Part shown: positions 1 to 64,000 of the stretch, one piece after another
Layout: every line of letters starts with the position of its first letter
How positions within the stretch are numbered: position 1 is the first letter of the stretch
Source of the DNA: Labrys wisconsinensis
Lineage (GTDB): Bacteria > Pseudomonadota > Alphaproteobacteria > Rhizobiales > Labraceae
Direction: 5' to 3'
Assembly (NCBI RefSeq): GCF_030814995.1
Contig: NZ_JAUSVX010000010.1
Location: forward strand, 62,001 to 126,000
Length of the DNA: 64,000 bases
Position numbers and translations under genes: made by a program
The notes under the pieces: model-generated
Told to the model about the DNA's origin: nothing
The model's input: the letters and a program-made list of their open reading frames with translations, nothing else
The model's database searches: none

Positions 1-222
1 CGAGATGGCGAGCCCCTCCGCCGGCCGCCCCGGACGGTTTCCGGCCGCCTGCGCCGAGCGGATGATCAGCCCCAGCTCGTCGAACCGGTTGACGATGGAG
101 GATACGGTCGACTTGTCGAAACCCGTCTTGCGCACGATGTCGCGCTGCGAGGTCTGCGGCTCGATGCGGATGCAATGGAAGATGGCGTTGGCGTGGTAGC
201 GCCTGATGTCCGAGACCTTCAC
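1..222 (-). CDS. ROK-family transcriptional repressor, N-terminal part (cut by window edge)
   Basis: A minus-strand frame of 74 codons runs from a GTG at 222 to the window edge without a stop, so only the N-terminus is visible. It holds a winged helix-turn-helix (about residues 20-50, with TSQRDIVRKTGFDKSTVSSI) followed by GRPAEGL, the wing end of NagC/Mlc/XylR-type ROK regulators. The sugar-binding ROK domain would lie outside. It is divergent from the sugar import operon starting at 520, so control of that operon is the natural inference. An operator-like inverted repeat begins 15 bases upstream of its start, suggesting autorepression. The start codon is chosen because no ATG precedes the HTH; the ribosome site (AAGG) is weak. 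Confidence 0.75.
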   Translation of the reverse strand, partial: MKVSDIRRYHANAIFHCIRIEPQTSQRDIVRKTGFDKSTVSSIVNRFDELGLIIRSAQAAGNRPGRPAEGLAIS

Positions 223-236
223 CAGCCGGCGACCTT

Positions 237-257
237 TTTTTCTTTAAGTCAGAAAAA
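237..257. promoter_or_regulatory. Operator-like inverted repeat next to the ROK gene
   Basis: Perfect 7-base arms TTTTTCT and AGAAAAA separated by 7 bases. The AT-rich arms recall NagC/Mlc-type ROK operators. It overlaps the leader of the divergent ROK repressor and resembles a second repeat at 441-459. Seen directly: the dyad. Inferred: binding by the ROK protein. Confidence 0.5.
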
Positions 258-440
258 CTTTGGCGAACTCGAGCCGGAGTGTCAATGGCCCATGGGCGCG
301 ACATTCGATAAATTCAGTGACATTATTGGTGGAAGTGCGAAATCATCGATCCGATGCCCCAGAAGTCAGGCGCTTTGCGAAACTTCGATCGGCACATCGG
401 CGTGGGGAGCCCATTGACAGCCATCGAGTTTGAGCGCAGT

Positions 441-459
441 TTTTCTTTAGCGAAGAAAA
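441..459. promoter_or_regulatory. Operator-like inverted repeat before the sugar import operon
   Basis: Perfect arms TTTTCTT and AAGAAAA with a 5-base spacer, about 60 bases before the binding-protein start. It shares TTTTTCTTTA with the repeat at 237-257. The rest of the 297-base region between the two divergent genes holds no gene; the two repeats are its only clear structure. Confidence 0.5.
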
Positions 460-519
460 TATCGCGCCGATGACCCTCAGAGGTCACGGAACAGAGACAG
501 CCACCGTCTGGAGAAGATC

Positions 520-1794
520 ATGCGGAACTTGAAGTGGGCCGTCGCCTTGGCTGCCGTCCTCGCGTCTTCCACCGCAGCCTTGGCGCAGAGCAAGCCGGAA
601 ATCTGGAATTATTATGCCGCCGGCTCGGAAAAGGCCGGCATGGACGCCCTTATCGCCTATGCCAACAAGCAAAATCCGGACACGCCGGTCGGCAGCCGCA
701 TCATACCCGGCAATGTGGTGGAGCTGCGCCGGCAGTTGCAGACCGCCTTCATGGGCGGCAAGCCGCCGGCCGCCTATCAGAGCTCCATGGCCTCCGAGCT
801 CAAGACTTTCGTCGATGGCGGGCGGCTGCATCCGCTCACCGATGTCTGGAAGGAAATCGACGGAGACAAGATCTTTCCCGAGGGCGTTCAACGCGCCGTG
901 AAGATCAACGGCATTCCCTATGGCATTCCTTTTGATTTTTCGCTGATCAATGAAGTCTTCTACAACAAGAGCATCTTCGAAAAGCTGAAGCTGAGCGCGC
1001 CGAAGAATTGGGACGAATTCGTCGCGGCCTGCGACACGCTCCGCAAGGGTGGTGTCGAGCCGCTCGCCAATGCCGGCGGACCGTTCTGGAGCCTCTACAA
1101 TTTCTATGCGCCGCTGGTCTCGACGGTGGGCGTCGACGGCTATTACAGGATCGCCCGCGGCGAGCTGGCCTTCGACTCGCCGGAATTCCGCAAGGCGCTG
1201 GACCTCTATCGCAAGAGCATGGTGAGCTGCTACGCCAGGAACTGGAGCGGCAAGACCTGGACCCAGGCGGCCGACGACCTCGCCAACGCCAAGGCGGGCA
1301 TGTTCATGATGGGCATCTGGGCCGCCGCCTATCTGCAGCAGGCGGGCATGGAAGCCGGCAAGGCTTTCGACGTCTTCCCGGCGCCGGGCACGGAAGACAA
1401 GGTGATCTTCCAGATGGACGCCTTCGCCGTGCCGGAGGGGCCGCAGGACAACATCAAGACGGCGGAGGCCTTCATCAAGGCGACGTCGAGCGTCGACGGC
1501 CAGGCGGCCTTCGCCGTGCCGAAGGGCTCCCTGGCTCCCAACATCCAGGTCAGCCCGAAGATCTACGGCTATGCCGGCGCCAGGTTCGCCGAGCAGCTCG
1601 CCCTCGCCTCCAAGAGCCAGGCCGTGCTGCCCAATCTGTTCTTCCTGCTCCCGCCGGACGTCGGCGCCGAGCTCGGCAACCAGATCGAACGCTTCGCCAT
1701 CGATCCCTCACAGGCCAACGAGGACGCGATGATCTCCACCCTCGAAGGCGCGCGCAAGGATGCGCTGGAGAGCAACGCCTACATCAAATGGTGA
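520..1794 (+). CDS. Carbohydrate ABC transporter substrate-binding protein (CUT1 type)
   Basis: A 424-residue periplasmic binding protein. Residues 1-22 are a Sec signal peptide (basic MRNLK, hydrophobic core, cleavage after ALA). The mature chain has the extracellular solute-binding family 1 pattern (NEVFYNKSIFEKL near residue 145, repeated Trp and Gly positions in the C-lobe), typical of MalE/UgpB-like sugar receptors. It opens an operon with two MalF/MalG-type permeases. No ATPase gene follows, so the importer probably borrows an MsmX/UgpC-like ATPase encoded elsewhere. A GAGAAGATC stretch before the ATG serves as ribosome site. Probably repressed by the divergent ROK protein. The substrate is unknown; the downstream dehydrogenase genes suggest an aldose or sugar acid. 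Confidence 0.85.
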   Translation: MRNLKWAVALAAVLASSTAALAQSKPEIWNYYAAGSEKAGMDALIAYANKQNPDTPVGSRIIPGNVVELRRQLQTAFMGGKPPAAYQSSMASELKTFVDGGRLHPLTDVWKEIDGDKIFPEGVQRAVKINGIPYGIPFDFSLINEVFYNKSIFEKLKLSAPKNWDEFVAACDTLRKGGVEPLANAGGPFWSLYNFYAPLVSTVGVDGYYRIARGELAFDSPEFRKALDLYRKSMVSCYARNWSGKTWTQAADDLANAKAGMFMMGIWAAAYLQQAGMEAGKAFDVFPAPGTEDKVIFQMDAFAVPEGPQDNIKTAEAFIKATSSVDGQAAFAVPKGSLAPNIQVSPKIYGYAGARFAEQLALASKSQAVLPNLFFLLPPDVGAELGNQIERFAIDPSQANEDAMISTLEGARKDALESNAYIKW

Positions 1795-1864
1795 GGCGTC
1801 GGCGCGCCGGGCGACCTCCCGCGCCCGGCGCGCCAGCCGTCCCGCGTCACGAGCTGCGATCCGC

Positions 1865-2776
1865 ATGGCAGGCGTCAGAAGCGTCTTCGGTCTCCCGCGT
1901 TCCACCCTCGCCTTCGGCGCCTTCCTGGCACTGCCGGTGGCGCTGTTCCTGATCTTCTTCATCTATCCCATCGTCTCCACCGTCTACATCTCGCTGCACG
2001 ACTGGAACGGCGTGGCCCCGACCATGCGCTTCGTCGGCTGGCGCAACTACGTCACGCTCGCGACCCAGCCGCGCTTCCTGCACGCCCTTGCCAACAACCT
2101 GTCCTGGCTGGTGTTCATGCTGGTCTGCCCCACGGGCCTGGGCCTGCTGCTCGCCGCGCTGCTCGATCGCGGCATCCGGGGCGAGCGTGTCTTCCGCATC
2201 GTGTTCTTCCTGCCGTTCACCATCCCCGCCGTGGCCGTGGCCGCGATCTGGCGCTGGGTCTACGAGCCCTCCGGCGGATTGCTCACCACCGTGATGCAGC
2301 TCGTCGGCCTCGGCGACCATGCCCAGAACTGGCTCGGAGACCCCCGGATCGTGACCTATTCCCTGATGGGCGCGGTGCTGTGGTGGACCACGGGCTTTGC
2401 CTTCCTCGTCTTCTTCGCCGGCCTACGCAACATCCCCGAGGAATTCATCGAGGCCGCCCGCATCGAAGGCGCCACGCCCTGGCAGGTGTTCTGGAAAGTG
2501 CGCTTTCCCCTGCTGTGGCCGTCCACCATCATCGTGCTCGGCATCTTCGCCATCGATTCCATGCGCCTGTTCGACGTGGTCTGGGCCACCACCAGCGGCG
2601 GCCCGGCCTATGCCTCGGAAGTGCTGGCGACGCAGATGTACGACGTCGCCTTCGGGCGCTTCCGGATGGGCCAGGCCAGCGCCATCTCGGTCTATCTCCT
2701 CGGCATCGCCGCCGTGATCATCATGCCCTATATCTACGCCATGTCGCGCCGCGTGGCCGACAGCGAGGCCGAGTGA
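1865..2776 (+). CDS. Sugar ABC transporter permease (MalF type)
   Basis: A 303-residue inner-membrane protein with about six hydrophobic helices and the cytoplasmic EAA loop (EAARIEGATPWQVFWK, about residue 200) that docks to the ATPase. The FVGWRNY motif near residue 57 is typical of CUT1 MalF/UgpA permeases. The frame is open further upstream, but the start at 1865 (MAGVRS) puts the first membrane helix at the usual distance. It lies 70 bases after the binding-protein gene, and its stop overlaps the next permease start (TGATG), implying coupled translation. It should pair with the following permease to form the channel. Confidence 0.85.
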   Translation: MAGVRSVFGLPRSTLAFGAFLALPVALFLIFFIYPIVSTVYISLHDWNGVAPTMRFVGWRNYVTLATQPRFLHALANNLSWLVFMLVCPTGLGLLLAALLDRGIRGERVFRIVFFLPFTIPAVAVAAIWRWVYEPSGGLLTTVMQLVGLGDHAQNWLGDPRIVTYSLMGAVLWWTTGFAFLVFFAGLRNIPEEFIEAARIEGATPWQVFWKVRFPLLWPSTIIVLGIFAIDSMRLFDVVWATTSGGPAYASEVLATQMYDVAFGRFRMGQASAISVYLLGIAAVIIMPYIYAMSRRVADSEAE

Positions 2777-3597
2777 TGGCACCGACGCTGCCCCAGCGCC
2801 GCCTCGTGGCCTCCTATGCGGTGATCCTGGTCTTCGCGGCCCTGTTCCTGGCGCCGCTCGCCCTGGCCCTGACCACCTCGCTCAAATCCCCGGAGGAGAT
2901 CACCCGCGTCCTGTCCCTGCCGCTGTCGCTGCACGTGCAGAACTACGGCGTCGCCTTCGCCGAGATGGGGCGCAGCTTCCTCAATTCGCTGCTGATAACG
3001 GCGCCCGCCGTGGTGCTGTCGATCCTCATCGGCTCGATCGCCGGCTATCCGCTGGCCATGACGAGGGGGCGCGGCGGCAAGATCGCCTATTTCATCCTCT
3101 TGTCCGGCATGCTCGTGCCGTTCCAGATCGTGCAGATTCCGCTGTTCTTCATGATCCATGCCATCGGGCTCTACGACACGATTCCCGGCATGTGGCTGGT
3201 GCACACGGCCTATGCGGTGCCGTTCTGCACCTTCTTCATGCGCAACTTCTTCTCCTCCGTCCCCCGGTCGATGTACGAGGCTGCCCGCATCGACGGCTGC
3301 ACGGTGACCGGCTATTTCTGGCGCCTGCTGATGCCGGCTTCGGCATCGGGCCTGGCGGCGCTCGCCATCATCCAGAGCCGCGCCATCTGGAACGACCTCC
3401 TCTTCGCCATGACGCTGACCAGCAGCGACAGCGCCCGCCCCGCCACGGTCGCCATCGCCGGCTTCACCAGCGGCACCCAGGTGGAATACGGGCCGCTGAT
3501 GGCGGCGACCATCGTCTCGACCCTGCCGGTGATGCTCGCCTATCTCGCGTTCCAGAAATCCTTCGTGCGAGGACTGCTCGGTGGCTCCGGCAAGTGA
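2776..3597 (+). CDS. Sugar ABC transporter permease (MalG type)
   Basis: A 273-residue membrane protein with about six helices and an EAA loop (EAARIDGCTVTGYFWR, about residue 172). TTSLKSPEEI after the first helix and QVEYGPLMAA near the C-terminus are usual MalG/UgpE landmarks. The start overlaps the stop of the MalF-type gene by one base. The 3' end overlaps the GTG start of the next gene by 17 bases, which ties transporter and dehydrogenase genes into one transcript. Confidence 0.85.
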   Translation: MAPTLPQRRLVASYAVILVFAALFLAPLALALTTSLKSPEEITRVLSLPLSLHVQNYGVAFAEMGRSFLNSLLITAPAVVLSILIGSIAGYPLAMTRGRGGKIAYFILLSGMLVPFQIVQIPLFFMIHAIGLYDTIPGMWLVHTAYAVPFCTFFMRNFFSSVPRSMYEAARIDGCTVTGYFWRLLMPASASGLAALAIIQSRAIWNDLLFAMTLTSSDSARPATVAIAGFTSGTQVEYGPLMAATIVSTLPVMLAYLAFQKSFVRGLLGGSGK

Positions 3598-4030
3598 ATT
3601 CGGCGACGAGGCGGTGCTGAGAGCGGTGCTCGACCGCATCATCCCGAGGGACGACCATCCCTCCGCCTGCGAGGCCGGCGTCGACGGCTTCATCCTCGGC
3701 CTCTGGAGGGCCGGGAGCGAGGGATCCGCCGGCCCTGTCGCCGCGGGCCTGGCCTGCCTTTCCGAGACGTGCCGGGCCGCGACGGGCAGGAGCTTTGCGG
3801 CCCTCTCCGCCGCCGAGCAGGACACCGCCCTCGCCGCCGTCGCGGCACAGCCCTGGTTCCGCAGCCTGTGCGAGCTTGCCGCCGAGGGCTACTATGCCGA
3901 CCCCGGCAACGGCGGCAATCGCGGCGCCGCATCCTGGGCGATGATCGGCTATCGGCCGCGGCTGCCCGACGGCCCCGACGGACCGGCCTGGGACCCCCGC
4001 GATGCCGTCGTCGGAAAGCTGTGGGCATGA
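3581..4030 (+). CDS. Gluconate 2-dehydrogenase subunit 3 family protein
   Basis: A 149-residue protein resembling the small (gamma) subunit of membrane-bound gluconate and related sugar dehydrogenases: early VLDRIIPRDDHPSA, then Gly-rich YYADPGNGGNRGAASW and a tail with WDPRDAVVGKLWA. Small subunits normally carry a twin-arginine signal that exports the complex; none is visible here, and the GTG start inside the permease gene leaves no room for one. Its stop overlaps the start of the GMC flavoprotein (ATGA), the classical partner. The lack of a signal suggests that this pair either acts in the cytoplasm or has lost its export. Confidence 0.7.
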   Translation: MAPASEFGDEAVLRAVLDRIIPRDDHPSACEAGVDGFILGLWRAGSEGSAGPVAAGLACLSETCRAATGRSFAALSAAEQDTALAAVAAQPWFRSLCELAAEGYYADPGNGGNRGAASWAMIGYRPRLPDGPDGPAWDPRDAVVGKLWA

Positions 4031-5664
4031 ACGCCTATGACGCCGTCATCGTCGGGGCCGGCGCCGGCGGCAGCATCGCCGCCTGCGTGCTGGCGGAGGC
4101 CGGCAAGCGGGTTCTCCTCGTCGAGCGCGGGCGCCGGCGCGACTATGCCGACAGCGGCCACCGCGACCACCTGCGCAACCACCGCCTCCAGCGCTACGGT
4201 TTCAACACGGGCCCCGACATCGACGGCAATCCGCGTCTTCTCGTCGATCCGGATGGCGTCGAGCGGCTGGTGCGCCCGCACGAGGACGGCTACGGCGCCA
4301 ATGCCGCCGCGGTCGGCGGCGGCACGCTGCTCTACGGCGGCCTCGCCTGGCGCTTCCATCCCGACGATTTCCGCATGGCCAGCCGCTACGGCGTGCCGGC
4401 GGGCTCCTCCCTCGTCGACTGGCCCTTCGGCTATGACGAGCTCGAGCCCTGGTACGACCGGGCCGAATGGGAGATCGGCGTGGCCGGCCTCGGCGGCGCC
4501 AACCCGCACGAAGGGCCGCGCTCGCGCGGCTATCCGATGCCGCCGGTGCAGCCGAGCGCTTCGACCCACGTGCTGCAGCGCGGCGCCAGGGCCCTCGGCC
4601 TCTCGACGTTTCCCCCGCCGCTCCTGGTCAACACCGTTCCGCGCGCCGGCCGGGCGGCCTGCATCGAATGCGGGTCCTGCGTCGGCTTTCCCTGCCCCAG
4701 CGACGGCAAGAACGGCACGCAGAACACCGTGCTTCCGCGCGCGCTCGCCACCGGCCGCTGCGAGCTCCTGACGGAAACGATGGTCGAGCGCGTGACCACC
4801 GACGGCGCCGGCCGGGTCGTCGGCGTCGATCTCATCGCGCCGGAGGGCACCGGCCGCCGGCATGTCGCGGCGCGCAGCGTCATCCTCGGCGCCGGCGCCA
4901 TCGAAACCGCCCGGCTGCTGCTGCTCTCGGCCAGCGACCGCGAACCGGGAGGGCTCGGAAACGACAGCGATCTCGTCGGCCGCAACCTGCAGGGCCACAC
5001 CTATCCGATCAGCTTCGGCCTGTTCGAGGAGGAGGTCGAGACTGCGCGTGGCCCCGGTGTCACCATCGCCACCTCGGACTACGCCCACGGCCATGACGGC
5101 GTCATCGGCGGCGCCATGCTGGCCGACGATTTCGTCATGCTGCCGATCGAGTTCTGGAGGACCGCCCTGCCCCCGGACCTGCCGCGCCATGGCCTGAAGG
5201 CCAAGCATTTCATGCGCGACAACTACCGGCGCGTGACGCAGCTGCGCGGGCCGGTGCACGAGATTCCGACGCCCGACTGCCGCGTCACCCTGGCAAGGGA
5301 CCTACGCGACCGTTCCGGCCTGCCCGTGGCGCGGCTTTCCGGCGTCACCCATCCCGAGACCCGCCGCACCGCCGCCCATATCAGGGACAAGGCGGACGCC
5401 TGGATCAAGGCATCGGGCGCGGTCAGCGCCTGGGGTGCGACGCCGCCTCCCCGCCTCTCCGCCGGGCAGCATCAGGCAGGCACGGCCCGAATGGGGACGG
5501 ATCCGGCTCATTCCGTCACGGACGCGCACGGGCGCGTGTGGGGTCACGACAATCTCGTCATATGCGATGCGTCGCTGCACCCCACCAACGGCGCCTTCAA
5601 TCCCGTGCTGACCGTCATGGCCCTGGCCTTCCGGAACGCGACCCATCTGGCCGGCCTGCTGTAG
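4027..5664 (+). CDS. GMC-family FAD-dependent sugar dehydrogenase, large subunit
   Basis: A 545-residue flavoprotein. The N-terminal GAGAGGSIAACVLAEAG binds FAD (residues 9-25) and VLLVERG ends the Rossmann strand. A cysteine cluster CIECGSCVGFPC (about residue 214) resembles the Fe-S-binding segment of membrane-bound FAD gluconate, glucose and fructose dehydrogenases. The GMC active-site region near the C-terminus has HQAGTARMG and HPTNGAFNPVLTVMALAFR. No signal peptide is seen, as expected for a subunit exported with a partner. No cytochrome c subunit follows, so the electron acceptor is unclear. Probable role: oxidation of the sugar imported by the upstream ABC genes. Confidence 0.8.
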   Translation: MNAYDAVIVGAGAGGSIAACVLAEAGKRVLLVERGRRRDYADSGHRDHLRNHRLQRYGFNTGPDIDGNPRLLVDPDGVERLVRPHEDGYGANAAAVGGGTLLYGGLAWRFHPDDFRMASRYGVPAGSSLVDWPFGYDELEPWYDRAEWEIGVAGLGGANPHEGPRSRGYPMPPVQPSASTHVLQRGARALGLSTFPPPLLVNTVPRAGRAACIECGSCVGFPCPSDGKNGTQNTVLPRALATGRCELLTETMVERVTTDGAGRVVGVDLIAPEGTGRRHVAARSVILGAGAIETARLLLLSASDREPGGLGNDSDLVGRNLQGHTYPISFGLFEEEVETARGPGVTIATSDYAHGHDGVIGGAMLADDFVMLPIEFWRTALPPDLPRHGLKAKHFMRDNYRRVTQLRGPVHEIPTPDCRVTLARDLRDRSGLPVARLSGVTHPETRRTAAHIRDKADAWIKASGAVSAWGATPPPRLSAGQHQAGTARMGTDPAHSVTDAHGRVWGHDNLVICDASLHPTNGAFNPVLTVMALAFRNATHLAGLL

Positions 5665-5815
5665 TCGTTCCGCAGTCGAGGCCTGGCCATGGACTCGAGC
5701 CCGAGGCGAGGTCCGCCGCCGGGAGACCCCATGCTCGGGTTTGCATCCGGCGCGGTCGGACGTCACACTCCTATCGTGTCTGCCGCTCAGCCGGCCGCAT
5801 CCGGGGAGAGACGTC

Positions 5816-7303
5816 GTGCAAGTGACCTTTGGTGCCCGAGCGGCGCTCCCGGCTCAATACGCCATCACGATCGTCCTCGTCGCCGTCTGCTTCCTGCTGC
5901 GCTGGGAGCTGCCGTGGCACGGCTTCTCGTTCTTTCTCTTCGTTCCGGCCGTCCTCCTCGGCGCCGCCCTGTTCGGCAAGGGGCCGGCCATCTTCGCAGT
6001 TGCCCTGACGGTTGCGGTGGCGACCTTCTTCTGGCTCGATCCGATCTACAGCTTCTGGATCACGCCGCATCAGGTCCCGCCGCTCGCGCTCTATATCCTG
6101 CTGTGCATCGGCATCGTCGGGTTGTGCGAGTGGACGCGCGCGGGCCTGCAACGGCGCATGAGCGGCGCGGCGGCCGGCGCGCCCGCGAGCAACCGGCCGC
6201 GATTCGAAGGGCTCGACTTCTGGCGCGGATTCGTGCTGTGCACGATCTTCGCCGACCACATTCCCGGAAATATCTTCGAAAACTTCACCTACAGGAATTT
6301 CGGCTTTTCCGACGCTGCCGAGGCCTTCGTCTTCCTGTCGGGCGTCTCTCTTGCCTTGGCCTATGGCCGCAAGTTTTCCGGCGGCAGAAGGCTCGTGGTC
6401 GTCTTCGCCCTGCTGCGTCGCGCCCTGAAGCTCTATTGCGTGCATATCGCCCTGTCGCTCGCGGCGATCGCCATCTTCGCCGCGGGCTCGCTGGTCTGGC
6501 GCGCGCCGGAACTCCTGACCGAGCATGGCAGGGACCTTTTCGTCGCCGATGCGGGGCTTTGCCTCACCGGCATCGTCTCGCTCGGCCATCAGCTGGGATA
6601 TTTCAACATCCTGCCGCTCTACATCGTCCTGATCACGCTGGTGCCGGTGTATCTCTGGCTGGCGGGCTTCGATCGTCGCCTCATGCTGGCGACATCGGCC
6701 GTGATCTATGCGGGGGCCCGGCTCTTCGCCTGGGACCTGCCGAGCTGGCCGATCCCGGGAGGCTGGTTCTTCAATCCCCTGACATGGCAGCTCATGATGG
6801 CGATCGGCATCGCCGTGGGGATCGAGCTCGCCAGGGGCGGAACGATCGCCAGATCGACCGCTTGCACGATCGGCGCGGCCGCCGTGGTCCTGCTCGGCCT
6901 GCTCGTGGCGACCGACGGCTTCGGCGGCACGCTCGGCGGATGGGGCCGGGTGCGCGGCTGGCTCGATCTCGACAAGACCTCGCTCGGCCTGTTCCGCCTC
7001 GTCCATTTCCTTGCCCTGGCCTATCTCGTCGAGGCCAGTGGGGTGACGCACCGGCTCCGGGCGTCGGTCCTGTTCAGCCCCCTCTCGGTGCTGGGGCGCC
7101 ACAGCCTGCTGGTATTCTCGCTCCTGTCGCTGTTCGCGGCCGCCGGCCAGGTTCTGGTCGTCACCGTGCGCACGACGGCCTGGTTCGACCTGCCGCTCGT
7201 CGGCGGCGGCATCATCCTGCTGGTCTGCGCAGCGCGCCTGGCGGAGGCCGGCAGCCTGTTTCAGCAGCCGCTCGTCGGATCGGCGATCCACGGAAGAGCA
7301 TGA
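5816..7303 (+). CDS. DUF4118-OpgC fusion membrane protein
   Basis: A 495-residue multi-pass membrane protein. About residues 10-105 form a four-helix block like the KdpD-type DUF4118 sensor domain (PAVLLGAALFGKGPAIFA, then TFFWLDPIYSFWI). From about residue 130 the OpgC acyltransferase family begins: GLDFWRGFVLCTIFADHIP, then GFSDAAEAFVFLSGVSLALAYG, with about ten helices to the end. OpgC proteins succinylate periplasmic glucans. Joining to DUF4118 is unusual and could add sensing. The GTG at 5816 is preferred over upstream ATG codons because GGGGAGAG precedes it at 5802. The hydrolase gene follows after 37 bases and is probably cotranscribed. Confidence 0.7.
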   Translation: MQVTFGARAALPAQYAITIVLVAVCFLLRWELPWHGFSFFLFVPAVLLGAALFGKGPAIFAVALTVAVATFFWLDPIYSFWITPHQVPPLALYILLCIGIVGLCEWTRAGLQRRMSGAAAGAPASNRPRFEGLDFWRGFVLCTIFADHIPGNIFENFTYRNFGFSDAAEAFVFLSGVSLALAYGRKFSGGRRLVVVFALLRRALKLYCVHIALSLAAIAIFAAGSLVWRAPELLTEHGRDLFVADAGLCLTGIVSLGHQLGYFNILPLYIVLITLVPVYLWLAGFDRRLMLATSAVIYAGARLFAWDLPSWPIPGGWFFNPLTWQLMMAIGIAVGIELARGGTIARSTACTIGAAAVVLLGLLVATDGFGGTLGGWGRVRGWLDLDKTSLGLFRLVHFLALAYLVEASGVTHRLRASVLFSPLSVLGRHSLLVFSLLSLFAAAGQVLVVTVRTTAWFDLPLVGGGIILLVCAARLAEAGSLFQQPLVGSAIHGRA

Positions 7304-7340
7304 AGAGGCCGGTCTGTTTCACCAGCGCCGACGAGGAGCC

Positions 7341-8015
7341 ATGAACCAGGCCGGCGACACCGATCTTCGGCAGGACCTGAGCTTCGTCTATCGGATCCGC
7401 CGACAGCTGGCCGGCAGCGACGAGACGCTGGTCCTCCTGCACGGCTCCGGCGTCGACGAGACGACGATGATGCCGCTCGGCACGAGCATCGCGCCGGGGG
7501 CGACCTTGATCGCCGTGCGCGGGCGCGTCATGCAGGAGGGCAGCCGCCGCTGGTTCACCCGCATCACGCCGACGCGCTTCGGGCAAGGCAGCATTCGCGC
7601 CGAGGTGCATGCCTTCGATCGGTTTCTCGACGAGCTGGGCGAAGCCGACGGACTCGATGCGAGGAAGGCGGTCTTCATCGGCTATTCCAACGGCGCCAAC
7701 CTGCTGAGCAGCCTGATGCTGCTGAGGCCCGGCCGGGTCAGGCGCGCGGTCCTGCTGCGGGCGATGCCGGTGCTCACCCGCGCGCCTGACGCCGATCTTT
7801 CCGCCGCGAGCGTCCTGATCCTCGCCGGCGCCCGCGACGAGACCTATGGCCCGTTTGCTCCCGCGCTGGCCGACCTGCTGCGAAGCCGCAAGGCCGCGGT
7901 CACGGCGAGGACCGTCGCTGCCGGTCACGAGTTCGGCCCGGAGGACGCGGAGCACGTGCGGGCCTGGCTCCGCCCGGAGGCGGCCGGCCTCGCCAAGCTC
8001 CCGAACGGCTTCTAG
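7341..8015 (+). CDS. Alpha/beta hydrolase, phospholipase/carboxylesterase (MhqD-like)
   Basis: A 224-residue single-domain hydrolase. VLLHGSGVDE (residues 30-39) supplies the oxyanion hole, GYSNGAN (about 113-119) the nucleophile Ser, GARDETYGPF the Asp and GHEF the His. Size and motifs match the carboxylesterase 2 / MhqD branch, members of which sit near quinone- or aromatic-detoxifying enzymes. GAGGAG precedes the ATG. Its stop overlaps the stop of the convergent hpaA gene (CTAG), so the two transcripts collide tail to tail. The substrate is unknown. Confidence 0.75.
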   Translation: MNQAGDTDLRQDLSFVYRIRRQLAGSDETLVLLHGSGVDETTMMPLGTSIAPGATLIAVRGRVMQEGSRRWFTRITPTRFGQGSIRAEVHAFDRFLDELGEADGLDARKAVFIGYSNGANLLSSLMLLRPGRVRRAVLLRAMPVLTRAPDADLSAASVLILAGARDETYGPFAPALADLLRSRKAAVTARTVAAGHEFGPEDAEHVRAWLRPEAAGLAKLPNGF

Positions 8016-8881
8016 CTCCGCCCGAGCTGCCGCCGGCGCCAGGCGGCCGGCGGCTCGCCGACGCGGTGGCGGAAGAAGCGGGAGAAATAGGCGGCATCCT
8101 CGAAGCCGATCTCGTAGGCGATGTCCTCGATGCCGCGGATGGTGAAGAGCAGGAGGCGCTTGGCCTCGACCAGGCGCCGCTCGCTGACCATGTCCTTGAC
8201 CCCGCGCCCGCCCGCCCGGCGCGCCGCCTTGTCGAGGAGATGGCGGGTGGTGCCGAGCGCCTCGACATAGCGCTCGACCGGCCAGTCCTCGCGGAAATGC
8301 CGGTCGACCAGGCGGCGCAGGCGTGTGGCCAGCGCCAGCGCCGCCGGCACGGCGAGGGCCGGCGCCCCCGCCCGCAGGCGTGCCAGGTTCGACAGGGCGA
8401 CCGCGATCAGCGGCAGCAGCACCGTGTCGGCGCCGGCGAGCGCCTCGGCATGCTCGGCCTGGATCAGCTCCAGCGTCGCGGCGAGGCGCCGCCAGAGCGG
8501 ATCCTCCGCGCGGCCCGCGACGAAGACCGGCGTCTCCAGCGGAAGCAAGCTGTGGCCGGCAATGCCGGCGAGCGCATCGTTGGCGATCGACACCACGATC
8601 GCGTCGGTGCCCGGCTCGATGGTGAAGCCGTGGACCACGTCACTCGGCACGAAGCTGGCGGCCGGAGCGGAAAAACTCCAAGCTTGCTCCTCGATGCGAT
8701 AGAGGCCGCGGCCGCAGGTCCAGAAGGTGATCTGCGCCAGCTGCGGGTGCTTATGAGCCGCGACCCGGCCGAAATGCACGGTGTGGCGGGCCATGACCGT
8801 CTCGACATGCAGGAATCCGACGTCGAGCGGCCGCGCCGGCTCGCCATAGACGAAGAATTCCGGAATGGCCGAGTCCGGCAT
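8012..8881 (-). CDS. hpaA: AraC-family activator of 4-hydroxyphenylacetate monooxygenase genes (HpaA-like)
   Basis: A 289-residue AraC regulator divergent from hpaB. The N-terminal half is a cupin-like sensor (HTVHFGRVAAHKHPQLAQIT, then FVPSDVVHGFTI). The C-terminal 95 residues carry the two helix-turn-helix motifs, ending in GIEDIAYEIGFEDAAYFSRF, very typical of AraC/XylS. Size and the PEFFVYGEP opening match HpaA/PobR-like aromatic-responsive activators. The start at 8881 (MPDSAIP) is chosen because the longer open frame overlaps hpaB. The 91-base divergent region must hold both promoters. Inferred role: activation of hpaBC when 4-hydroxyphenylacetate is present. Confidence 0.8.
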   Translation of the reverse strand: MPDSAIPEFFVYGEPARPLDVGFLHVETVMARHTVHFGRVAAHKHPQLAQITFWTCGRGLYRIEEQAWSFSAPAASFVPSDVVHGFTIEPGTDAIVVSIANDALAGIAGHSLLPLETPVFVAGRAEDPLWRRLAATLELIQAEHAEALAGADTVLLPLIAVALSNLARLRAGAPALAVPAALALATRLRRLVDRHFREDWPVERYVEALGTTRHLLDKAARRAGGRGVKDMVSERRLVEAKRLLLFTIRGIEDIAYEIGFEDAAYFSRFFRHRVGEPPAAWRRRQLGRS

Positions 8882-8972
8882 TGCCGCGAAAAAGTCCAGG
8901 TGATTTACCCAATCCGTCCATAAACCCGCAGCCCCGGCCGGTCTAGCCTCTGCGCAACAAAGGGAGGACGAC

Positions 8973-10517
8973 ATGCGATCCGAGGATTTTCGCGCCGACA
9001 AGGCGCGCCCGTTCACCGGCGCCGAATATCTGGCGAGCCTGAACGACGGCCGCACGGTCTACATCAACGGCGAGAGGGTGGCCGACGTCGTCTCCCACCC
9101 GGCGATGCGCAACTCGGCGCGCTCGCTCGCCCGCCTCTACGATGCGCTGCACGACCCGGCCAGGCAGCCGGTCCTCACCAGCCGGACCGACACGGGCTCG
9201 GGCGGCTTCACCCACAAATATTTCCGTGTCGCCCGCTCGGCCGCCGAGCTCGTCGCCCAGCAGGGCGCGATCGCCGACTGGGCGCGCATGTCCTATGGCT
9301 GGATGGGCCGGACCGCCGACTACAAGGCGGCGCTGATGAACACGCTCGGCGCCAACGCGGCCTGGTACGGGCCGTTCAGGGAGAACGCCCTCGCCTGGCA
9401 CAGGCGCGCCCAGGAAGCCGTGCTCTTCATGAACCACGCCATCGTCAATCCGCCGATCGACCGCGACAAGCCGGCCGACCAGGTCAAGGACGTGTTCGTG
9501 CACATCACCAAGGAGACGGATGCCGGCATCCGCGTCACCGGCGCCAAGGTGGTGGCGACCTCCTCGGCCCTGACCCACTACAACTTCCTGGCGCAGAGCT
9601 CGGCCACCGTCACCGAGGATCCTTCGCTCTCGGTGATGTTCATCGTGCCGATGAACGCGCCGGGCGTGAAGATGATCTGCCGCGTCTCCTACGAGGAGAC
9701 CGCCAGCCGCACGGCCCATCCCTTCGACTACCCCCTGTCCTCCCGCTTCGACGAGAACGACGCCATCCTGGTGCTCGACGACGTCTTCATCCCCTGGGAG
9801 GACGTGCTGGTGCTGCGCGACGCGGCCAAGATCCTGTCGTTCCACCCGGCCTCCGGCTTCATGCACGGCTATTGCTTCCAGGGCTGCACGCGCTTTGCGG
9901 TGAAGCTCGACTTCCTCGCCGGGCTGCTGGCCAAGGCGTTGCGAGCGACCGGCGGCGAGGCCTTCCGCGGCAACCAGGCGGCGCTCGGCGAGGTGATCGC
10001 GCTGCGCCACATGTTCTGGAGCTTCTCCAACGCCATGGCCTACAACCCCGTGCCCTGGGCGGAGGGGGCGGTGCTGCCGAACCTGGAGGCGGCGCTCGCC
10101 TATCGCACCTTCATGTCGGAGGCCTATCCCCGCGTCATCGAGACGGTGCGCCGCACCGTCGCCTCCGGCCTGATCTACCTGCCCTCCTCGGCCAGGGACT
10201 TCGCCAATCCGGAGATCGACCGCTACCTCGCCCGCTATGTCCGCGGCTCCAAGGACATGGGCCATATCGAGCGCATCAAGATCATGAAGCTGCTCTGGGA
10301 CGCCACCGGCACCGAGTTCGGCGGCCGGCACGCCCTCTATGAGCTCAACTATGCCGGCGCGCCGGAGGAGGTGCGGCTGCAGGTGCTGAAAGGCGCCGAG
10401 CGCAGCGGCCGGCTCAAGGCCATGGAGGCGCTGGTCGACACTTGCATGGCCGATTACGACGAGAAGGGCTGGACGAGCGAGACCTGGCTGCCGCCGCTGT
10501 CGGTGCCGACGGCATGA
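8973..10517 (+). CDS. hpaB: 4-hydroxyphenylacetate 3-monooxygenase, oxygenase component
   Basis: A 514-residue FADH2-dependent hydroxylase converting 4-hydroxyphenylacetate to 3,4-dihydroxyphenylacetate (homoprotocatechuate) with reduced flavin from HpaC. Landmarks of the HpaB/HpaH family: an early FTGAEYLASLNDGRTVYING, SYGWMGRTADYKAA with the flavin-binding region, HYNFLAQSSATVTEDPSLSV, DDVFIPWEDVLV and a helical C-terminus ending in YDEKGWTSETWLPP. Length is as expected. GGGAGG lies ahead of the ATG. hpaC follows after 9 bases. Relatives can accept other phenols, but the downstream hpa genes make 4-hydroxyphenylacetate the best substrate call. Confidence 0.93.
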   Translation: MRSEDFRADKARPFTGAEYLASLNDGRTVYINGERVADVVSHPAMRNSARSLARLYDALHDPARQPVLTSRTDTGSGGFTHKYFRVARSAAELVAQQGAIADWARMSYGWMGRTADYKAALMNTLGANAAWYGPFRENALAWHRRAQEAVLFMNHAIVNPPIDRDKPADQVKDVFVHITKETDAGIRVTGAKVVATSSALTHYNFLAQSSATVTEDPSLSVMFIVPMNAPGVKMICRVSYEETASRTAHPFDYPLSSRFDENDAILVLDDVFIPWEDVLVLRDAAKILSFHPASGFMHGYCFQGCTRFAVKLDFLAGLLAKALRATGGEAFRGNQAALGEVIALRHMFWSFSNAMAYNPVPWAEGAVLPNLEAALAYRTFMSEAYPRVIETVRRTVASGLIYLPSSARDFANPEIDRYLARYVRGSKDMGHIERIKIMKLLWDATGTEFGGRHALYELNYAGAPEEVRLQVLKGAERSGRLKAMEALVDTCMADYDEKGWTSETWLPPLSVPTA

Positions 10518-10526
10518 GGCGCCGCC

Positions 10527-11027
10527 ATGAACAGGCAGATCTCCCGGCAGGACTTTCGCGACGCCATGGCCCGGGTCTGCGCGCCGGTGACGATCGTCAC
10601 GACAGACGGGCCGGCCGGGCGCGGCGGCTTCACGGCGACGGCGATGTGCAGCGTCTGCGACGAGCCGCCGACGCTCCTCGTGTGCATGAACGGGCGCTCG
10701 AGCCAGTGCGACCTGTTCCTGGCCAACCGGCGCTTCTGCGTCAACGTGCTCTCGGACGCGCACAGGCCGCTCGCCGGCCAGTTCGCCGGCGCCACCCGGG
10801 ACATGGGCGAGCGCTATGCCGCGGCGCAGTGGCAGACGCTCGCCTCGGGCACGCCGGTGCTGAGCGACGCCATCGTCAACTTCGACTGCGCCATCGAGGC
10901 GGTGCACCGCATCGGCACGCACAACGTGATGATCGGCCGTGTCGTCGACCTCCGCCATGGCGGCGCCGGCACGCCCCTGCTCTATGCCGACCGTGCCTAC
11001 ATGCAGCCGACGGCGCTCGGCAGCTGA
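10527..11027 (+). CDS. hpaC: 4-hydroxyphenylacetate 3-monooxygenase, flavin reductase component
   Basis: A 166-residue flavin:NAD(P)H oxidoreductase of the FMN-binding split-barrel family. FRDAMARVCAPVTIVTTDG, GFTATAMCSVCDEPPTLLVCMN and NRRFCVNVLS are the standard flavin-binding blocks; RIGTHNVMIGRVVDL near the C-terminus is the dimer barrel strand. It supplies FADH2 to HpaB, directly upstream. This is the only stand-alone flavin reductase recognised in the window, although four FMN-dependent monooxygenases needing one occur at 49-64 kb. The 3' end is followed by a repeat with two strong hairpins that could terminate the transcript. Confidence 0.92.
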   Translation: MNRQISRQDFRDAMARVCAPVTIVTTDGPAGRGGFTATAMCSVCDEPPTLLVCMNGRSSQCDLFLANRRFCVNVLSDAHRPLAGQFAGATRDMGERYAAAQWQTLASGTPVLSDAIVNFDCAIEAVHRIGTHNVMIGRVVDLRHGGAGTPLLYADRAYMQPTALGS

Positions 11028-11119
11028 GCCCGGTCTCGGCGATGAAGCCGTGTCGGGTGGCTGCGCCAGCGCAACTCCCTGCCGACAGGCTTGCGGGAGA
11101 GCCGGAGGGAAGATGCTCC

Positions 11120-11221
11120 AGAGCATTTTCCAGCGAACCGGCACCCGGTTCGCGCCAGGAAGATGCGTAAGAACAAGGAAATGGAGAGCATGATCGCTTC
11201 AACCTGAAACGATCATGCTCT
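11120..11221. repeat. Intergenic palindromic repeat, copy 1
   Basis: A 102-base element with two hairpins: GCGAACCGG/CCGGTTCGC arms (11133-11153, 3-base loop) and AGAGCATGATCG/CGATCATGCTCT arms (11185-11196 and 11210-11221). A second copy with the same layout is at 31390-31490. It lies between the convergent hpaC and the unrecognised gene that ends at 11302, so it may act as a bidirectional terminator. Such short palindromic units are scattered in Hyphomicrobiales genomes. Confidence 0.85.
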
Positions 11222-11301
11222 CGGCCGCGGCCCGACCATCTCGCCGGCTCCCCGGACGCTCTCTCAGGCAAATCCCGAACGCATCGGGAGAGCCCGCTGC
11301 G

Positions 11302-12450
11302 CTACGACTTCGGCGCAATGCTGAAATACGCTATCGCGCAACACTCCTGCCCTTTGCTGGAATTGATGCTCGCGCGATAGATCATATTCTGGTAGGCGCC
11401 ATCGAGATATGTCTGCCGCTTGTCGTACATCGTTCGAAACAGACTGTTGATTTCATCTCTTTTAGTCATCTCGCCTCCCCAGTATGGCTGGAGATAGACA
11501 CCATTTGCGTTCGTATAGGGAACAGCAAATTGGTAGGCGTAGCCGGTCGCCTGCTTGTCGTAATCGGTGAACAGGAATATGCCTTCAGCTCCCCGAAAGC
11601 CGGCTTTTGCTTCTGCATAGAACATGCTCGCCGCGACGAGGATCGATCCGTCCTCGAGATACGAACGGCCGTTGAGCTGAACTTCGGGCGAATTCAGACT
11701 CTCGCCGATATGGCTGACGGGAAAGCTCTTCAGCGCCCCGTGAGTCATGTAGAGATTCCCGGATTTATATCCCTGCGTCCCGTCCCTCCAATTGGTGACG
11801 ACGAAGTTCGCATCGGTATCGTTGATGACGAGACCGAGTATCTTCGACTTCCGGCCGACGATGGCCCACAACAGGATGGCCGCGGCAAGCACGACGATCG
11901 TCGCGATCGCCGACTTCAGTCCGGTGCTTTTCAGGGAGGCCAGCAACGCCGCACGGAAGGCCGTGCCGGCAGCCATCGCGATCCTGACCTCGATCAGGAT
12001 CGCGCTGCCGACGATCAGGACTCCGGTCGAGAGCGACGATGCGACCAGCGACTCGACGGTGTCCGAGGACGCCATCAGATCGAGGCTTTTCCGGAGGGAG
12101 CCGACATATTGGAGGACGCTGTCGCCCTGATACTTCGAAATGATCTCGGCGTTTTCCCGCGTGATGAAGAAATTCGGCTCGAACTCGACCGGCGCGTCGC
12201 CCCTGCGGAAGCGAGTCGAGAATGGCTCCGACGAGCTCCCTTCCGCTTCCGTCGGGGGAAAGCCGTCATACCGGTCTATGCCGTCGATAATTCTCTCGCG
12301 AAGCAGCCGGGTGCTCTCGGCGTAGCTGTGCTGGTCGGGGTCGAACAGGCTTTTCAGTTCGATGCCGAAACGCCGTTCCCACCCTTCGATCACGGCGAAA
12401 CATTCGCGGACGAACTCGTCTTCGTAGATGTCGTCTTGCACGTCGCTCAT
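11302..12450 (-). CDS. Unrecognised protein with central membrane helices and a beta-rich C-terminal domain
   Basis: A 382-residue protein whose family is not recognised. The acidic N-terminus (DVQDDIYEDEF) is followed by a soluble region. About residues 150-220 hold hydrophobic stretches (LSTGVLIVGSAILIEV and SAIATIVVLAAAILLWAIV). The C-terminal 160 residues look beta-rich, rich in Tyr, Asn and Gly (YAYQFAVPYTNANGVYLQPY). This layout loosely recalls pore-forming or lectin-like proteins, a weak impression only. Codon use is less G/C-biased than in neighbours. The gene sits alone between the two halves of the hpa locus, with a 685-base gene-poor leader, suggesting acquired DNA. The ATG at 12450 is chosen because the composition upstream is non-coding in character. 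Confidence 0.6.
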   Translation of the reverse strand: MSDVQDDIYEDEFVRECFAVIEGWERRFGIELKSLFDPDQHSYAESTRLLRERIIDGIDRYDGFPPTEAEGSSSEPFSTRFRRGDAPVEFEPNFFITRENAEIISKYQGDSVLQYVGSLRKSLDLMASSDTVESLVASSLSTGVLIVGSAILIEVRIAMAAGTAFRAALLASLKSTGLKSAIATIVVLAAAILLWAIVGRKSKILGLVINDTDANFVVTNWRDGTQGYKSGNLYMTHGALKSFPVSHIGESLNSPEVQLNGRSYLEDGSILVAASMFYAEAKAGFRGAEGIFLFTDYDKQATGYAYQFAVPYTNANGVYLQPYWGGEMTKRDEINSLFRTMYDKRQTYLDGAYQNMIYRASINSSKGQECCAIAYFSIAPKS

Positions 12451-13135
12451 TTTGTTGAATCCATTTGGCTCGGCGCTGGATACGGTGAATGGTCGCGAGG
12501 CTGCCGGACCCGGAAGCCGAAGAACGCGGCCCGCGAACAGATCGAACGGCGCAACACGCTCGGCGATCCGGCGACACGATCGACCATGCGCCGGGGGCAC
12601 TTGCGAATGTCAGAGTGGAACCGTGCTGCACCGTAGCGCTATGTCACCTCCGCGACGGCCTTCGTACGGACCGTCTTGCGGATGTACTCGACGATATCGT
12701 CTCGTGGAGTCCTTCGAGGTTCGCCCCATACCACACGTCTTCTCGGCGCCCTCCGTACCGGAACACACCCTGAAGATGTCATGCAAGCACAGACAGAAAT
12801 TTGACAGAAAGTTTCATGCTCTAGTCGTCACAAAAATATCAAGATCGCCGCTCTTCACGTTGTGACTCACGTGAGAACGCCTCATCATCTCGGAAATAGT
12901 GAAGTTTTGCTTGATTTTAGGCAAATGCGACAGTTCGTACTCTAACGCTGGGCTCGTTCGACGTCCAGTCGATACATGCATTCTGCTTCACGGGTCTGTA
13001 ACGCCGATGTCACGCTCGAGCGCGATCGACCGGCTGCGGCGCCGGAGGCCGGCTCGATCGTGGTCCATGGCGTCGGCGGCCGGATGCGCCGGACGGCTCT
13101 GCGTCGCCCAGCCTCAAAGGCGTGGGAGGGCCTGC
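12451..13135. other. Gene-poor, lower-GC stretch between the unrecognised gene and hpaR
   Basis: No convincing gene is seen. It holds a short minus-strand open frame at 12639-12782 (47 codons, no ribosome site, second half coding-like), an inverted repeat GTCACAA (12827) / TTGTGAC (12860), the palindrome CTCACGTGAG (12866-12875), and TTTCATGCTCTAG near 12814, which resembles the end of the repeat at 11120-11221. It probably contains the promoter of the 11302-12450 gene and possibly decayed sequence. Confidence 0.5.
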
Positions 13136-13618
13136 TCAGGACTCCTCCATCTCGGCCAGGCTCTTGGCTTCGTCCGGCGGCGCGGGATCGGCCAGCTCGC
13201 GCTCGATCAGGGCTTCGAGCATGTCGAGCAGCCGGTCGAGCGCCTCGACGCCGTGGCGATGCTCCAGCGCGTCGAAGATCTGCTGGCGTTCGGGCAGGAC
13301 GGCATCCATCAGGGCGATGCCGTCCGGCGCGATCGCCAGTTGCACCCGCCGGCCGTCGTCGGCGAACTTGCCGCGCGTGATCAGCCTGCGCGCCTCCAGG
13401 GCCTTGATGATGCGGGTGAGGCTGGGGGCGAGGATGGAGGCGCGCTCGGCGACCTCGCTGGCATCGAGCGGGCTCTCCTCGCCGAGCACGCGGATCACCC
13501 GCCATTGCTGCTCGGTGACGTCGTGGACGGCCAGCATCGGGCGAAAGCGGGCCATCACCACCTCGCGGGCCCTGAGGAGAGCCATGGGCAGCGAGCGGCG
13601 TGTGTTCTTCGGCAGCAA
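13136..13618 (-). CDS. hpaR: Homoprotocatechuate operon repressor, MarR family
   Basis: A 160-residue MarR regulator. RRSLPMALLRAREVVMARFRP near the N-terminus, EQQWRVIRVLGEESPLDASE, and the recognition helix and wing ILAPSLTRIIKALEARRLITR...DGRRVQLAI are characteristic of HpaR. The conserved family N-terminus begins before the first ATG (13585), so a TTG at 13618 (LLPKNTRRS) preceded by GAGGT is proposed as start. It is divergent from hpaF; the palindrome between them is the likely operator, giving autorepression and repression of hpaFEDGH until the aromatic inducer binds. Confidence 0.85.
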   Translation of the reverse strand: MLPKNTRRSLPMALLRAREVVMARFRPMLAVHDVTEQQWRVIRVLGEESPLDASEVAERASILAPSLTRIIKALEARRLITRGKFADDGRRVQLAIAPDGIALMDAVLPERQQIFDALEHRHGVEALDRLLDMLEALIERELADPAPPDEAKSLAEMEES

Positions 13619-13738
13619 GGCGACCTCGACAGCGCAAATCCCGGCAGGCTCGGCCTGATATCGCCGATTCAGGGCGAGGTCACAACCGGCGCCGCAGAGC
13701 CGGGCTCTGTCGAGCCGGGCTCTTGACACGGCGCCGAA

Positions 13739-13760
13739 TATATTTAACATGTTAAATATA
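13739..13760. promoter_or_regulatory. HpaR operator: 22-base perfect palindrome
   Basis: A perfect 22-base dyad with core TATTTAACATGTTAAATA between divergent hpaR and hpaF. A TTGACA box at 13723-13728 lies 16 bases before TAACAT (13745), so the dyad would cover the -10 region of the hpaF promoter. MarR proteins bind such AT-rich dyads; HpaR is the obvious candidate. The same core with a different central pair recurs at 29776-29793. Confidence 0.75.
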
Positions 13761-13787
13761 ACCGTCCAGAACAACCGAGGAAGCGCC

Positions 13788-14174
13788 GTGCCCCATTGCT
13801 CGATCGAATATTCGGCCAATCTCGACGGCAGGGCCGACATGTCGGGCCTGTGCGCCGCGCTGTCGCAGGCGATCCTCTCGACCGGCCTGTTCGAGATCGG
13901 CGCGGTGCGGGTGCGGGCGCTGGCCTGCGCGGCCTACGCCATCGCCGACCAGCACCCCGACAACGCCTTCGTCGACATCTCCTTCCGCATCGGCCGCGGG
14001 CGCACCGGCGAGGAGAAGAAGCGCACGGGCGAGGTGATGTTCGCCGCCGCCGGCGACCATCTCGCCCACCTCTTCGACACGCCGCATTTCGCCCTGTCGC
14101 TGGAGATCCGCGAGATCGACGCCGAGCTGAGCTGGAAGAAGAACGCCATCCATCCGCGCCTGCGCGGCCAATGA
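13788..14174 (+). CDS. hpaF: 5-carboxymethyl-2-hydroxymuconate delta-isomerase
   Basis: A 128-residue tautomerase-like enzyme that converts 5-carboxymethyl-2-hydroxymuconate to 2-oxo-hept-3-ene-1,7-dioate. The N-terminus PHCSIEYSANL carries the catalytic Pro2 exposed after Met removal, and FVDISFRIGRGR plus the tail SWKKNAIHPRL match CHMI. The GTG at 13788, preceded by GAGGA, is chosen over an ATG inside the operator because it places Pro second. The stop lies just ahead of hpaE. First gene of the repressed hpaFEDGH operon. Confidence 0.9.
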   Translation: MPHCSIEYSANLDGRADMSGLCAALSQAILSTGLFEIGAVRVRALACAAYAIADQHPDNAFVDISFRIGRGRTGEEKKRTGEVMFAAAGDHLAHLFDTPHFALSLEIREIDAELSWKKNAIHPRLRGQ

Positions 14175-14185
14175 AGGACCCTGCG

Positions 14186-15703
14186 ATGTCCGAATTCGAA
14201 ACCAATCTCGCCAAGGCGCAGGCCTATCTCGCCCGCTTCGAGGCCGACGGCGTGCTCAACCATGTCGGCGGCGAAGCCGTTCCGGCCGTGGACGGCGCCT
14301 GGTTCGAGACCATCTCGCCCGTCGATCTGAAGCCCCTCGCCCGGGTCGCGCACGGCAAGGCGGCCGATGTCGACCGTGCGGCCAAGGCCGCCAGGGCCGC
14401 TTTCCCCGCCTGGGCCGCCCTGCCGGGCGAGGCCCGCAAGACGCTGCTCCACACCATCGCCGACGCCATCGTGCGCCGGGCCGAGGAGATCGCCTTCGTC
14501 GAGTGCATGGATACCGGCCAGTCCCTGAAGTTCATGGCCAAGGCGGCGCTGCGCGGCGCCGAGAATTTCCGCTTCTTCGCCGACCGCGCGCCGGAAGCGC
14601 GCGACGGCCGGGCGCTGCGCGCGCCGGGCCAGCTCAACGTGACGACGCGCGTGCCGATCGGCCCGGTCGGCATCATCACGCCGTGGAACACGCCTTTCAT
14701 GCTCTCCACCTGGAAGATCGCGCCGGCGCTGGCCGCCGGCTGCACCATCGTCCACAAGCCGGCGGAATTCTCGCCCCTCACTGCCCGCCTGCTGGTCGAG
14801 ATCGCCGAGGAGGCGGGCCTGCCCAAGGGCGTGTGGAACCTCGTCAACGGCTTCGGCGAGGATGCCGGCAAGGCCCTTACCGAGCACCCCGACATCAAGG
14901 CCATCGGCTTCGTCGGCGAAAGCCGCACCGGCTCGCTGATCATGAAGCAGGGCGCCGACACGCTGAAGCGCGTGCATTTCGAGCTCGGCGGCAAGAACCC
15001 GGTGATCGTCTTCGCCGATGCCGATCTCGAGCGCGCCGCCGACGCGGCGGTGTTCATGATCTACTCGCTCAACGGCGAGCGCTGCACCTCCTCCTCGCGC
15101 CTCCTGGTGGAGGCCTCGATCTACGACGCCTTCACCGCTCGGGTCTCGGAGAAGGCGAAGCGCATCAGGATCGGCCATCCCCTCGATCCGCAGACCGTGG
15201 TCGGACCGCTGATCCACCCCGTGCACCAGGACAAGGTCCTCTCCTATGTGGCGCTCGCCCGCGCGGAAGGCGCCACCGTCGCCGCCGGCGGCGGCAAGGT
15301 CGAGGGGCCGGGAGGTGGCTGCTACGTCGCCCCGACCCTGTTCACCGGCGTCGCCAACGGCATGCGCATCGCCCAGGAGGAGATCTTCGGTCCGGTGCTG
15401 AGCGCCATCCCGTTCCAGACCGAGGAGGAGGCGCTCGCCCTCGCCAACGACACGCAATACGGCCTCACCGGTTATCTCTGGACCGGCGACGTCACCCGCG
15501 CCTTCCGCTTCAGCGACGGCCTGGAAGCCGGCATGATCTGGGTAAACTCGGAGAATGTCCGCCACCTGCCGACGCCCTTCGGCGGGGTGAAGAATTCCGG
15601 CATCGGCCGCGACGGCGGCGACTGGTCCTTCGACTTCTACATGGAGACCAAGAACGTCGCCTTCGCCACCAGGGCGCACGCCATCCCGAAGCTGGGCGGC
15701 TGA
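14186..15703 (+). CDS. hpaE: 5-carboxymethyl-2-hydroxymuconate semialdehyde dehydrogenase
   Basis: A 505-residue NAD-dependent aldehyde dehydrogenase oxidising the ring-cleavage semialdehyde to 5-carboxymethyl-2-hydroxymuconate. The general base Glu266 (FELGGKNP) and nucleophile Cys300 (NGERCTSSS) are present, as are PWNTPF and IFGPVL. The closing region HLPTPFGGVKNSGIGRDGGDWS is typical of HpaE and related muconate semialdehyde dehydrogenases. The ATG at 14186 is preferred over 14171 because AAGGA sits seven bases upstream of it. It lies between hpaF and hpaD in the operon. Confidence 0.92.
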   Translation: MSEFETNLAKAQAYLARFEADGVLNHVGGEAVPAVDGAWFETISPVDLKPLARVAHGKAADVDRAAKAARAAFPAWAALPGEARKTLLHTIADAIVRRAEEIAFVECMDTGQSLKFMAKAALRGAENFRFFADRAPEARDGRALRAPGQLNVTTRVPIGPVGIITPWNTPFMLSTWKIAPALAAGCTIVHKPAEFSPLTARLLVEIAEEAGLPKGVWNLVNGFGEDAGKALTEHPDIKAIGFVGESRTGSLIMKQGADTLKRVHFELGGKNPVIVFADADLERAADAAVFMIYSLNGERCTSSSRLLVEASIYDAFTARVSEKAKRIRIGHPLDPQTVVGPLIHPVHQDKVLSYVALARAEGATVAAGGGKVEGPGGGCYVAPTLFTGVANGMRIAQEEIFGPVLSAIPFQTEEEALALANDTQYGLTGYLWTGDVTRAFRFSDGLEAGMIWVNSENVRHLPTPFGGVKNSGIGRDGGDWSFDFYMETKNVAFATRAHAIPKLGG

Positions 15704-15745
15704 GCCGCCCGGCCAATCGAGAAGAACACGCCCAGGAGGAGCCCC

Positions 15746-16726
15746 ATGCCCTTGCCCAAGCCCAACCTCTATCCGCCCTTCAACATCGTCCGCCTCAGCC
15801 ATGTCGAGCTGGCGGTGACGGACCTGGCCCGCTCGCGCGCCTTCTATGTCGACACGCTCGGCCTGCAGGTCACCGACGAGACGGTGGAGGCGATCTATCT
15901 CAGGGCCATGGAGGAGCGCGGCCATCATTGCATCGTGCTGCGCAAGGCCGAGGCGCCCGAGGCGCGCGATCTCGGCTTCAAGCTCTACGACGAGGAGGAC
16001 CTGGAGAAGGCGGCGCAGTTCTTCCGGGCGAAAGGCCTGCCGGTCGAATGGGTCGAGCGGCCCTACCAGTCCCGCAGCTTGCGCACCCGCGACCCGCTCG
16101 GCATCCCGCTGGAGTTCTATTGCCGGATGGAGCGCCTGCCGCCGATCCATCAGAAATATGCGCTCTACAAGGGCGTGAAGCCGCTGCGCATCGACCATTT
16201 CAACTGTTTCTCGCCCGACGTGGACGCCTCCGTCGCCTTCTACAACGAGATCGGCTTCCGGGTGACCGAGTACACCGCCGACGAGGAGAGCGGCCGCTTC
16301 TGGGCCGCCTGGATGCACCGCAAGGGCGGCGTGCACGACATCGCCTTCACCAATGGCCGCGGCCCGCGCCTGCACCACACCGCCTTCTGGGTGCCGACGC
16401 CGCTCGCCATCATCGACCTGCTCGACCTGATGGCGACGACGGGCTGGGTGGCCAATATCGAGCGTGGTCCCGGCCGGCACGGCATCTCCAACGCCTTCTT
16501 CCTCTACATCCTCGATCCCGACGGCCATCGCATCGAGATCTACTGCTCGGACTATCAGACGGTCGATCCGGACCTGGAGCCGATCAAATGGGACCTCAAG
16601 GACCCGCAGCGCCAGACCCTGTGGGGCGCCGCGGCGCCGAAGTCCTGGTTCGAGCACGGCAGCCTCTTCGCCGGCGTCGAGCCGCGCAAGGCCAGCCTCG
16701 ACGCCCAGCCGATCGTCGCGCCCTGA
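15746..16726 (+). CDS. hpaD: 3,4-dihydroxyphenylacetate 2,3-dioxygenase (type I extradiol)
   Basis: A 326-residue ring-cleaving dioxygenase of the vicinal oxygen chelate fold, opening homoprotocatechuate to 5-carboxymethyl-2-hydroxymuconate semialdehyde. Two VOC domains: residues about 16-125 and 150-265. The metal ligands in the second are visible: His151 (RIDHFNCF), His210 or His211 (RLHHTAFW) and Glu264 (HRIEIYC), spaced as in the Brevibacterium/Arthrobacter enzymes. This is a different fold from the E. coli LigB-like HpaD, although the role is the same. AGGAGG precedes the ATG. Confidence 0.92.
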   Translation: MPLPKPNLYPPFNIVRLSHVELAVTDLARSRAFYVDTLGLQVTDETVEAIYLRAMEERGHHCIVLRKAEAPEARDLGFKLYDEEDLEKAAQFFRAKGLPVEWVERPYQSRSLRTRDPLGIPLEFYCRMERLPPIHQKYALYKGVKPLRIDHFNCFSPDVDASVAFYNEIGFRVTEYTADEESGRFWAAWMHRKGGVHDIAFTNGRGPRLHHTAFWVPTPLAIIDLLDLMATTGWVANIERGPGRHGISNAFFLYILDPDGHRIEIYCSDYQTVDPDLEPIKWDLKDPQRQTLWGAAAPKSWFEHGSLFAGVEPRKASLDAQPIVAP

Positions 16727-16741
16727 TCCCTGGAGAGCCCC

Positions 16742-17644
16742 ATGTCTGCCTCGCCGACATCGCAGCCCGATCGACACGGCCGCCTCGCCACGGTCACGGT
16801 CGAGGGCCGACGCCGCTACGGCCTCGTCGCCGAGCGCGGCTTCGTCGACCTCTCCACCCGGTTCGGCAGCGCCTGGCCGAGCCTGCGCGAGGCGATCGAG
16901 GCGGGCGCGCTGCGCCGGCTCGTCGAGGAGGCGCAGGGCCTGCCGGCGGACGTTCCGCTCGAGGCGCTGCGCTTCGAGATCCCGGTTTCCGCCCCGGAGA
17001 AGATCATCTGCGTCGGCGTCAACTATCCCGACCGCAACGAGGAATATCGCGACGGCCAGGCCGCGCCCGCCAACCCTTCCCTGTTCGTGCGCTTTGCCCG
17101 CTCCTTCATCGGTCACGGCACGCCGCTGACGCGCCCGCGCGTCTCCCACCAGCTCGACTACGAGGGCGAGGTCGTCCTCGTCATCGGCAAGGCCGGGCGC
17201 CACATCGCCGAGCGCGACGCCCTCGATCATATCGCTGCGGTGACGCTCGCCGACGAAGGCACCGTCCGCGACTGGGTGCGGCACGCCAAGTTCAACGTCA
17301 CCCAGGGCAAGAATTTCGACGGCACCGGCGCGATCGGCCCCTGGCTGGTGCCCTTCGTGGAGGAAGGGCAGATCGCCGACATCCGCCTGACCACGCGCGT
17401 CAACGGCGAGACGCGGCAGGACGACCGGACCAGCCGGATGACCTTCGGCTTTCGCAGGCTCATCGCCTATATCTCGACCTTCACCACGCTGGTGCCCGGC
17501 GACATCATCCTCACCGGCACGCCCACCGGCGCCGGCGCGCGCTTCGAGCCGCCGCGCTGGCTCGTGCCCGGCGACGTGGTCGAGGTCGAGGCCGAAGGCA
17601 TCGGCCGCCTCACCAACGGTGTGATCGATGAAGGAGCGCCGTGA
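16742..17644 (+). CDS. hpaG: Fumarylacetoacetate hydrolase family enzyme (HpaG-type decarboxylase/isomerase)
   Basis: A 300-residue FAH-fold enzyme. The core starts at about residue 85 (KIICVGVNYPDRNEEY) and has the metal-binding LDYEGEVVLVIGK acidic residues, VTLADEGTVRDWV, NFDGTGAIGPW and ILTGTPTGAGA. In the homoprotocatechuate pathway this fold decarboxylates 5-oxopent-3-ene-1,2,5-tricarboxylate and/or isomerises the product. Position between hpaD and hpaH supports this. E. coli has a tandem-domain HpaG; here a single-domain version occurs. The stop overlaps the hpaH start. Confidence 0.85.
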   Translation: MSASPTSQPDRHGRLATVTVEGRRRYGLVAERGFVDLSTRFGSAWPSLREAIEAGALRRLVEEAQGLPADVPLEALRFEIPVSAPEKIICVGVNYPDRNEEYRDGQAAPANPSLFVRFARSFIGHGTPLTRPRVSHQLDYEGEVVLVIGKAGRHIAERDALDHIAAVTLADEGTVRDWVRHAKFNVTQGKNFDGTGAIGPWLVPFVEEGQIADIRLTTRVNGETRQDDRTSRMTFGFRRLIAYISTFTTLVPGDIILTGTPTGAGARFEPPRWLVPGDVVEVEAEGIGRLTNGVIDEGAP

Positions 17645-18447
17645 TGCTCAGCCCCGACGAGATCGAGGACGCCGCACGGCGCCTGCAGGAGGCCGAGCGG
17701 ACGCGGCGGCAGATCGACCTGCTCAGCCTGGAATTTCCCGCGGCGACGATGGACGATGCCTATGCCGTCCAGGCCGCGCTCATCCGCCGCAAGCTCGCCG
17801 CCGGGCGCCGCACGCGCGGCTGGAAGATCGGCCTGACCTCGCGGGCCATGCAGTCGGCCCTTTCCATCGACATTCCCGATTCCGGCGTGCTGCTCGACGA
17901 CATGGTCTTTGCCGACAGCGCCACCATCCCGCCCGACCGTTTCATCCAGCCGCGCGTCGAGGCCGAGATCGCCTTCGTCATGAAGGCCCCGCTCGCCGGC
18001 CCCGACGTGACCATCTTCGACGTGCTCAACGCCACCGACTACATCGCGCCGGCCCTGGAGATCCTGGACACGCGCATCCGCCGCACCGATCCCGCGACCG
18101 GCAGGACGCGCACCGTCTTCGACACCATCGCCGACAATGCCGCCAATGCCGGCATCGTCATGGGCGGGCGGCCGCTGCGGCCGCTCGATACGGATATGCG
18201 CTGGATCGGCGCCATCGTCTCGCGCAACGGCGTGGTCGAGGAGACGGGCCTGGGCGCGGGCGTGCTCAACCACCCGGCAACGGGCGTGGCCTGGCTTGCC
18301 AACCGCCTCGCCCGCTACGGCTCGGCCATCGCCGCCGGCGAGATCGTGCTCTCCGGCTCCTTCATCCGCCCGGTCGAAGCCCGCCACGGCGACACGATCG
18401 TCGCCGATTTCGGGCCGTTCGGCACGGTCAGCGTCTATTTCGGCTGA
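17644..18447 (+). CDS. hpaH: 2-oxo-hept-4-ene-1,7-dioate hydratase
   Basis: A 267-residue hydratase, the same length as E. coli HpaH, adding water to 2-oxo-hept-4-ene-1,7-dioate. [28 protein letters not shown] with metal-binding acidic residues, [28 protein letters not shown] and a tail with [15 protein letters not shown] match the family. The ATG at 17644 is favoured over the GTG at 17641 by spacing to GGAG. It is the last hpa gene here: no HpaI-type aldolase follows, so the final cleavage to succinate semialdehyde and pyruvate must be encoded elsewhere. Confidence 0.92.
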
Positions 18448-18851
18448 GACGGAGCGATGCCGGCGCCGGCGGACCGCGCGACGAACGGGCACTCGGCGCA
18501 GCACTTCGACGCAGCCGACGGAGCGGAAGACACGGAGATCGACGAGATCTTCAAATGACCACACGCGCAAAGCGATTGACGATAAAGTTCAAACGCCCGC
18601 GTTGCATGTATCGAGCGTGTCGATCGTAGTATGATAGGTGTGCACCAAGACGTCGTCCGAAGACGAGTGAGCGGTTCGTCATGGCCGGGCTCGTCCCGGC
18701 CATCCACGCGAACGCGACGTCAACCTGTGTTCGCGTGGATGGCCGGATCAAGTCCGGCCATGACGGCGGAGAGCGCAGCGCGCTTATCGGAGGACGCCCA
18801 CTCCAAGGCGCGGCGTCCGCTGTTTGGGTGGGGGAGGAGCGGAGGCGATCC
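18448..18851. other. 404-base region between hpaH and the AraC-type gene
   Basis: No gene is supported. It holds the cruciform-like repeat at 18677-18765 and presumably the promoter of the AraC-type gene just upstream of its GGAGG. An open frame starts inside the repeat and runs into the regulator; it is treated as an artefact of the repeat. No strong terminator is visible after hpaH. Confidence 0.5.
18677..18765. repeat. Long nested inverted repeat of a type common in Hyphomicrobiales
   Basis: An 89-base element with nested arms: CGTCATGGCCGG at the left end pairs with CCGGCCATGACG at the right end, and CCGGCCATCCACGCGAAC pairs with GTTCGCGTGGATGGCCGG. Each side can also fold by itself. In translation it gives MAGLVPAIHA, a signature seen in spurious open frames of related genomes. 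Possibly a terminator for hpaH or a mobile palindromic unit. Confidence 0.8.
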
Positions 18852-19784
18852 ATGGCACAGACCTACTCCACGATCGGCCTCGCCAAGCCCGATGTCGAGC
18901 CGTACTGGCAGGACGTCGTCTGCAGGACTTACGTTCCGATCGGCTGTCATGTCGAGAACGGATCGGATTTCCGCGGGACGGTGCACTACAAACCGATGGG
19001 GCAGGTGGAGCTCACGCAAATCTCGGCGCAGGCCGCTCGGTATGACCGGACGCCGACCGAGATCCGCCGTGACGACATCGATGACTATCTGGTGTGCCTG
19101 GTGACCACCGGAAGCAAGCAACTCGCCCAGTCCGGGCGTGCAACGCCCATCCGCCCCGGCGAGCTGTGCATGTTCGACACCGCCAGGCCCTATGTCGTCG
19201 GCGCCCCCGAGCAGTATGACGCAATCCTGCTGAAGATTCCGCGCCTGGAGTTGAATTCGAGACTTCCTGCGGCCGAACGGCTGTCAGCCATGCGCGTGGC
19301 GTCGGATGGCCCCTATGCGCGCCTGGCGGCGGCGATGCTCAGGTCGACGGCGGACATTCTTCTGGATGACGCCGAGCAGGCGCACAGGCTGGTCCCCTCC
19401 CTGATCGACCTCGTCGCGCTCGCCTTCGACGAGTCCTTCGTCGGACTGGATCAGGGCCAGCCGCGCTATACGCGCATCGTCGAACGGGCCGAGGCCGTCA
19501 TCAGGGAGCGGCTTTTCGATGAAGACTTCGACGCTTCGATGATCCCGGCCGAAATCGGCGTCTCGCCGCGGACGCTGTGCCGGGCGCTCGCCCAGCAAGG
19601 CATCACGCCGGCCAAATGGATATGGCAAAAGCGACTCGATGCGGCCCGCGACATGCTGGTCGCCAGACGAGGCATGTCCGTGTCGGAAGTGGCGATCACC
19701 TGCGGGTTCAGCGATTTTTCTCACTTCAGCCGGGCGTTCAAACGACGATTCACGGTCTCGCCCAGCGCCTTCGTCTCGAAATAG
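18852..19784 (+). CDS. AraC-family transcriptional regulator (FeaR-like sensor domain)
   Basis: A 310-residue regulator. About residues 30-190 form an AraC-binding-like domain (TPTEIRRDDIDDYLVCLVTTG, then RPGELCMFDTARPYVV), as in FeaR and related proteins controlling aromatic or amine catabolism. The last 100 residues carry two helix-turn-helix motifs (ASMIPAEIGVSPRTLCRALAQ; SVSEVAITCGFSDFSHFSRAF). The ATG at 18852 with a GGAGG ribosome site is chosen over an in-frame ATG inside the upstream repeat. It stands alone; the convergent SnoaL-like gene and the Old Yellow Enzyme genes are possible targets. The effector is unknown. Confidence 0.82.
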   Translation: MAQTYSTIGLAKPDVEPYWQDVVCRTYVPIGCHVENGSDFRGTVHYKPMGQVELTQISAQAARYDRTPTEIRRDDIDDYLVCLVTTGSKQLAQSGRATPIRPGELCMFDTARPYVVGAPEQYDAILLKIPRLELNSRLPAAERLSAMRVASDGPYARLAAAMLRSTADILLDDAEQAHRLVPSLIDLVALAFDESFVGLDQGQPRYTRIVERAEAVIRERLFDEDFDASMIPAEIGVSPRTLCRALAQQGITPAKWIWQKRLDAARDMLVARRGMSVSEVAITCGFSDFSHFSRAFKRRFTVSPSAFVSK

Positions 19785-19819
19785 CGGAGCTTTCGTCCTG
19801 ACGTCACAAGGAACCGGGC

Positions 19820-20242
19820 TCAGAATGGGCCGTCGAGCACGGCGTCGAGCCGGCTCATGCGCCATGTCTCGCCCTGCTTGACCAGATCAGCCGCATAGGT
19901 GCCACCGGTCACCAGGCGGCTCGTTCCGTTCTCCGTGCTGGTCAGATCGAGATAGCAGCGCACGCTCGCGGTCGTGGCGCTCTGCTTCTCGAAGAGGAAG
20001 CTGCCGATATTGTGGCGCCGCTGGTCGGTCTGGGCCCGCCGGATCGACGCAAGGACGGCGACGATCTCGTCCCTGCCCCGCATGGGCCCCCAGGCGATGC
20101 TCGTGCCGGTCACGACGCCGCCGCTCGTGGCGTCTTCGGTGAAGGCTTCGCCCAGGAGAGCGAAGTCCGCCGTATCGAAGCCCCAGGCGTACCTGGCGAT
20201 CGCGTCCTGGATCAACTGCCGGTCGGCCGCATTGTGAGACAT
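19820..20242 (-). CDS. SnoaL-like / NTF2-fold protein
   Basis: A 140-residue single-domain protein of the nuclear transport factor 2 fold. RQLIQDAIARYAWGFDTADF and GRDEIVAVLASIRRAQTDQRRHNIGSF, then a Tyr/Leu beta sheet (SVRCYLDLTSTENG) and TWRMSRLDAV at the end are typical of SnoaL-like enzymes. Members act as hydratases, isomerases or accessory parts of ring-hydroxylating systems; the function here is open. GAGGAG precedes the ATG. It follows the Old Yellow Enzyme gene (64 bases), with a GC-rich hairpin (20273-20300) between, so it may be the second gene of that unit. Confidence 0.7.
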   Translation of the reverse strand: MSHNAADRQLIQDAIARYAWGFDTADFALLGEAFTEDATSGGVVTGTSIAWGPMRGRDEIVAVLASIRRAQTDQRRHNIGSFLFEKQSATTASVRCYLDLTSTENGTSRLVTGGTYAADLVKQGETWRMSRLDAVLDGPF

Positions 20243-20306
20243 CGGGCGCTCCTCGATGGAACAGGTCTTCATCCCGGCGCGTCCGTCGCGCCGCGCCGGG
20301 AAGCGC

Positions 20307-21401
20307 TCACGCGAGAAAGGGGTAGTCGGTGTAGCCGAGCGCTCCCGTCGCGTACCAGCCCTCGCGCCGCGGCTCGACGATCTCGGCCGAACGGGCGATC
20401 CGGGCGACGAGGTCGGGATTGGCGAGGAAGGCCCGGCCGAACGTGATCGCCTGCGCCTCGCCGGTGGCGAGCAGCTCGGCGCCTTGGGCAATGGTGAGGC
20501 CGCCGTTGGCGACGAGCGGTCCGCCGTAGTTCGGGCGCAGCGCGGCCAGAATGAGCTCGAGCTTCGAATTGCCGAACCAGCCATCCATGTCGGCAAAGTG
20601 GAGATAGCCGGCCTCCGCCTGGTCCAGCCTGCGCGCGAGATCGCCATATGTGGCGGAAGGGTCGGGGTCCCGCGTGTTGTTGTAGCTCGCATACGGCGAT
20701 ACCCGAACGCCGATGCGGCCGCGCGGGAGTTCCGACGCGATGGCCTCGAACACGTCCATGACGAAGCGGGCGCGGTTCTCCACGCTGCCGCCATAGGCAT
20801 CCTCGCGCCGGTTGAGGGTGGGTGACAGGAATTGATGCGGCAGGTAGCCGTTTGCGGCATGGATCTCGACGCCGTCGAAGCCGGCGGCCCTGGCGTTGGT
20901 CGCCGCGCGCGCATAGTCGGCAACCGTCCGCGCAATATCGTCCGCGGTCATCGCCCGCGACGGCGTGGCGGCGATCTTGACATAGGGCCCCCGGCTCAAG
21001 AGGCCATAGGTATCGAGGGCGGCAAGATCGTCGTTCACGCCGCTCGGCGACAAGGGCTGGCGCCCACCGAGGAGGCCAGCAGCGCCGATCCGGCCGCAAT
21101 GCCACAATTGGCAGAAGATGCGGCCGCCCTCGTCGTGAACCGCCTCCGTCACCGGCTTCCAGGCCTCGACCTGCTCGGAGGTGAAAATGCCCGGCGCCCG
21201 ATCGAAGCCGCAGGTGTCGTCGTTGACGTAGGTGCCCTCGCTGATGATCAGGCCCGCGGTCGCGCGTTGGCGGTAATATTCGGCCATGAGCCCGATCGGC
21301 ACGGCGTCCGACGTGGCGCGAGCCCGGGTCAACGCCGGCATCCAGACCCGGTTCGCGAATTCCAGGTCGCCGATCCGCAGTGAATCGAAATAGCTCGCCA
21401 T
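20307..21401 (-). CDS. Old Yellow Enzyme-family NADH:flavin oxidoreductase (NemA-like)
   Basis: A 364-residue FMN-dependent TIM barrel. RVWMPALTRARA, the FMN-binding CQLWHCGR, substrate-binding HAANGYLPHQFLSP, the Arg region RIGVRVSPY and the closing ITFGRAFLANPDLVARI follow the order of classical ene-reductases (NemA, morphinone reductase). Such enzymes reduce activated C=C bonds, nitro groups or quinones with NAD(P)H. A second, different OYE-fold gene is divergent at 21770. The start at 21401 (MASYFDS) fits family N-termini. No regulator is adjacent except the AraC-type gene. Confidence 0.87.
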   Translation of the reverse strand: MASYFDSLRIGDLEFANRVWMPALTRARATSDAVPIGLMAEYYRQRATAGLIISEGTYVNDDTCGFDRAPGIFTSEQVEAWKPVTEAVHDEGGRIFCQLWHCGRIGAAGLLGGRQPLSPSGVNDDLAALDTYGLLSRGPYVKIAATPSRAMTADDIARTVADYARAATNARAAGFDGVEIHAANGYLPHQFLSPTLNRREDAYGGSVENRARFVMDVFEAIASELPRGRIGVRVSPYASYNNTRDPDPSATYGDLARRLDQAEAGYLHFADMDGWFGNSKLELILAALRPNYGGPLVANGGLTIAQGAELLATGEAQAITFGRAFLANPDLVARIARSAEIVEPRREGWYATGALGYTDYPFLA

Positions 21402-21769
21402 ACCTCTGCTCCAGGTCGAACGCATCGACCACATGGTCGCTGGCTCGGGGCGCCTTCGGTGTCAGGCCGTCGACACGGGGCTTACGTCCGCAACCTAGCC
21501 GGGCGGATCGGATCGAGCTTGACCGACCCGGCCAACCGTATGACTGGGAATGCCAATCTCGGGGAGGCAAACGGCAAGGCCCGCACGGCGGGCGCCGCGA
21601 CGGCAGGACGCCGTCGCTCCCGGCGACAGTCCGGTTTGGCGATCGTGTCCCAGCATTTGGCATGCTCGGACCAGCGGACGATCGCTCCTGCAGGCAAGAT
21701 GGCCCAGGCAATGCAGATGCGTCGGTCCGGTTGCCGGCCGCATTCCATCGGTTTCAAAGGTCAAGGAAC
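21402..21769. other. 368-base divergent region between two OYE-family genes
   Basis: No gene is supported: frames that are open through it lack ribosome sites and continue as extensions of the neighbouring genes. It must contain the two promoters. No palindrome of note was found. Confidence 0.4.
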
Positions 21770-22816
21770 ATGGTCAGCCAGGTCTTCACGCCGTTCACCC
21801 TGCGCGGCATGACGCTGCGCAACCGCATCGTCATGTCGCCGATGCTGATGTATCGCGGCCAGGACGACGGCATGCTCAACGAGCATCTCTACGTCCATTA
21901 TGCAGCCCGCGCGCTCGGCGGTGTCGCCATGATCGGGACGGAAGTGCTCGCGGTCGAGCCGCGGGGGCGGATCAGCGCCAGGGATCTCGGCCTCTGGAGC
22001 GACGACCAGGCCAGGGGGCTCCAGCGCCTCGTCGATTTCGTGCAGTCCTGCGGCGTGAGGATCTTCGCCCAGCTGGCTCATGCCGGACGCAAATCCCATC
22101 TCGCTGAGACCGCCATCGGCCCATCGGCCATCGCCTATGACGACACGCTCGGCCCCCCCAGCGAGGCAACGCTCGCGGATATCCGGGAGGTGATCGACAA
22201 GTTTCGTTTAGCGGCGATGCGCGCCGCGGCAGCAGGCTTCGACGCCCTGGAGATCCACGCCGCCAACGGCTACCTCCTGCACGAATTCCTGGCGCCCGTC
22301 GCCAACGCCCGCAGCGACCGCTATGGCGGCTCGCTGGAAAACCGCATGCGCCTGCCGCTGGAAGTGGTCGAGGCGGTCCGCTCGGTCTGGCCCGACGAGA
22401 AGCCTTTGCTCTATCGCATCTGCGCCGCGGATTTCGGCACGAACGGAGTGAGCGAGGAAGACTCCGACGCGCTGGCGCTCGAGCTCGCCAGCCGCGGCGT
22501 CGATCTGATCGACGTGCAGGCCGGCAATATCCTGCCCGGCTTCGCCGGGACCGTCTATCCCGGATACCAGACGCCCTATGCCGATCGGCTCAGGAAGGTC
22601 TCGGGGCTGCCCACCGCGACCACGGGCTCGATTGCCGCGATCGATCTCGCCGAAGAAATCGTCGGCAGCGGGCGGGCCGACCTGATCTTCATGGGGCGCA
22701 CCCTGCTGCGTGATCCCTTCTGGCCGATCCGCGCGGCCAGGGAGGCGGGCGCCGAGCTGGAGCTTCCGATCGCCACCTATGCCCGGGCGACCGGACCGTT
22801 CGAGCGCGGCTTCTGA
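21770..22816 (+). CDS. Old Yellow Enzyme-family flavin oxidoreductase (YqjM/dienoyl-CoA-reductase-like branch)
   Basis: A 348-residue FMN-binding TIM barrel. TPFTLRGMTLRNRIVMSPM at the N-terminus, FAQLAHAGRKS, EIHAANGYLLHEFLAPVAN and SDRYGGSLENRMRLPLEVV are hallmark blocks; MGRTLLRDPFWPIRAA closes the FMN phosphate site. The SPM and AHAGRKS patterns place it in the YqjM-like (class III) branch, distinct from the NemA-like neighbour. AAGGAAC precedes the ATG. It converges on the GMC gene with an 18-base gap. Substrate unknown; enone reduction in aromatic or terpenoid breakdown is possible. Confidence 0.85.
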   Translation: MVSQVFTPFTLRGMTLRNRIVMSPMLMYRGQDDGMLNEHLYVHYAARALGGVAMIGTEVLAVEPRGRISARDLGLWSDDQARGLQRLVDFVQSCGVRIFAQLAHAGRKSHLAETAIGPSAIAYDDTLGPPSEATLADIREVIDKFRLAAMRAAAAGFDALEIHAANGYLLHEFLAPVANARSDRYGGSLENRMRLPLEVVEAVRSVWPDEKPLLYRICAADFGTNGVSEEDSDALALELASRGVDLIDVQAGNILPGFAGTVYPGYQTPYADRLRKVSGLPTATTGSIAAIDLAEEIVGSGRADLIFMGRTLLRDPFWPIRAAREAGAELELPIATYARATGPFERGF

Positions 22817-22833
22817 CCGCGGGCCCGGCCCCT

Positions 22834-24492
22834 TCAGGCTCTTTCCACCTCCCGAGCCGGCAGCGGTCGAGCGGCTGCGAGGCCGCGGATCAGGTCCGCG
22901 GCCTTCTCCGCGATCATGACGATCGGCGCGGTGGTGTTGCCGCGCACGACCTTCGGCATGACCGACCCGTCGACGACCCGCAGGCCGTCGACGCCGCGCA
23001 GCTTCAAGCTCAGGTCCACTGCAGACTCCGGTCCCGGCCCCATGGCGCAGGTCGAGGTCGGATGAAGCGCGGTCTTCGCGGCCGACAGGACATAGTCGGT
23101 CAGCTCGGCCCGGGATGCGCCGATCTTCGGCCCGGGCAGCACCTCGCCGGCCATGTAGCGCGCAAGCGAGGGCGCCGCGATGATGCGACGGGACAGCACG
23201 ATGCCGTTGACGAGGTTCTCGACGTCCGTCTCGTGCAGAAAATTCCCCCGGACGACCGGCATGTCGGCCGGATCAGTGCTCCGCAACGTGACCGTGCCCC
23301 GCGAATGGCAGGTCAGGCACAGCGGGGCGAGCGAGAAGCGGTGCTCCTGGGGCGGGACCTCGCCCCAGGCCGCCGAGGATGCGGCAAAGGCATTGAGCTG
23401 GATGTCGGGACGGCCGTCGCCGTCGAGATCGAAGAAGCCGCCGGCCTCGACGACGTTGGAGGCAAGCTGGCCGCTGCGGAACAGCGCCCACTGCAGGCCG
23501 TTGAGCGCGCCCTTCAACCCGCGATCCTGCCCGAGGAGACCGATCGGCGCCGCGAGGGCGGCGTCGACCGGCACGAGAAAATGGTCCTGATAATTGGTGC
23601 CGATCGCCGGAGCGTCATGGACGACGGCAATGCCGTGCTGCCGGAGCGTGGCGGCGGGCCCCACGCCCGAGAGCATCAATATCTTGGGCGTCATGAAGGA
23701 GCCGGCGCTGAGGATGATTTCGCGCCGCGCCCGGAAGACCTGCTCCGAGCCGTCGTTGCGGAGGATGGCGACCCCGACGGCGCGCCGCCCGTCGAACAGC
23801 ACGCGCCGGACGAGCGACCCGGTCCGGACGGACACATTGCCGCGCTTCAGAGCCGGCGCGAGGAAGCTGCGCGACGTGCTCGACCGCTCGCCCCGATAGC
23901 TCATGACCTGGTAGAAGCCGACGCCGTCCTGATGCTCGCCGTTGAAGTCGTGGTTGAACGCGATCGGTGCGTTCTTGCCCGGCAGCTCCACCTCCTGCGC
24001 GGCGCGCACGAACGCCTCGGTCAGGACATGCCGATGGGCACCGTCGGAAACCCGCATCGGACCGTCGGTGCCGTGATATCGCCCGGCGAGATGGGCGTTG
24101 TTCTCGGCCTTGCGGAAATAGGGCAGGACCTCTTCGTAGGACCATCCCTTGCAACCGGCCGCCGCCCAGTCGTCATAGTCCCGTGCCTGTCCCCGGACGT
24201 AGCACATGGCGTTGACGGACGTCCCCCCGCCGAGCGTCCTCCCCTGAAGCAGCGGGAAGCGATTGCCTCTCGCGCCGGGCTCCGGCTCGGTATGGAAGAG
24301 GAACGTGCGCTTCGTGCCATGGGTCTTGAAGAAACCGCCGGTCGCGCGAATGAAGATGCTCTTGTCGTGGGGCCCCTCCTCCAGGAGAAGCACCGTCACT
24401 CCCTGGTCTTCGCCGAGGCGCGAAGCCACGACACAGCCCGCGGCGCCCGCTCCGACGACGATATAGTCGAACTCTTCTAAATCTGCGCTCAC
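22834..24492 (-). CDS. GMC-family choline-dehydrogenase-like oxidoreductase
   Basis: A 552-residue FAD flavoprotein. VVGAGAAGCVVASRL (about residues 11-25) binds ADP, LLEEGPHDKS follows, and GGTSVNAMCYVRGQARDYDDW is the GMC signature 1 region. The active-site segment TALHPTSTCAMG carries the catalytic His and GNTTAPIVMIAEKAADLI ends the domain. It oxidises a primary or secondary alcohol or sugar. The GTG at 24492 has GGAGG upstream. It is the last gene of the operon of the single-chain ABC importer (48-base gap), so it likely oxidises the imported compound. No partner subunit or cysteine cluster is seen, unlike the GMC gene at 4027. Confidence 0.85.
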   Translation of the reverse strand: MSADLEEFDYIVVGAGAAGCVVASRLGEDQGVTVLLLEEGPHDKSIFIRATGGFFKTHGTKRTFLFHTEPEPGARGNRFPLLQGRTLGGGTSVNAMCYVRGQARDYDDWAAAGCKGWSYEEVLPYFRKAENNAHLAGRYHGTDGPMRVSDGAHRHVLTEAFVRAAQEVELPGKNAPIAFNHDFNGEHQDGVGFYQVMSYRGERSSTSRSFLAPALKRGNVSVRTGSLVRRVLFDGRRAVGVAILRNDGSEQVFRARREIILSAGSFMTPKILMLSGVGPAATLRQHGIAVVHDAPAIGTNYQDHFLVPVDAALAAPIGLLGQDRGLKGALNGLQWALFRSGQLASNVVEAGGFFDLDGDGRPDIQLNAFAASSAAWGEVPPQEHRFSLAPLCLTCHSRGTVTLRSTDPADMPVVRGNFLHETDVENLVNGIVLSRRIIAAPSLARYMAGEVLPGPKIGASRAELTDYVLSAAKTALHPTSTCAMGPGPESAVDLSLKLRGVDGLRVVDGSVMPKVVRGNTTAPIVMIAEKAADLIRGLAAARPLPAREVERA

Positions 24493-24539
24493 CTGATCCT
24501 CCCATGTCCTCGGTCTTTGCGACGCGCCGGCCGTGGCCG

Positions 24540-27500
24540 CTACGCGTGGACCGTCTTGTTGCGACCGAAGCTGAACGCGCCTGCGGCAAGCAGGGTGGAG
24601 AGGCCGACCAGCCAATATTGCCACTCGACGCCGACCTGCATGAACGTCGTCGCGCTGAAGGTCGCCTGGACCAGGAGCGCGCCGAAGGCGGTGGACAGAA
24701 ACGAGCCGTATCCGCCGCTGATCACGGCACCGCCGAGAACGACGGCGGTGATGCTCATCAGCGTGAAGTTCACGCCGGCCGTTCCGGACCCGACACCGAC
24801 GGTCGCGGCCAGAACGAGACCTGCAATGCCGACCATGGCGCCGTTTGCGGCGAATGCAACGGCGGTGATCGCCCCGCGGTTCACGCCGAGCTTCTGCGCC
24901 GAGGAGCGGTCGGACCCCAGGGCGCGTATCGACCGGCCGAAATGCGTGCGAAACAGCGAGAATTCAAAGCCCAGCGCGGCCATGACCACGAGCAGCGTCA
25001 CGACCGAGACCGGGCCGATGGCGTAGAGCAGCGTATCGACCAGCGCACTGCTGATCGTGCCTCCTGGCAGCGGCCGCAACGACAGGGACAGCCCCTGCAG
25101 GGCGAAGAACGCCGCGAGCGTCACGACGATGGAGGGCAGCTTCAGCCCGACGACGACCAGGCCTTGCAGAAGGGCGATCACCGTCGTCACCAGGACGATC
25201 CCGACGCACGCCGCCGTGATGGCGATCGGCGAGGCGCCGTCCGGGATCCAGTAGGACGCCAGCACCACGGCAAAGCCTGCCAACGGTCCGACCGAGAAGT
25301 CGATTTCTCCAAGGATCATGAGGAAGAGCTGCCCGAAGGCGATCAACGCCAGCGTCGCGAGCTGGACCTGGAGGTTCTCGAGGTTGTAGGCGGAGAGGAA
25401 CCGGGCATTTGCCGCGGTCGCGCAGTAGAAGATCAAGGCGGAGACAAGCGACAAGGCGCCGGCCGGAAGCCACTTGCTCTCCAGAATGTGCCGGAAGCGC
25501 CCCCTGGCCGAGTCCCTGTCCTGTCGTTTCGGCAGGCCCGCGCCCGCGGTCAGGTTGGCGGCGGTGATCTCGGCATCGGAAACCCGGGCCCCGTTGAGGT
25601 CGCAGGCGATGCTGCCACGCGCCATGACCAGAACCCGGTCGCACAGGCCTTCCAGCTCGACGCCGTCCGACGAGGCGACGATGACGGTGACGCCCCGGTT
25701 CGCCAGCTCGCGCAGTTCCCGGTAGATGTCGCTCTTCGAGCCGATGTCCACGCCCTTGGTCGGCTCGTCCGCCAGGAACAGGCGGGGCCTGCCGCCGATC
25801 TCGCGGCCGACCAGGACCTTCTGCTGATTGCCGCCGGACAGCGAGGACACGCTGGCCTCTGCGGAGGCCGTCCGGATCTTCAGCTCGCGAATGGCCGACG
25901 AGACGGCCTCGCTCTCGGCGCCGCGATCGATCATCCCCAGCAGGCCGCTCGGTGCGCTCGCCCCCGCATTCAGGTTCTCGTCGACGGACAGCGACAGGAA
26001 CAGCCCTTCCCTGTGCCGGTCGTCCGGAACGAACGCGACGCCCGCGGCACGGGCCGCCGGCCGGTCGGCATAGGACAGGCTCCTGCCGTCGAGCACGATG
26101 TCGCCGGAACAGGTCTCGAGCCCGGCCAGGGCGCGGATGAGCTCGCGCTGCCCCTGCCCTTCGACGCCGGCAAGCCCGATGATCTCGCCGCGCCTGGCTT
26201 CGAACGAGACGTCATGGAACCGATGGCCGGAGAGGTTGCGCACCTCGAGCACCACCGGCATGTCGGATGCGACGGACTTTTCCGGGAAGACGTGCCCGAG
26301 GGGCCGGCCGACGATCATCCCGATGATCTCGTCATGCGTGAAGTCCGCGCGCCGGCGCGTCTCGACGAGCTCGCCGTCGCGGAGGACCGAAATGCGATCG
26401 GCGATCTCCTCGACCTCGTTCAAGCGGTGCGAGATATAGACGACCGCGACGCCCCGAGCCTTCAGATGGCGGATGAGGGCGAAGAGCTGCGCCACGTCGT
26501 CTTCCTTGAACGGCTCGGTGGGCTCGTCGAGGACGAGGATGCTCGGCTTGGAGGCCAGCGCCCGGGCGATCTCGACCACATGCCGCTGGCCGATCGAAAG
26601 GTCGGCGATCCGATCCTGCGGCGACACGCCGAGGGATCCGACGCTGACGCGATCGATCAGCGCGGATGCCCGCTCCGCGCCGCCGCTCGCGCCGAGCTCC
26701 GGGGCGGACAGGCAGAGGCATTCCAGGACCGACAGATGCGGCGGCAGCGGCGGGTGCTGGAAGGCGACCGAGATGCCGGCGGCGCGAAACAGGTTGGGAT
26801 CGGATCCGGACATGACCTCGCCGGCGATCCGCACCCGGCCCTCGCTGGCGGAAAGGACGCCGGCCGCGATGGAGATCAGGGTGCTCTTGCCGGCGCCGTT
26901 CTCGCCGATGATGGCGTGGACCTCACCCGGGAAGGCCGAGAAATCGACGCCGGCGAGCGCCGTCGTGTTGCCGAACGTCTTGCGCACGCCGTTCAGCTCG
27001 AGGATCGCCGCGGCGCCCGGAGCGGCCCGATAGGCCGAAGGACGCCGGTGAGGCGCCGGTCCGCCGTCTCGCGCCGGCCGGCGCCGTGCCTGGCGCAGGA
27101 GCTCCGGAACGGTGACGCCGACGAGGATGATCGCCGCCTGGACCATGCTCTGGACGGCATAGTCGAAGCCGAGCGAGACGACGAGCTGGTCCATGAAGAT
27201 CAGGAAGATCACGCCGATGATCGTCGAGACCACGCTGCCGCGATCCCCGTTCAGCGGGCTGCCGCCGACGATGACGGCGGCCACGGTGGTCAGCATGTAG
27301 GATTGCCCCGACAGCAGCGTCGGCGTGACGGCGAGGCCCGCCAGCATCACCCCGGCCAGGGCGAACAGGAAGCCCGCCATGGCGTAGGTGGCGACGTTGT
27401 AGCGGCCGACGCGCACGCCGAGCGCCCGCGAAGCCTCGGGGCTGACGGCGGACATGATGAATCGGCGCCCGACGGTCGTCCGCTCGATCACCCATGCCGC

Positions 27501-28052
27501 GAACAGAGCAATGAGCAGGAAGACGAAGAACAGAACGCAGATCGATCCGATCCGCAGATTGGCTGCCGCGATCAGCGGGTCGGGCGCCGCATGGACCGCG
27601 CCGCGCGAGAGGAAATAGACGCAGCCGAACAGCAGCGCGTTGCTGCCGATCGTCATGACCAGGGCGGGAACGCCCAGCCGGTTGATGACCACGCCGTTGA
27701 GCAATCCGGCGGCCGCGCCGACGAACAGGGCGGCGCCGGCATAGGCGAGCGTGGCGGCCGGCCCGGCGCCCTCCGATGGCAGCGCCGTCACGATCACGGC
27801 CGCCAGCGAGATGCTGCCGGCGACGGAAAGATCGAAGCCGCGCTGCTGGATGACGAGATGCTGGCCGATCGCGGCCACGCCGAGGACGCCGATGAACGGG
27901 GCCATCGAGACCAGCGATTCCAGGACGAGCGTGCGCGGCGCGATCATCAGGGCGATCAGCCCGAGCGCCACAAGGCCCAGAAGGGCGCGAAGGGCGGGGC
28001 GCTGCAGGAAGCCGGCGGGCTCGAGTCTGTCGAGAAGAGTGGTCAAAGCCAC
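24540..28052 (-). CDS. Single-chain ribose-type (CUT2) ABC importer: permease-ATPase-ATPase-permease fusion
   Basis: An uninterrupted 1170-residue protein joining a whole importer core. Residues about 1-335: RbsC-like permease (HLVIQQRGFDLSVAGSISL; VVSTIIGVIFLIFMDQLVV). About 355-590: first ATPase, with Walker A GENGAGKST (about 378-386), signature LSIGQ (about 484) and Walker B ILVLDEPTEP (about 507). About 600-840: second ATPase with the degenerate Walker A GVEGQGQRE expected for RbsA C-halves, signature LSGGNQQK (about 741) and LADEPTKGVD (about 763). About 855-1170: second, non-identical permease (LGEIDFSVGPLAGFAVVLA). Two Arg-rich linkers are cytoplasmic by topology. CUT2 systems normally encode RbsA and RbsC separately. 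The binding-protein gene lies upstream. Confidence 0.85.
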   Translation of the reverse strand: MALTTLLDRLEPAGFLQRPALRALLGLVALGLIALMIAPRTLVLESLVSMAPFIGVLGVAAIGQHLVIQQRGFDLSVAGSISLAAVIVTALPSEGAGPAATLAYAGAALFVGAAAGLLNGVVINRLGVPALVMTIGSNALLFGCVYFLSRGAVHAAPDPLIAAANLRIGSICVLFFVFLLIALFAAWVIERTTVGRRFIMSAVSPEASRALGVRVGRYNVATYAMAGFLFALAGVMLAGLAVTPTLLSGQSYMLTTVAAVIVGGSPLNGDRGSVVSTIIGVIFLIFMDQLVVSLGFDYAVQSMVQAAIILVGVTVPELLRQARRRPARDGGPAPHRRPSAYRAAPGAAAILELNGVRKTFGNTTALAGVDFSAFPGEVHAIIGENGAGKSTLISIAAGVLSASEGRVRIAGEVMSGSDPNLFRAAGISVAFQHPPLPPHLSVLECLCLSAPELGASGGAERASALIDRVSVGSLGVSPQDRIADLSIGQRHVVEIARALASKPSILVLDEPTEPFKEDDVAQLFALIRHLKARGVAVVYISHRLNEVEEIADRISVLRDGELVETRRRADFTHDEIIGMIVGRPLGHVFPEKSVASDMPVVLEVRNLSGHRFHDVSFEARRGEIIGLAGVEGQGQRELIRALAGLETCSGDIVLDGRSLSYADRPAARAAGVAFVPDDRHREGLFLSLSVDENLNAGASAPSGLLGMIDRGAESEAVSSAIRELKIRTASAEASVSSLSGGNQQKVLVGREIGGRPRLFLADEPTKGVDIGSKSDIYRELRELANRGVTVIVASSDGVELEGLCDRVLVMARGSIACDLNGARVSDAEITAANLTAGAGLPKRQDRDSARGRFRHILESKWLPAGALSLVSALIFYCATAANARFLSAYNLENLQVQLATLALIAFGQLFLMILGEIDFSVGPLAGFAVVLASYWIPDGASPIAITAACVGIVLVTTVIALLQGLVVVGLKLPSIVVTLAAFFALQGLSLSLRPLPGGTISSALVDTLLYAIGPVSVVTLLVVMAALGFEFSLFRTHFGRSIRALGSDRSSAQKLGVNRGAITAVAFAANGAMVGIAGLVLAATVGVGSGTAGVNFTLMSITAVVLGGAVISGGYGSFLSTAFGALLVQATFSATTFMQVGVEWQYWLVGLSTLLAAGAFSFGRNKTVHA

Positions 28053-28179
28053 ACCCTTGTCGTCTGGAGTGCGTTTGCGCGGGAAGACCGGCCGGCGGCG
28101 GGAAGCTGCCCCGACCCATGACCTCGGCGCGCCGTGCGCGCCTCGTCCCCCAGGCGAGGCGGCCGTCCCGGTCCGGTCG

Positions 28180-29313
28180 TCACTTCTTGAAGACGGCGAT
28201 CAGCTGGTCGCGGCTCAGGCGCGAGGAGGCGAGCGAGACGTCCGGCGGGACGTCGTGGTCGCATTTCGGCGCCAGCCCGAGGTCCTTGGAGGTGCTGTCG
28301 ACCAGCAGGCTGACGTTCACCACGCTCGGCTCCGGGCTGTCGATCTGGTTCACGGCCGCAAGGCCCTTGCGCAGAGCCAGGCGATCGATCCAGGTCCAGG
28401 AGCTGGTGAAGCCGATCTGGTACCTGGGCTCGCCGTCATGGTTGTCGACCCAGAAGCATTCGGCGCCATTGGCGTCCAGGCCCGTCACTGGAACCAGCGG
28501 GCGTCCCGCCGTCTTGAACGCACGCAGCGCTCCCATCACGCCGGCGCCGTAGTCGGAGTACATGCCGTCGATCTGCGGGTATTTGGCCAGAAGCGCCGTC
28601 GTGACCTTCTGATAGTAGGCCGGATCCCAGTTCGAGATCACCGGCCCTTCGAGGACGTTGATGCCCGGATTGGCGGCGAAGACCTTCTTCCAGCCGGGCA
28701 GCTGGGCCGCGGTCTGCGGCGCACCGGGCGCGCCGCCCCATACGATGACGTTGCCCTTGCCCTGCAGCTTGTCCACCAGGAACTGGGCATAGACGCTCGC
28801 CATCTGCTCCTGGTTCGGCGTGACCACCATCGTGTAGTCGACACCCGCCTTTCCCGGGAAGTCCACGCCGACCTCGACCGGGATCACCACCGAGCCGGCC
28901 TTCACGGCGTCGCGCATCGCCGGAATCGCGGCTGCCCCCGAGTCGGGCTCGACGATGATGATGTCGTAGCCCTGCGCGGCCAGCGAGCGGATATTGGCGA
29001 GCTCCTTCTCGGGGTTGCCGCCCGCATCGGCGTAGCCCACCTCGGTGATGTTCGGGCACTTCCTGGCCTCGTCCTCCAGCTCGGCGCGCTTGATCTGGCG
29101 ATGGGCGTTCACCGCGCCGACCGAGAGCGCCACCCGGATGGGCTTGGTGCCGCAGAAATGCGTCGCATCGACGAACTCGGACTCGTTCCCGACCTTTCCC
29201 AGCGAGAGATCGGCAGCCCGGGCGGCCGGGGCTGCACCGAGGGCGCCCATGGCGCCCAGGAGAAGTGCGGCGGACATGCACGCAGACGAACGGCGTTTCG
29301 GCATCGATGACAT
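28180..29313 (-). CDS. Sugar ABC transporter periplasmic binding protein (CUT2/ribose type)
   Basis: A 377-residue binding protein with an N-terminal signal (MSSMPKRRSS, hydrophobic AALLLGAMGALG, cleavage near ARA-AD). The mature part has the periplasmic-binding 4 fold pattern: GKPIR-like strand IRVALSVGAVNAHRQIK, AAQGYDIIIVEPDSGAAAIPA, GVDYTMVVTPNQEQMA, GNVIVWGGAPGAPQTAA and DGMYSDYGAGVMGALRA. Two Cys (HFCGT and RKCPN regions) could form a disulfide. The ATG at 29313 follows GGGGA. It should deliver substrate to the fused importer encoded 127 bases downstream. The ligand is not evident; it need not be a simple sugar. Confidence 0.83.
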   Translation of the reverse strand: MSSMPKRRSSACMSAALLLGAMGALGAAPAARAADLSLGKVGNESEFVDATHFCGTKPIRVALSVGAVNAHRQIKRAELEDEARKCPNITEVGYADAGGNPEKELANIRSLAAQGYDIIIVEPDSGAAAIPAMRDAVKAGSVVIPVEVGVDFPGKAGVDYTMVVTPNQEQMASVYAQFLVDKLQGKGNVIVWGGAPGAPQTAAQLPGWKKVFAANPGINVLEGPVISNWDPAYYQKVTTALLAKYPQIDGMYSDYGAGVMGALRAFKTAGRPLVPVTGLDANGAECFWVDNHDGEPRYQIGFTSSWTWIDRLALRKGLAAVNQIDSPEPSVVNVSLLVDSTSKDLGLAPKCDHDVPPDVSLASSRLSRDQLIAVFKK

Positions 29314-29416
29314 CTCGTTCCCCGTTGTTGAGAGCCCGCCGCTGCGGGAGGCTCCAGGACTTGCAGGCGCCGGCTGCCTCCCGCTCTGCATCGGCGGGTT
29401 GGCTGCCGGGCGGCGT

Positions 29417-29722
29417 TCACGCGATCGTCTGCAGCAGGGTGACCGTCGCTCTTTCGACGAGGAGCCCGTCGAGCCTGGCGACCAGCGTCTTGAACTCAGG
29501 CGACGCCCAATGCGCGTCGAGCGCTGCCTGATCGGCCCAGATCTCGTAGAAGACGAACTCGGCAGGTTTGTTCCGGTCGACATGCAGGACGTACCGGACA
29601 CATCCCGGCTTGGCCAAAGCCCAGGGCACCGTGGGCAGCAGGACGTCTCGCGTCGCTTCTTCGAGCCCCGCGCGCGCCTTGCAGACGGCGATCAGCCCCA
29701 CGACCTCCGCGTCAGCCGTCAT
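29417..29722 (-). CDS. Antibiotic-biosynthesis-monooxygenase (ABM) domain protein
   Basis: A 101-residue ferredoxin-like alpha-beta protein. VVGLIAVCKARAGLEEATRDVLL, CVRYVLHVDRNKPAEFVFYEIWADQAALDAHW and the strand-forming end match the ABM/YgiN family, whose members are cofactor-free monooxygenases or quinol-handling enzymes and act as dimers. AGGAGG lies six bases ahead of the ATG. It is the first gene of the leftward operon (binding protein, fused importer, GMC oxidoreductase), directly behind the palindrome at 29776-29793, so its expression should respond to that operator's regulator. Confidence 0.75.
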   Translation of the reverse strand: MTADAEVVGLIAVCKARAGLEEATRDVLLPTVPWALAKPGCVRYVLHVDRNKPAEFVFYEIWADQAALDAHWASPEFKTLVARLDGLLVERATVTLLQTIA

Positions 29723-29775
29723 GACATCCTCCTGTCGTCAGCCCTGGCTCGCCGGCGACGGGTCGCTCAGGCACT

Positions 29776-29793
29776 TATTTAACTCGTTAAATA
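29776..29793. promoter_or_regulatory. Second copy of the HpaR-type operator
   Basis: TATTTAACTCGTTAAATA: arms ATTTAAC and GTTAAAT around TC, 54 bases before the ABM gene start. It is identical to the core of the hpaR/hpaF palindrome except for the two central bases. Inferred: the leftward transport operon is under HpaR or a regulator with the same specificity. Confidence 0.65.
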
Positions 29794-29918
29794 TTAGGTC
29801 GTGCGAGAGGCACGATCCGACCGCGCCGCCACGCTTCACCGGCACCGTGCCGGCGGATCCGGAACGGCTGCCATCCCCACCGCGCGCCTTGCGGCGAGCG
29901 TTCTCAGGTCACGCCGCT

Positions 29919-30800
29919 CTACCGAGGGGCGAGGAGCGGCAACCTGGCCAGCGCGTCGCGCAGCTCGAGCGTGTCCCAGGGCATGTGCTCGGCGATCGCG
30001 AGTCCGACGACGTCGCAGGAAGCGGCGACGTCGCCGAGCAGGCGCACCACCTGCTCGAGGGTCATCCGCCCCCGCGGCACGCCCTCGAACGCCCCGGGCG
30101 GCAGGGCCGGCTTGTTGAACAGGAGCGGGCGGAACCGTGCGGGATCGAGAACGTCCAGGTCGAAATGCACCGCGACATGGGTGATCCCTTCCTCGGCGAT
30201 CCAGTCCATCACCGGCTTGGAGCTGTCCGCCAGGCTGGCGGAGCCGGCATGCCGCAGCCCCAGCCCGTCGATCACCGCGGCCTCGACCGGCATCCAGGCG
30301 TCGAGCCCGGCATACATCACCCGCGAGGGCGCGATGGGACGCTCCACCTCGCGCGAGAAATCGGCATCGCCCTTGCCGAGCAGCGCGCCGAGGACGTGAG
30401 CATGGGCGTGGGCGTAGTCTTTCGGGCTCATGACGTCGGGATGGGCGTCCACCCAGAGCACGCCGAGCTTTCCCGCATAGCGCAGGTTGAGATAGGCCAT
30501 CGGCGCCAGATCGACGAGGCAATCGCCCCCCAGGGTGATGATGCGGTCCGGCTTGTGCTTCTCGATCGCCCGCCGGGCCGCCCTGGCCTGCTCCAGGAGC
30601 GCCGCCCGCGCCACGACGCCATTCTCCACGGCGAGCGTTTCGCCGGGCTCGGGCAGGGGAACGGGAACGGTCTCGACCGGGCCGCCGGGTGCGGGGGCGA
30701 GCCACTGCAGCAGCTGCGACCCGAAATGGTAGCCGGGATCGTTGCCGCCCTGCCATTGCGGCATGTTCAGGCGCAGGGTGGTGCCAGCCGACCGGGTCAT
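29919..30800 (-). CDS. Arginase/agmatinase-family protein with altered first metal site
   Basis: A 293-residue ureohydrolase-fold protein. Metal-site blocks are in order: GGDCLVD (about residue 91), WVDAHPDV (about 117) and HFDLDVLDP (about 220). The second and third match canonical DAHxD and DxDxxDP. The first has Cys where arginases have the ligand His (GGDHS), so it either binds metal differently or has another reaction; guanidino or formimino hydrolysis remains possible. Its ATG overlaps the stop of the EthD-like gene by four bases. The 3' end faces the transport operon promoter region. Confidence 0.75.
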   Translation of the reverse strand: MTRSAGTTLRLNMPQWQGGNDPGYHFGSQLLQWLAPAPGGPVETVPVPLPEPGETLAVENGVVARAALLEQARAARRAIEKHKPDRIITLGGDCLVDLAPMAYLNLRYAGKLGVLWVDAHPDVMSPKDYAHAHAHVLGALLGKGDADFSREVERPIAPSRVMYAGLDAWMPVEAAVIDGLGLRHAGSASLADSSKPVMDWIAEEGITHVAVHFDLDVLDPARFRPLLFNKPALPPGAFEGVPRGRMTLEQVVRLLGDVAASCDVVGLAIAEHMPWDTLELRDALARLPLLAPR

Positions 30801-31159
30801 TGTCCGGCCTCTGCGCGGACCGGGAAGACGCGGCGATGCGTGAGGGGAAGCGTCACCATGGTCTTGAAGTCGATGAAGGCCCGGCTGTCCTCCACGACGT
30901 CCGGCAGGGGCCAGGCGGCAGCCGCGGCCTCGGGGCTCTCGAAAGCGAGGATGGACAAGGCGTCATAGGCAGGGCCCTCCGCCGGGACGTACGCGTCGCC
31001 GAGGCCCGGAGGCCGGGTCGGATAATGATCGTAGGAGACCAGGCCGCGATCTTTGAGGACCCTGACCATCAAGGGGCCGTGGACTGTCTCGTAATACTCG
31101 CGGAAAGCGTCGAGCGACATGCCGGGGGCGCGTCGAAACACGTAAGCGACGATGTGCAT
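30797..31159 (-). CDS. EthD-domain protein
   Basis: A 120-residue dimeric alpha-beta-barrel protein. HIVAYVFRRAPGMSLDAFREYY, TVHGPLMVR (the EthD/HGPL motif) and YDALSILAFESPEAAAAAW fit the EthD family, whose members assist or carry out oxidative or decarboxylating steps in ether and aromatic breakdown. Translationally coupled to the arginase-like gene behind it (4-base overlap). Two ATCGGAC direct repeats lie 44 bases upstream and may regulate the pair. The substrate is unknown. Confidence 0.75.
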   Translation of the reverse strand: MHIVAYVFRRAPGMSLDAFREYYETVHGPLMVRVLKDRGLVSYDHYPTRPPGLGDAYVPAEGPAYDALSILAFESPEAAAAAWPLPDVVEDSRAFIDFKTMVTLPLTHRRVFPVRAEAGQ

Positions 31160-31487
31160 CTGCGGCCTCCCTATCCCTGCGGACCGGCCGTCCGCCGATT
31201 TGATCGGACCTTAATATCGGACGGCGCCGGACGCTGTGCTCGGCTTGCCAATCGATATGTCATTCCAGCCAAAGTTTTCCGGCCTCGACGGGTCGGGGAG
31301 AGAGCGCTTGCCGTCATAGGCGGTCGCGCCACGGCGCCCCCCGGGCATCCCTCCGCAGGCGATCGGTGGCACGACGCGCCGGCGCCGCCTAGAGCATTTT
31401 CCAGCGAACCGGCACCCGGTTCGCTGGAAAATGCGTAAAAACAAAGAGATAGAGAGCGTGATCGATTCAACTTGAAGCGATCGCGCT
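31160..31487. other. Promoter region of the EthD-arginase unit plus repeat
   Basis: No gene is seen in these 328 bases. ATCGGAC occurs twice in direct orientation (31203-31209 and 31216-31222, 13 bases apart) with AT-rich TTAATAT between, a layout typical of an activator or regulator site upstream of the EthD-like gene. The part from 31390 is the second palindromic repeat copy. Confidence 0.45.
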
Positions 31488-31490
31488 CTA
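31390..31490. repeat. Intergenic palindromic repeat, copy 2
   Basis: Same two-hairpin layout and strand as copy 1 (11120-11221). The first hairpin is longer here: 19-base perfect arms (31394-31412 and 31416-31434) around CAC. The second has arms AGAGCGTGATCG/CGATCGCGCTCT with one mismatch. The last three bases of the element (31488-31490) are the TAG stop of the gene read from the right, so the repeat supplies its stop codon and probable terminator. Confidence 0.85.
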
Positions 31491-32552
31491 GCGCCCCAGG
31501 ATGCCGGCGGCCTCCTCGGCCATGGCGCGGACGATCTCTCCGGCCGGGCGGATATCGCGGATCGCGCCGACGCCCTGGCCCGCCGGCATCATCCCCTCCT
31601 CGACGTCGCCGTCGAGATAGCCGCTCTCGACCCGCCGGCCGGCGACGGCATATTGCCCGGGGAAGCCGGCGACCGGCCACTCGGGATGCTCGGCCCAGTC
31701 CGCCGTCCAGCGGTTGCGCAGCGCGCGCAGGTTCTTGCCGGTATAGGCGGAGGTCAGCACCGTGTCCTTGGCGGCCGCCTCGAGGATGCGGCGCTTGAAG
31801 GCGTCGTGGCCGAAGGCCTCGGGCGTGGCGATGAACCGCGTCCCGCACCAGGCCGCCTCGGCCCCGAGGCAGAGGGCGGCGGCAAGGCCGCGTCCGTCGA
31901 CGATGCCGCCGGCGGCGATCACCGGAACCGGCACGGCGTCGACCACGGCCGGGATCAGGGCGAGCGTGCCGACATGGCCGGTGTGGCCGCCGCCTTCGGC
32001 GCCCTGCGCGACGATGAAATCGACGCCGGCGCGCGCTGCGGCCGTGGCGCGGCCGATCGATCCGCACAGCGCCATGACCTTGATGCCGCGGGCCTTGCAG
32101 GCCTCGACCAGCGTGACCGGGACATCGAAGGTGAGGACCACGACCGCCGGACGCTCGTCGAGGACGACCGCGACCTGCTCCTCCACCGAGCCGGGGGTCA
32201 GCATCGGCTCGACGCCGGCGAGGCCGCGGCGCGCTTCCGGCGCCAGGCCCGACCAGAGCGCCCGGATCTCGTCCCAGGCGCTCTGGTCGCCACCCTCCAG
32301 GAAGACCTGCGGCACGACCAGGTTGACCGCGAAGGGACGCCCGGTCCGCCGCCGGATCTCGCGGATCTCGGCCCTCAGCGCCGGCGGCATGAAGCTGACC
32401 CCGCCGAGGCAGCCCATGCCGCCGGCCTCGCTGACCGCGGCGACGAGCGGCGCCTGGGAGACCCGCGCCATGCCGGCGGAGAACACGGGATAGCGCATGC
32501 CGAGGGCACGGGTGACGGAAGTCGGCAGCACCGGCGTCGCAGCGGCGGCCAT
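31488..32552 (-). CDS. Nitronate monooxygenase-family FMN enzyme (2-nitropropane dioxygenase-like)
   Basis: A 354-residue FMN-binding TIM barrel. YPVFSAGMARVSQAPLVAAVSEAGGMGCLGG at the N-terminus, VKVMALCGSIGRATAAARAGVDFIVAQGAEGGGHTG with the conserved catalytic His region, and PVIAAGGIVDGRGLAAALCLGA with WCGTRFIATPE are canonical. Members oxidise nitronates, but many are flavin oxidoreductases or enoyl reductases with other roles. The ATG has GGAGG upstream; it starts two bases after the citrate-synthase-like gene, so the two are coupled. The stop codon lies in the repeat. Role in the locus: unknown, possibly detoxifying a nitro intermediate. Confidence 0.8.
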   Translation of the reverse strand: MAAAATPVLPTSVTRALGMRYPVFSAGMARVSQAPLVAAVSEAGGMGCLGGVSFMPPALRAEIREIRRRTGRPFAVNLVVPQVFLEGGDQSAWDEIRALWSGLAPEARRGLAGVEPMLTPGSVEEQVAVVLDERPAVVVLTFDVPVTLVEACKARGIKVMALCGSIGRATAAARAGVDFIVAQGAEGGGHTGHVGTLALIPAVVDAVPVPVIAAGGIVDGRGLAAALCLGAEAAWCGTRFIATPEAFGHDAFKRRILEAAAKDTVLTSAYTGKNLRALRNRWTADWAEHPEWPVAGFPGQYAVAGRRVESGYLDGDVEEGMMPAGQGVGAIRDIRPAGEIVRAMAEEAAGILGR

Positions 32553-32554
32553 GC

Positions 32555-33373
32555 TCAAGCCTCCCAGCCGGCCGCCGCGAGGTCGCCGTCGAGATCGCGC
32601 CGCGTGCGGGGATAGTCGACGATCTCGTCGGGCAGAGCGCGGATCCGGACCTCGCTCCTCAGCTCCTCCGAGACATGGGCGATGACGCCCGGCATGCTGG
32701 AGAGAACGGCGAGGCCCGTCATCTCCGCCGGCGTGAAGCCCATCGCCGTCAGGATCGCCGCCAGCATGCCGACCTCGTTGATGACCAGGTCCGGCTTGCC
32801 GACGCGGGCGGTGAAGGCCCGGTGCACGGCCTCGTACCAGTCGCAGACGTCGGACCACACGCCCTCCTTCACGGCGATCGCCTTGAGCGTCTGCGCCCGC
32901 GGGTCGGTGAAGCGGAAATTCGGGTGGCCGAAGCCGGCGATGCGCTGGCGGCTCGCCCGCACGTGGTCGATCGCCGCCTCGGCGCAGGCGTCGATCGGCT
33001 CGCCCGGCCGGCGAAACTGCACGTAGCTCTCGGCGATGAAGCGCCCGGCCGCGTCGGGTGCCAGCGTGTACTCGCCGGCCGCCAGGGTTGCGACCGCCAG
33101 GCCAGCGACCATCGAGGGATTGCCGGAGACGCAAAAGCGGGCCGCCACCGTCCCCGGCTTCTTCAGCGAATAGTCCAGCACCGAGCAGAGCACGGCCTCC
33201 ATCACCGCCGCCTGCCCCGGGCTCGGCAGCACGCCGCGGATGAGGAGGTAGGTCGCCGAGGCAAAGGACAGCCGGCCGATGAGGTTGCCGAGGCTGTAGC
33301 CGCGGACATAGACGTCCGCCGCCTCCACGTCGCTCACCTCGGTCGTCCACGCACGCTTGCCGTTCGGGCCCAT
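32555..33373 (-). CDS. Citrate synthase-superfamily protein, citryl-CoA-lyase-like (short form)
   Basis: A 272-residue protein resembling the citrate synthase core without the usual N-terminal part. LPSPGQAAVMEAVLCSVLDYS, the catalytic-His block GFGHPNFRFTDPRAQTLKAIA and SSMPGVIAHVSEEL are seen; canonical synthases have GHRVYK and RxxGWxAHxxE at these points. The size and PGVIAH suggest a citryl-CoA lyase or related acyl-CoA lyase/synthase of about 260-280 residues. With acyl-CoA ligase, dehydrogenase and hydratase genes nearby it could cleave the end product of a CoA pathway. An operator-like motif (33440) lies 67 bases upstream. Confidence 0.7.
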   Translation of the reverse strand: MGPNGKRAWTTEVSDVEAADVYVRGYSLGNLIGRLSFASATYLLIRGVLPSPGQAAVMEAVLCSVLDYSLKKPGTVAARFCVSGNPSMVAGLAVATLAAGEYTLAPDAAGRFIAESYVQFRRPGEPIDACAEAAIDHVRASRQRIAGFGHPNFRFTDPRAQTLKAIAVKEGVWSDVCDWYEAVHRAFTARVGKPDLVINEVGMLAAILTAMGFTPAEMTGLAVLSSMPGVIAHVSEELRSEVRIRALPDEIVDYPRTRRDLDGDLAAAGWEA

Positions 33374-33439
33374 TGTCGATCCATCCGTCTGATCCGCGCG
33401 AGTGCGCCTTGGCGTTGAGTTACATCCGATCAATTTTTT

Positions 33440-33452
33440 TGTCCAGTGCGTC
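33440..33452. promoter_or_regulatory. TetR-type operator candidate D (TGTCC-N5-GTC)
   Basis: TGTCCAGTGCGTC in the 288-base region between the divergent citrate-synthase-like gene and binding-protein gene. Same spacing as sites at 33567, 38060 (other strand) and 38186. Likely serves the leftward unit. Confidence 0.4.
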
Positions 33453-33555
33453 AGTTTTGGCCGAACCCGCCTTTCCCGGGCGAACACCGGAAACCGGAGC
33501 GACGCATTCGGCCCTGCGACGCTCTCGTCCTGCCCGCCCGTTGGCGCGACAGGCC

Positions 33556-33585
33556 TTGACGAGTATTGACCCATTGGTCGAATAA
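33556..33585 (+). promoter_or_regulatory. Candidate promoter with operator A (TGACC-N5-GTC at 33567-33579)
   Basis: TTGACG at 33556-33561 and GAATAA at 33580-33585 are 18 bases apart, a plausible sigma-70 promoter for the binding-protein unit. TGACCCATTGGTC lies between them, where bound repressor would block polymerase. GAC and GTC form the dyad halves. Confidence 0.45.
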
Positions 33586-33661
33586 AGAGACACTACAGTA
33601 TTGCGGCTGCCTCGATGCGGGACCGGCCGCGCGGAGCCCGACAACAGGGAGAGGGGACGAG

Positions 33662-34774
33662 ATGTCTGATCTGGACGTAAGGCAGGTGCTGGGCGCTGCC
33701 CGGCACATGGAGCGACGCAGCTTCCTGAAGCTCCTCGGCGCCGGCGCTGCGGCGGCGAGCTTTCCGACGCTCGCCGCCTGGTCGGACAGGGCGGCGGCCC
33801 AGAGCGCCGGCGGCGAGCTCGTGGTGGCGAGCTGGGGCGGCTCGACCGGCGCGCTGCACAAGAAGCACTTCTTCGACCCCTTCACCCGGGTGACCGGCAT
33901 CAAGGTCGTCGACGTCTCGCCCACCTCCTACGGCAAGCTGAAGTCGATGGTCGAGGCCGGCTCCCCCGAGTGGGACGTGACGCTGCTCATCGACATCGGC
34001 CAGGCGAAGCGTGCCATGAACGAGGGCCTGGTCGAGCCGATCGACTACGGCGTCGTCCATGCCGAGGATCTCATTCCGGCGGCACGCGGCTCGCACTGGA
34101 CGGCGGGCGAGATCGAGACGGTGCTGATGGGCTACCGGACGGACACGTTCCACGATGCCCACCCGACCTCCTGGGCCGATTTCTGGAACGTGGAGAAGTT
34201 CCCGGGCCTGCGCGGCCTGCACAATTGGTGCGTCACCACCATGGAGGCCGCGCTGCTCGCCGACGGCGTGGCGCCGAAGGCGCTCTATCCCCTGGACATC
34301 GACCGCGCCTTCGCCAGCCTCGACAGGCTCAAGCCGCACGTCAAGGTCTGGTGGGACGTGAGCGCCCAGGGCAACTCGCAGCAGCTCCTCAAGGACCACG
34401 AGGTCGACGTCCTGAACGGCTGGACCGGCCGCTTCGGCCCGCTGATCCTCGGCGGCGACCCGGTGAACATGGAGTACGGCCAGGGCCTCTACACCATCGC
34501 GCCGTGGGTCGTGGTCAAGGGCGCCAGGAATCCACGCAACGCCATGCTGTTCCTCGACTTCATCGCCCAGCCGGAGCCGCAGGCCGCGCTCCACTCCGAG
34601 CTGATCTACGGGCCGACCAACCCGAAGGCCCTGGCCCTGATCAAGCCGGAGATCGCGCGGCTGCTGCCGACCAATCCGGACAATTTCGCCAAGACCGTGC
34701 CGATCGACTCCGACTATTGGCAGGCCCACGAGGCGGAGGTGACGGAGCGCTTCACCGCATGGCTGCTGACCTGA
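33662..34774 (+). CDS. Spermidine/putrescine-type ABC transporter substrate-binding protein (PotD-like), Tat-exported
   Basis: A 370-residue binding protein. A twin-arginine signal ERRSFLKLLGAGAAAASF lies at about residues 17-34, with cleavage near AAAQS. ELVVASWGGSTGALHKKHFFDPF begins the mature fold; LYPLDIDRAFASLDRLKPHVKVWW is shared with the second PotD-like protein at 60577, so they are paralogues. The matching ATPase and permeases are probably those at 39067-41869, encoded in a separate unit. GGGAGAGG precedes the ATG at 33662; an earlier in-frame ATG overlaps operator A and is rejected. The thioesterase gene overlaps its 3' end by 16 bases. Confidence 0.83.
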   Translation: MSDLDVRQVLGAARHMERRSFLKLLGAGAAAASFPTLAAWSDRAAAQSAGGELVVASWGGSTGALHKKHFFDPFTRVTGIKVVDVSPTSYGKLKSMVEAGSPEWDVTLLIDIGQAKRAMNEGLVEPIDYGVVHAEDLIPAARGSHWTAGEIETVLMGYRTDTFHDAHPTSWADFWNVEKFPGLRGLHNWCVTTMEAALLADGVAPKALYPLDIDRAFASLDRLKPHVKVWWDVSAQGNSQQLLKDHEVDVLNGWTGRFGPLILGGDPVNMEYGQGLYTIAPWVVVKGARNPRNAMLFLDFIAQPEPQAALHSELIYGPTNPKALALIKPEIARLLPTNPDNFAKTVPIDSDYWQAHEAEVTERFTAWLLT

Positions 34775-35319
34775 GCCCGGACGATCCGGCGCGAGCCGTG
34801 GGCGGCGCGGAGGCGTCGCCCACGGCGTGGGACGCGCTCAGGACCTGCACCGGTGTCGTCTATCCCGCGCAATGCGATGCGATGGGCCATATGAACACGC
34901 CGCATTACATCGCCGCCTTCGACCAGGCGATGTGGCACCTGGTGCACGCCCTCGGCTATCGCCCGGCCTGGCGGGAGCAGCGCGGCGAAGGCTGGGCCGA
35001 TGTCCGCTACGTCATCGACTTCCGCAGCGAGCTCCGGGCGGGCGACCTCTTCGTCGTCGACAGCGCCGTGACGCGGGTCGGGCGAAGCTCCCTGCAAAGC
35101 CGGCATCGCCTCAGCCGTGTCGACGGCCGCCTCGCCGCCGAGCTCGAGATGACCTCGGTCTATTTCGACCTGATCCGACGGGCCGGCCGCCCGCTGCCCC
35201 TCGAGGTGCGGGCCGCCGCCGAGGCGCGCATCGCGCGGCCGGACAGCCAAGGGGCCGCCGGACCGCACTCCGCCATTGACCCCGCGGCGCGCCTGCGCAA
35301 TGACGGTCAGGGAAATTGA
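34759..35319 (+). CDS. Acyl-CoA thioesterase, hotdog fold (4HBT/YbgC-like)
   Basis: A 186-residue protein with one hotdog domain. YPAQCDAMGHMNTPHYIAAFDQAMW carries the Asp of the 4-hydroxybenzoyl-CoA thioesterase family, and VRYVIDFRSELRAGDLFVVDSAVTRVGRSSLQSRHRL is the central sheet. It hydrolyses acyl-CoA esters, which fits the acyl-CoA ligase and dehydrogenase genes of the same locus. It overlaps the binding-protein gene and runs into the start region of the TetR gene, indicating one transcript. Confidence 0.8.
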   Translation: MAADLSPDDPARAVGGAEASPTAWDALRTCTGVVYPAQCDAMGHMNTPHYIAAFDQAMWHLVHALGYRPAWREQRGEGWADVRYVIDFRSELRAGDLFVVDSAVTRVGRSSLQSRHRLSRVDGRLAAELEMTSVYFDLIRRAGRPLPLEVRAAAEARIARPDSQGAAGPHSAIDPAARLRNDGQGN

Positions 35320-35339
35320 ACGGCCAGTCGGAGGCAGGT

Positions 35340-35975
35340 GTGAAAGCATCCCCACGCGCCCAGCTCAAGGCGAAGAAGCAGTCCTACGTGCAGGACGAGA
35401 TTCTCGCATCGGCCGCTCGCCTCTTCGCCGAGCGCGGCTTCCGGGCGGTCACCATCGACGACATCGCCTCCAGCCTCGGCTACACCAAGTCGGTCATCTA
35501 CTACTACTTCAAGAGCAAGAACGAGCTCTTGTGGATGATCTTCAGCCGCATCTACGACAGCTATTTCGAGGCGGTCAACGAGGTGGCGGCTCGAGGCCTG
35601 CCGCCGGACCAGGCGCTCGCCGAGATCATCCGCCGCCATGCCCTCAACGTCATGGAACGGCGGGACTGGACGGCGATCTATTTCCGCGAGGAGGCCGAGC
35701 TCGACGAGCGCCAGCGCCGCCAGATCACCAAGAAGAAGCGCCAGTACGACGCCCTGATCGAGGAGATCTACGAGCAGGGCGTGAAGCAGGGCATGTTCCG
35801 CAGCATTCCCGCGCATGTCGCGGTCAGCGGCATCCTCGGCATGTGCAACTGGCTCTATATCTGGTACAACCAGCAGGGCTCGATGTCGGCCGCGACCATC
35901 GCCGACCACTATGCCTCGCTGCTGGCCAACGGCTATTCCAGGCAGCCCCTCGACCTGCCGGTCGCTGCCGAATAG
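35340..35975 (+). CDS. TetR/AcrR-family regulator of the locus
   Basis: A 211-residue regulator. Residues about 17-63 form the TetR HTH (ILASAARLFAERGFRAVTID, then SLGYTKSVIYYYFKSKNELLW). The C-terminal ligand domain is helical with RRDWTAIYFREEAELDERQR, as in regulators of CoA-ester pathways. The GTG at 35340 is selected because GGAGG lies five bases upstream; a TTG at 35316 is possible. It is the last gene of the binding-protein unit and ends 21 bases from the convergent FAD gene. Four similar motifs at the divergent promoters on both sides are its likely operators. Confidence 0.82.
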   Translation: MKASPRAQLKAKKQSYVQDEILASAARLFAERGFRAVTIDDIASSLGYTKSVIYYYFKSKNELLWMIFSRIYDSYFEAVNEVAARGLPPDQALAEIIRRHALNVMERRDWTAIYFREEAELDERQRRQITKKKRQYDALIEEIYEQGVKQGMFRSIPAHVAVSGILGMCNWLYIWYNQQGSMSAATIADHYASLLANGYSRQPLDLPVAAE

Positions 35976-35996
35976 CCCGCGCCGACCGCCGCCGGG

Positions 35997-37586
35997 TCAG
36001 CGCCGGAGATCCCGCAGGATCACTTTCGCGGCATTGTGACCGGGAACGCCGGTCACGCCGCCGCCGGGATGGGTCGAGGCGCCGCACTGGTAGAGCCCGC
36101 CCACCGGGGTCCTGTAGTCGGCATAGCGGGCGATCGGGCGGCGGAAGAAGATCTGGTCCATCGACAGCTCGCCATGGTGCACGTGGCCGCCCGGCAGGTC
36201 GAACATGCGCTCGAGATCGGGCGGCGCCAGCACCTGGGCGTGCAGCACGCTCTGCGAAAAGCCCGGCGCGTAGCGGTCGATCTGGCGCAGCACGATCGCC
36301 AGCAGCCTGTCCCGCGCCGCCTCGTCCCAGGCGCCGTCGGCGAGCGCGTAGGGAACGTGGCCGCCGAACACGCTGAGGACGTGCCGCCCGGGCGGGGCCA
36401 CGCCGGAATCGAAGGCGCTCGGGGCGAGGATCCAGAGGTAGGGCCGCTCCGCCATCGCGCCGCGGCGCGCCGATTCGAAGGCCTGCTCGAGCTCGTCCAG
36501 GTTCTCGGCGATGGTGACCGAGCCGGGATGGGCGTTGCCCGTGCCGCGCGCCTCGTAGGCGCTCCAGCGCGGCAGGGCCGAGGTCGCCAGGTTGATCTTG
36601 AAGCAGGAGGAATCCGTCCGGATCCGCCGCACCGCCGCGACCACGTCCTCCGGCAGCGGCACATCGCGGAGCAGGCGCAGGAACAGCGTCCTGGCATTGG
36701 CGTTGCTGACCACGGCGCGCGCCTGCACCGTCTCGCCGCCGGCGAGTGCCACGCCACGGGCACGGCCCGCCTCGACGATCACCCGCTCGACGGCGGCATC
36801 GACGCGGACCTCGACGCCAGCCGCCTCGGCCGCCCGCCGCATCGCCTTGCTGATCGAGCCCATGCCGCCCCGCACCAGGCCACCCGGCCCGGCGGCCGTC
36901 CCGCCCTCGCGCAGCAGCGGCCGCGCCAGGACATAGGCCGATCCCGGCGTCTTCGGGCTGATATTGCCGCCGCTGCCCGAGGCGTAGCAGCCGAAGGCGG
37001 TGAGCACCGTCTCGCTCTCGAACCAGCGGCCGAGGAAGTCGTGGGCGCTGAGGGTGAGCAGGTCCCAGATGTCATAGAAGCGCGGCCCGATGTCTCGGAA
37101 CCGCCAGGCGAGGCCGAGCGCCCGGGCGACGTCTTTCAGCCGGCCCGTCGTCGGATCGACCGGCACCTCGAAGAGCAGGCGCCGCAGGATCGGCATCAGC
37201 CCCTGCATATGCGCGACGAAGCCGGGATAGGCCGCGGCGTCGGCCGCCGAGAACGGCCTGATCTCCGCCTGCATGCGCTCGACATCGTCCCAGAAGATCA
37301 GGCTGCGGCCGTCGAGGAAGGGCTGGAACCCCGGCGGCACCGGCAGGACCTCGATGCCGTGCCGCCTGAGGTCGAGGTCGATCATGATCCTGGGCTGCAG
37401 CAGCGACATCCAGAAGGAGGCGACGGACACCTGGTAGCCCGGCCAGACCTCTTCGGTGACGACGGGGCCGCCGACCGCGGCGCGCCGCTCGCACATGGCG
37501 ACGCGCAGCCCCGCCTTGGCGAGATAGGTGGCGCACACGAGGCCGTTATGGCCGGCGCCGATGAACACTGCGTCGTAGGAAGCCAT
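35997..37586 (-). CDS. FAD-dependent oxidoreductase, phytoene-desaturase/PYROXD2-like
   Basis: A 529-residue flavoprotein. YDAVFIGAGHNGLVCATYLAKAG (residues 4-26) is the FAD dinucleotide site and CERRAAVGGPVVTEE the following loop. YPGFVAHMQ and GGMGSISKAMRRAAEAAGVEVR (mid-chain) and the closing YQCGASTHPGGGVTGVPGHNAAKVIL match the phytoene desaturase-like/PYROXD2 group. Substrates of bacterial members are mostly unknown; amine or C-C desaturation is typical of the fold. It lies 26 bases after the RidA gene on the same strand, and the pairing suggests that an imine product is handled by RidA. Confidence 0.8.
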   Translation of the reverse strand: MASYDAVFIGAGHNGLVCATYLAKAGLRVAMCERRAAVGGPVVTEEVWPGYQVSVASFWMSLLQPRIMIDLDLRRHGIEVLPVPPGFQPFLDGRSLIFWDDVERMQAEIRPFSAADAAAYPGFVAHMQGLMPILRRLLFEVPVDPTTGRLKDVARALGLAWRFRDIGPRFYDIWDLLTLSAHDFLGRWFESETVLTAFGCYASGSGGNISPKTPGSAYVLARPLLREGGTAAGPGGLVRGGMGSISKAMRRAAEAAGVEVRVDAAVERVIVEAGRARGVALAGGETVQARAVVSNANARTLFLRLLRDVPLPEDVVAAVRRIRTDSSCFKINLATSALPRWSAYEARGTGNAHPGSVTIAENLDELEQAFESARRGAMAERPYLWILAPSAFDSGVAPPGRHVLSVFGGHVPYALADGAWDEAARDRLLAIVLRQIDRYAPGFSQSVLHAQVLAPPDLERMFDLPGGHVHHGELSMDQIFFRRPIARYADYRTPVGGLYQCGASTHPGGGVTGVPGHNAAKVILRDLRR

Positions 37587-37612
37587 CGTCGGAATGCCCT
37601 GCCCAGCCCCGG

Positions 37613-38023
37613 TCAGACGACGGCGAAGCCGTCGATCTCCACCTTGATGCGCGCGTCGTAGAGCGCCGCGACGGCAACGAACGCGCTCGCCGGCGGCGCC
37701 TCGGCCGAGACGTAGCGGCTGCGCACGCGCTTGAGTACGGCGAGCATGGCGGGGTCGTAGTCGACCACGTAGATCGTGAGGCGCACCAGCGCCTCGTAGC
37801 CGGCGCCGGCGGCCGCCAGCGTGCGGCCGATCGCCCGGAAGGCCGCATCGAGCTGAGCCTCGAAATCGCCGACCACCAGTTCGCCATTCGCCTCGACGGG
37901 CACGTGGCCGGACAGGATCGTCAGGTCGCCGCCGCGGATCCGCATCGCGGTGGAGACCCCGGGAAAGGCGGCGCCAGGCGGATTGACGGGGACGAGCAGG
38001 GGACGCGGGCCGACCGAAGCCAT
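37613..38023 (-). CDS. RidA-family reactive imine/enamine deaminase
   Basis: A 136-residue YjgF/YER057c/UK114 protein. VNPPGAAFPGVSTAMRIRGGDLTILSGHVPVE, FEAQLDAAFRAIGRTLAAAGAGYEALVRLTIYVVDY and PPASAFVAVAALYDARIKVEIDGFAVV are the family blocks; the penultimate segment has Tyr-Asp-Ala where canonical RidA has Arg105 nearby (here Arg in DARIKVE is retained). It hydrolyses imines released by amine or amino-acid oxidases. First gene of the leftward pair with the FAD oxidoreductase. The ATG at 38023 is chosen; GTG 38032 and TTG 38035 are alternatives. A TATAAT lies close upstream on its strand. Confidence 0.82.
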   Translation of the reverse strand: MASVGPRPLLVPVNPPGAAFPGVSTAMRIRGGDLTILSGHVPVEANGELVVGDFEAQLDAAFRAIGRTLAAAGAGYEALVRLTIYVVDYDPAMLAVLKRVRSRYVSAEAPPASAFVAVAALYDARIKVEIDGFAVV

Positions 38024-38059
38024 GGGAGCCACCAATTATATCGACTGGATGGAAAATTC

Positions 38060-38072
38060 GACTCATTGGACA
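38060..38072. promoter_or_regulatory. TetR-type operator candidate B (TGTCC-N5-GTC on the minus strand)
   Basis: Minus-strand TGTCCAATGAGTC followed by GAATTTT, upstream of the RidA unit. Matches site A (TGACCCATTGGTC, GAATA) in spacing and flank. Lies about 37 bases before the RidA start. Confidence 0.4.
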
Positions 38073-38158
38073 GTATATGCCAGAAGCGACCGATGCAAGC
38101 CGAGAGCGGCTGCGCCGGGACCTTCGCGGTCACGCTGCAAATCCGACGAGAGAGCGGG

Positions 38159-38198
38159 TTGCCAAGCCGATGCAAAAGTGCATACTGACCAGACAGTC
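38159..38198 (+). promoter_or_regulatory. Candidate promoter with operator C (TGACC-N5-GTC at 38186-38198)
   Basis: TTGCCA (38159-38164) and CATACT (38181-38186) are 16 bases apart, a plausible promoter for the 11-gene run starting at 38279. TGACCAGACAGTC overlaps the -10 box; ACTG and CAGT flank it as a dyad. Same pattern as sites A, B and D. Confidence 0.42.
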
Positions 38199-38278
38199 TT
38201 ATTTTTAGACCTCATCAACAATTCCGACGCGACCGGCCGCGGCCGTGCGTTCGGGTCTCACCGAGAGGAGAACGGGGC

Positions 38279-39070
38279 GTGGGCACGCGGATCCAATTCA
38301 TCAATCCGTTCGGGACGGACGACTACAACGCGCTGATCGCCGAGACGATGACGCCTTATCTGAGGCCGGGGACGGTGCTCGACGTCACCAACACCACGGA
38401 CTGTCCGGTCAACATCGACTATTACTACAACAAGCACCTGGTCGAGACGGTGGTCCTGGAGCAGGTGATGCGCGCCGAGGCGGACGGCTACGACGCCGTC
38501 ATCGTCGGCTGCTGCTACGATCCCGGCGTGCGCGTCGCCCGCGAGCTCGTCGACATCCCCGTCGTCGGCCCGCTCGAGGCGACGATGCTGATGGCGCCCT
38601 ATTACGGGCACGACTACGTGCTGGTCACCGACCATCACAAGGCCGTGCCCTATCTGCGCGATCTCGTGCGCCTCTACGGCGGCACCGGCTGCCGGCACGT
38701 GAGCTGCATCGACTGGTGGGTCGTCGACATGATCCGCGACACCGAGGGCGTCGCCCGCGACGCCCTGGCGGCGACCCGCAGGGTGATGGAGGAGAAGGGG
38801 GCGGAAGCCGTCATCCTCGCCTGCACCATCATCTCGGCCAGCACGGAGAAATGGCTGCGCGACAGCGGCGCCGCGCGCGAGCTGACCATCCTCAACCCCA
38901 ACACCATGGCCCTGAAGATGGCGGAGTCCCTCGCCGACCTGAAGGCGCAGGGCCTCTACAACATCAGCCGCCGCGGCTTCTACGCCAAGCCCGAGCAGCA
39001 CGACGCCGCCGAGTTCGCCGCCGTACGCGCCCGCTACGGCCGCCTGCCCGGCCGGCGCGGTGCGGCATGA
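38279..39070 (+). CDS. Asp/Glu/hydantoin racemase-family protein
   Basis: A 263-residue racemase-fold protein. INPFGTDDYNALIAETMTPYL opens it; the paired catalytic cysteines of the family are seen in AVIVGCCYDPGVRVARE (about residue 79) and AVILACTIISAS (about 184). Such enzymes racemise hydantoins or amino acids, or cleave maleamate-like acids (maleate isomerase is related). GTG start with AGGAG upstream. It leads the long operon, with its stop overlapping the ATPase start (ATGA). In this setting racemisation of a hydantoin-, imide- or amino-acid-like substrate is suggested. Confidence 0.8.
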   Translation: MGTRIQFINPFGTDDYNALIAETMTPYLRPGTVLDVTNTTDCPVNIDYYYNKHLVETVVLEQVMRAEADGYDAVIVGCCYDPGVRVARELVDIPVVGPLEATMLMAPYYGHDYVLVTDHHKAVPYLRDLVRLYGGTGCRHVSCIDWWVVDMIRDTEGVARDALAATRRVMEEKGAEAVILACTIISASTEKWLRDSGAARELTILNPNTMALKMAESLADLKAQGLYNISRRGFYAKPEQHDAAEFAAVRARYGRLPGRRGAA

Positions 39071-40170
39071 CGGCCGCAGCCCGGACGGCTCGCTCTTCGC
39101 CCGACGCCGCGGGGTCCCGCCTGGAGCTCGACCGCGTCACCAAGCGCTATGGCGGCTTCGCCGCGCTCGACGGCGTCTCGCTGGCGATCGAGCCTGGGGA
39201 GTTCTTCACGCTGCTCGGGCCCTCGGGCTCGGGCAAATCCTCGATCCTGTCGCTGATCGCCGGCTTCGACACGCCGACCGACGGGGCGATCCTGGTCGAC
39301 GGGCGCCTCACCAACGGCGTGCCCGCCTATGAGCGCGGCTTCGGCGTCGTCTTCCAGAACTACGCGCTGTTCCCCCATCTCAGCGTGGAGGAGAACATCG
39401 CCTATCCCTTGCGGGCCCGGCGCATGCCGTCGGCCGAGATCGGGGCGCGGGTGCGGGAGGCGCTGCGCGCCGTCCGGCTGGAGGGATACGAGAAGCGCCA
39501 TCCGCGCCAGCTCTCCGGCGGCCAGCAGCAGCGCGTCGCCATGGCGCGGGCGATCGTCTTCCGGCCGCGCGTCCTCCTGATGGACGAGCCGCTCGGCGCG
39601 CTCGACCGCAAGCTGCGCATCGACCTGCAGATCGAGCTGAAGCAGCTCCACCGCACCCTCGGCGCGACCATCATCTTCGTCTCCCACGACCAGGAGGAGG
39701 CGCTCGCCCTGTCCGATCGCATCGCCGTCCTGCGCGGGGGCCGCATCGAGCAGGTCGACACGCCGGCCATGCTCTACGACCGCCCGGCCACGCCTTTCGT
39801 CGCCGGCTTCATCGGCGATTCCAACTTCTTCGCCGGCACGCTCCGGCGCGACGGCCAGACCGCCCGCGTCGCGCTCGCGGGCGGCCCGGCCGTCGCGGTC
39901 GAAGGCGCGGCGCTGCCGCCCGACGGAACGGACGTCACGCTCTCCGTCCGCCCCGAGCAGGTCGCCCTGTCGACCGCCCCCGACGCCTCCGCCCTGCCGG
40001 GCCGGGTGGTCGAGGTCGTCTATCTCGGCACCGCCACCAAGGTCATCGTCGAGACGCCGTGCGGGACCGCCCAGGCGCTCGTCCCGGCCCAGTCCGAATT
40101 CCGCTGCGTCATCGGCACCGCCGTCTCGCTGAGCTGGCCGGCCGCCGCCGCCAGGGTGCACCGACGCTGA
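39067..40170 (+). CDS. Spermidine/putrescine-type ABC transporter ATPase (PotA-like)
   Basis: A 367-residue ATPase. Walker [10 protein letters not shown] (about residues 55-63), Q-loop [12 protein letters not shown], signature LSGGQQQR (about 154), Walker [12 protein letters not shown] (about 174) and the His switch SHDQEEAL are intact. The C-terminal TOBE region (VRPEQVALS) is typical of PotA/CysA/UgpC. It powers the two permeases that follow with one-base overlaps. The cognate binding protein is probably at 33662, outside this operon but with the same motif in its promoter. Confidence 0.9.
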
Positions 40171-41069
40171 TGTCCGACACCGCCGTCCATACCGCCGCGA
40201 TGCTGCCTCCGGCGGCCGCAGCCGGCTCCACGGGCAGGCCGGGCGGCCTCGTCCGCAGCGCCCTCCTCTGGCCGCTCCTCGTCTTCCTCGGCACCTTCTA
40301 CGCCTGGCCGCTGCTGCAGATCGTGCTCCTCAGCCTCGGCTGGCCGCAGCCGACGCTGGCGAGCTATGCCCGCATCCTCGCCGTCCCGGCCTACGGCCTG
40401 GTGATGGGCAACACGCTGTGGATCTCGTTCCTGGTGACGCTTGCCTGCATCGCGCTCGGCTATCCCGCCGCCTTCCTGATCGCGACGACGCCGCCACGCC
40501 TGTCGCGCAAGCTGCTGCTCTTCGTCGTGATCCCGTTCGGCACCAGCCTCCTGGTGCGCAACTACGCCTGGATGATCCTGCTCGGCAACAATGGCCTGGT
40601 GAACGGCACGCTCCTGCGCCTCGGCCTGATCGACCAGCCGCTGCCGCTGCTCTACAATGCCTTCGGCGCCACCGTCGGCATGGCCCATGTGCTGCTCCCC
40701 TACATGATCCTGGTGCTGCTCACCACGATGCGGGGGATCGACCGCTCCTTCGGCCTCGCCGCCCAGAGCCTCGGGGCAAGGCCGCTGCGCGCCTTCCTCA
40801 CGGTGTTCCTGCCGCTCTCGGCGCCGGGCGTGGCCGCGGGCTCCGTCCTCGTCTTCGTCATGTCGCTCGGCTTCTTCGTCACCCCCGCCCTGCTCGGCGG
40901 GCGCAGCGGCACGATGATCTCCATGGTGATCGAGGCGCAGATCAACCAGCTGGTGAACTGGCCGCTCGGCGCGGCGCTCTCGACGGTTCTCCTCGTCGTC
41001 ACCTTCGTGCTCCTCGGCCTCGCAGCAGCGGCCGTGGCGGCGGGCCGGCGCATGCGGGGGGCGGCGTGA
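40170..41069 (+). CDS. ABC transporter permease (PotB-like)
   Basis: A 299-residue membrane protein with about six helices. GTSLLVRNYAWMILLGNNGLVN is the hallmark loop of PotB/PotH, and LAAQSLGARPLRAFLTVFLPLS the EAA loop facing the ATPase. Its start overlaps the ATPase stop by one base and its stop overlaps the PotC-like gene by one base. Substrates of this family range from polyamines to opines and aromatic or organosulfur compounds. Confidence 0.87.
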   Translation: MSDTAVHTAAMLPPAAAAGSTGRPGGLVRSALLWPLLVFLGTFYAWPLLQIVLLSLGWPQPTLASYARILAVPAYGLVMGNTLWISFLVTLACIALGYPAAFLIATTPPRLSRKLLLFVVIPFGTSLLVRNYAWMILLGNNGLVNGTLLRLGLIDQPLPLLYNAFGATVGMAHVLLPYMILVLLTTMRGIDRSFGLAAQSLGARPLRAFLTVFLPLSAPGVAAGSVLVFVMSLGFFVTPALLGGRSGTMISMVIEAQINQLVNWPLGAALSTVLLVVTFVLLGLAAAAVAAGRRMRGAA

Positions 41070-41869
41070 TGCTGAAGCACTATGCGAGCTCCCCGGCCCT
41101 GCTGATCGGCGTGGTGGCCCTCGTCTTCCTCTATCTCGTCTTCCCGCTCGTGGTGGTGGTGCCGATCTCGTTCAGCGCCGGCGAGGGCCTGGCCTTCCCC
41201 CCGCCCAGCTATTCCCTTCGCTGGTACGAGCACTATGTCACCGACCGCGCCTGGATGGACGCGACCGTGACGAGCCTGAAGGTGGCGGCGCTCACCATGG
41301 TGATGGCGACGACCGCCGGCACGCTCGCGGCGATCGGGCTCTCCCGACTCGATCGCGGCCGCGGCCTGATGACGGGCTTCTTCCTGTCGCCGCTGGTGGT
41401 TCCCGTCGTCGTGCTGGCGATCGCGGTCTACCGCTTCTTCGGGCTCCTCGGCCTCAACGGCAGCGCGCTCGGGCTCGCCATCGCCCACACCATCATCGCC
41501 ACGCCCTTCGTCGTGCTGACGGTCTCCGCCGGCCTCGCCCGCTTCGACACCCAGGTCCTGCTCGCCTCCGCCTCGCTCGGGGCGCGGCCGACGCGCACCT
41601 TCTTCAAGGTCATGCTGCCGCTGATCCGCCCCTCGGTGCTCACCGGGGCGCTCTTCGCCTTCATGACCTCCTTCGACGAGGTGGTGATCGCCCTGTTCGT
41701 CGGCAGCGGTCCGGTGTCGACGCTGCCGCGGGTGATGTGGGCCTCGATGCGCTCGGGCATCGACCCGACCATCGCGGCCGTCTCGACGCTTCTGATCGTT
41801 CTGTCGCTCCTCGTCCTCGCCGGCAGCGAAGTCCTGCGGCGACGGACCGAGCGGGCTCTTGGAGGGTAG
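41069..41869 (+). CDS. ABC transporter permease (PotC-like)
   Basis: A 266-residue membrane protein with about six helices. FPPPSYSLRWYEHYVTD after helix 1, TLAAIGLSRLDRG, and the EAA loop ASASLGARPTRTFFKVMLPLI, plus FMTSFDEVVIALFVGS, are PotC/PotI landmarks. It forms the channel with the preceding PotB-like protein. The SDR gene starts six bases after its stop. Confidence 0.87.
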   Translation: MLKHYASSPALLIGVVALVFLYLVFPLVVVVPISFSAGEGLAFPPPSYSLRWYEHYVTDRAWMDATVTSLKVAALTMVMATTAGTLAAIGLSRLDRGRGLMTGFFLSPLVVPVVVLAIAVYRFFGLLGLNGSALGLAIAHTIIATPFVVLTVSAGLARFDTQVLLASASLGARPTRTFFKVMLPLIRPSVLTGALFAFMTSFDEVVIALFVGSGPVSTLPRVMWASMRSGIDPTIAAVSTLLIVLSLLVLAGSEVLRRRTERALGG

Positions 41870-41874
41870 GATCG

Positions 41875-42666
41875 ATGACTGAGCTGAAGGGCCGCACCGC
41901 GGTCGTCACGGGAGGCGAGACCGGGATCGGGCTCGGCATCGTCGAAGCGCTCGCCGGCGCCGGAGCGAACGTGCTGATCGGCGGCATCCTGGCCGAGGCC
42001 GGGCAGAAGGCGGCCGAGGCGGTCTCGGCCAAGGGCGGCACGGTCGCGTTCCAGCGCACCGACGTGCGCAGCGCCGACGAGGTCGAGGCCCTGGTCGAGG
42101 CGGCGGTGGCGCGCTTCGGGCGGCTCGACGTCATGGTCAACAATGCCGGCGTGTTCGACGGCTTCGCCGATTGCGTCGAGACCACCGAGGCGCTCTGGGA
42201 CCAGGTGATCGACATCAACCTCAAGGGCTGCTTTCTCGGCTGCCGCGCCGCCCTGAAGCGCATGACGCCCCAGGGCTCGGGCCGGATCGTCAACACCGCA
42301 TCCGTGGGCGGGCTGCGCGGCGCCGCCGACGGGCTGTCCTACACGGCTTCGAAGTTCGGGATCATCGGGCTGACGCGGCAGGCCGCCGTCACCCATTCCC
42401 AGTTCGGCATCACCATCAACGCCATCTGTCCCGGCGTCATCGCCACGGAGATCCGCGCCAATTCCGCGGCGATCCTCGGCGCGGACGGCCCCGACATGCA
42501 GCGCGGCGTCGGAAGCGACCCGGACGCCTACAAGCGCATGGTGCCGGCCAAGCGCAAGGGCCTCACCGCCGAGGTCGCGGCCGTCGCTCTGTTCCTCGCC
42601 TCCGACGCCGCAAGCTACGTCACCGGCCAGGCGATCGCCATCGATGGCGGCTGGACCGCGACATGA
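41875..42666 (+). CDS. Short-chain dehydrogenase/reductase
   Basis: A 263-residue classical SDR. Cofactor site TGGETGIGLG (residues 12-21), NNAG (about 89-92), catalytic Ser (NTASVGG), and YTASK with catalytic Tyr and Lys (about 156-160) are all present; the tail AIAIDGGWTAT is typical. An NAD(P)-dependent alcohol/ketone oxidoreductase, likely of a 3-hydroxyacyl or amino alcohol intermediate in this operon. GGAGGG precedes it. Its stop overlaps the acyl-CoA dehydrogenase start (ATGA). Confidence 0.87.
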   Translation: MTELKGRTAVVTGGETGIGLGIVEALAGAGANVLIGGILAEAGQKAAEAVSAKGGTVAFQRTDVRSADEVEALVEAAVARFGRLDVMVNNAGVFDGFADCVETTEALWDQVIDINLKGCFLGCRAALKRMTPQGSGRIVNTASVGGLRGAADGLSYTASKFGIIGLTRQAAVTHSQFGITINAICPGVIATEIRANSAAILGADGPDMQRGVGSDPDAYKRMVPAKRKGLTAEVAAVALFLASDAASYVTGQAIAIDGGWTAT

Positions 42667-43847
42667 GCCGCCTCGACGATTTCACCGACGAGGAGCGCGA
42701 GATCCTCTCGACCGTCCGCCGCTTCGTCGCGCGCGAGGTGCGCCCGCACGTCGCCCGCCTGGAGCGGGAGGGCGCCTATCCCGAGGCGCTGGTCGCCGCC
42801 ATGGCCGGGCTCGGGCTCTTCGGCATGGCGGTGCCGGAGGCCCATGGCGGCCTCGGCCTGCGCCTGCCGGTCTTCGCCAGGGTGATGGAGCTCATCGCCG
42901 CGGGCTGGACGACGCTCGCCGGCTATCTCAACAGCCACAGCACCGTCTGCCACCTCGTCGCCGCTCACGGGACCGAGGAGCAGAAGGCGCGGCTGCTGCC
43001 GGCGCTGGCCGAGGGGCGCGAGCGCGGCGCGCTCTGCCTCACCGAGCCGGCCGCCGGCTCCGACCTCCGGGCCATCGAGACGAGGGCGGTCCCGTGTCCG
43101 GAGGGCTATCGCCTCTCCGGCCGCAAGATCTTCGTCACCAATGGCGGCCGGGCGACGCTCCTCGCCATGCTCGCCAGGACACCTGCCCCGGCGGCCGAGC
43201 CGAAGCGGGACATCAGCCTCTTCCTCGTCGCCAAGAACACCGACGGGATCAGCGTCGCCGGCACCTTCCACAAGATGGCCTATGACCTGGTCGACACGGT
43301 CGAGATCCTGGCGGAGGATGCCCCGGTTTCGCCGGCCGATCTCCTCGGCGGACGCGCGGGCGCCGGCCTCGGCCAGCTCCTCGACGGGCTCGAGCTCGGC
43401 CGCATCGCCATCGCCGCGAGCGCCGTCGGCCTCGCCGCCAGCGCCCTCGCCGAGGCCAGGCGCTACGCCTCCGAACGGCGGGCCTTCGGGGTGACGATCG
43501 ACCAGCACCAGGCGATCCAGCTGCGCCTCGCCGACATGGCGACCAGGCTCGTCGCTGCCCGCCTGCTCACGGCCGAGGCCGCACGCGCCAGGGACACCGG
43601 CGCCCGCGCCGACATGCTGAGCGGCATGGCCAAGCTCTTCGCCAGCGAGGCGTGCCTGGCGATCGTCGACGACGCGCTGCGCATCCACGGCGGCTATGGC
43701 TACATCGCCGACTACGCCATCGAGCGGCTCTATCGCGAGGCGCCGCTCTATATCGTCGGCGAGGGGACGAACGACATCCAGAAGCTCGTCATCGCCCGCC
43801 GCCTTTCCGACCCGGCCGACGCCGCCATCATGGACCTGCCGCAATGA
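42663..43847 (+). CDS. Acyl-CoA dehydrogenase
   Basis: A 394-residue FAD enzyme in three blocks: helical N-domain (LSTVRRFVAREVRPHVARLE), beta middle (CLTEPAAGSDLRAIETRA and FVTNGGRA) and helical C-domain (RRAFGVTIDQHQAIQLRLADMATRLVAARLL). The catalytic-base segment YIVGEGTNDIQKLVIAR retains the Glu-Gly-Thr of the family. It oxidises an acyl-CoA to the enoyl-CoA, which the MaoC-like protein could then hydrate after activation by the ligase three genes on. Overlapping junctions on both sides show tight coupling. Confidence 0.88.
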   Translation: MSRLDDFTDEEREILSTVRRFVAREVRPHVARLEREGAYPEALVAAMAGLGLFGMAVPEAHGGLGLRLPVFARVMELIAAGWTTLAGYLNSHSTVCHLVAAHGTEEQKARLLPALAEGRERGALCLTEPAAGSDLRAIETRAVPCPEGYRLSGRKIFVTNGGRATLLAMLARTPAPAAEPKRDISLFLVAKNTDGISVAGTFHKMAYDLVDTVEILAEDAPVSPADLLGGRAGAGLGQLLDGLELGRIAIAASAVGLAASALAEARRYASERRAFGVTIDQHQAIQLRLADMATRLVAARLLTAEAARARDTGARADMLSGMAKLFASEACLAIVDDALRIHGGYGYIADYAIERLYREAPLYIVGEGTNDIQKLVIARRLSDPADAAIMDLPQ

Positions 43848-44668
43848 CGACGGTCTGCCTCACCTTCGACTTCGACGCCCTGTCGATCTGGATCTCGACG
43901 TTCAAGCAGACCACGCCGACCGCCCTGTCGCGCGGCGAGTACGGCGCCCGCGTCGGCCTCGGCCGGATCCTCGCGTTGCTGGCGGCGCGGGGCGTGCCCG
44001 CCACCTTCTTCGTGCCCGCCCATACGGCGCGCGCCTTCCCCGCCGCCGTGGCCGACATCGCCGCCGCCGGCCACGAGGTCGCCGCGCACGGCCTGGTGCA
44101 CGAATCGCCGGTCGGCCTGACGCGGGCCGAGGAGGAGGAGCGCCTTGCCCGCAGCCTCGATATCCTGGCCGAGGCGACGGGATCGCGCCCCGCCGGCTAC
44201 CGCTCACCGGCCTGGGATCTCAGCGAGCACACCATCGAGCTCCTCGAAGAGCACGGCCTCGCCTATGATTCCAGCCTGATGGCCGACGACTTCCGGCCCT
44301 TCCGCGCCCGGCGCGGCGACATCGTCTCGGACGAGGGCTTCGTGCCGGGGCCGGCGAGCGGCATCGTCGAGTTTCCCGTCGCCTGGGAGCTCGACGACTA
44401 CCCCTATTTCCACTTCGCCGCGCGCCCGCTCAACCAGGGCCTGCGCAGCCCCGACGAGGTCGGGGCGATCTGGCGGGCCGAATTCGACTGGTGCCGCACG
44501 GAGCGCGCCGACGGCGTGTTCACGCTCACCACCCACCCGGAGATCATCGGCCGCGGCCCGCGCATCGCCATGCTCGGCCGCCTCATCGACCACATGGCGG
44601 CCGCGGACGGCGTCGCCTTCGCCACGCTCTCCGCCACCGCGGCGCGCCTGAGGGCAGACGGGCTGTGA
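43844..44668 (+). CDS. Polysaccharide deacetylase-fold hydrolase (PuuE/cyclic-imidase-like)
   Basis: A 274-residue NodB-homology enzyme. The metal and base Asp region is LTFDFDALSIW (residues 6-16); HGLVHESP gives the second metal motif (about 85-92), followed by GYRSPAWDLSEHTIELLEEHG and a C-terminal TTHPEIIGRGPRI. This pattern fits the branch of PuuE-type allantoinases and cyclic-imide hydrolases rather than chitin deacetylases. Ring opening of a cyclic imide, ureide or hydantoin would fit the racemase and amidase genes of the same operon. No signal peptide, so cytoplasmic. Confidence 0.75.
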   Translation: MTTVCLTFDFDALSIWISTFKQTTPTALSRGEYGARVGLGRILALLAARGVPATFFVPAHTARAFPAAVADIAAAGHEVAAHGLVHESPVGLTRAEEEERLARSLDILAEATGSRPAGYRSPAWDLSEHTIELLEEHGLAYDSSLMADDFRPFRARRGDIVSDEGFVPGPASGIVEFPVAWELDDYPYFHFAARPLNQGLRSPDEVGAIWRAEFDWCRTERADGVFTLTTHPEIIGRGPRIAMLGRLIDHMAAADGVAFATLSATAARLRADGL

Positions 44669-44718
44669 CCGCCGCCACCCTCTTCAGACCCCCCGTTCCA
44701 TTCGAAGGAGACACGATC

Positions 44719-45225
44719 ATGTCCGTTGCCGCTTCCGAGCGCACCACCTCCGCCGCTGCGAGCATCGGCCGGAACGCACTCTTCTACGAGGAGCTCCATG
44801 TCGGCGACGAATGGGAGACCCCGCGCCGCACCATCACCGAGACGGACGTGGTGATGTTCGCCGCCATTACCGGTGACCACAACCCGATCCACACCGACGA
44901 GGAATTCGCCAGGACCACCGTGTTCGGCGGCCGCATCCTGCACGGGCCGGCGGGCTTTGCCATCGCCACCGGCCTGGAGAGCCGGCTCGGCATCAAGGAA
45001 GGCACGGCCATCGCCTTCCTCGGCATGACCTGGGACCTGCGCGGCCCGATCAAGATCGGCGACACCATCCGGGTGCGCGAGCGCGTCGCCGCCAAGCGCG
45101 AGACGAAGAAGCCCGACGCCGGCATCGTCACCTTCTACGTCGCGCTCCTGAACCAGCGCGACGAGGTCGTGCAGGAGGGCGAGTGGAAGATCATGATGAT
45201 CCGCAAGGCTCCGGCCGAGGCCTGA
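44719..45225 (+). CDS. MaoC-like acyl-CoA hydratase
   Basis: A 168-residue hotdog-fold protein. YEELHVGDEWETPRRTITETDV opens the domain; FAAITGDHNPIHTDEEFA contains the catalytic Asp and His of the R-hydratase motif; GRILHGPAGFAIATGLES is the following helix. It hydrates an enoyl-CoA, plausibly the product of the upstream acyl-CoA dehydrogenase. GAAGGAG lies ahead of the ATG. It follows the deacetylase-fold gene by 50 bases, the widest gap in this operon. Confidence 0.85.
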   Translation: MSVAASERTTSAAASIGRNALFYEELHVGDEWETPRRTITETDVVMFAAITGDHNPIHTDEEFARTTVFGGRILHGPAGFAIATGLESRLGIKEGTAIAFLGMTWDLRGPIKIGDTIRVRERVAAKRETKKPDAGIVTFYVALLNQRDEVVQEGEWKIMMIRKAPAEA

Positions 45226-45273
45226 GCGATGCCCCCCTGTCGGCACCGCCGGCGTCCCCCATCGAGCACGATC

Positions 45274-46757
<1,484 letters not shown>

Positions 46758-46761
<4 letters not shown>

Positions 46762-47678
46762 GGGATGCCGTCACGGTCTCACTCGCCACCCAGGCGATCC
46801 GGCGCTATCCCGACCTCGCCGCCTTCGCGGCGCATATGGACGGCCTCGCCCGCGCCGCCGCCGAGGCCGGATCCGAGCTCCTGCTGCTGCCGGAGCTCGC
46901 CGGCCTCGGCCTGCTCTGGACCGATCCGCGCGCCGGCACCACCGACATCCCCGGCGTCGGCGCGCTCTATCGCGCCGTGCTGACGCCGCTCTTCCGCGCC
47001 TGTTGCGACACCCTCTCCGCCATTGCCCGGGAGCGCGGCCTCGCCATCGCCGGCGCCAGCCTCTGGCACGAGGAGGCTGGACGCGGCATCAACAGCGGCT
47101 TCGTCTTCCGCCCCGATGGAAGCGTGCTGCGGCAGGACAAGCTGCATCCGACGCGCCCCGAACGAGCGATCGCGACCGAAGGTGGCGACCGCCTCGCCGC
47201 CTTCGACGTCGGCGGCGTGCGCATGGGCCTGCTCATCTGCTACGACGTGCAGTTCCCCGAGCTCACCCGTGTGCTCGTCGACGACGGCATCGAGGTGCTG
47301 CTGGTGCCCTCGCTCACCGACGAGCGCGGCACCTGGCGGGTCCGCCATGCCGCCCATGCGCGCGCGGTGGAGAACCAGGTCTTCGTCTGCATCTCGCCGC
47401 TGGTCGGCGATCTCGGCATCCCCGTCGAGCGCCCCGTCCATGGGCGCGGCGCTGCCTTCGCCGCCTGCCCGATCGACAACCGGTTCGGCATCGAGGACGG
47501 CACCCTCGCCCGCGCCGCGGCCGACGCCGAGAGCCTCCTCACCGTGCGGCTCGACCTCGCGCTCCTGCGGCTGTCGCGCGAGAGGTCTGAGATCCGGCAG
47601 CTCGCCGACCGCCGCCCGGCGCTCTATGCCGCGCTCGCCGGCAACAAGACCGCAACCCCAGAGGGATCCCAGCCATGA
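46758..47678 (+). CDS. Nitrilase-superfamily carbon-nitrogen hydrolase
   Basis: A 306-residue cytoplasmic amidohydrolase with the complete triad: Glu46 (LLLPELAG), Lys128 (QDKLHP) and Cys161 ([11 protein letters not shown]), plus [18 protein letters not shown]. It cleaves a non-peptide C-N bond (amide, carbamoyl or omega-amide). An N-carbamoyl or amide intermediate from the ring-opening hydrolase is a reasonable substrate. GTG start overlapping the ligase stop; its own stop overlaps the next ATG. Confidence 0.87.
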
Positions 47679-48898
47679 CCCGCTCCACAGCCGACGTGAT
47701 CGTCATCGGAGGCGGCATCGTCGGGATGTCCGCCGCCTATTTCCTGCAGCGCGCCGGGCTCGCCGTGACGGTCGTCGAGCGCGAGCACCTGGCCTTCGGA
47801 GCATCCGGGCGCAATGCCGGCTTCATCTGGCTGAGCCTGCGCACGCCCGGGCCGCAGCTCGACCTCGCCCGGGCCGGGCTGGCGCTCTATCCCGGCATCG
47901 TCGACGACATCGGCGACAGCTTCGAGTTCCGCCAGCATGGCGGCATGATCTACGCGTTCAACGACGGCCAGATGCAGGTCCTGAAGGAGCTCGCGGCCGC
48001 CCGCCAGGCCGACGGCGTCCGCATGCGGGCCGTCGACGGGCAGGAGGCGCGCGCCCTCTGCCCGATCCTGCCGGACAGCGTCGTCGGCGCGACCTTCTGC
48101 GAGGAGGACGCCCAGCTCCACACCCCGAAATTCGTCGAGGCCCTGGGCGCGGCCTTCGCCAGCCGCGGCGGCACGATCCGCCCGGGCACCGCCGTCACCG
48201 CCGTGCGCCGGGAGGGCGGCCGCGTGATCGGCGTCGACACCAGCGCCGGCCCGATCGATGCGGAGACGGTGGTGGTCGCGACCGGCGCCTGGACTGCGCC
48301 CTTCCTCGCCGATCTCGACATCGCCCTCCCCGTCCGGCCGATGCGGCTGCAGGCCATGTCGACCGTGCCGATCGCCGAGCGCTTCCGGCCGGTGCTGTAC
48401 GGGCCGCTGGCGCTGAAGCAGTACACGCTGATCCGCGACCTGCCGAGCTACCGCGACGACCTCTTCCGCTCGCCGAGCGAAGCCTCGCTGACCAATGTCG
48501 AGCTGCTGGAATGCTTCTGCCAGCGCCAGGATAGCACGGTGCTGATGGGCTGCGCCATGGACTATCCCGGCTATGTCGACACCTCGACGCTGGAAGGGGT
48601 CGGCATCACCGGCAAGGTCTTCGCCGAGCACATTCCGAAGCTGCGCGACGTCGCGCTCGACCGGGCCTGGGCCTGCATGCTGCCCTCCACGCCCGACAGC
48701 CTGCCCTATATCGGCCGTCCCGCCGGCCTCGACGGCCTCGTCATCGCCGCCGGCCACGTGTTCGGCAACGCCGCCGGGCCGATCACCGGCCGCCTGGTCG
48801 AAGGCCTCGTCACCGGAGCCGAGCCGCCGCTCGACATGGCGCCGTTCGAGGTCTCCCGCCACGCCGACCTCGCCGTCGACGGCGCCGTGCGCTGGTGA
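47675..48898 (+). CDS. FAD-dependent D-amino-acid-oxidase-fold (DAO) oxidoreductase
   Basis: A 407-residue flavoprotein. [21 protein letters not shown] (residues 8-28) binds [23 protein letters not shown] follows, and the substrate domain ends with [30 protein letters not shown] and [12 protein letters not shown]. The group includes glycine/sarcosine and D-amino acid oxidases or dehydrogenases acting on secondary or alpha amines. The product would be an imine, which the RidA encoded at 37613 could hydrolyse. Last gene of the 11-gene run; it converges with the leftward monooxygenase gene 40 bases on. Confidence 0.87.
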
Positions 48899-48938
48899 GC
48901 CGGGCGGGGACAACGGGCATGGCGACGGCAGGCCCCGG

Positions 48939-50291
48939 TCAGCCCGCGCGGTGGCGGGCTCCCGGATGGCTCGGCGGCAGGCGGGCCTCGCCGCCGAGCT
49001 TCTCGCGCAGCGTCCCGGCCCGATAGTCCTGCTTGTGGACGCCGCGGCGCTGCAGCTCGGGCACGACGATATCGACGAAATCGACATAGCTCTCGGGCGC
49101 GACGACGCTGGTCAGGTTGAAGCCGTCGATATCGGCCTCCTCCACCCAGCGCTGCATCTCGTCGGCGACGTCGGCCGCCGAGCCGGTCAGGAGCGGCGCG
49201 CCGCCGCCGAGCGTCGCAGCCTCGCCCAGCTCCCGGATGGTCCGGCGATCGGGCGGCCGGTCGCTGCGATCGTGCGCTTCCACCGATCCGCGGCCGAGGG
49301 CGGCGATCGGGGTGTCCAGCGGCGCGGCGGCGAAGTCGACGCCCTGCCATCCCGACTGCAGGACCAGGCTGCCTTCCACGCTGCCATAGCGCCGGTAATC
49401 AGCGAGCTTGTCCTGCGCCTCGCCGCGCGTGCGCCCCGGCACGCACACGGCGCTCAGGAACACGGTGATCGCTTGAGGGTCGCGCCCCGCCGCGGCGGCG
49501 CGCTCCCGGATCTCGCCCACCAGCCGGCGGATCTCCGCCGTCGAGTTGCCGGCGATGAACACGCATTCGGCATGGCGTGCGGCGAAGGCGCGCCCACGCG
49601 GCGAGGAGCCGGCCTGGAACAGCACCGGCGTGCGCTGGGGCGAGGGCTCGCTGAGATGATAGCCATCGAGCTGGAAATGCCGTCCCTCGTGGCGGATGCG
49701 GTGGACGCGCGCCGGGTCGGCGAAGACGCCGGCCTCCCGGTCGCGGATCACCGCCCCGTCCTCCCAGCTGCCTTCCCAGAGCTTGTAGACCGCCTCCATG
49801 TAGTCGTCGGCGATCTCGTAGCGCAGGTCGTGGCCGTCCTGCCGCGACCGGCCCGCGGCGCGCGCCGCGCTGTCGAGATAGCCGGTGACGACGTTCCAGC
49901 CGACCCGCCCCTTGGTCAGATGGTCGAGCGTCGACATGCGCCGCGCGAAGGCATAGGGCTGGTCGTAGGACAGGATGCTGGTGACGCCGAAGCCGAGATG
50001 CCGGGTGGCGTAGGCCAGCACCGGCACGAGCAGGACGGGGTCGTTGACGGGGACCTGGACGGCGCCGCGCAGCGCCGCCTCGGCGCCGCCGCAGTAGACG
50101 TCGTAGACGCCGAGCACGTCTGCGAGGAACAGGGCGTCGAACCGGCCGCGCTCCAGGGTCCTGGCGAGATCCACCCAATAGCTGATGTCGGTATAGTCCT
50201 GCGTGCGGTCGCGCGGATGGCGCCAGAGGCCCGGCGACTGGTGGACGACGCAGTTCATGAAGAAGGCATTGAGCCGGATCTGGCGTACCAC
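48939..50291 (-). CDS. FMN-dependent monooxygenase, NtaA/SnaA/DszA family
   Basis: A 450-residue bacterial-luciferase-fold oxygenase. LNAFFMNCVVHQSPGLWRHP, ERGRFDALFLADVLGVYD, STLDHLTKGRVGWNVVTGY and VFIAGNSTAEIRR are family blocks; YMEAVYKLWEGSWEDGAVI and VFADPARVHRIRHEGRHFQL mark the NtaA/SnaA/DszA branch, which needs FMNH2 from a separate reductase and attacks chelators, sulfones or similar. GTG start with GAGAGAAG upstream. Last gene of the leftward run; it follows the cupin gene by 35 bases. Substrate unknown. Confidence 0.85.
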   Translation of the reverse strand: MVRQIRLNAFFMNCVVHQSPGLWRHPRDRTQDYTDISYWVDLARTLERGRFDALFLADVLGVYDVYCGGAEAALRGAVQVPVNDPVLLVPVLAYATRHLGFGVTSILSYDQPYAFARRMSTLDHLTKGRVGWNVVTGYLDSAARAAGRSRQDGHDLRYEIADDYMEAVYKLWEGSWEDGAVIRDREAGVFADPARVHRIRHEGRHFQLDGYHLSEPSPQRTPVLFQAGSSPRGRAFAARHAECVFIAGNSTAEIRRLVGEIRERAAAAGRDPQAITVFLSAVCVPGRTRGEAQDKLADYRRYGSVEGSLVLQSGWQGVDFAAAPLDTPIAALGRGSVEAHDRSDRPPDRRTIRELGEAATLGGGAPLLTGSAADVADEMQRWVEEADIDGFNLTSVVAPESYVDFVDIVVPELQRRGVHKQDYRAGTLREKLGGEARLPPSHPGARHRAG

Positions 50292-50326
50292 GGTCTTCTC
50301 TCGCGCTCTGTCTCGGTGTCCGTCGC

Positions 50327-50956
50327 CTATTCGACGAAGATGGACGGCGACGCGATGTCGCCGCGCCAGGTGAACAGCGCCAGCAGCGGCGCCTCGCGGG
50401 TGCGCATGGCGTGCGGCAGGCCGGACGGATGCAGGATCAGCGCGCCCGGCGGCCGGTCGGCCTTGTCGGCGCCGGCCGTCCATTCGGCCGTGCCGGACAG
50501 GACGAGATAAAGCTCGATCGCCGGGTGCGCGTGCAGGGGATAGTAGGTGCGCGGCGCCTGCAGCGTCAGGCCGACGACGATGTCCGGCGCGGGGACGAGG
50601 CTGGACTTGCCGACGATGTCGGCGAAGCCGACCGAGGCGGCCAGGGCCGGCCAGCGCGGGTCGGGCGCATAGCCGAAGGTCCAGCGCAGCCTGCCCTGGA
50701 GCCCCCTGACCGCGGAGGCCAGCGCTGCTTCCGGGCCGGCCTGCGCTGCCGCCAGCGCCGCATCGAGCCAGCCAACGACGGAGCCGGGCTCCGCCGGCAT
50801 CGTCTGCGACGGGCATGAGGCCGCATCGCCTGCCGGCAGACGGGCACGGACGGCGTCGGCTTCCCACGCCGCCTCCGGCGAGGCGAGCCGCGAAGCCTGG
50901 AGCCGCTCGCGCAGCACGGCGATAAAACGCCCGGCGGAATCCAGGTCCGCGGTCAT
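50327..50956 (-). CDS. DMSP-lyase-like cupin (DddL-type)
   Basis: A 209-residue protein with a C-terminal cupin. YYPLHAHPAIELYLVLSGTAEW supplies HxH and Glu (about residues 138-144) and ILHPSGLPHAMRT the last His (about 177), the full metal set of the DMSP lyase DddL/DddQ cupins; TWRGDI at the end is also typical. DddL cleaves dimethylsulfoniopropionate to dimethyl sulfide and acrylate. The N-terminal 100 residues are helical, as in that family. Placed between two FMN monooxygenases of a type used on organosulfur compounds, which fits a sulfur role; other substrates cannot be excluded. ATG overlaps the preceding stop by four bases. Confidence 0.7.
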   Translation of the reverse strand: MTADLDSAGRFIAVLRERLQASRLASPEAAWEADAVRARLPAGDAASCPSQTMPAEPGSVVGWLDAALAAAQAGPEAALASAVRGLQGRLRWTFGYAPDPRWPALAASVGFADIVGKSSLVPAPDIVVGLTLQAPRTYYPLHAHPAIELYLVLSGTAEWTAGADKADRPPGALILHPSGLPHAMRTREAPLLALFTWRGDIASPSIFVE

Positions 50957-52299
50957 GGGGCAGCCTCCGGGGCCCGACGACGCGCCGGCGGGCGCGCGAG
51001 GCCGAGATTGTCGCGCAAGGTCGTGCCGGCATAGGCGCGCTGCACCAGGCCGCGGCGCTGCAGCTCCGGCACCACCTGCGACGCGAACCGCTCGAAGCCG
51101 CCGGGCATGTGCGCGGGGGCGATGTTGTAGCCGTCGCAGGCCCCGGCCGCGTGCCATTCCTCCAGCTGGTCGGCGACATCGACCGGGGCACCATAGACGA
51201 GGCGGTGGCCGCTGGTCAGCGCGATCGAGCGGTAGAGCTGGCGCAGGGTGAGGCCCTGGCGCTGCGCGGCCGCGAGCACGAAGCTCTGCCGCCCCTTCGG
51301 CCCCTCCGTCGCCGGGAGCGGGGGCAGCGGCTGGTCGAGGGGGAAGGCGGAGAGGTCGGTGTCGCCGATCAGGCCGGAGAGAAAAGCCAGGCCCGCCGCC
51401 GGAAGCAGGAGCCGGTCGAGGGTCGCGATCTCGTCCTCGGCCTCCGCGCGGCTGCCTGCGACCACCGTCACGACGCCCGGCATGATGCTGAGCGCCTCCG
51501 GCGCCCGCCCGTGCCGGACGACGCGGGCCTTGACGTCGTCGTAGAAGGCCTTGGCGACCGGCAGCTCGGACTGGGCGGTGAACAGCACCTCGCCGGTCTC
51601 TGCCGCCAGCTCGCGCCCCGCCTCCGACAACCCGGCCTGGACCATGACGGGGCGGCCCTGCACCGGCCGCGGCAGGTGCAGCGGCCCGCGCACCTGGAAG
51701 GCCTCCCCCTGGTGGTCGAGGCGGCGCACCTTGGCCGGATCGAAGCAGACGCCGCTCGCCTGGTCGAACAGGTAGGCATCGTCCTCGAAGCCGTCCCACA
51801 GGCCGGTCACGACCGCGACGAACTCCCGGGCGAGCGCATAGCGGTCGGCGTGGCGGGGGTGGCGCTCGCGCGAAAAATTCGCAGCCTCCAGCCCCGAGGC
51901 GGAAGTGACGAGGTTCCAGCCGGCCCGTCCGCCGCTGATATGGTCCAGGGAGGCGAAGCGGCGGGCCAGGCTGAAGGGATCGTTGTAGGTGGTGCTGGCG
52001 GTGCCGATCAGCCCGATGCGGCTCGTCACCATCGCCAGGGCGGACAGCACGGTGAGCGGCTCGAACTTGGCGCTCCAGGTGGTTTGCGACACGGCTTCCA
52101 GGCTCTCGTCCCAGATCGCGTTGGTGTCCGCCAGGAAGAAGAAGTCGAAGCAGGCCGCCTCTGCCGCCCGGGCCATGTCGACATGGTGCCGCAGGTTGAC
52201 GCCGCCGTCGGGAACGGCGCCGGGAAAGCGCCATCCCGCCACGTGGTAGCCGGAGGGATAGAAGGAGAGGCCGAGCTTGAGGCGGCGCGGATGGGTCAT
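50953..52299 (-). CDS. FMN-dependent monooxygenase, NtaA/SnaA/DszA family
   Basis: A 448-residue luciferase-fold oxygenase. FFFLADTNAIWDES, FASLDHISGGRAGWNLVTSASG, VVTGLWDGFEDDAYLFDQASG and RPVQGRPVMVQAGLSEAGRELAA are visible. It is a close paralogue of the gene at 61653 (shared SxDHISGGRxGWN and RPVQGxPVxxQAG blocks). Its stop overlaps the cupin start and its start overlaps the ATPase stop by four bases, so import and oxidation are in one transcript. Needs an external flavin reductase. Confidence 0.87.
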   Translation of the reverse strand: MTHPRRLKLGLSFYPSGYHVAGWRFPGAVPDGGVNLRHHVDMARAAEAACFDFFFLADTNAIWDESLEAVSQTTWSAKFEPLTVLSALAMVTSRIGLIGTASTTYNDPFSLARRFASLDHISGGRAGWNLVTSASGLEAANFSRERHPRHADRYALAREFVAVVTGLWDGFEDDAYLFDQASGVCFDPAKVRRLDHQGEAFQVRGPLHLPRPVQGRPVMVQAGLSEAGRELAAETGEVLFTAQSELPVAKAFYDDVKARVVRHGRAPEALSIMPGVVTVVAGSRAEAEDEIATLDRLLLPAAGLAFLSGLIGDTDLSAFPLDQPLPPLPATEGPKGRQSFVLAAAQRQGLTLRQLYRSIALTSGHRLVYGAPVDVADQLEEWHAAGACDGYNIAPAHMPGGFERFASQVVPELQRRGLVQRAYAGTTLRDNLGLARPPARRRAPEAAP

Positions 52300-53150
52300 C
52301 GCGGAATCAACGGCAGGTCAGCGGGAACGGAATGCAGGGGATCGCCCGGCCAGCCCTCGTGCGCCGCCGCCTCGATGAGGCTCGCGGTATAGGCGTGCCG
52401 CGGCTGCAGGAAGATCGCCGGGACCGGCGCATCCTCGCAGACCAGGCCATGATGCAGCACCAGCACCCGGTCGGCGAACCAGCGCACCACGGGCAGGTCG
52501 TGGGTGATGAACAGCATGGCGACGCCGGTCCGCCGCTGCACGTCCTTGAGCAGGTCGAGCAGCGAGGCCTTCACGGACATGTCGAGGGCGGAGGTGATCT
52601 CGTCGCAGACGATGAGCTCGGGTTCCGCCGCAAGCGCCCGGGCGATCGCCACGCGCTGGCGCTCCCCGCCGCTGAGCTCGGCGGGATAGCGCTCGGCGTA
52701 AGGCGCCGGCAGCCGCACGTCGGCCAGCAGCCGCGCGACGCGCTGGGCGAGCGGCTCGCCGCTGAGGCCGAGGAGCCGGCGCAGGGGGCGCTCCAGGATG
52801 GTGCCGACCCGGTGGCGCGGGTTGAGCGAGCCGTCCGGGTTCTGGAAGACGATCTGCACCTGCTTGAGGACGGCGCGCGGACGCGTCCCGGCGAGGCAGC
52901 CGATGTCGCGGCCCTTGAAGGAGAGCCGTCCCTGGTCGGCGGCGAGCAGCCCCGCCACGATCCGCCCCAAGGTCGATTTGCCGCTGCCGCTCTCGCCGAC
53001 GACGGCAAGGATCTCCCCGGCCGCGAGAGCGAAGGAGACGGCCTGCAGCGCCGGGCTGCCATGGTGCCGGGCGGGATAGCTGTAGGACAGGCCTTCCGCC
53101 GCCAGGAGAGGCGCGGGACCGCGCGAGGCCGTGCCGACGATCGCGCCCAT
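52296..53150 (-). CDS. Dipeptide/oligopeptide-type ABC transporter ATPase (DppF-like)
   Basis: A 284-residue ATPase. Walker A GESGSGKST (about residues 53-61), VFQNPDGSLNPRHRV (Q-loop typical of DppF/OppF), signature LSGGERQR (about 159), Walker B LIVCDEITSALDMSV and THDLPVVRWFADRV are present. It pairs with the DppD-like ATPase encoded just upstream, abutting by a one-base overlap. Nickel and glutathione importers share this fold; with the adjacent monooxygenases the cargo is more likely a small organic compound. Confidence 0.88.
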   Translation of the reverse strand: MGAIVGTASRGPAPLLAAEGLSYSYPARHHGSPALQAVSFALAAGEILAVVGESGSGKSTLGRIVAGLLAADQGRLSFKGRDIGCLAGTRPRAVLKQVQIVFQNPDGSLNPRHRVGTILERPLRRLLGLSGEPLAQRVARLLADVRLPAPYAERYPAELSGGERQRVAIARALAAEPELIVCDEITSALDMSVKASLLDLLKDVQRRTGVAMLFITHDLPVVRWFADRVLVLHHGLVCEDAPVPAIFLQPRHAYTASLIEAAAHEGWPGDPLHSVPADLPLIPR

Positions 53151-54001
53151 CACACCGCCGTCCGCGCGATGACACGCCCGCCGCCGGCGGTGGCCGGGCG
53201 GTCGAGCCGCGGCACCGCCTCGACCAGCGCCCGCGTATAGGCATGGTGCGGCTCGGCGAAGACCGTCCGGGTCGCACCGACCTCGACGACCTCGCCGGCC
53301 CGCATCACCGCCACCCGCTCGCAGAGATCGGCGACGGTCTCCAGGTCGTGGGAGACCAGCAGCATGGCGATGCCGCGCTCGCGGCAGAGCCGGCGCAGCA
53401 GGTCGGTGATCGAGCGGCGGATGATCGGGTCGAGGCCGGTGGTCGGCTCGTCCAGCACGAGCAGGGCGGGCTCGCAGCTGATCGCCAGCGCCAGGGCGAT
53501 GCGCTGCTGCTGGCCGCCGGAGAACTGGTGGGGATAGCGCGCCGCGGCCGCGGCGGGATCCGCGATGCCGACATCGGCGAGCAGCGCCTCGATCGTCCGG
53601 TCCGGGCGCGCATGCCGCGATGCGGCGCGGTGCCGGCCGAGCACCTCCCTGAAGAGCGCACCGATGCGCATGGTCGGCGTCAGCGAGGCGGCGCTGTTCT
53701 GCGGGACGAAGGCCAGCCTTGCGCCGCGCAGCCGCTGCAGGCTCGCCCGGTCGGCGGCGAAGAGATCGGTGCCCTCGAACAGGACGCGGCCCGCGGTGAT
53801 GCGCCGGTCGTCGCGGCGCTCGCCCAGCGCCAGGGACGCCAGCGTCGACTTGCCGCTGCCGGACTCGCCGACCAGGCCGACCGGCTCGCCGCGGCCGACG
53901 TCGAGCGAGATCCGGTTGAGGACGCTGCGCCAGGCGCCGGCCTGGCGATACGCCGCATCGACCGCGTCGATCCGCAGCAGGCGCGCGCCGGTCCCGCTCA
54001 C
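53150..54001 (-). CDS. Dipeptide/oligopeptide-type ABC transporter ATPase (DppD-like)
   Basis: A 283-residue ATPase. Walker A GESGSGKST (about residues 40-48), FVPQNSAASLTPTMRIG Q-loop, signature FSGGQQQR (about 157), Walker B LLVLDEPTTGLDPI and SHDLETVADLCERV are intact, and the C-terminus EPHHAYTRALVEAVP is the oligopeptide-ATPase tail. GTG start with GGAGGGCAGG upstream. It overlaps the permease gene before it and the DppF-like gene after it. Confidence 0.88.
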   Translation of the reverse strand: MSGTGARLLRIDAVDAAYRQAGAWRSVLNRISLDVGRGEPVGLVGESGSGKSTLASLALGERRDDRRITAGRVLFEGTDLFAADRASLQRLRGARLAFVPQNSAASLTPTMRIGALFREVLGRHRAASRHARPDRTIEALLADVGIADPAAAAARYPHQFSGGQQQRIALALAISCEPALLVLDEPTTGLDPIIRRSITDLLRRLCRERGIAMLLVSHDLETVADLCERVAVMRAGEVVEVGATRTVFAEPHHAYTRALVEAVPRLDRPATAGGGRVIARTAV

Positions 54002-54894
54002 GCCTGCCCTCCGCCGCGCCGCGCCGGCCCGATGCTCTGCGCCAGCGCATCGGTCAGCAGGTTGACGCTCGTGACCAGCACGGCGATGCCGATCGCCGGG
54101 GCCAGGACCGGCCACACCGCCGAGTCGAGCGAGGAGCGCCCCTCGTTGATCATCGATCCCCAGTCCGGCGCCGGCGGCGCGGCGCCGAAGCCGAGGAAGC
54201 CGAGCCCGCCGATGAACAGCACGGCATAGCCGGTGCGGATCGAGAACTCGACCAGCAGCGTGCCGGCGACGTTGGGCAGGATCTCGTTGAGGCCGATGGA
54301 GAGCAGCCCCTCGCCGCGGGCGCGGGCAGCGGCGACGAAATCCTCGGCGGTGAAGGCCTGCGTCGCGGCGCGCACCACGCGCGCCACGTTCGGCACCGTC
54401 AGGAGCCCGACGGTCAGGATCACGGTGACGAGGTCGGATCCGGCGAAGCCGAGCACGAGCAGCGCGACGATGATCGAGGGAATGCTCATGGCGATCTCGA
54501 GCAGCCGCATGCCGATCTCGTCCACCAGGCCGCCGCGCAGGCCGAGCAGCAGGCCGACGAGCCCGCCGAGGACGGTGGAGATGGCGGCGGCGCCGCAGGC
54601 CGTCGAAAGCACGGTGCGGCTGCCGTAGAGAAGCCGGCTCGCCACGTCCCGGCCGAGCCCGTCCGTGCCGAGCCAGAGCTCTGCCGAGGGCGGATCGAAC
54701 GGGCCGCCGACGAACACGTCGGTCGGCGCGTTGCGCGCGATCAGCGGCGCGGCGGCGGCAACGATGACGTAGAGGACGAGGACGGCAAGGGCGGCGCGCC
54801 CGGTCCAAGGCAGGGACGCGAGGAGCGGGCGGCGGGTCGGCTGCGCGCGCCTCACGACCGCGTCGAGCCCGGGCGTCGTCGACAGGATCGTCAT
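53998..54894 (-). CDS. Dipeptide-type ABC transporter permease (DppC-like)
   Basis: A 298-residue membrane protein. LWLGTDGLGRDVASRLLYGSRTVL is the strongly conserved DppC/OppC segment, FVAAARARGEGLLSIGLNEILPN the EAA loop, and FLGFGAAPPAPDWGSMINEG the closing loop; five to six helices. It partners the DppB-like permease whose stop overlaps its start. Confidence 0.9.
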   Translation of the reverse strand: MTILSTTPGLDAVVRRAQPTRRPLLASLPWTGRAALAVLVLYVIVAAAAPLIARNAPTDVFVGGPFDPPSAELWLGTDGLGRDVASRLLYGSRTVLSTACGAAAISTVLGGLVGLLLGLRGGLVDEIGMRLLEIAMSIPSIIVALLVLGFAGSDLVTVILTVGLLTVPNVARVVRAATQAFTAEDFVAAARARGEGLLSIGLNEILPNVAGTLLVEFSIRTGYAVLFIGGLGFLGFGAAPPAPDWGSMINEGRSSLDSAVWPVLAPAIGIAVLVTSVNLLTDALAQSIGPARRGGGQA

Positions 54895-55874
54895 GGCAGC
54901 GCGGTCCGGAGCTTCGGGTTGAGCAGGGTCGTCGCCACGTCGGCCGCAAGATTGACGACGACATAGACGGCGGCGAGCGCCATGGCCGCGCCCTGGACCA
55001 GCGGCACGTCGTGGTTGCCGATCGCCTCGACCAGCAGGCGGCCGAGGCCGGGATAGTTGAACACCGCCTCCACCACGACGATGCCGCCGACCAGCCAGCC
55101 CGCGTTCAGGGCGATGGCGTTGACCGCCGGCCCGACGGCGCTGGGCAGGGCGTGGCGCAGCAGCACCCGGCTGCGGGAGAGGCCGCGCAGGCTCGCGGCC
55201 CGGACGAAATCCGACTGCAGGATCTCGATCATCGAGGCGCGGGTCTGGCGCACGACATAGGCGGTCATCACCAGGTTGAGGGTCAGCACCGGCAGCGCCA
55301 GCAGCAGGACCACCTGCCCGAAGGACCGGGCCTGGTCGATCAGCGCCAGCGGCGGGAACCAGCCCCAGGCCGTCGACAGCCAGGCCACCAGCGCAATGCC
55401 GATGACGAATTCCGGCACGGACATGCCGAGCAGCACCGCGACCGAGAGCAGCGTGTCGACGAGGCCGTCGCGCCGGGCGCTCGCCGCGACCAGCCCGAGG
55501 CCGATGCTCAGGGGAATGTGGATCGCCAGCGCCGCGCCGGCGAGCAGGAGCGTGTCGGCGAGGCGGGCGCCGACATAGGGCAGCACCGGGCGGTTCGCCG
55601 CCAGGGAGGTGCCGAAATCGCCGTGCAGCACCCCGCCCAGCCAATGGAGGTAGCGCATCGGCGCCGGGTCGGCGAGGTGCAGCCGCTCGCGCAGGGCGGC
55701 GAGCGCCTGTGCCGTGGCGTCGCGGCCGAGGATGCGCTGCGCGGCATCGCCCGGCAGGAGCTCGATGGCCCAGAACACCACCGTCGCCACCACCAGCAGC
55801 GACAGGACGGCGAAGACGAGCCGTCGCGCCGCCAGGCGAGCGACCGGACCGGGACGAAGCGCCGAGACCGCCAT
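54891..55874 (-). CDS. Dipeptide-type ABC transporter permease (DppB-like)
   Basis: A 327-residue membrane protein with about six helices. RLHLADPAPMRYLHWLGGVLHGDFGTSL after helix 1 and FVRAASLRGLSRSRVLLRHALPSA (EAA loop), then VEAVFNYPGLGRLLVEAIGNHDVPLVQG, are canonical DppB. It begins seven bases after the binding-protein stop. The start at 55874 (MAVSALRPG) is preferred, because the upstream open part overlaps the binding-protein gene. Confidence 0.9.
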   Translation of the reverse strand: MAVSALRPGPVARLAARRLVFAVLSLLVVATVVFWAIELLPGDAAQRILGRDATAQALAALRERLHLADPAPMRYLHWLGGVLHGDFGTSLAANRPVLPYVGARLADTLLLAGAALAIHIPLSIGLGLVAASARRDGLVDTLLSVAVLLGMSVPEFVIGIALVAWLSTAWGWFPPLALIDQARSFGQVVLLLALPVLTLNLVMTAYVVRQTRASMIEILQSDFVRAASLRGLSRSRVLLRHALPSAVGPAVNAIALNAGWLVGGIVVVEAVFNYPGLGRLLVEAIGNHDVPLVQGAAMALAAVYVVVNLAADVATTLLNPKLRTALP

Positions 55875-55881
55875 CGTCCGG

Positions 55882-57435
55882 TCAGGCGCCGATGGAGACG
55901 TCGGAGAAATCGAACGTGACCTTCTGGGGATGCACGCGGTAGCCGCGCACGTTGGCGCGGGTGGCGCCGACCAGATCCGCATAGATCAGGACGAGGGCGC
56001 CGCCGTCCTCCTGAATCAGCCTCTGGGCCTTGTGGTAGAGCTCGGTGCGGGCCGTCTCGTCCAGGGTCTTGCGCGCCTCGAACACGAGATCGTCGAAGGC
56101 CTTGTTGCGCCAATGGGTCTCGTTCCACTCGGCGGTCGACAGGAACTCGAGGGCGAGCGCCTCGTCGGCGGCACGCCCGTTCCAGCCGGTGGCGACGAAG
56201 GGCTTCTTCAGCCAGATGTTGGTCCAGTAGTCGGCGGCGGGCGCCTGGATGATGTTGACGCGGATGCCGGCCGCCGCGGCCTGCGCCTTGAACAGCGTCG
56301 CGATCTGGACGAGCCCGACATCGGCGGCCGAGGTGTGGAGGTCGAGGTCGAGGCCGTCGGCATGGCCCGCCTCGGCCAGCAGCGCCTTCGCCGCCGCGAC
56401 GTCGCGCTTGAACGGCGTCTCCGGCAGCCCGTAGGTCTGCCAGGGCGGGACCGGCGTGTCATAGGCGACGGTGCCACGGGTGCCGACGATCGCCTTCAGA
56501 TACTGCTCCCGGTCGACGACCAGCTTCAGCGCCTTGCGCACGCGCACGTCGTCGAAGGGCGGCACGTCGGTGAAGGCTGCGAGCCCGTGCCAGAACGAGC
56601 TGCGTGCCGACTGGATCTTCACGTCCGGGCTGGCTTCAAGCCGCTGCAGCCCGAGGGCCGGCAGCTCGGTGACGATGTCGACCTGGCCCGCCAGCAGGGC
56701 GGCGATGCGCGACGAGGGCTCGGGAATGGCGCGCAGCTCCACCCGGTCGACGCGCGGCCGGCCGGGCTGCCAATAATGCTCGTTGCGGACGAAGATGGCG
56801 GGCTCCTCGCCGGGGACGTATGTCTCGACCTTGAACGGGCCCGTGCCGATGCCGGCGGTCCGCAGCTGCTCGGACGTCTGCCCCTCCCGGACGATGGCGG
56901 TGAAGCGGTTGGCGATCTGCAGCGGGAACTCCACCACCGGCGCATGCAGGCGGAACTCCACGGTGTGGTCGTCGAGGGCGCGGATGCCGTCCGGGTCGAT
57001 CTGGCTGAGCACGGCGGCGGCGGCGCTGGCCGTCTTCGGATCCACCAGACGCCGGAACGTGTAGATCACGTCCCTGGCCGTGAAGGGCGAGCCGTCCTGG
57101 AACTTCACCCCCTGGCGCAGCGCGAAGGTCCAGACGCGGCCGTCGGCGTCGGGCTTCCAGCTCAGGGCGAGCTGGGGCTGCGGCGCGAAGCTCTCGTCGG
57201 GAACGACGAGGCGCTCGTAGACCAGGCCCGCCCGCACGGCGTCGTTGTCGTTGTTGCCATAGGCCGGGTCGAGCGTGCCCTTGACACCGTCGGCCTCGCC
57301 GGTGGCCACGCGCAGCGTCGTGGCGGCCGCGGCCCGAACCGGGCCGGCCGTGCCGAGCACGGCCGCGCCGCCGAGGGCCAGGGCGCCGACCAGCACGTCG
57401 CGCCTGGAGGCAGGTAGATCACGGGTGTCGGCCAT
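55882..57435 (-). CDS. Dipeptide-type ABC transporter substrate-binding protein (SBP family 5)
   Basis: A 517-residue binding protein with a Tat-like signal (SRRDVLVGALALGGAAVLG, cleavage near VRA-AA). VKFQDGSPFTARDVIYTFRRLVDP, GIGTGPFKVETYVPGEEPAIFVRNEHYW and RVRKALKLVVDREQYLKAIVG are family 5 landmarks. It would capture the compound oxidised by the monooxygenases of the same operon. It heads the unit; AAGG precedes the ATG, and the 243-base AT-rich region upstream likely holds the promoter. Confidence 0.88.
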   Translation of the reverse strand: MADTRDLPASRRDVLVGALALGGAAVLGTAGPVRAAAATTLRVATGEADGVKGTLDPAYGNNDNDAVRAGLVYERLVVPDESFAPQPQLALSWKPDADGRVWTFALRQGVKFQDGSPFTARDVIYTFRRLVDPKTASAAAAVLSQIDPDGIRALDDHTVEFRLHAPVVEFPLQIANRFTAIVREGQTSEQLRTAGIGTGPFKVETYVPGEEPAIFVRNEHYWQPGRPRVDRVELRAIPEPSSRIAALLAGQVDIVTELPALGLQRLEASPDVKIQSARSSFWHGLAAFTDVPPFDDVRVRKALKLVVDREQYLKAIVGTRGTVAYDTPVPPWQTYGLPETPFKRDVAAAKALLAEAGHADGLDLDLHTSAADVGLVQIATLFKAQAAAAGIRVNIIQAPAADYWTNIWLKKPFVATGWNGRAADEALALEFLSTAEWNETHWRNKAFDDLVFEARKTLDETARTELYHKAQRLIQEDGGALVLIYADLVGATRANVRGYRVHPQKVTFDFSDVSIGA

Positions 57436-57510
57436 CGTCGAAAACCTTGCGGGAAAGGGAGGGAGGCGGCGCAGCGGGGGCGCACGGGGGATAACCATCG
57501 TCCACACGTT

Positions 57511-57550
57511 TCATAAAATCAATATAATTTATAAAATTAGTATATTATTC
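57511..57550. promoter_or_regulatory. AT-rich promoter region of the dipeptide-type transport operon
   Basis: A 40-base block of nearly pure A/T in a GC-rich genome, 76 bases upstream of the binding-protein start. ATAAAAT occurs twice in direct orientation (57513 and 57531, 18 bases apart) and TATAAATTATAT-like boxes are on the minus strand. A small inverted repeat GCTCC/GGAGC lies at 57560-57573. The rest of 57436-57678 shows no gene. Confidence 0.4.
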
Positions 57551-57678
57551 TCTCTACGCGCTCCAAATGGAGCGAGCATCCCATGCGCTTCGCGCGCTCG
57601 TGCCATATTCGCTCTCCGACAGCGGGGGCTTTCGGCCGCCGTGGATATGCCGGCTCCGAACGCCGTCGCGGGAGGCGC

Positions 57679-59445
57679 CTAAGCCCCGAGGTTCCACGTC
57701 GCCGGGCGTGGGGCGCCGCGATCGGGGGTGCCGTTGCGGTCGCGCCCCAACAGGGTAAGGCTGCGGCTCGCGACCGCTCCGGTGGCGAGCGCCACCAGCG
57801 ACAGGACGATCATCAGCGCCGAGACGGCCGAGATGGTCGGGTTCACCTCGTTGGTGACGCCATCCCACATCATCTTCGGCAGGGTCGTGGCGCGCGAGCC
57901 GGACACGAAGATGGCGATCACCACCTCGTCGAACGAGGTGATGAAGGCGAGCAGCGCGCCGACGAGCACGCTGTTGCGCAGGAGCGGGAACAGCACGAAG
58001 GCGAAGGCGGGCAGCGGGCCGGCCCCGAGCGTGCGCGCGGCGACGGCGAGCTGGCCGTCGCGCCCCGACAGCGCCGCGCTCACCGTGATCACGACATAGG
58101 GCATGCCGAGCACGGCATGCGCCAGCGCCAGGCCGGTTTCGGTGCCGATCAGGCCGAGCGCCGAATAGAGCTGATAGATCGCCAGGGCATAGATGATGTT
58201 GGGGACCAGCAGCGGCGACAGCAGGAGCGCGGACAGCGCGTAGCGGGCAAGGCCGCCGAGCCGCGCCGCGCCGATGGCGGCGAGCGTGCCGAACCCCGCC
58301 GCCAGCGCCGCGGCGGCGACCGCGACGCGCAGGCTGCGCCAGGTCGCCTCGATCCAGGCCGGGCTCTGCCAATAGGCGGCGTACCATTGCAGCGAATAGC
58401 CCGGCGGCGGGAAGGTGAGGTAGCGCGCCGAGCTGAAGGACAGCGGCACGAGCACGAAGGTGGGCAGCACCAGGAAAAGGATGACCAGGGCGGCGAACGC
58501 AGCGGCGAGGCGTCCGCGACCGCCGGCTGGCCGCTCGGCCTCGGACCGCCTCGTCCCGTCGGCCCCGCCATGGCTGATCCGGATATAGACGGCGCACAGC
58601 ACCAGGCAGGCGGCGAGCAGCGCCGTGGCGATGGCCGAGGCGAAGCCGACGTCGAGCAGGCGGTTGACCTGCTGGTCGACGAGCTGGGCGACGAACATGT
58701 CCTGCCGCCCGCCGAGCAGCGCCGGGATGATGTAGGAGCCGAGCGAGGCCACGAAGGTCAGCGTCGAGCCGGCCGTGATCGCCGGCACGGAGAGCGGCAG
58801 CTGGACGTGGAGGAAGGACCTGAGCGGACTCGCGCCCATGGTGCGCGCCGCCGTGACCAGCGACGCGTCGATGCGGTGGAGCCCGGCATAGAGCGTCAGG
58901 ATCATGGCCGGCAGCAGGATATGGACATTGCCGATGATGGTGCCGGCCGTGGAATAGGCGAGCGGCAGCGGCGCATCGATCAGCCCGGCCTGCATCAGGA
59001 GCGCATTGAGGATGCCGCGCCGCTGCAGGATCACCGTCCAGGCATAGGTGCGCACCAGGGCGCTGGTCCAGAACGGCACCAGGACCATGGCGAAGGCGAC
59101 GGCGCGCCAGCCGGGCGTGAGCCGCACCAGCACGGCCGCCACGGGATAGCCGAGGGCGAGGCAGGCGAGCGTCACGATCGCGGAGATGCGGAAGGTGACG
59201 ACGAAGGCGCCCCAGTAGATGTCGTTGCCGGCAAGGCGCAGATAGTTGCCGAGCCCGAAGCCGGGCGTGAACAGGCTGCGCAGCAGGATCTGCGCCAGCG
59301 GCGCGACATAGAGCAGGACGAGGAAGGCGACGGCCGGCAGGCACAGGAGCAGCGCCGCCGCCCGCGGCCGGGCATGCAGCGCCGCCACCGCCGCCGCGAG
59401 GACCGGGCGCGGCAGCACGGCGGCATGGGCGGGGTCAGCGGGCAT
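57679..59445 (-). CDS. Fused ABC transporter permease (PotB-PotC type)
   Basis: A 588-residue membrane protein joining two permeases in one chain. Residues about 25-290: PotB-like, with FWTSALVRTYAWTVILQRRGILN and EAA loop VTAARTMGASPLRSFLHVQLP. Residues about 315-570: PotC-like, with FPPPGYSLQWYAAYWQSP, EAA loop VAARTLGAGPLPAFAFVLFP and ITSFDEVVIAIFVSG. A linker rich in Arg, Glu and Gly (about 292-312) connects them. The homologous pair at 40170-41869 is split. Its start overlaps the ATPase stop by 11 bases. Last gene of this unit. Confidence 0.87.
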   Translation of the reverse strand: MPADPAHAAVLPRPVLAAAVAALHARPRAAALLLCLPAVAFLVLLYVAPLAQILLRSLFTPGFGLGNYLRLAGNDIYWGAFVVTFRISAIVTLACLALGYPVAAVLVRLTPGWRAVAFAMVLVPFWTSALVRTYAWTVILQRRGILNALLMQAGLIDAPLPLAYSTAGTIIGNVHILLPAMILTLYAGLHRIDASLVTAARTMGASPLRSFLHVQLPLSVPAITAGSTLTFVASLGSYIIPALLGGRQDMFVAQLVDQQVNRLLDVGFASAIATALLAACLVLCAVYIRISHGGADGTRRSEAERPAGGRGRLAAAFAALVILFLVLPTFVLVPLSFSSARYLTFPPPGYSLQWYAAYWQSPAWIEATWRSLRVAVAAAALAAGFGTLAAIGAARLGGLARYALSALLLSPLLVPNIIYALAIYQLYSALGLIGTETGLALAHAVLGMPYVVITVSAALSGRDGQLAVAARTLGAGPLPAFAFVLFPLLRNSVLVGALLAFITSFDEVVIAIFVSGSRATTLPKMMWDGVTNEVNPTISAVSALMIVLSLVALATGAVASRSLTLLGRDRNGTPDRGAPRPATWNLGA

Positions 59446-60592
59446 CGAGCTCCACCACGTGCGGATCGGCGGCAGACCAGCCGATCTCGATCGTCTCGCC
59501 CGGCCGCGGATCCGGCCCGTCGTGGCGGCCCGCCGCCCGCGCCCGCACCAGCTCGCCCCCGAGCTCGACGGTGACGAGCCGGGCAGCGCCCTCGTAGAGT
59601 GACGACACCACCCGCCCGGTGAACCGGTTCTCCAGCGCGCGGGCCGCCGCGCCGATCGCCACGTGCTCCGGCCGCACCAGGACGAGCGCGCTCCGGCGGG
59701 CGAGCGGCACCGGCTCGTGCGGCCGCAGCGCCACCCGCATCGTCTGCTCGCCGAGGCGCAGGACGAGCCGGTCGGCCTCGGTGCCGAGGACGGGCGCGCT
59801 GAACAGGTTCGCCTCGCCGACGAAATCCGCGACGAAGCGCGAGCGCGGCCGCTCGTAGATCTCCTGCGGCGTGCCGATCTGCAGGATGCGTCCGCCGTTC
59901 ATCAGCGCGATGCGGCTCGACAGCGCCAGCGCCTCGCCCTGGTCGTGCGTGACATAGACGATGGTGAGGCCGAGCGCCTGCTGGATCTGGCGGAGCTCCG
60001 CCTTCATATGGTCGCGCAGCTTCTTGTCGAGCGCGCTGAGCGGCTCGTCCATGAGCAGGATGGCGGGATCGAACACCAGGGCGCGCGCCAGCGCCACGCG
60101 CTGCTGCTGGCCGCCGGAGAGCTCGGCGGGACGGCGCCCGGCGAGGTCGCCGAGCCGCACCAGCTCCAGCGCCGCGGCGACCTTGGCATCCCGCCCGGCG
60201 CGCGGCACGCGCCGCATGCGCAGGGGGAAGGCGATGTTGTCGCGGACGCTGAGATGCGGGAACAGGGCGTAGTTCTGGAACACCACGCCGATATCGCGGT
60301 GCTCGGGCGGGACACGGCTGATGTCGCGCCCGGCGAGCGCGATACGCCCCGCGGTCGGCAGGATGATGCCGGCGATCAGGCCGAGCAGCGTCGTCTTGCC
60401 CGAGCCGCTCGGTCCGAGCAGGGTGAGGAACTCGCCGCGCTGCACGTCGAGATCGACATGGTCGAGCGCGACCGCTCCTCGATAGGACTTGGCGAGGCCG
60501 CGCGCCGCGATGACCGGCTCGGCGGCCGCCGGGGCGGGCGGATCCTGCAGGCCCGCCAGGGGCAGGCGACCGGTCTCTACTGGAGCAGCCAC
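59435..60592 (-). CDS. Spermidine/putrescine-type ABC transporter ATPase (PotA-like)
   Basis: A 385-residue ATPase. Walker A GPSGSGKTT, Q-loop [12 protein letters not shown], signature LSGGQQQR, Walker B LLMDEPLSALD and THDQGEAL are present; the C-terminal TOBE part has LVRPEHVAIG. The GTG at 60592, inside the last codons of the binding-protein gene (16-base overlap), is proposed as start; the conserved domain begins about 27 residues later, so a slightly later start is possible. It powers the fused permease downstream. Confidence 0.87.
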   Translation of the reverse strand: MAAPVETGRLPLAGLQDPPAPAAAEPVIAARGLAKSYRGAVALDHVDLDVQRGEFLTLLGPSGSGKTTLLGLIAGIILPTAGRIALAGRDISRVPPEHRDIGVVFQNYALFPHLSVRDNIAFPLRMRRVPRAGRDAKVAAALELVRLGDLAGRRPAELSGGQQQRVALARALVFDPAILLMDEPLSALDKKLRDHMKAELRQIQQALGLTIVYVTHDQGEALALSSRIALMNGGRILQIGTPQEIYERPRSRFVADFVGEANLFSAPVLGTEADRLVLRLGEQTMRVALRPHEPVPLARRSALVLVRPEHVAIGAAARALENRFTGRVVSSLYEGAARLVTVELGGELVRARAAGRHDGPDPRPGETIEIGWSAADPHVVELDAR

Positions 60593-61620
60593 TGGTTGAA
60601 ACGCTCGTTCACGGCCGCGAAGTTCTCGGCCCACCATTGCGGATCGGTCTGCACCTGCCGGCCCCTGAGCTCAGGCGCGGTTGGCAGCTCGGTGCCGGCC
60701 GGGATGAACTGGAAGGCCCGGGTGTTGCTTGGGCCGTAGTCGATCAGCTTGGCGAGGTCGGCCTGCCGCTCGGGGGTGGAGACGAAGGCGAGGAACCGGA
60801 GCGCGGCCGGCCTGTTCCGGGAGCCGCGGGGGATGACCCAGGACTGCGAGGTCTGGATCGCCTGCTCCCAGTCCACCGCCACCGGCGCGCCGTCGCGCCG
60901 CGCCTTCTGGATGCGGGCATTGCCGGCAGCGGAATAGGCGACCTCGCCGTCGACGAGGAGCTGCTCGGCCTTGCCCGCCGTCTCCCACCAGACATGGACA
61001 TGGGGCTTGATCCGGTCGAGGCTGCGGAAGGCGCGGTCGATGTCGATCGGATAGAGCTTCACCGGCTCGACGCCGTCGGCCAGCAGCGCGATCTCGAGCA
61101 GGTTGACCGGGTTCTTCGGCAGGGCACGCTCGCCGGGAAACCTCGCCACGTCCCAGAACTGGGCCCAGCCGCGGGCCTGCGCCTCGGGCTTCACCTGCTC
61201 GGTGTTGGTGTTCAGCGTCGTCGACCAGACGATGCTCGGCACGCTGTGATCGGTGACCAGGGCGGCGGGAAAGTCGGCCCCGGCAATGCCCGCCGCCGCA
61301 TAGTCCACCGGCTCCAGCAGGCCGAGCCTGGTGCCGCGCAGCACGAAGTCCTGCCCGACATCGACCACGTCCCACTCGACATTGCCGCTCTCGACCATGG
61401 CCTGGAACTTGCCGATATCGGCCGGCGACTGCTCGATGATCCGGATGCCGGTCGCCTGGGCGAAGGGCTCGAAGAAGGCCTGGCGCTGGGCGGCTTGGTA
61501 GGAGCCGCCCTGGCCGACGACGACCAGGCTTTCCTCCGCCCGGGCGGACCGGGGGAGAGCGGCGATCCCGGCGGCGAGGATCGGCAGGGCGAGCGCTGTC
61601 CGCCGTGTGATCGTGGACAT
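60577..61620 (-). CDS. Spermidine/putrescine-type substrate-binding protein (PotD-like)
   Basis: A 347-residue binding protein. Signal MSTITRRTALALPILAAGIA with cleavage near ARA-EE (a twin-arginine-like TRRTAL). SLVVVGQGGSYQAAQRQAFFEPF opens the mature fold; LYPIDIDRAFRSLDRIKPHVHVWW matches the paralogue at 33662. The ligand is unknown; the neighbouring monooxygenases suggest a small sulfur- or nitrogen-containing organic compound. It follows the monooxygenase gene by 32 bases. Confidence 0.85.
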   Translation of the reverse strand: MSTITRRTALALPILAAGIAALPRSARAEESLVVVGQGGSYQAAQRQAFFEPFAQATGIRIIEQSPADIGKFQAMVESGNVEWDVVDVGQDFVLRGTRLGLLEPVDYAAAGIAGADFPAALVTDHSVPSIVWSTTLNTNTEQVKPEAQARGWAQFWDVARFPGERALPKNPVNLLEIALLADGVEPVKLYPIDIDRAFRSLDRIKPHVHVWWETAGKAEQLLVDGEVAYSAAGNARIQKARRDGAPVAVDWEQAIQTSQSWVIPRGSRNRPAALRFLAFVSTPERQADLAKLIDYGPSNTRAFQFIPAGTELPTAPELRGRQVQTDPQWWAENFAAVNERFNQWLLQ

Positions 61621-61652
61621 GATGGACGATGCCTTTCTGATGGGGGGAGGCT

Positions 61653-62990
61653 TCACCCGGCGAGCCGGGCGGCCGGATGCGGCGGACGGGTGAGGCCGAG
61701 ATTCCGGCGCAGGGTGGTGCCGGCATAGTCGGCGTGGAACAGGCCACGGCGCCGGAGCTCGGGCACGAGGAGATCGAGCAGATCGGTCAGCCCCGCGCGG
61801 AAATAGGGAGGCATGAGGTTGAAGCCGTCGCAGGCCCCGTCGACGAACCAGTCCTCGATCAGGTCGGCGATATCGTCGGCCGTGCCGACGATCTGGCGAT
61901 GCCCGCCGGCGCCCGAGGTTTCGTAGAGCTCGCGGATGGTGAGGCCCCGCGCCCGCGCGGCGTCGAGCTGGCCCTTGATGCTCTTGATGCCGTTGGTCTC
62001 CGGCAGGTCCGGGATCGGGCCGTCGAGCGCATGGGCCGACATGTCGCCGAACTTCGGCTCCAGCATCGCGTAGATGACCTTGGGATGGACGAGCTCGCGC
62101 AGCGTGCGGTGGCGGGCCCGCGCCTCCGCGGCGGTGCGGCCGATGATCGGCAGGATCCCCGGCAGGACCTTCACGGCCTCGGGATCCCGGCCCTCGGCCG
62201 CCGCGCGCGCCTTCAGCCCGGCCCGGAAGGCCTGCGCGGCCGCCTTGTCCTGCTGGGCGGTGTAGACGAGGTCGGCGGTGCGGGCCGCGAGCTGCTGGCC
62301 GGGCTCCGAGGCGCCGGCCTGGGCGATGACGGGATGGCCCTGCACCGGGCGGGCGACGTTGAGCGGCCCCTTCACCGAGAAGAACTCCCCACTGTGGTCG
62401 AGCACGTGCAGCTTGGCCGGATCGACATATTCGCCGCTGCGCTGGTCGCGGCGGAAGGCGTCGTCCTCCCAGCTGTCCCACAGGCCGGTGACGACCCGGA
62501 CGAATTCCTGCGCGCGCCGGTAGCGCAGGTCGTGCCGGAGCGAGGCTTCGAGGTTGAAGTTCTTCGCCTCCGCCTCGCTCCAGGAGGTCACGACGTTCCA
62601 GCCGACCCGTCCGCCGCTGATATGGTCGATGGAGGCGTATTTGCGGGCGATCGCATAGGGTTCGTTGTAGGTGGTCGAGGCGGTCGCGACGAAGCCGATC
62701 CGCGTGGTCGCCGCCGCCAGGGCGGAGATCAGCGTGAGCGGCTCGAACTGGTCGATCTTGCCGATGTAGCGCAGCGCCTCCGGGTCGTCCGCCCCCTGCC
62801 GGACGGCGGCCCCGTCGGCGAAGAAGATAAAATGGATCTTCGCGGCTTCGGCCGTCAGCGCCAGGTCGCGCCAGAAGGCAAAATCCAGCGACGTATCCGC
62901 CGGAGCGCCGGGATAGCGCCAGCCGGCGGAGTGGGAGCCGTTGGCGGTGACGCTGAGGCCGAGGATGAGGCCGGTTCGCTTCGTGCTCAT
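61653..62990 (-). CDS. FMN-dependent monooxygenase, NtaA/SnaA/DszA family
   Basis: A 445-residue luciferase-fold oxygenase. IHFIFFADGAAVRQ, YASIDHISGGRVGWNVVTSWSEAEAKNFN, VVTGLWDSWEDDAFRRDQRSGEYVDPAKL and RPVQGHPVIAQAGASEPGQQLAA are family blocks. Paralogous to the gene at 50953. It lies 26 bases after the SsuD-like gene and just before the PotD-like binding-protein gene, so oxygenase and importer are cotranscribed. It needs reduced FMN from a separate reductase. Confidence 0.87.
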   Translation of the reverse strand: MSTKRTGLILGLSVTANGSHSAGWRYPGAPADTSLDFAFWRDLALTAEAAKIHFIFFADGAAVRQGADDPEALRYIGKIDQFEPLTLISALAAATTRIGFVATASTTYNEPYAIARKYASIDHISGGRVGWNVVTSWSEAEAKNFNLEASLRHDLRYRRAQEFVRVVTGLWDSWEDDAFRRDQRSGEYVDPAKLHVLDHSGEFFSVKGPLNVARPVQGHPVIAQAGASEPGQQLAARTADLVYTAQQDKAAAQAFRAGLKARAAAEGRDPEAVKVLPGILPIIGRTAAEARARHRTLRELVHPKVIYAMLEPKFGDMSAHALDGPIPDLPETNGIKSIKGQLDAARARGLTIRELYETSGAGGHRQIVGTADDIADLIEDWFVDGACDGFNLMPPYFRAGLTDLLDLLVPELRRRGLFHADYAGTTLRRNLGLTRPPHPAARLAG

Positions 62991-63016
62991 GCTGGTTCTC
63001 GAACGATGCTGCCGGG

Positions 63017-64000
63017 TCAGGCGGCGGTGATGCGCCGGTCCGCTCGATCGGCTTCGGCAACGGCGGCGCGCAGATGGGGGATGAGGTCGCGGCCATAGGC
63101 ACGGGCATCGGCGGCGATGTCCCAGCCCCTGAGGTAGAAGGCGCGGGCTCCGGCCCGGTAATAGTCGAGATAGCCGCCCACCACCTGCTCGCGGGTGCCG
63201 ACCAGCGTGGCCGTCGAGCCGCCGCGCCCGACCAGGCGCGTGAAGCCGAGCCAGAGCCGCCCGTCATGGACATCGGCGCTGCGGGCGATGTCGTCGAGCT
63301 TGCGCGCCCCGACCGAGTCGGCCTTGGCGGCGGCCTGCAGCAGCGCGGCCGGGGCGCGGCGCGCGGCCTCCAGCTCCGCCGCCGCGGCGTCGTAGATGGC
63401 CTGCGTCCGCGCCCAGGCTGCCGCTTCCGTCTCGCCGACGACCGCACGCAGCGAGACGCTGATCGCCGGCTCGCGGCCGCGGGCCCGGCCGAGCGCCAGG
63501 ATTTCCCGGATGGCGTCGCGGGTCTGCGCCAGCGGCTCGCCCCAGATCATGTAGGTGTCGACCCGGCCGGGGCCCGCCGCCATCGCTCCGGCGGAGGAGC
63601 CGGCGAAGCTGAGCACCGGCGTCGCCAGCGGACGCACGCTGCTGTAGCCCTGCCGCACGCGGTAGTAGGGGCCGTCATGATCGAACGGCGCCGGGGCCGC
63701 GAAAGCCTGGCGCAGCACGTCGATATAGTCCGCGGTCCGCCGGTAGCGCTCGTCGTCCGGCAGGGTGTCGCCGTCCCGCTGCAGCTCGCCGCCCGCCGCG
63801 CCGGTGATGATGTGCAGGCCGACCCGGCCGCCGCCGCTGAGCCGGTCGAGGGTGATGGCCTGCCGGGCCGCGACGGTCGGCTGCACGAAGCCGGGACGAT
63901 GGGCGACCAGGACCTTCAGACGGCGGGTGACCCGCAGCACATGCGCGGCGATCAGCAGCGCGTCCGGCCCCCAGGAGCCCTGCCCCACCAGCACCCGGTC
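63017..64000 (-). CDS. Alkanesulfonate-monooxygenase-like FMN enzyme (SsuD-like), 5' end outside window
   Basis: The C-terminal 327 residues of a luciferase-fold oxygenase; the frame stays open to the window edge, and about 50 N-terminal residues are missing. SWGPDALLIAAHVLRVTRRLKVLVAHRPGF, the FMN-site region ITLDRLSGGGRVGLHIITGA, DERYRRTADYIDVLRQAF and YMIWGEPLAQTRDAIREI match SsuD-like monooxygenases that release sulfite from alkanesulfonates. An inner Met (63994) is not the start. First visible gene of the leftward unit that continues with the NtaA-like gene. Confidence 0.82.
   Translation of the reverse strand, partial: DRVLVGQGSWGPDALLIAAHVLRVTRRLKVLVAHRPGFVQPTVAARQAITLDRLSGGGRVGLHIITGAAGGELQRDGDTLPDDERYRRTADYIDVLRQAFAAPAPFDHDGPYYRVRQGYSSVRPLATPVLSFAGSSAGAMAAGPGRVDTYMIWGEPLAQTRDAIREILALGRARGREPAISVSLRAVVGETEAAAWARTQAIYDAAAAELEAARRAPAALLQAAAKADSVGARKLDDIARSADVHDGRLWLGFTRLVGRGGSTATLVGTREQVVGGYLDYYRAGARAFYLRGWDIAADARAYGRDLIPHLRAAVAEADRADRRITAA

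Follow-up and report, generated by a model that had tools for sequence, protein, structure and literature searches.

A rare single-chain variant of the CUT2 importer core in Labrys wisconsinensis

Prokaryotic ABC importers are normally built from separate chains, which makes it hard to study how the two permeases, or the two ATP sites, differ from each other. A single long open frame in a 64,000-nucleotide stretch of Labrys wisconsinensis DNA (the whole stretch analysed, hereafter the window) raises the question of whether an entire importer core can be carried by one natural polypeptide. The frame very probably encodes the core, both membrane and motor parts, of a CUT2-type importer that depends on a binding protein, with its four domains in one chain in the order permease 1-ATPase 1-ATPase 2-permease 2. 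It is a real and rare variant of such importers, in which the fusion has probably recurred.

Domain order and ATPase motifs

The frame, for which no strand had been given initially, is read on the minus strand from 28052 to 24540, with its stop codon at 24540-24542, and extends from stop to stop as far as 28199. The features of the locus are as follows.

24540..28052, minus strand: CUT2 importer core with its four domains fused, 1170 aa, GTG start, no internal stop
27093..27995, minus strand: permease 1, residues 20-320, PF02653; best Pfam stretch 50-311, helical domain in the model
27012..27092, minus strand: linker 1, residues 321-347; pLDDT <50 at 325-345, joint split in 20/23 relatives
26298..27011, minus strand: ATPase half 1, residues 348-585; Walker A, Walker B and H-loop all intact, signature position occupied by LSIGQ
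25539..26261, minus strand: ATPase half 2, residues 598-838; GVEGQGQR (no lysine) at the Walker A position, canonical signature LSGGNQQ
25455..25538, minus strand: linker 2, residues 839-866; pLDDT <50 at 837-851 and 853-855, joint fused in 23/23 relatives
24543..25454, minus strand: permease 2, residues 867-1170, PF02653; also recognised by aligning it to permease 1 and by its hydrophobic segments
28180..29313, minus strand: periplasmic binding protein, 377 aa, Peripla_BP_4 (Pfam E = 2.3e-34), just upstream of the core
29919..30800, minus strand: arginase-family protein, PF00491; common to the Thioclava loci
30797..31159, minus strand: EthD-domain protein, PF07110; common to the Thioclava loci
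22834..24522, minus strand: GMC oxidoreductase, directly downstream of the core; PF00732/PF05199 (on the longer listed frame 22834-24624), start codon at 24522 provisional

Pfam places PF02653 (BPD_transp_2) in two stretches of the fused core (whole-protein E = 3.3e-46) and PF00005 (ABC_tran) likewise in two (whole-protein E = 1.4e-46). NCBIfam models of the RbsA/XylG/AraG type cover residues 347-836 at near full model length (best E = 9.8e-119), and the AraH and LsrC models each match in two stretches. The core falls below the curated equivalog cut-offs for RbsA, XylG, AraG, AlsA, MglA, LsrA and YtfR (best 397 vs 699 bits). Features of CUT2 (TC 3.A.1.2) found here include an RbsA-type double ATPase in one chain, RbsC-type PF02653 permeases and a sugar-type Peripla_BP_4 binding protein encoded next to the core; the separation of ATPase and permease chains, a usual rather than a defining trait of CUT2, is not. 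The proposal of the initial annotation that a complete CUT2-type core lies in one polypeptide is borne out, as is its statement that the two permease halves differ from each other, and the fixed stoichiometry that it envisaged would follow from the single chain. A 1205-codon open frame lies on the opposite strand; the Pfam matches of the minus-strand frame, its relatives and the structure model support the minus-strand reading over this one.

The ATPase motifs are, as read from the sequence, ordinary for these importers. ATPase 1 has the intact Walker A that had been assigned to it (GENGAGKST, starting at residue 383), while the suggestion that its LSIGQ signature is peculiar was rejected, since relatives carry LSLAQ, LTLAQ, LSLGQ, LTIGQ and similar at the same position. 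The degenerate Walker A expected of ATPase 2 is present as GVEGQGQR, and matches the CUT2 trait of a degenerate second Walker A with one canonical signature; a degenerate second ATP site has been described for RbsA and NupO (PMC11466899). One competent site, made up of the Walker A/B motifs and H-loop of half 1 with the LSGGNQQ of half 2, would hydrolyse ATP, and the other, comprising the lysine-free Walker A of half 2 and the LSIGQ of half 1, would be structural. The fused core is likely to work like other CUT2 importers, with a single competent ATP site.

Relatives and the history of the two joints

The arrangement of the domains was compared across 23 relatives with at least 40% identity. 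The second joint is fused in all of them, ATPase-ATPase-permease forming one chain in each, and hence only the first joint, between permease 1 and ATPase 1, is special: it is fused in three relatives (a Thioclava pair and a Hyphomicrobiales MAG, L010) and split in the other 20. The fusion had been put forward as unusual throughout, which holds for the first joint and not for the second. It had also been asked whether orthologues keep the fusion or are always split at the same points; all 23 keep the second joint, and most, though not all, are split at the first. Among the split relatives, three (L031, L009 and L011) have a single in-frame TGA at the first joint, and the remaining 17 have two genes in different frames.

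The closest match is with Thioclava, where XBA79638.1 (CP155823.1) and WP_339114689.1 (NZ_CP149933.1) hold the same four domains in one frame and are 62% identical to the window's core (62.2 and 62.3% in the trimmed alignment). The 3543 bp CDS occurs in two near-identical plasmid records, in each as a single CDS, whose sole annotation, 'ATP-binding cassette domain-containing protein', mentions neither architecture nor function. Their binding-protein, EthD and arginase-family neighbours are as in the window, while the downstream genes differ. The window and Thioclava sequences form a clade with an ultrafast-bootstrap support of 100 in three trees, built from the joined domains, from permease 1 alone and from ATPase-ATPase-permease alone; L003 and the permease 1 of L004 were left out of the rows, and no permease 1 was found for L002. 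L010, represented by one short MAG contig, is set apart from this clade by a branch with a support of 100. As L010 sits elsewhere in the tree, the first joint has probably been closed at least twice.

The fused form differs little from the two-gene arrangement of most relatives. The ancestor would have had two genes, permease and ATPase-ATPase-permease, in one frame, as in Pseudooceanicola (L031, 53% identical) and Variovorax (L009, 52%), which share the domain order and the binding protein and are split at the first joint. Loss of the stop codon would then join the genes, the old N-terminal tail of the ATPase protein becoming a disordered linker; this would have occurred once before the window and Thioclava genes diverged, and probably a second time in the L010 lineage. 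The reverse history, repeated splitting of a single four-domain ancestor gene, could draw on the dispersal of fused forms across the tree and on the sufficiency of one stop codon for fission. However, it needs several independent splits, 17 of the 20 with genes in different frames, as against two fusions, and it must accommodate the fully supported branch between L010 and the window clade; such a history is considered unlikely.

No orthologue above threshold was found in the four other Labrys genomes, and the gene may thus have been acquired from another source. In a PF02653 search of the window's own genome, 150 of 220 candidates were scored, and the window's own domains are not among the matches listed, so that further four-domain fusions in this genome may have escaped the search.

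Structure model and comparison with known systems

A structure prediction of the chain, as had been advised, gave a confident single-chain model (mean pLDDT 84.6, pTM 0.82), of which only the termini and both linkers fall under a pLDDT of 50. The underlying alignment of 23 rows includes only four with all four domains, two of these through read-through of the TGA between neighbouring genes, and L007 as permease-ATPase-ATPase; with few rows containing permease 1, alignment depth is shallow for that domain. The two permease halves would pair as a path across the inner membrane, with the two ATPase halves clamping below. When solved structures were searched with the permease, by phmmer and by profile, no relevant chain came up, the two weak profile matches being cytochrome oxidase subunits (E = 0.45 and 0.48), and the pairing of the permeases is therefore modelled without an experimental template. 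Linker 1, predicted to be disordered, has a high content of Arg, Pro and Ala, such that access by a protease is conceivable and the chain might be synthesised whole and then cut to give the usual multi-chain complex. Neither a site nor a protease is indicated, however, and the three fused lineages keep a similar distance between the last permease anchor and Walker A (82 residues in the window, 79 in Thioclava and 82 in L010), so processing of this kind appears improbable.

The top Foldseek matches of the model rest on the ATPase halves. The best are to the Mycobacterium tuberculosis DppABCD and OppABCD systems, in which both ATPase halves likewise lie in one chain; DppD, the double-ATPase chain of DppABCD, has a target TM of 0.70-0.72. 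The permeases of these systems are of another kind, and on separate chains. ABCB1 and other eukaryotic full ABC exporters resemble the fused core in having four domains in one chain, and the single-chain four-domain proteins among the solved-structure matches listed are exporters. This would be the ground for regarding the core as a CUT2-like fusion turned to export or signalling. ABCB1-type proteins, though, have the order TMD-NBD-TMD-NBD, an exporter fold and no binding protein. ABCB1-like matches reach a TM of at most 0.35 among those listed, both permeases belong to PF02653, and a sugar-type binding protein adjoins the gene here, as initially annotated, with a homologue near the core in 22 of the 23 relatives (the L010 contig begins at the core). 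An exporter is rejected on the permease family and the adjacent binding protein, and a turn to export or signalling is highly improbable.

As an importer, the core would receive its substrate from this binding protein. The neighbouring genes are unlike a plain sugar pathway, and the substrate is perhaps not a sugar; they point instead to a small compound that is unsaturated, aromatic or carries an alcohol group. GMC and Old-Yellow-type oxidoreductases and nitronate-monooxygenase-like, citryl-CoA-lyase-like and EthD proteins are encoded in the neighbourhood. Homologues of the GMC oxidoreductase occur at the Pseudooceanicola and Variovorax loci, the former also having OYE and SnoaL homologues. 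A Rhodococcus CUT2-like cluster has been linked to phthalate-ester degradation (PMC13188901), which serves as a lead on substrate only.

Among binding-protein-dependent systems, RbsABC and NupNOPQ of Bacillus subtilis, like the fused core, carry both ATPase halves on a single chain and have one degenerate site (PMC11466899); unlike it, they have their permeases on separate chains. In the second of these, a CUT2-like system, NupO works with two distinct permeases, NupP and NupQ (PMC11466899). This precedent departs from the homodimeric permease that the initial annotation gave as the known CUT2 form, and the idea that a two-permease CUT2 channel would be new is rejected. No description of a four-domain CUT2 fusion was found in searches of open-licence PubMed Central papers, judged by title and the start of the abstract.

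Reality and meaning of the fusion

The codon-position GC of linker 1 is 0.93/0.85/0.70, as against 0.62-0.71/0.46-0.50/0.88-0.91 in the domains; this fits a young, little-constrained linker, while also counting among the points against the main reading. Between residues 304 and 355 of the fused core there is no in-frame ATG, GTG or TTG. The corresponding joint in Thioclava and in L010 does contain in-frame GTG or TTG codons, from which translation of a separate protein might in principle begin. Although this odd composition and the split joint in 20 of 23 relatives might point to a missed stop or frameshift that joined two genes in one assembly, a chance lost stop or sequencing artefact is very unlikely, because the near-identical Thioclava records, in one clade with the window, hold the same open joint in a one-frame orthologue, the L010 contig is also fused there and the window offers no start codon across it.

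The fusion is thus real, and its stepwise history is visible in the closure of the ATPase-permease joint in all examined relatives and the rare closure of the first permease joint. For annotation, this means that a protein of 1150-1200 residues with no label beyond 'ATP-binding cassette domain-containing' can turn out to be an entire importer core. The evidence leans towards an importer lineage that became a single-chain permease-ATPase-ATPase-permease machine at least twice, giving a natural single-chain type II importer whose halves can be changed separately: such a core fixes the arrangement of the domains, and each half is mutable alone.

The single-chain core

The importer core is encoded in a single uninterrupted frame of 1170 residues running from GTG to stop, with the gene for a binding protein alongside:

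24540-28052, minus strand: fused gene, permease 1-ATPase 1-ATPase 2-permease 2
28180-29313, directly upstream of the fused gene: Peripla_BP_4 binding protein

Pfam identifies two stretches of the PF02653 permease family and two of ABC_tran in the protein, and the NCBIfam models of RbsA, XylG and AraG-type double ATPases match residues 347-836 over nearly their full length. As the curated cut-off is missed by all of the best 25 NCBIfam models listed (the top score being 397 bits, against 699), though the double-ATPase models align, the protein can be assigned to the family, and to no named transporter. A 1205-codon open frame opposite the fused gene on the plus strand (24504-28121) can most likely be put down to the high GC content of the coding sequence.

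A collection of 72,556 plasmid records yielded 20 matches at E 1e-100, three of which cover at least 80% of the query in one place. Two of the three are plasmids from Thioclava, each carrying the gene as a single annotated CDS of 3543 bp; with 3 differences over 1235 positions between their frames, they are counted as one case. The third, from Shinella, has the split form. The Thioclava loci and the window have in common the binding protein, an EthD protein and an arginase-family protein. The single-chain importer core proposed in the initial annotation is thus borne out, both by the uninterrupted frame and by its one-CDS counterparts in Thioclava, and the fused gene is a real, rare variant: a complete core in one chain. 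Searches of open-licence PubMed Central papers, judged by title and the opening of the abstract, brought up no description of a four-domain CUT2 fusion.

The AlphaFold model of the chain has a mean pLDDT of 84.6 and a pTM of 0.82, with values below 50 at residues 1-13, 325-345, 837-851, 853-855 and 1166-1170. Among the best 50 of 1511 Foldseek matches, the top ones are double-ATPase chains of mycobacterial Opp/Dpp importers (target TM 0.70-0.72 for DppD), and the single-chain exporters listed reach a TM of at most 0.35. No solved relative of the permease was found by sequence search.

In a motif alignment of 28 rows, paralogues included, half 1 retains the GK of Walker A and half 2 the LSGGNQQ motif in every row. 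The half 1 signature position reads L-x-LAQ in at least 14 rows and LSIGQ in the window; the E. coli AraG signature is also LSIGQ. The half 2 Walker A is degenerate, without its lysine, in all 28 rows. The novelty initially attached to the ATPase motifs was overstated. Judging from this pattern of motifs, the fused core is predicted to have one competent and one degenerate ATP site. RbsA and NupO are described as having one site of each kind (PMC11466899). After the Walker B of ATPase 1 (26298-27011), close relatives read DEPTEPF or DEPTEPL, whereas paralogues have DEPTSAL-like sequences; this altered D-loop may be a mark of the subfamily.

The two joints and their origin

The 23 relatives counted, each at least 40% identical to the window over a trimmed joined alignment, comprise 19 of a sample of 30 loci found with six short peptide patterns, together with L039-L042; L028 and L034 were left out because their contigs break off. 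The second joint, from ATPase 2 to permease 2, lies within one frame in all 23 (the contig of L017 ends within permease 2). The first, between permease 1 and ATPase 1, is fused in three (the two Thioclava plasmids, L040 and L041, and a Hyphomicrobiales MAG contig, L010) and split in 20. Three of the latter (L009 from Variovorax, L011, and L031 from Pseudooceanicola) are interrupted by one TGA with both genes in the same frame, and the remaining 17 have two genes in different frames. What is unusual in the fused core is therefore the rarely closed first joint, and not the second, which is commonplace in these relatives, as the initial annotation had no means of knowing. The two-permease channel had been presented there as more novel than it is.

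In a 28-row tree, the window and Thioclava form one clade with a support of 100, whether the joined alignment or each part alone is used. L010 falls outside this clade in all three trees; it joins split relatives with a support of 99 in the joined and ATPase-permease trees, and permease 1 alone gives it an exact position that is weakly supported (49). Two independent closures of the first joint are the simplest explanation. The single-chain core probably arose by one further joint closing within an already fused subfamily.

Between residues 304 and 355 the fused gene of the window lacks any in-frame ATG, GTG or TTG codon. The next candidate start is a GTG at residue 356, which the AlphaFold model places inside the opening strand of ATPase 1, so that a separate ATPase protein from this gene is unlikely. 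As the Thioclava and L010 joints contain in-frame GTG or TTG codons, the absence of starts is no general rule. The linker at the first joint (27012-27092) has a codon-position GC of 0.93/0.85/0.70, unlike the remainder of the gene, and the Thioclava and L010 linkers are atypical too.

Distribution of complete and partial fusions

The genus and family of the window genome were represented by the same five genomes, and the other four gave no orthologue at either limit used, E 1e-200 and E 1e-180. Among 198 further genomes of the order scanned at E 1e-180, one gave an orthologue (L039, in split form); among 239 further genomes of the class, none did at E 1e-190, a limit that would miss L039 (1.3e-186). 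Neither the L010 protein, used against 247 other genomes of its own family, nor the window protein, used against 247 of the family of L031, identified a further copy. With two or three candidates scored per genome, the counts for the order, the class and these two families are lower bounds.

Partial fusion is frequent. Outside the 23 relatives counted, L043 and L054 (38% identical) encode ATPase-ATPase-permease with an additional permease past the binding protein, and L055 the same fusion with an additional permease downstream. Because the ATPase and permeases are in separate frames in L021, L022, L024, L026 and L027, and in second, opposite-strand systems at L015 and L023, the ATPase-permease fusion is a mark of the subfamily and not of all CUT2 systems. 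L030, L035, L036 and L037 gave an ATPase-only match or no architecture. A survey of Brucella ABC systems, in its available excerpt, lists the ATPase and the permease of each monosaccharide system as distinct proteins (PMC2821768). Of seven paralogous loci analysed in the Labrys genome (L002-L008), two show no such fusion, and the other five carry one:

L007:1456-3969: permease-ATPase-ATPase fusion
L002, L004, L005, L006: ATPase-ATPase-permease fusions

About 87 listed places in this genome span both RbsA-type ATPase halves (a hand count, with 150 of 602 candidates scored), making it very rich in RbsA-type ATPases, with an unusually large CUT2-type set. At G000:C1:1163183-1165204 of the same genome, two adjacent PF02653 matches share a frame, and the open frame given for each is 777 aa long; this is perhaps a permease-permease fusion.

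Neighbouring genes and substrate

The fused gene is accompanied by genes for a GMC oxidoreductase, two Old-Yellow-type oxidoreductases (OYE) and a nitronate-monooxygenase/FabK-like protein, as well as SnoaL-like, ABM, arginase-family, EthD and citryl-CoA-lyase-like proteins. The two Old-Yellow-type genes (20307-22816) run in opposite directions, and their frames, as listed, are long and overlap. Homologues of GMC, OYE and SnoaL are found at L031, and of GMC and OYE, the latter in two frames, at L009. These neighbours suggest that the compound broken down is unsaturated or alcohol-bearing, and not a plain sugar. In Rhodococcus, a CUT2-like cluster has been tied to phthalate esters, according to the available excerpt of PMC13188901; if this is right, it suggests that CUT2-like systems are perhaps not confined to sugars.
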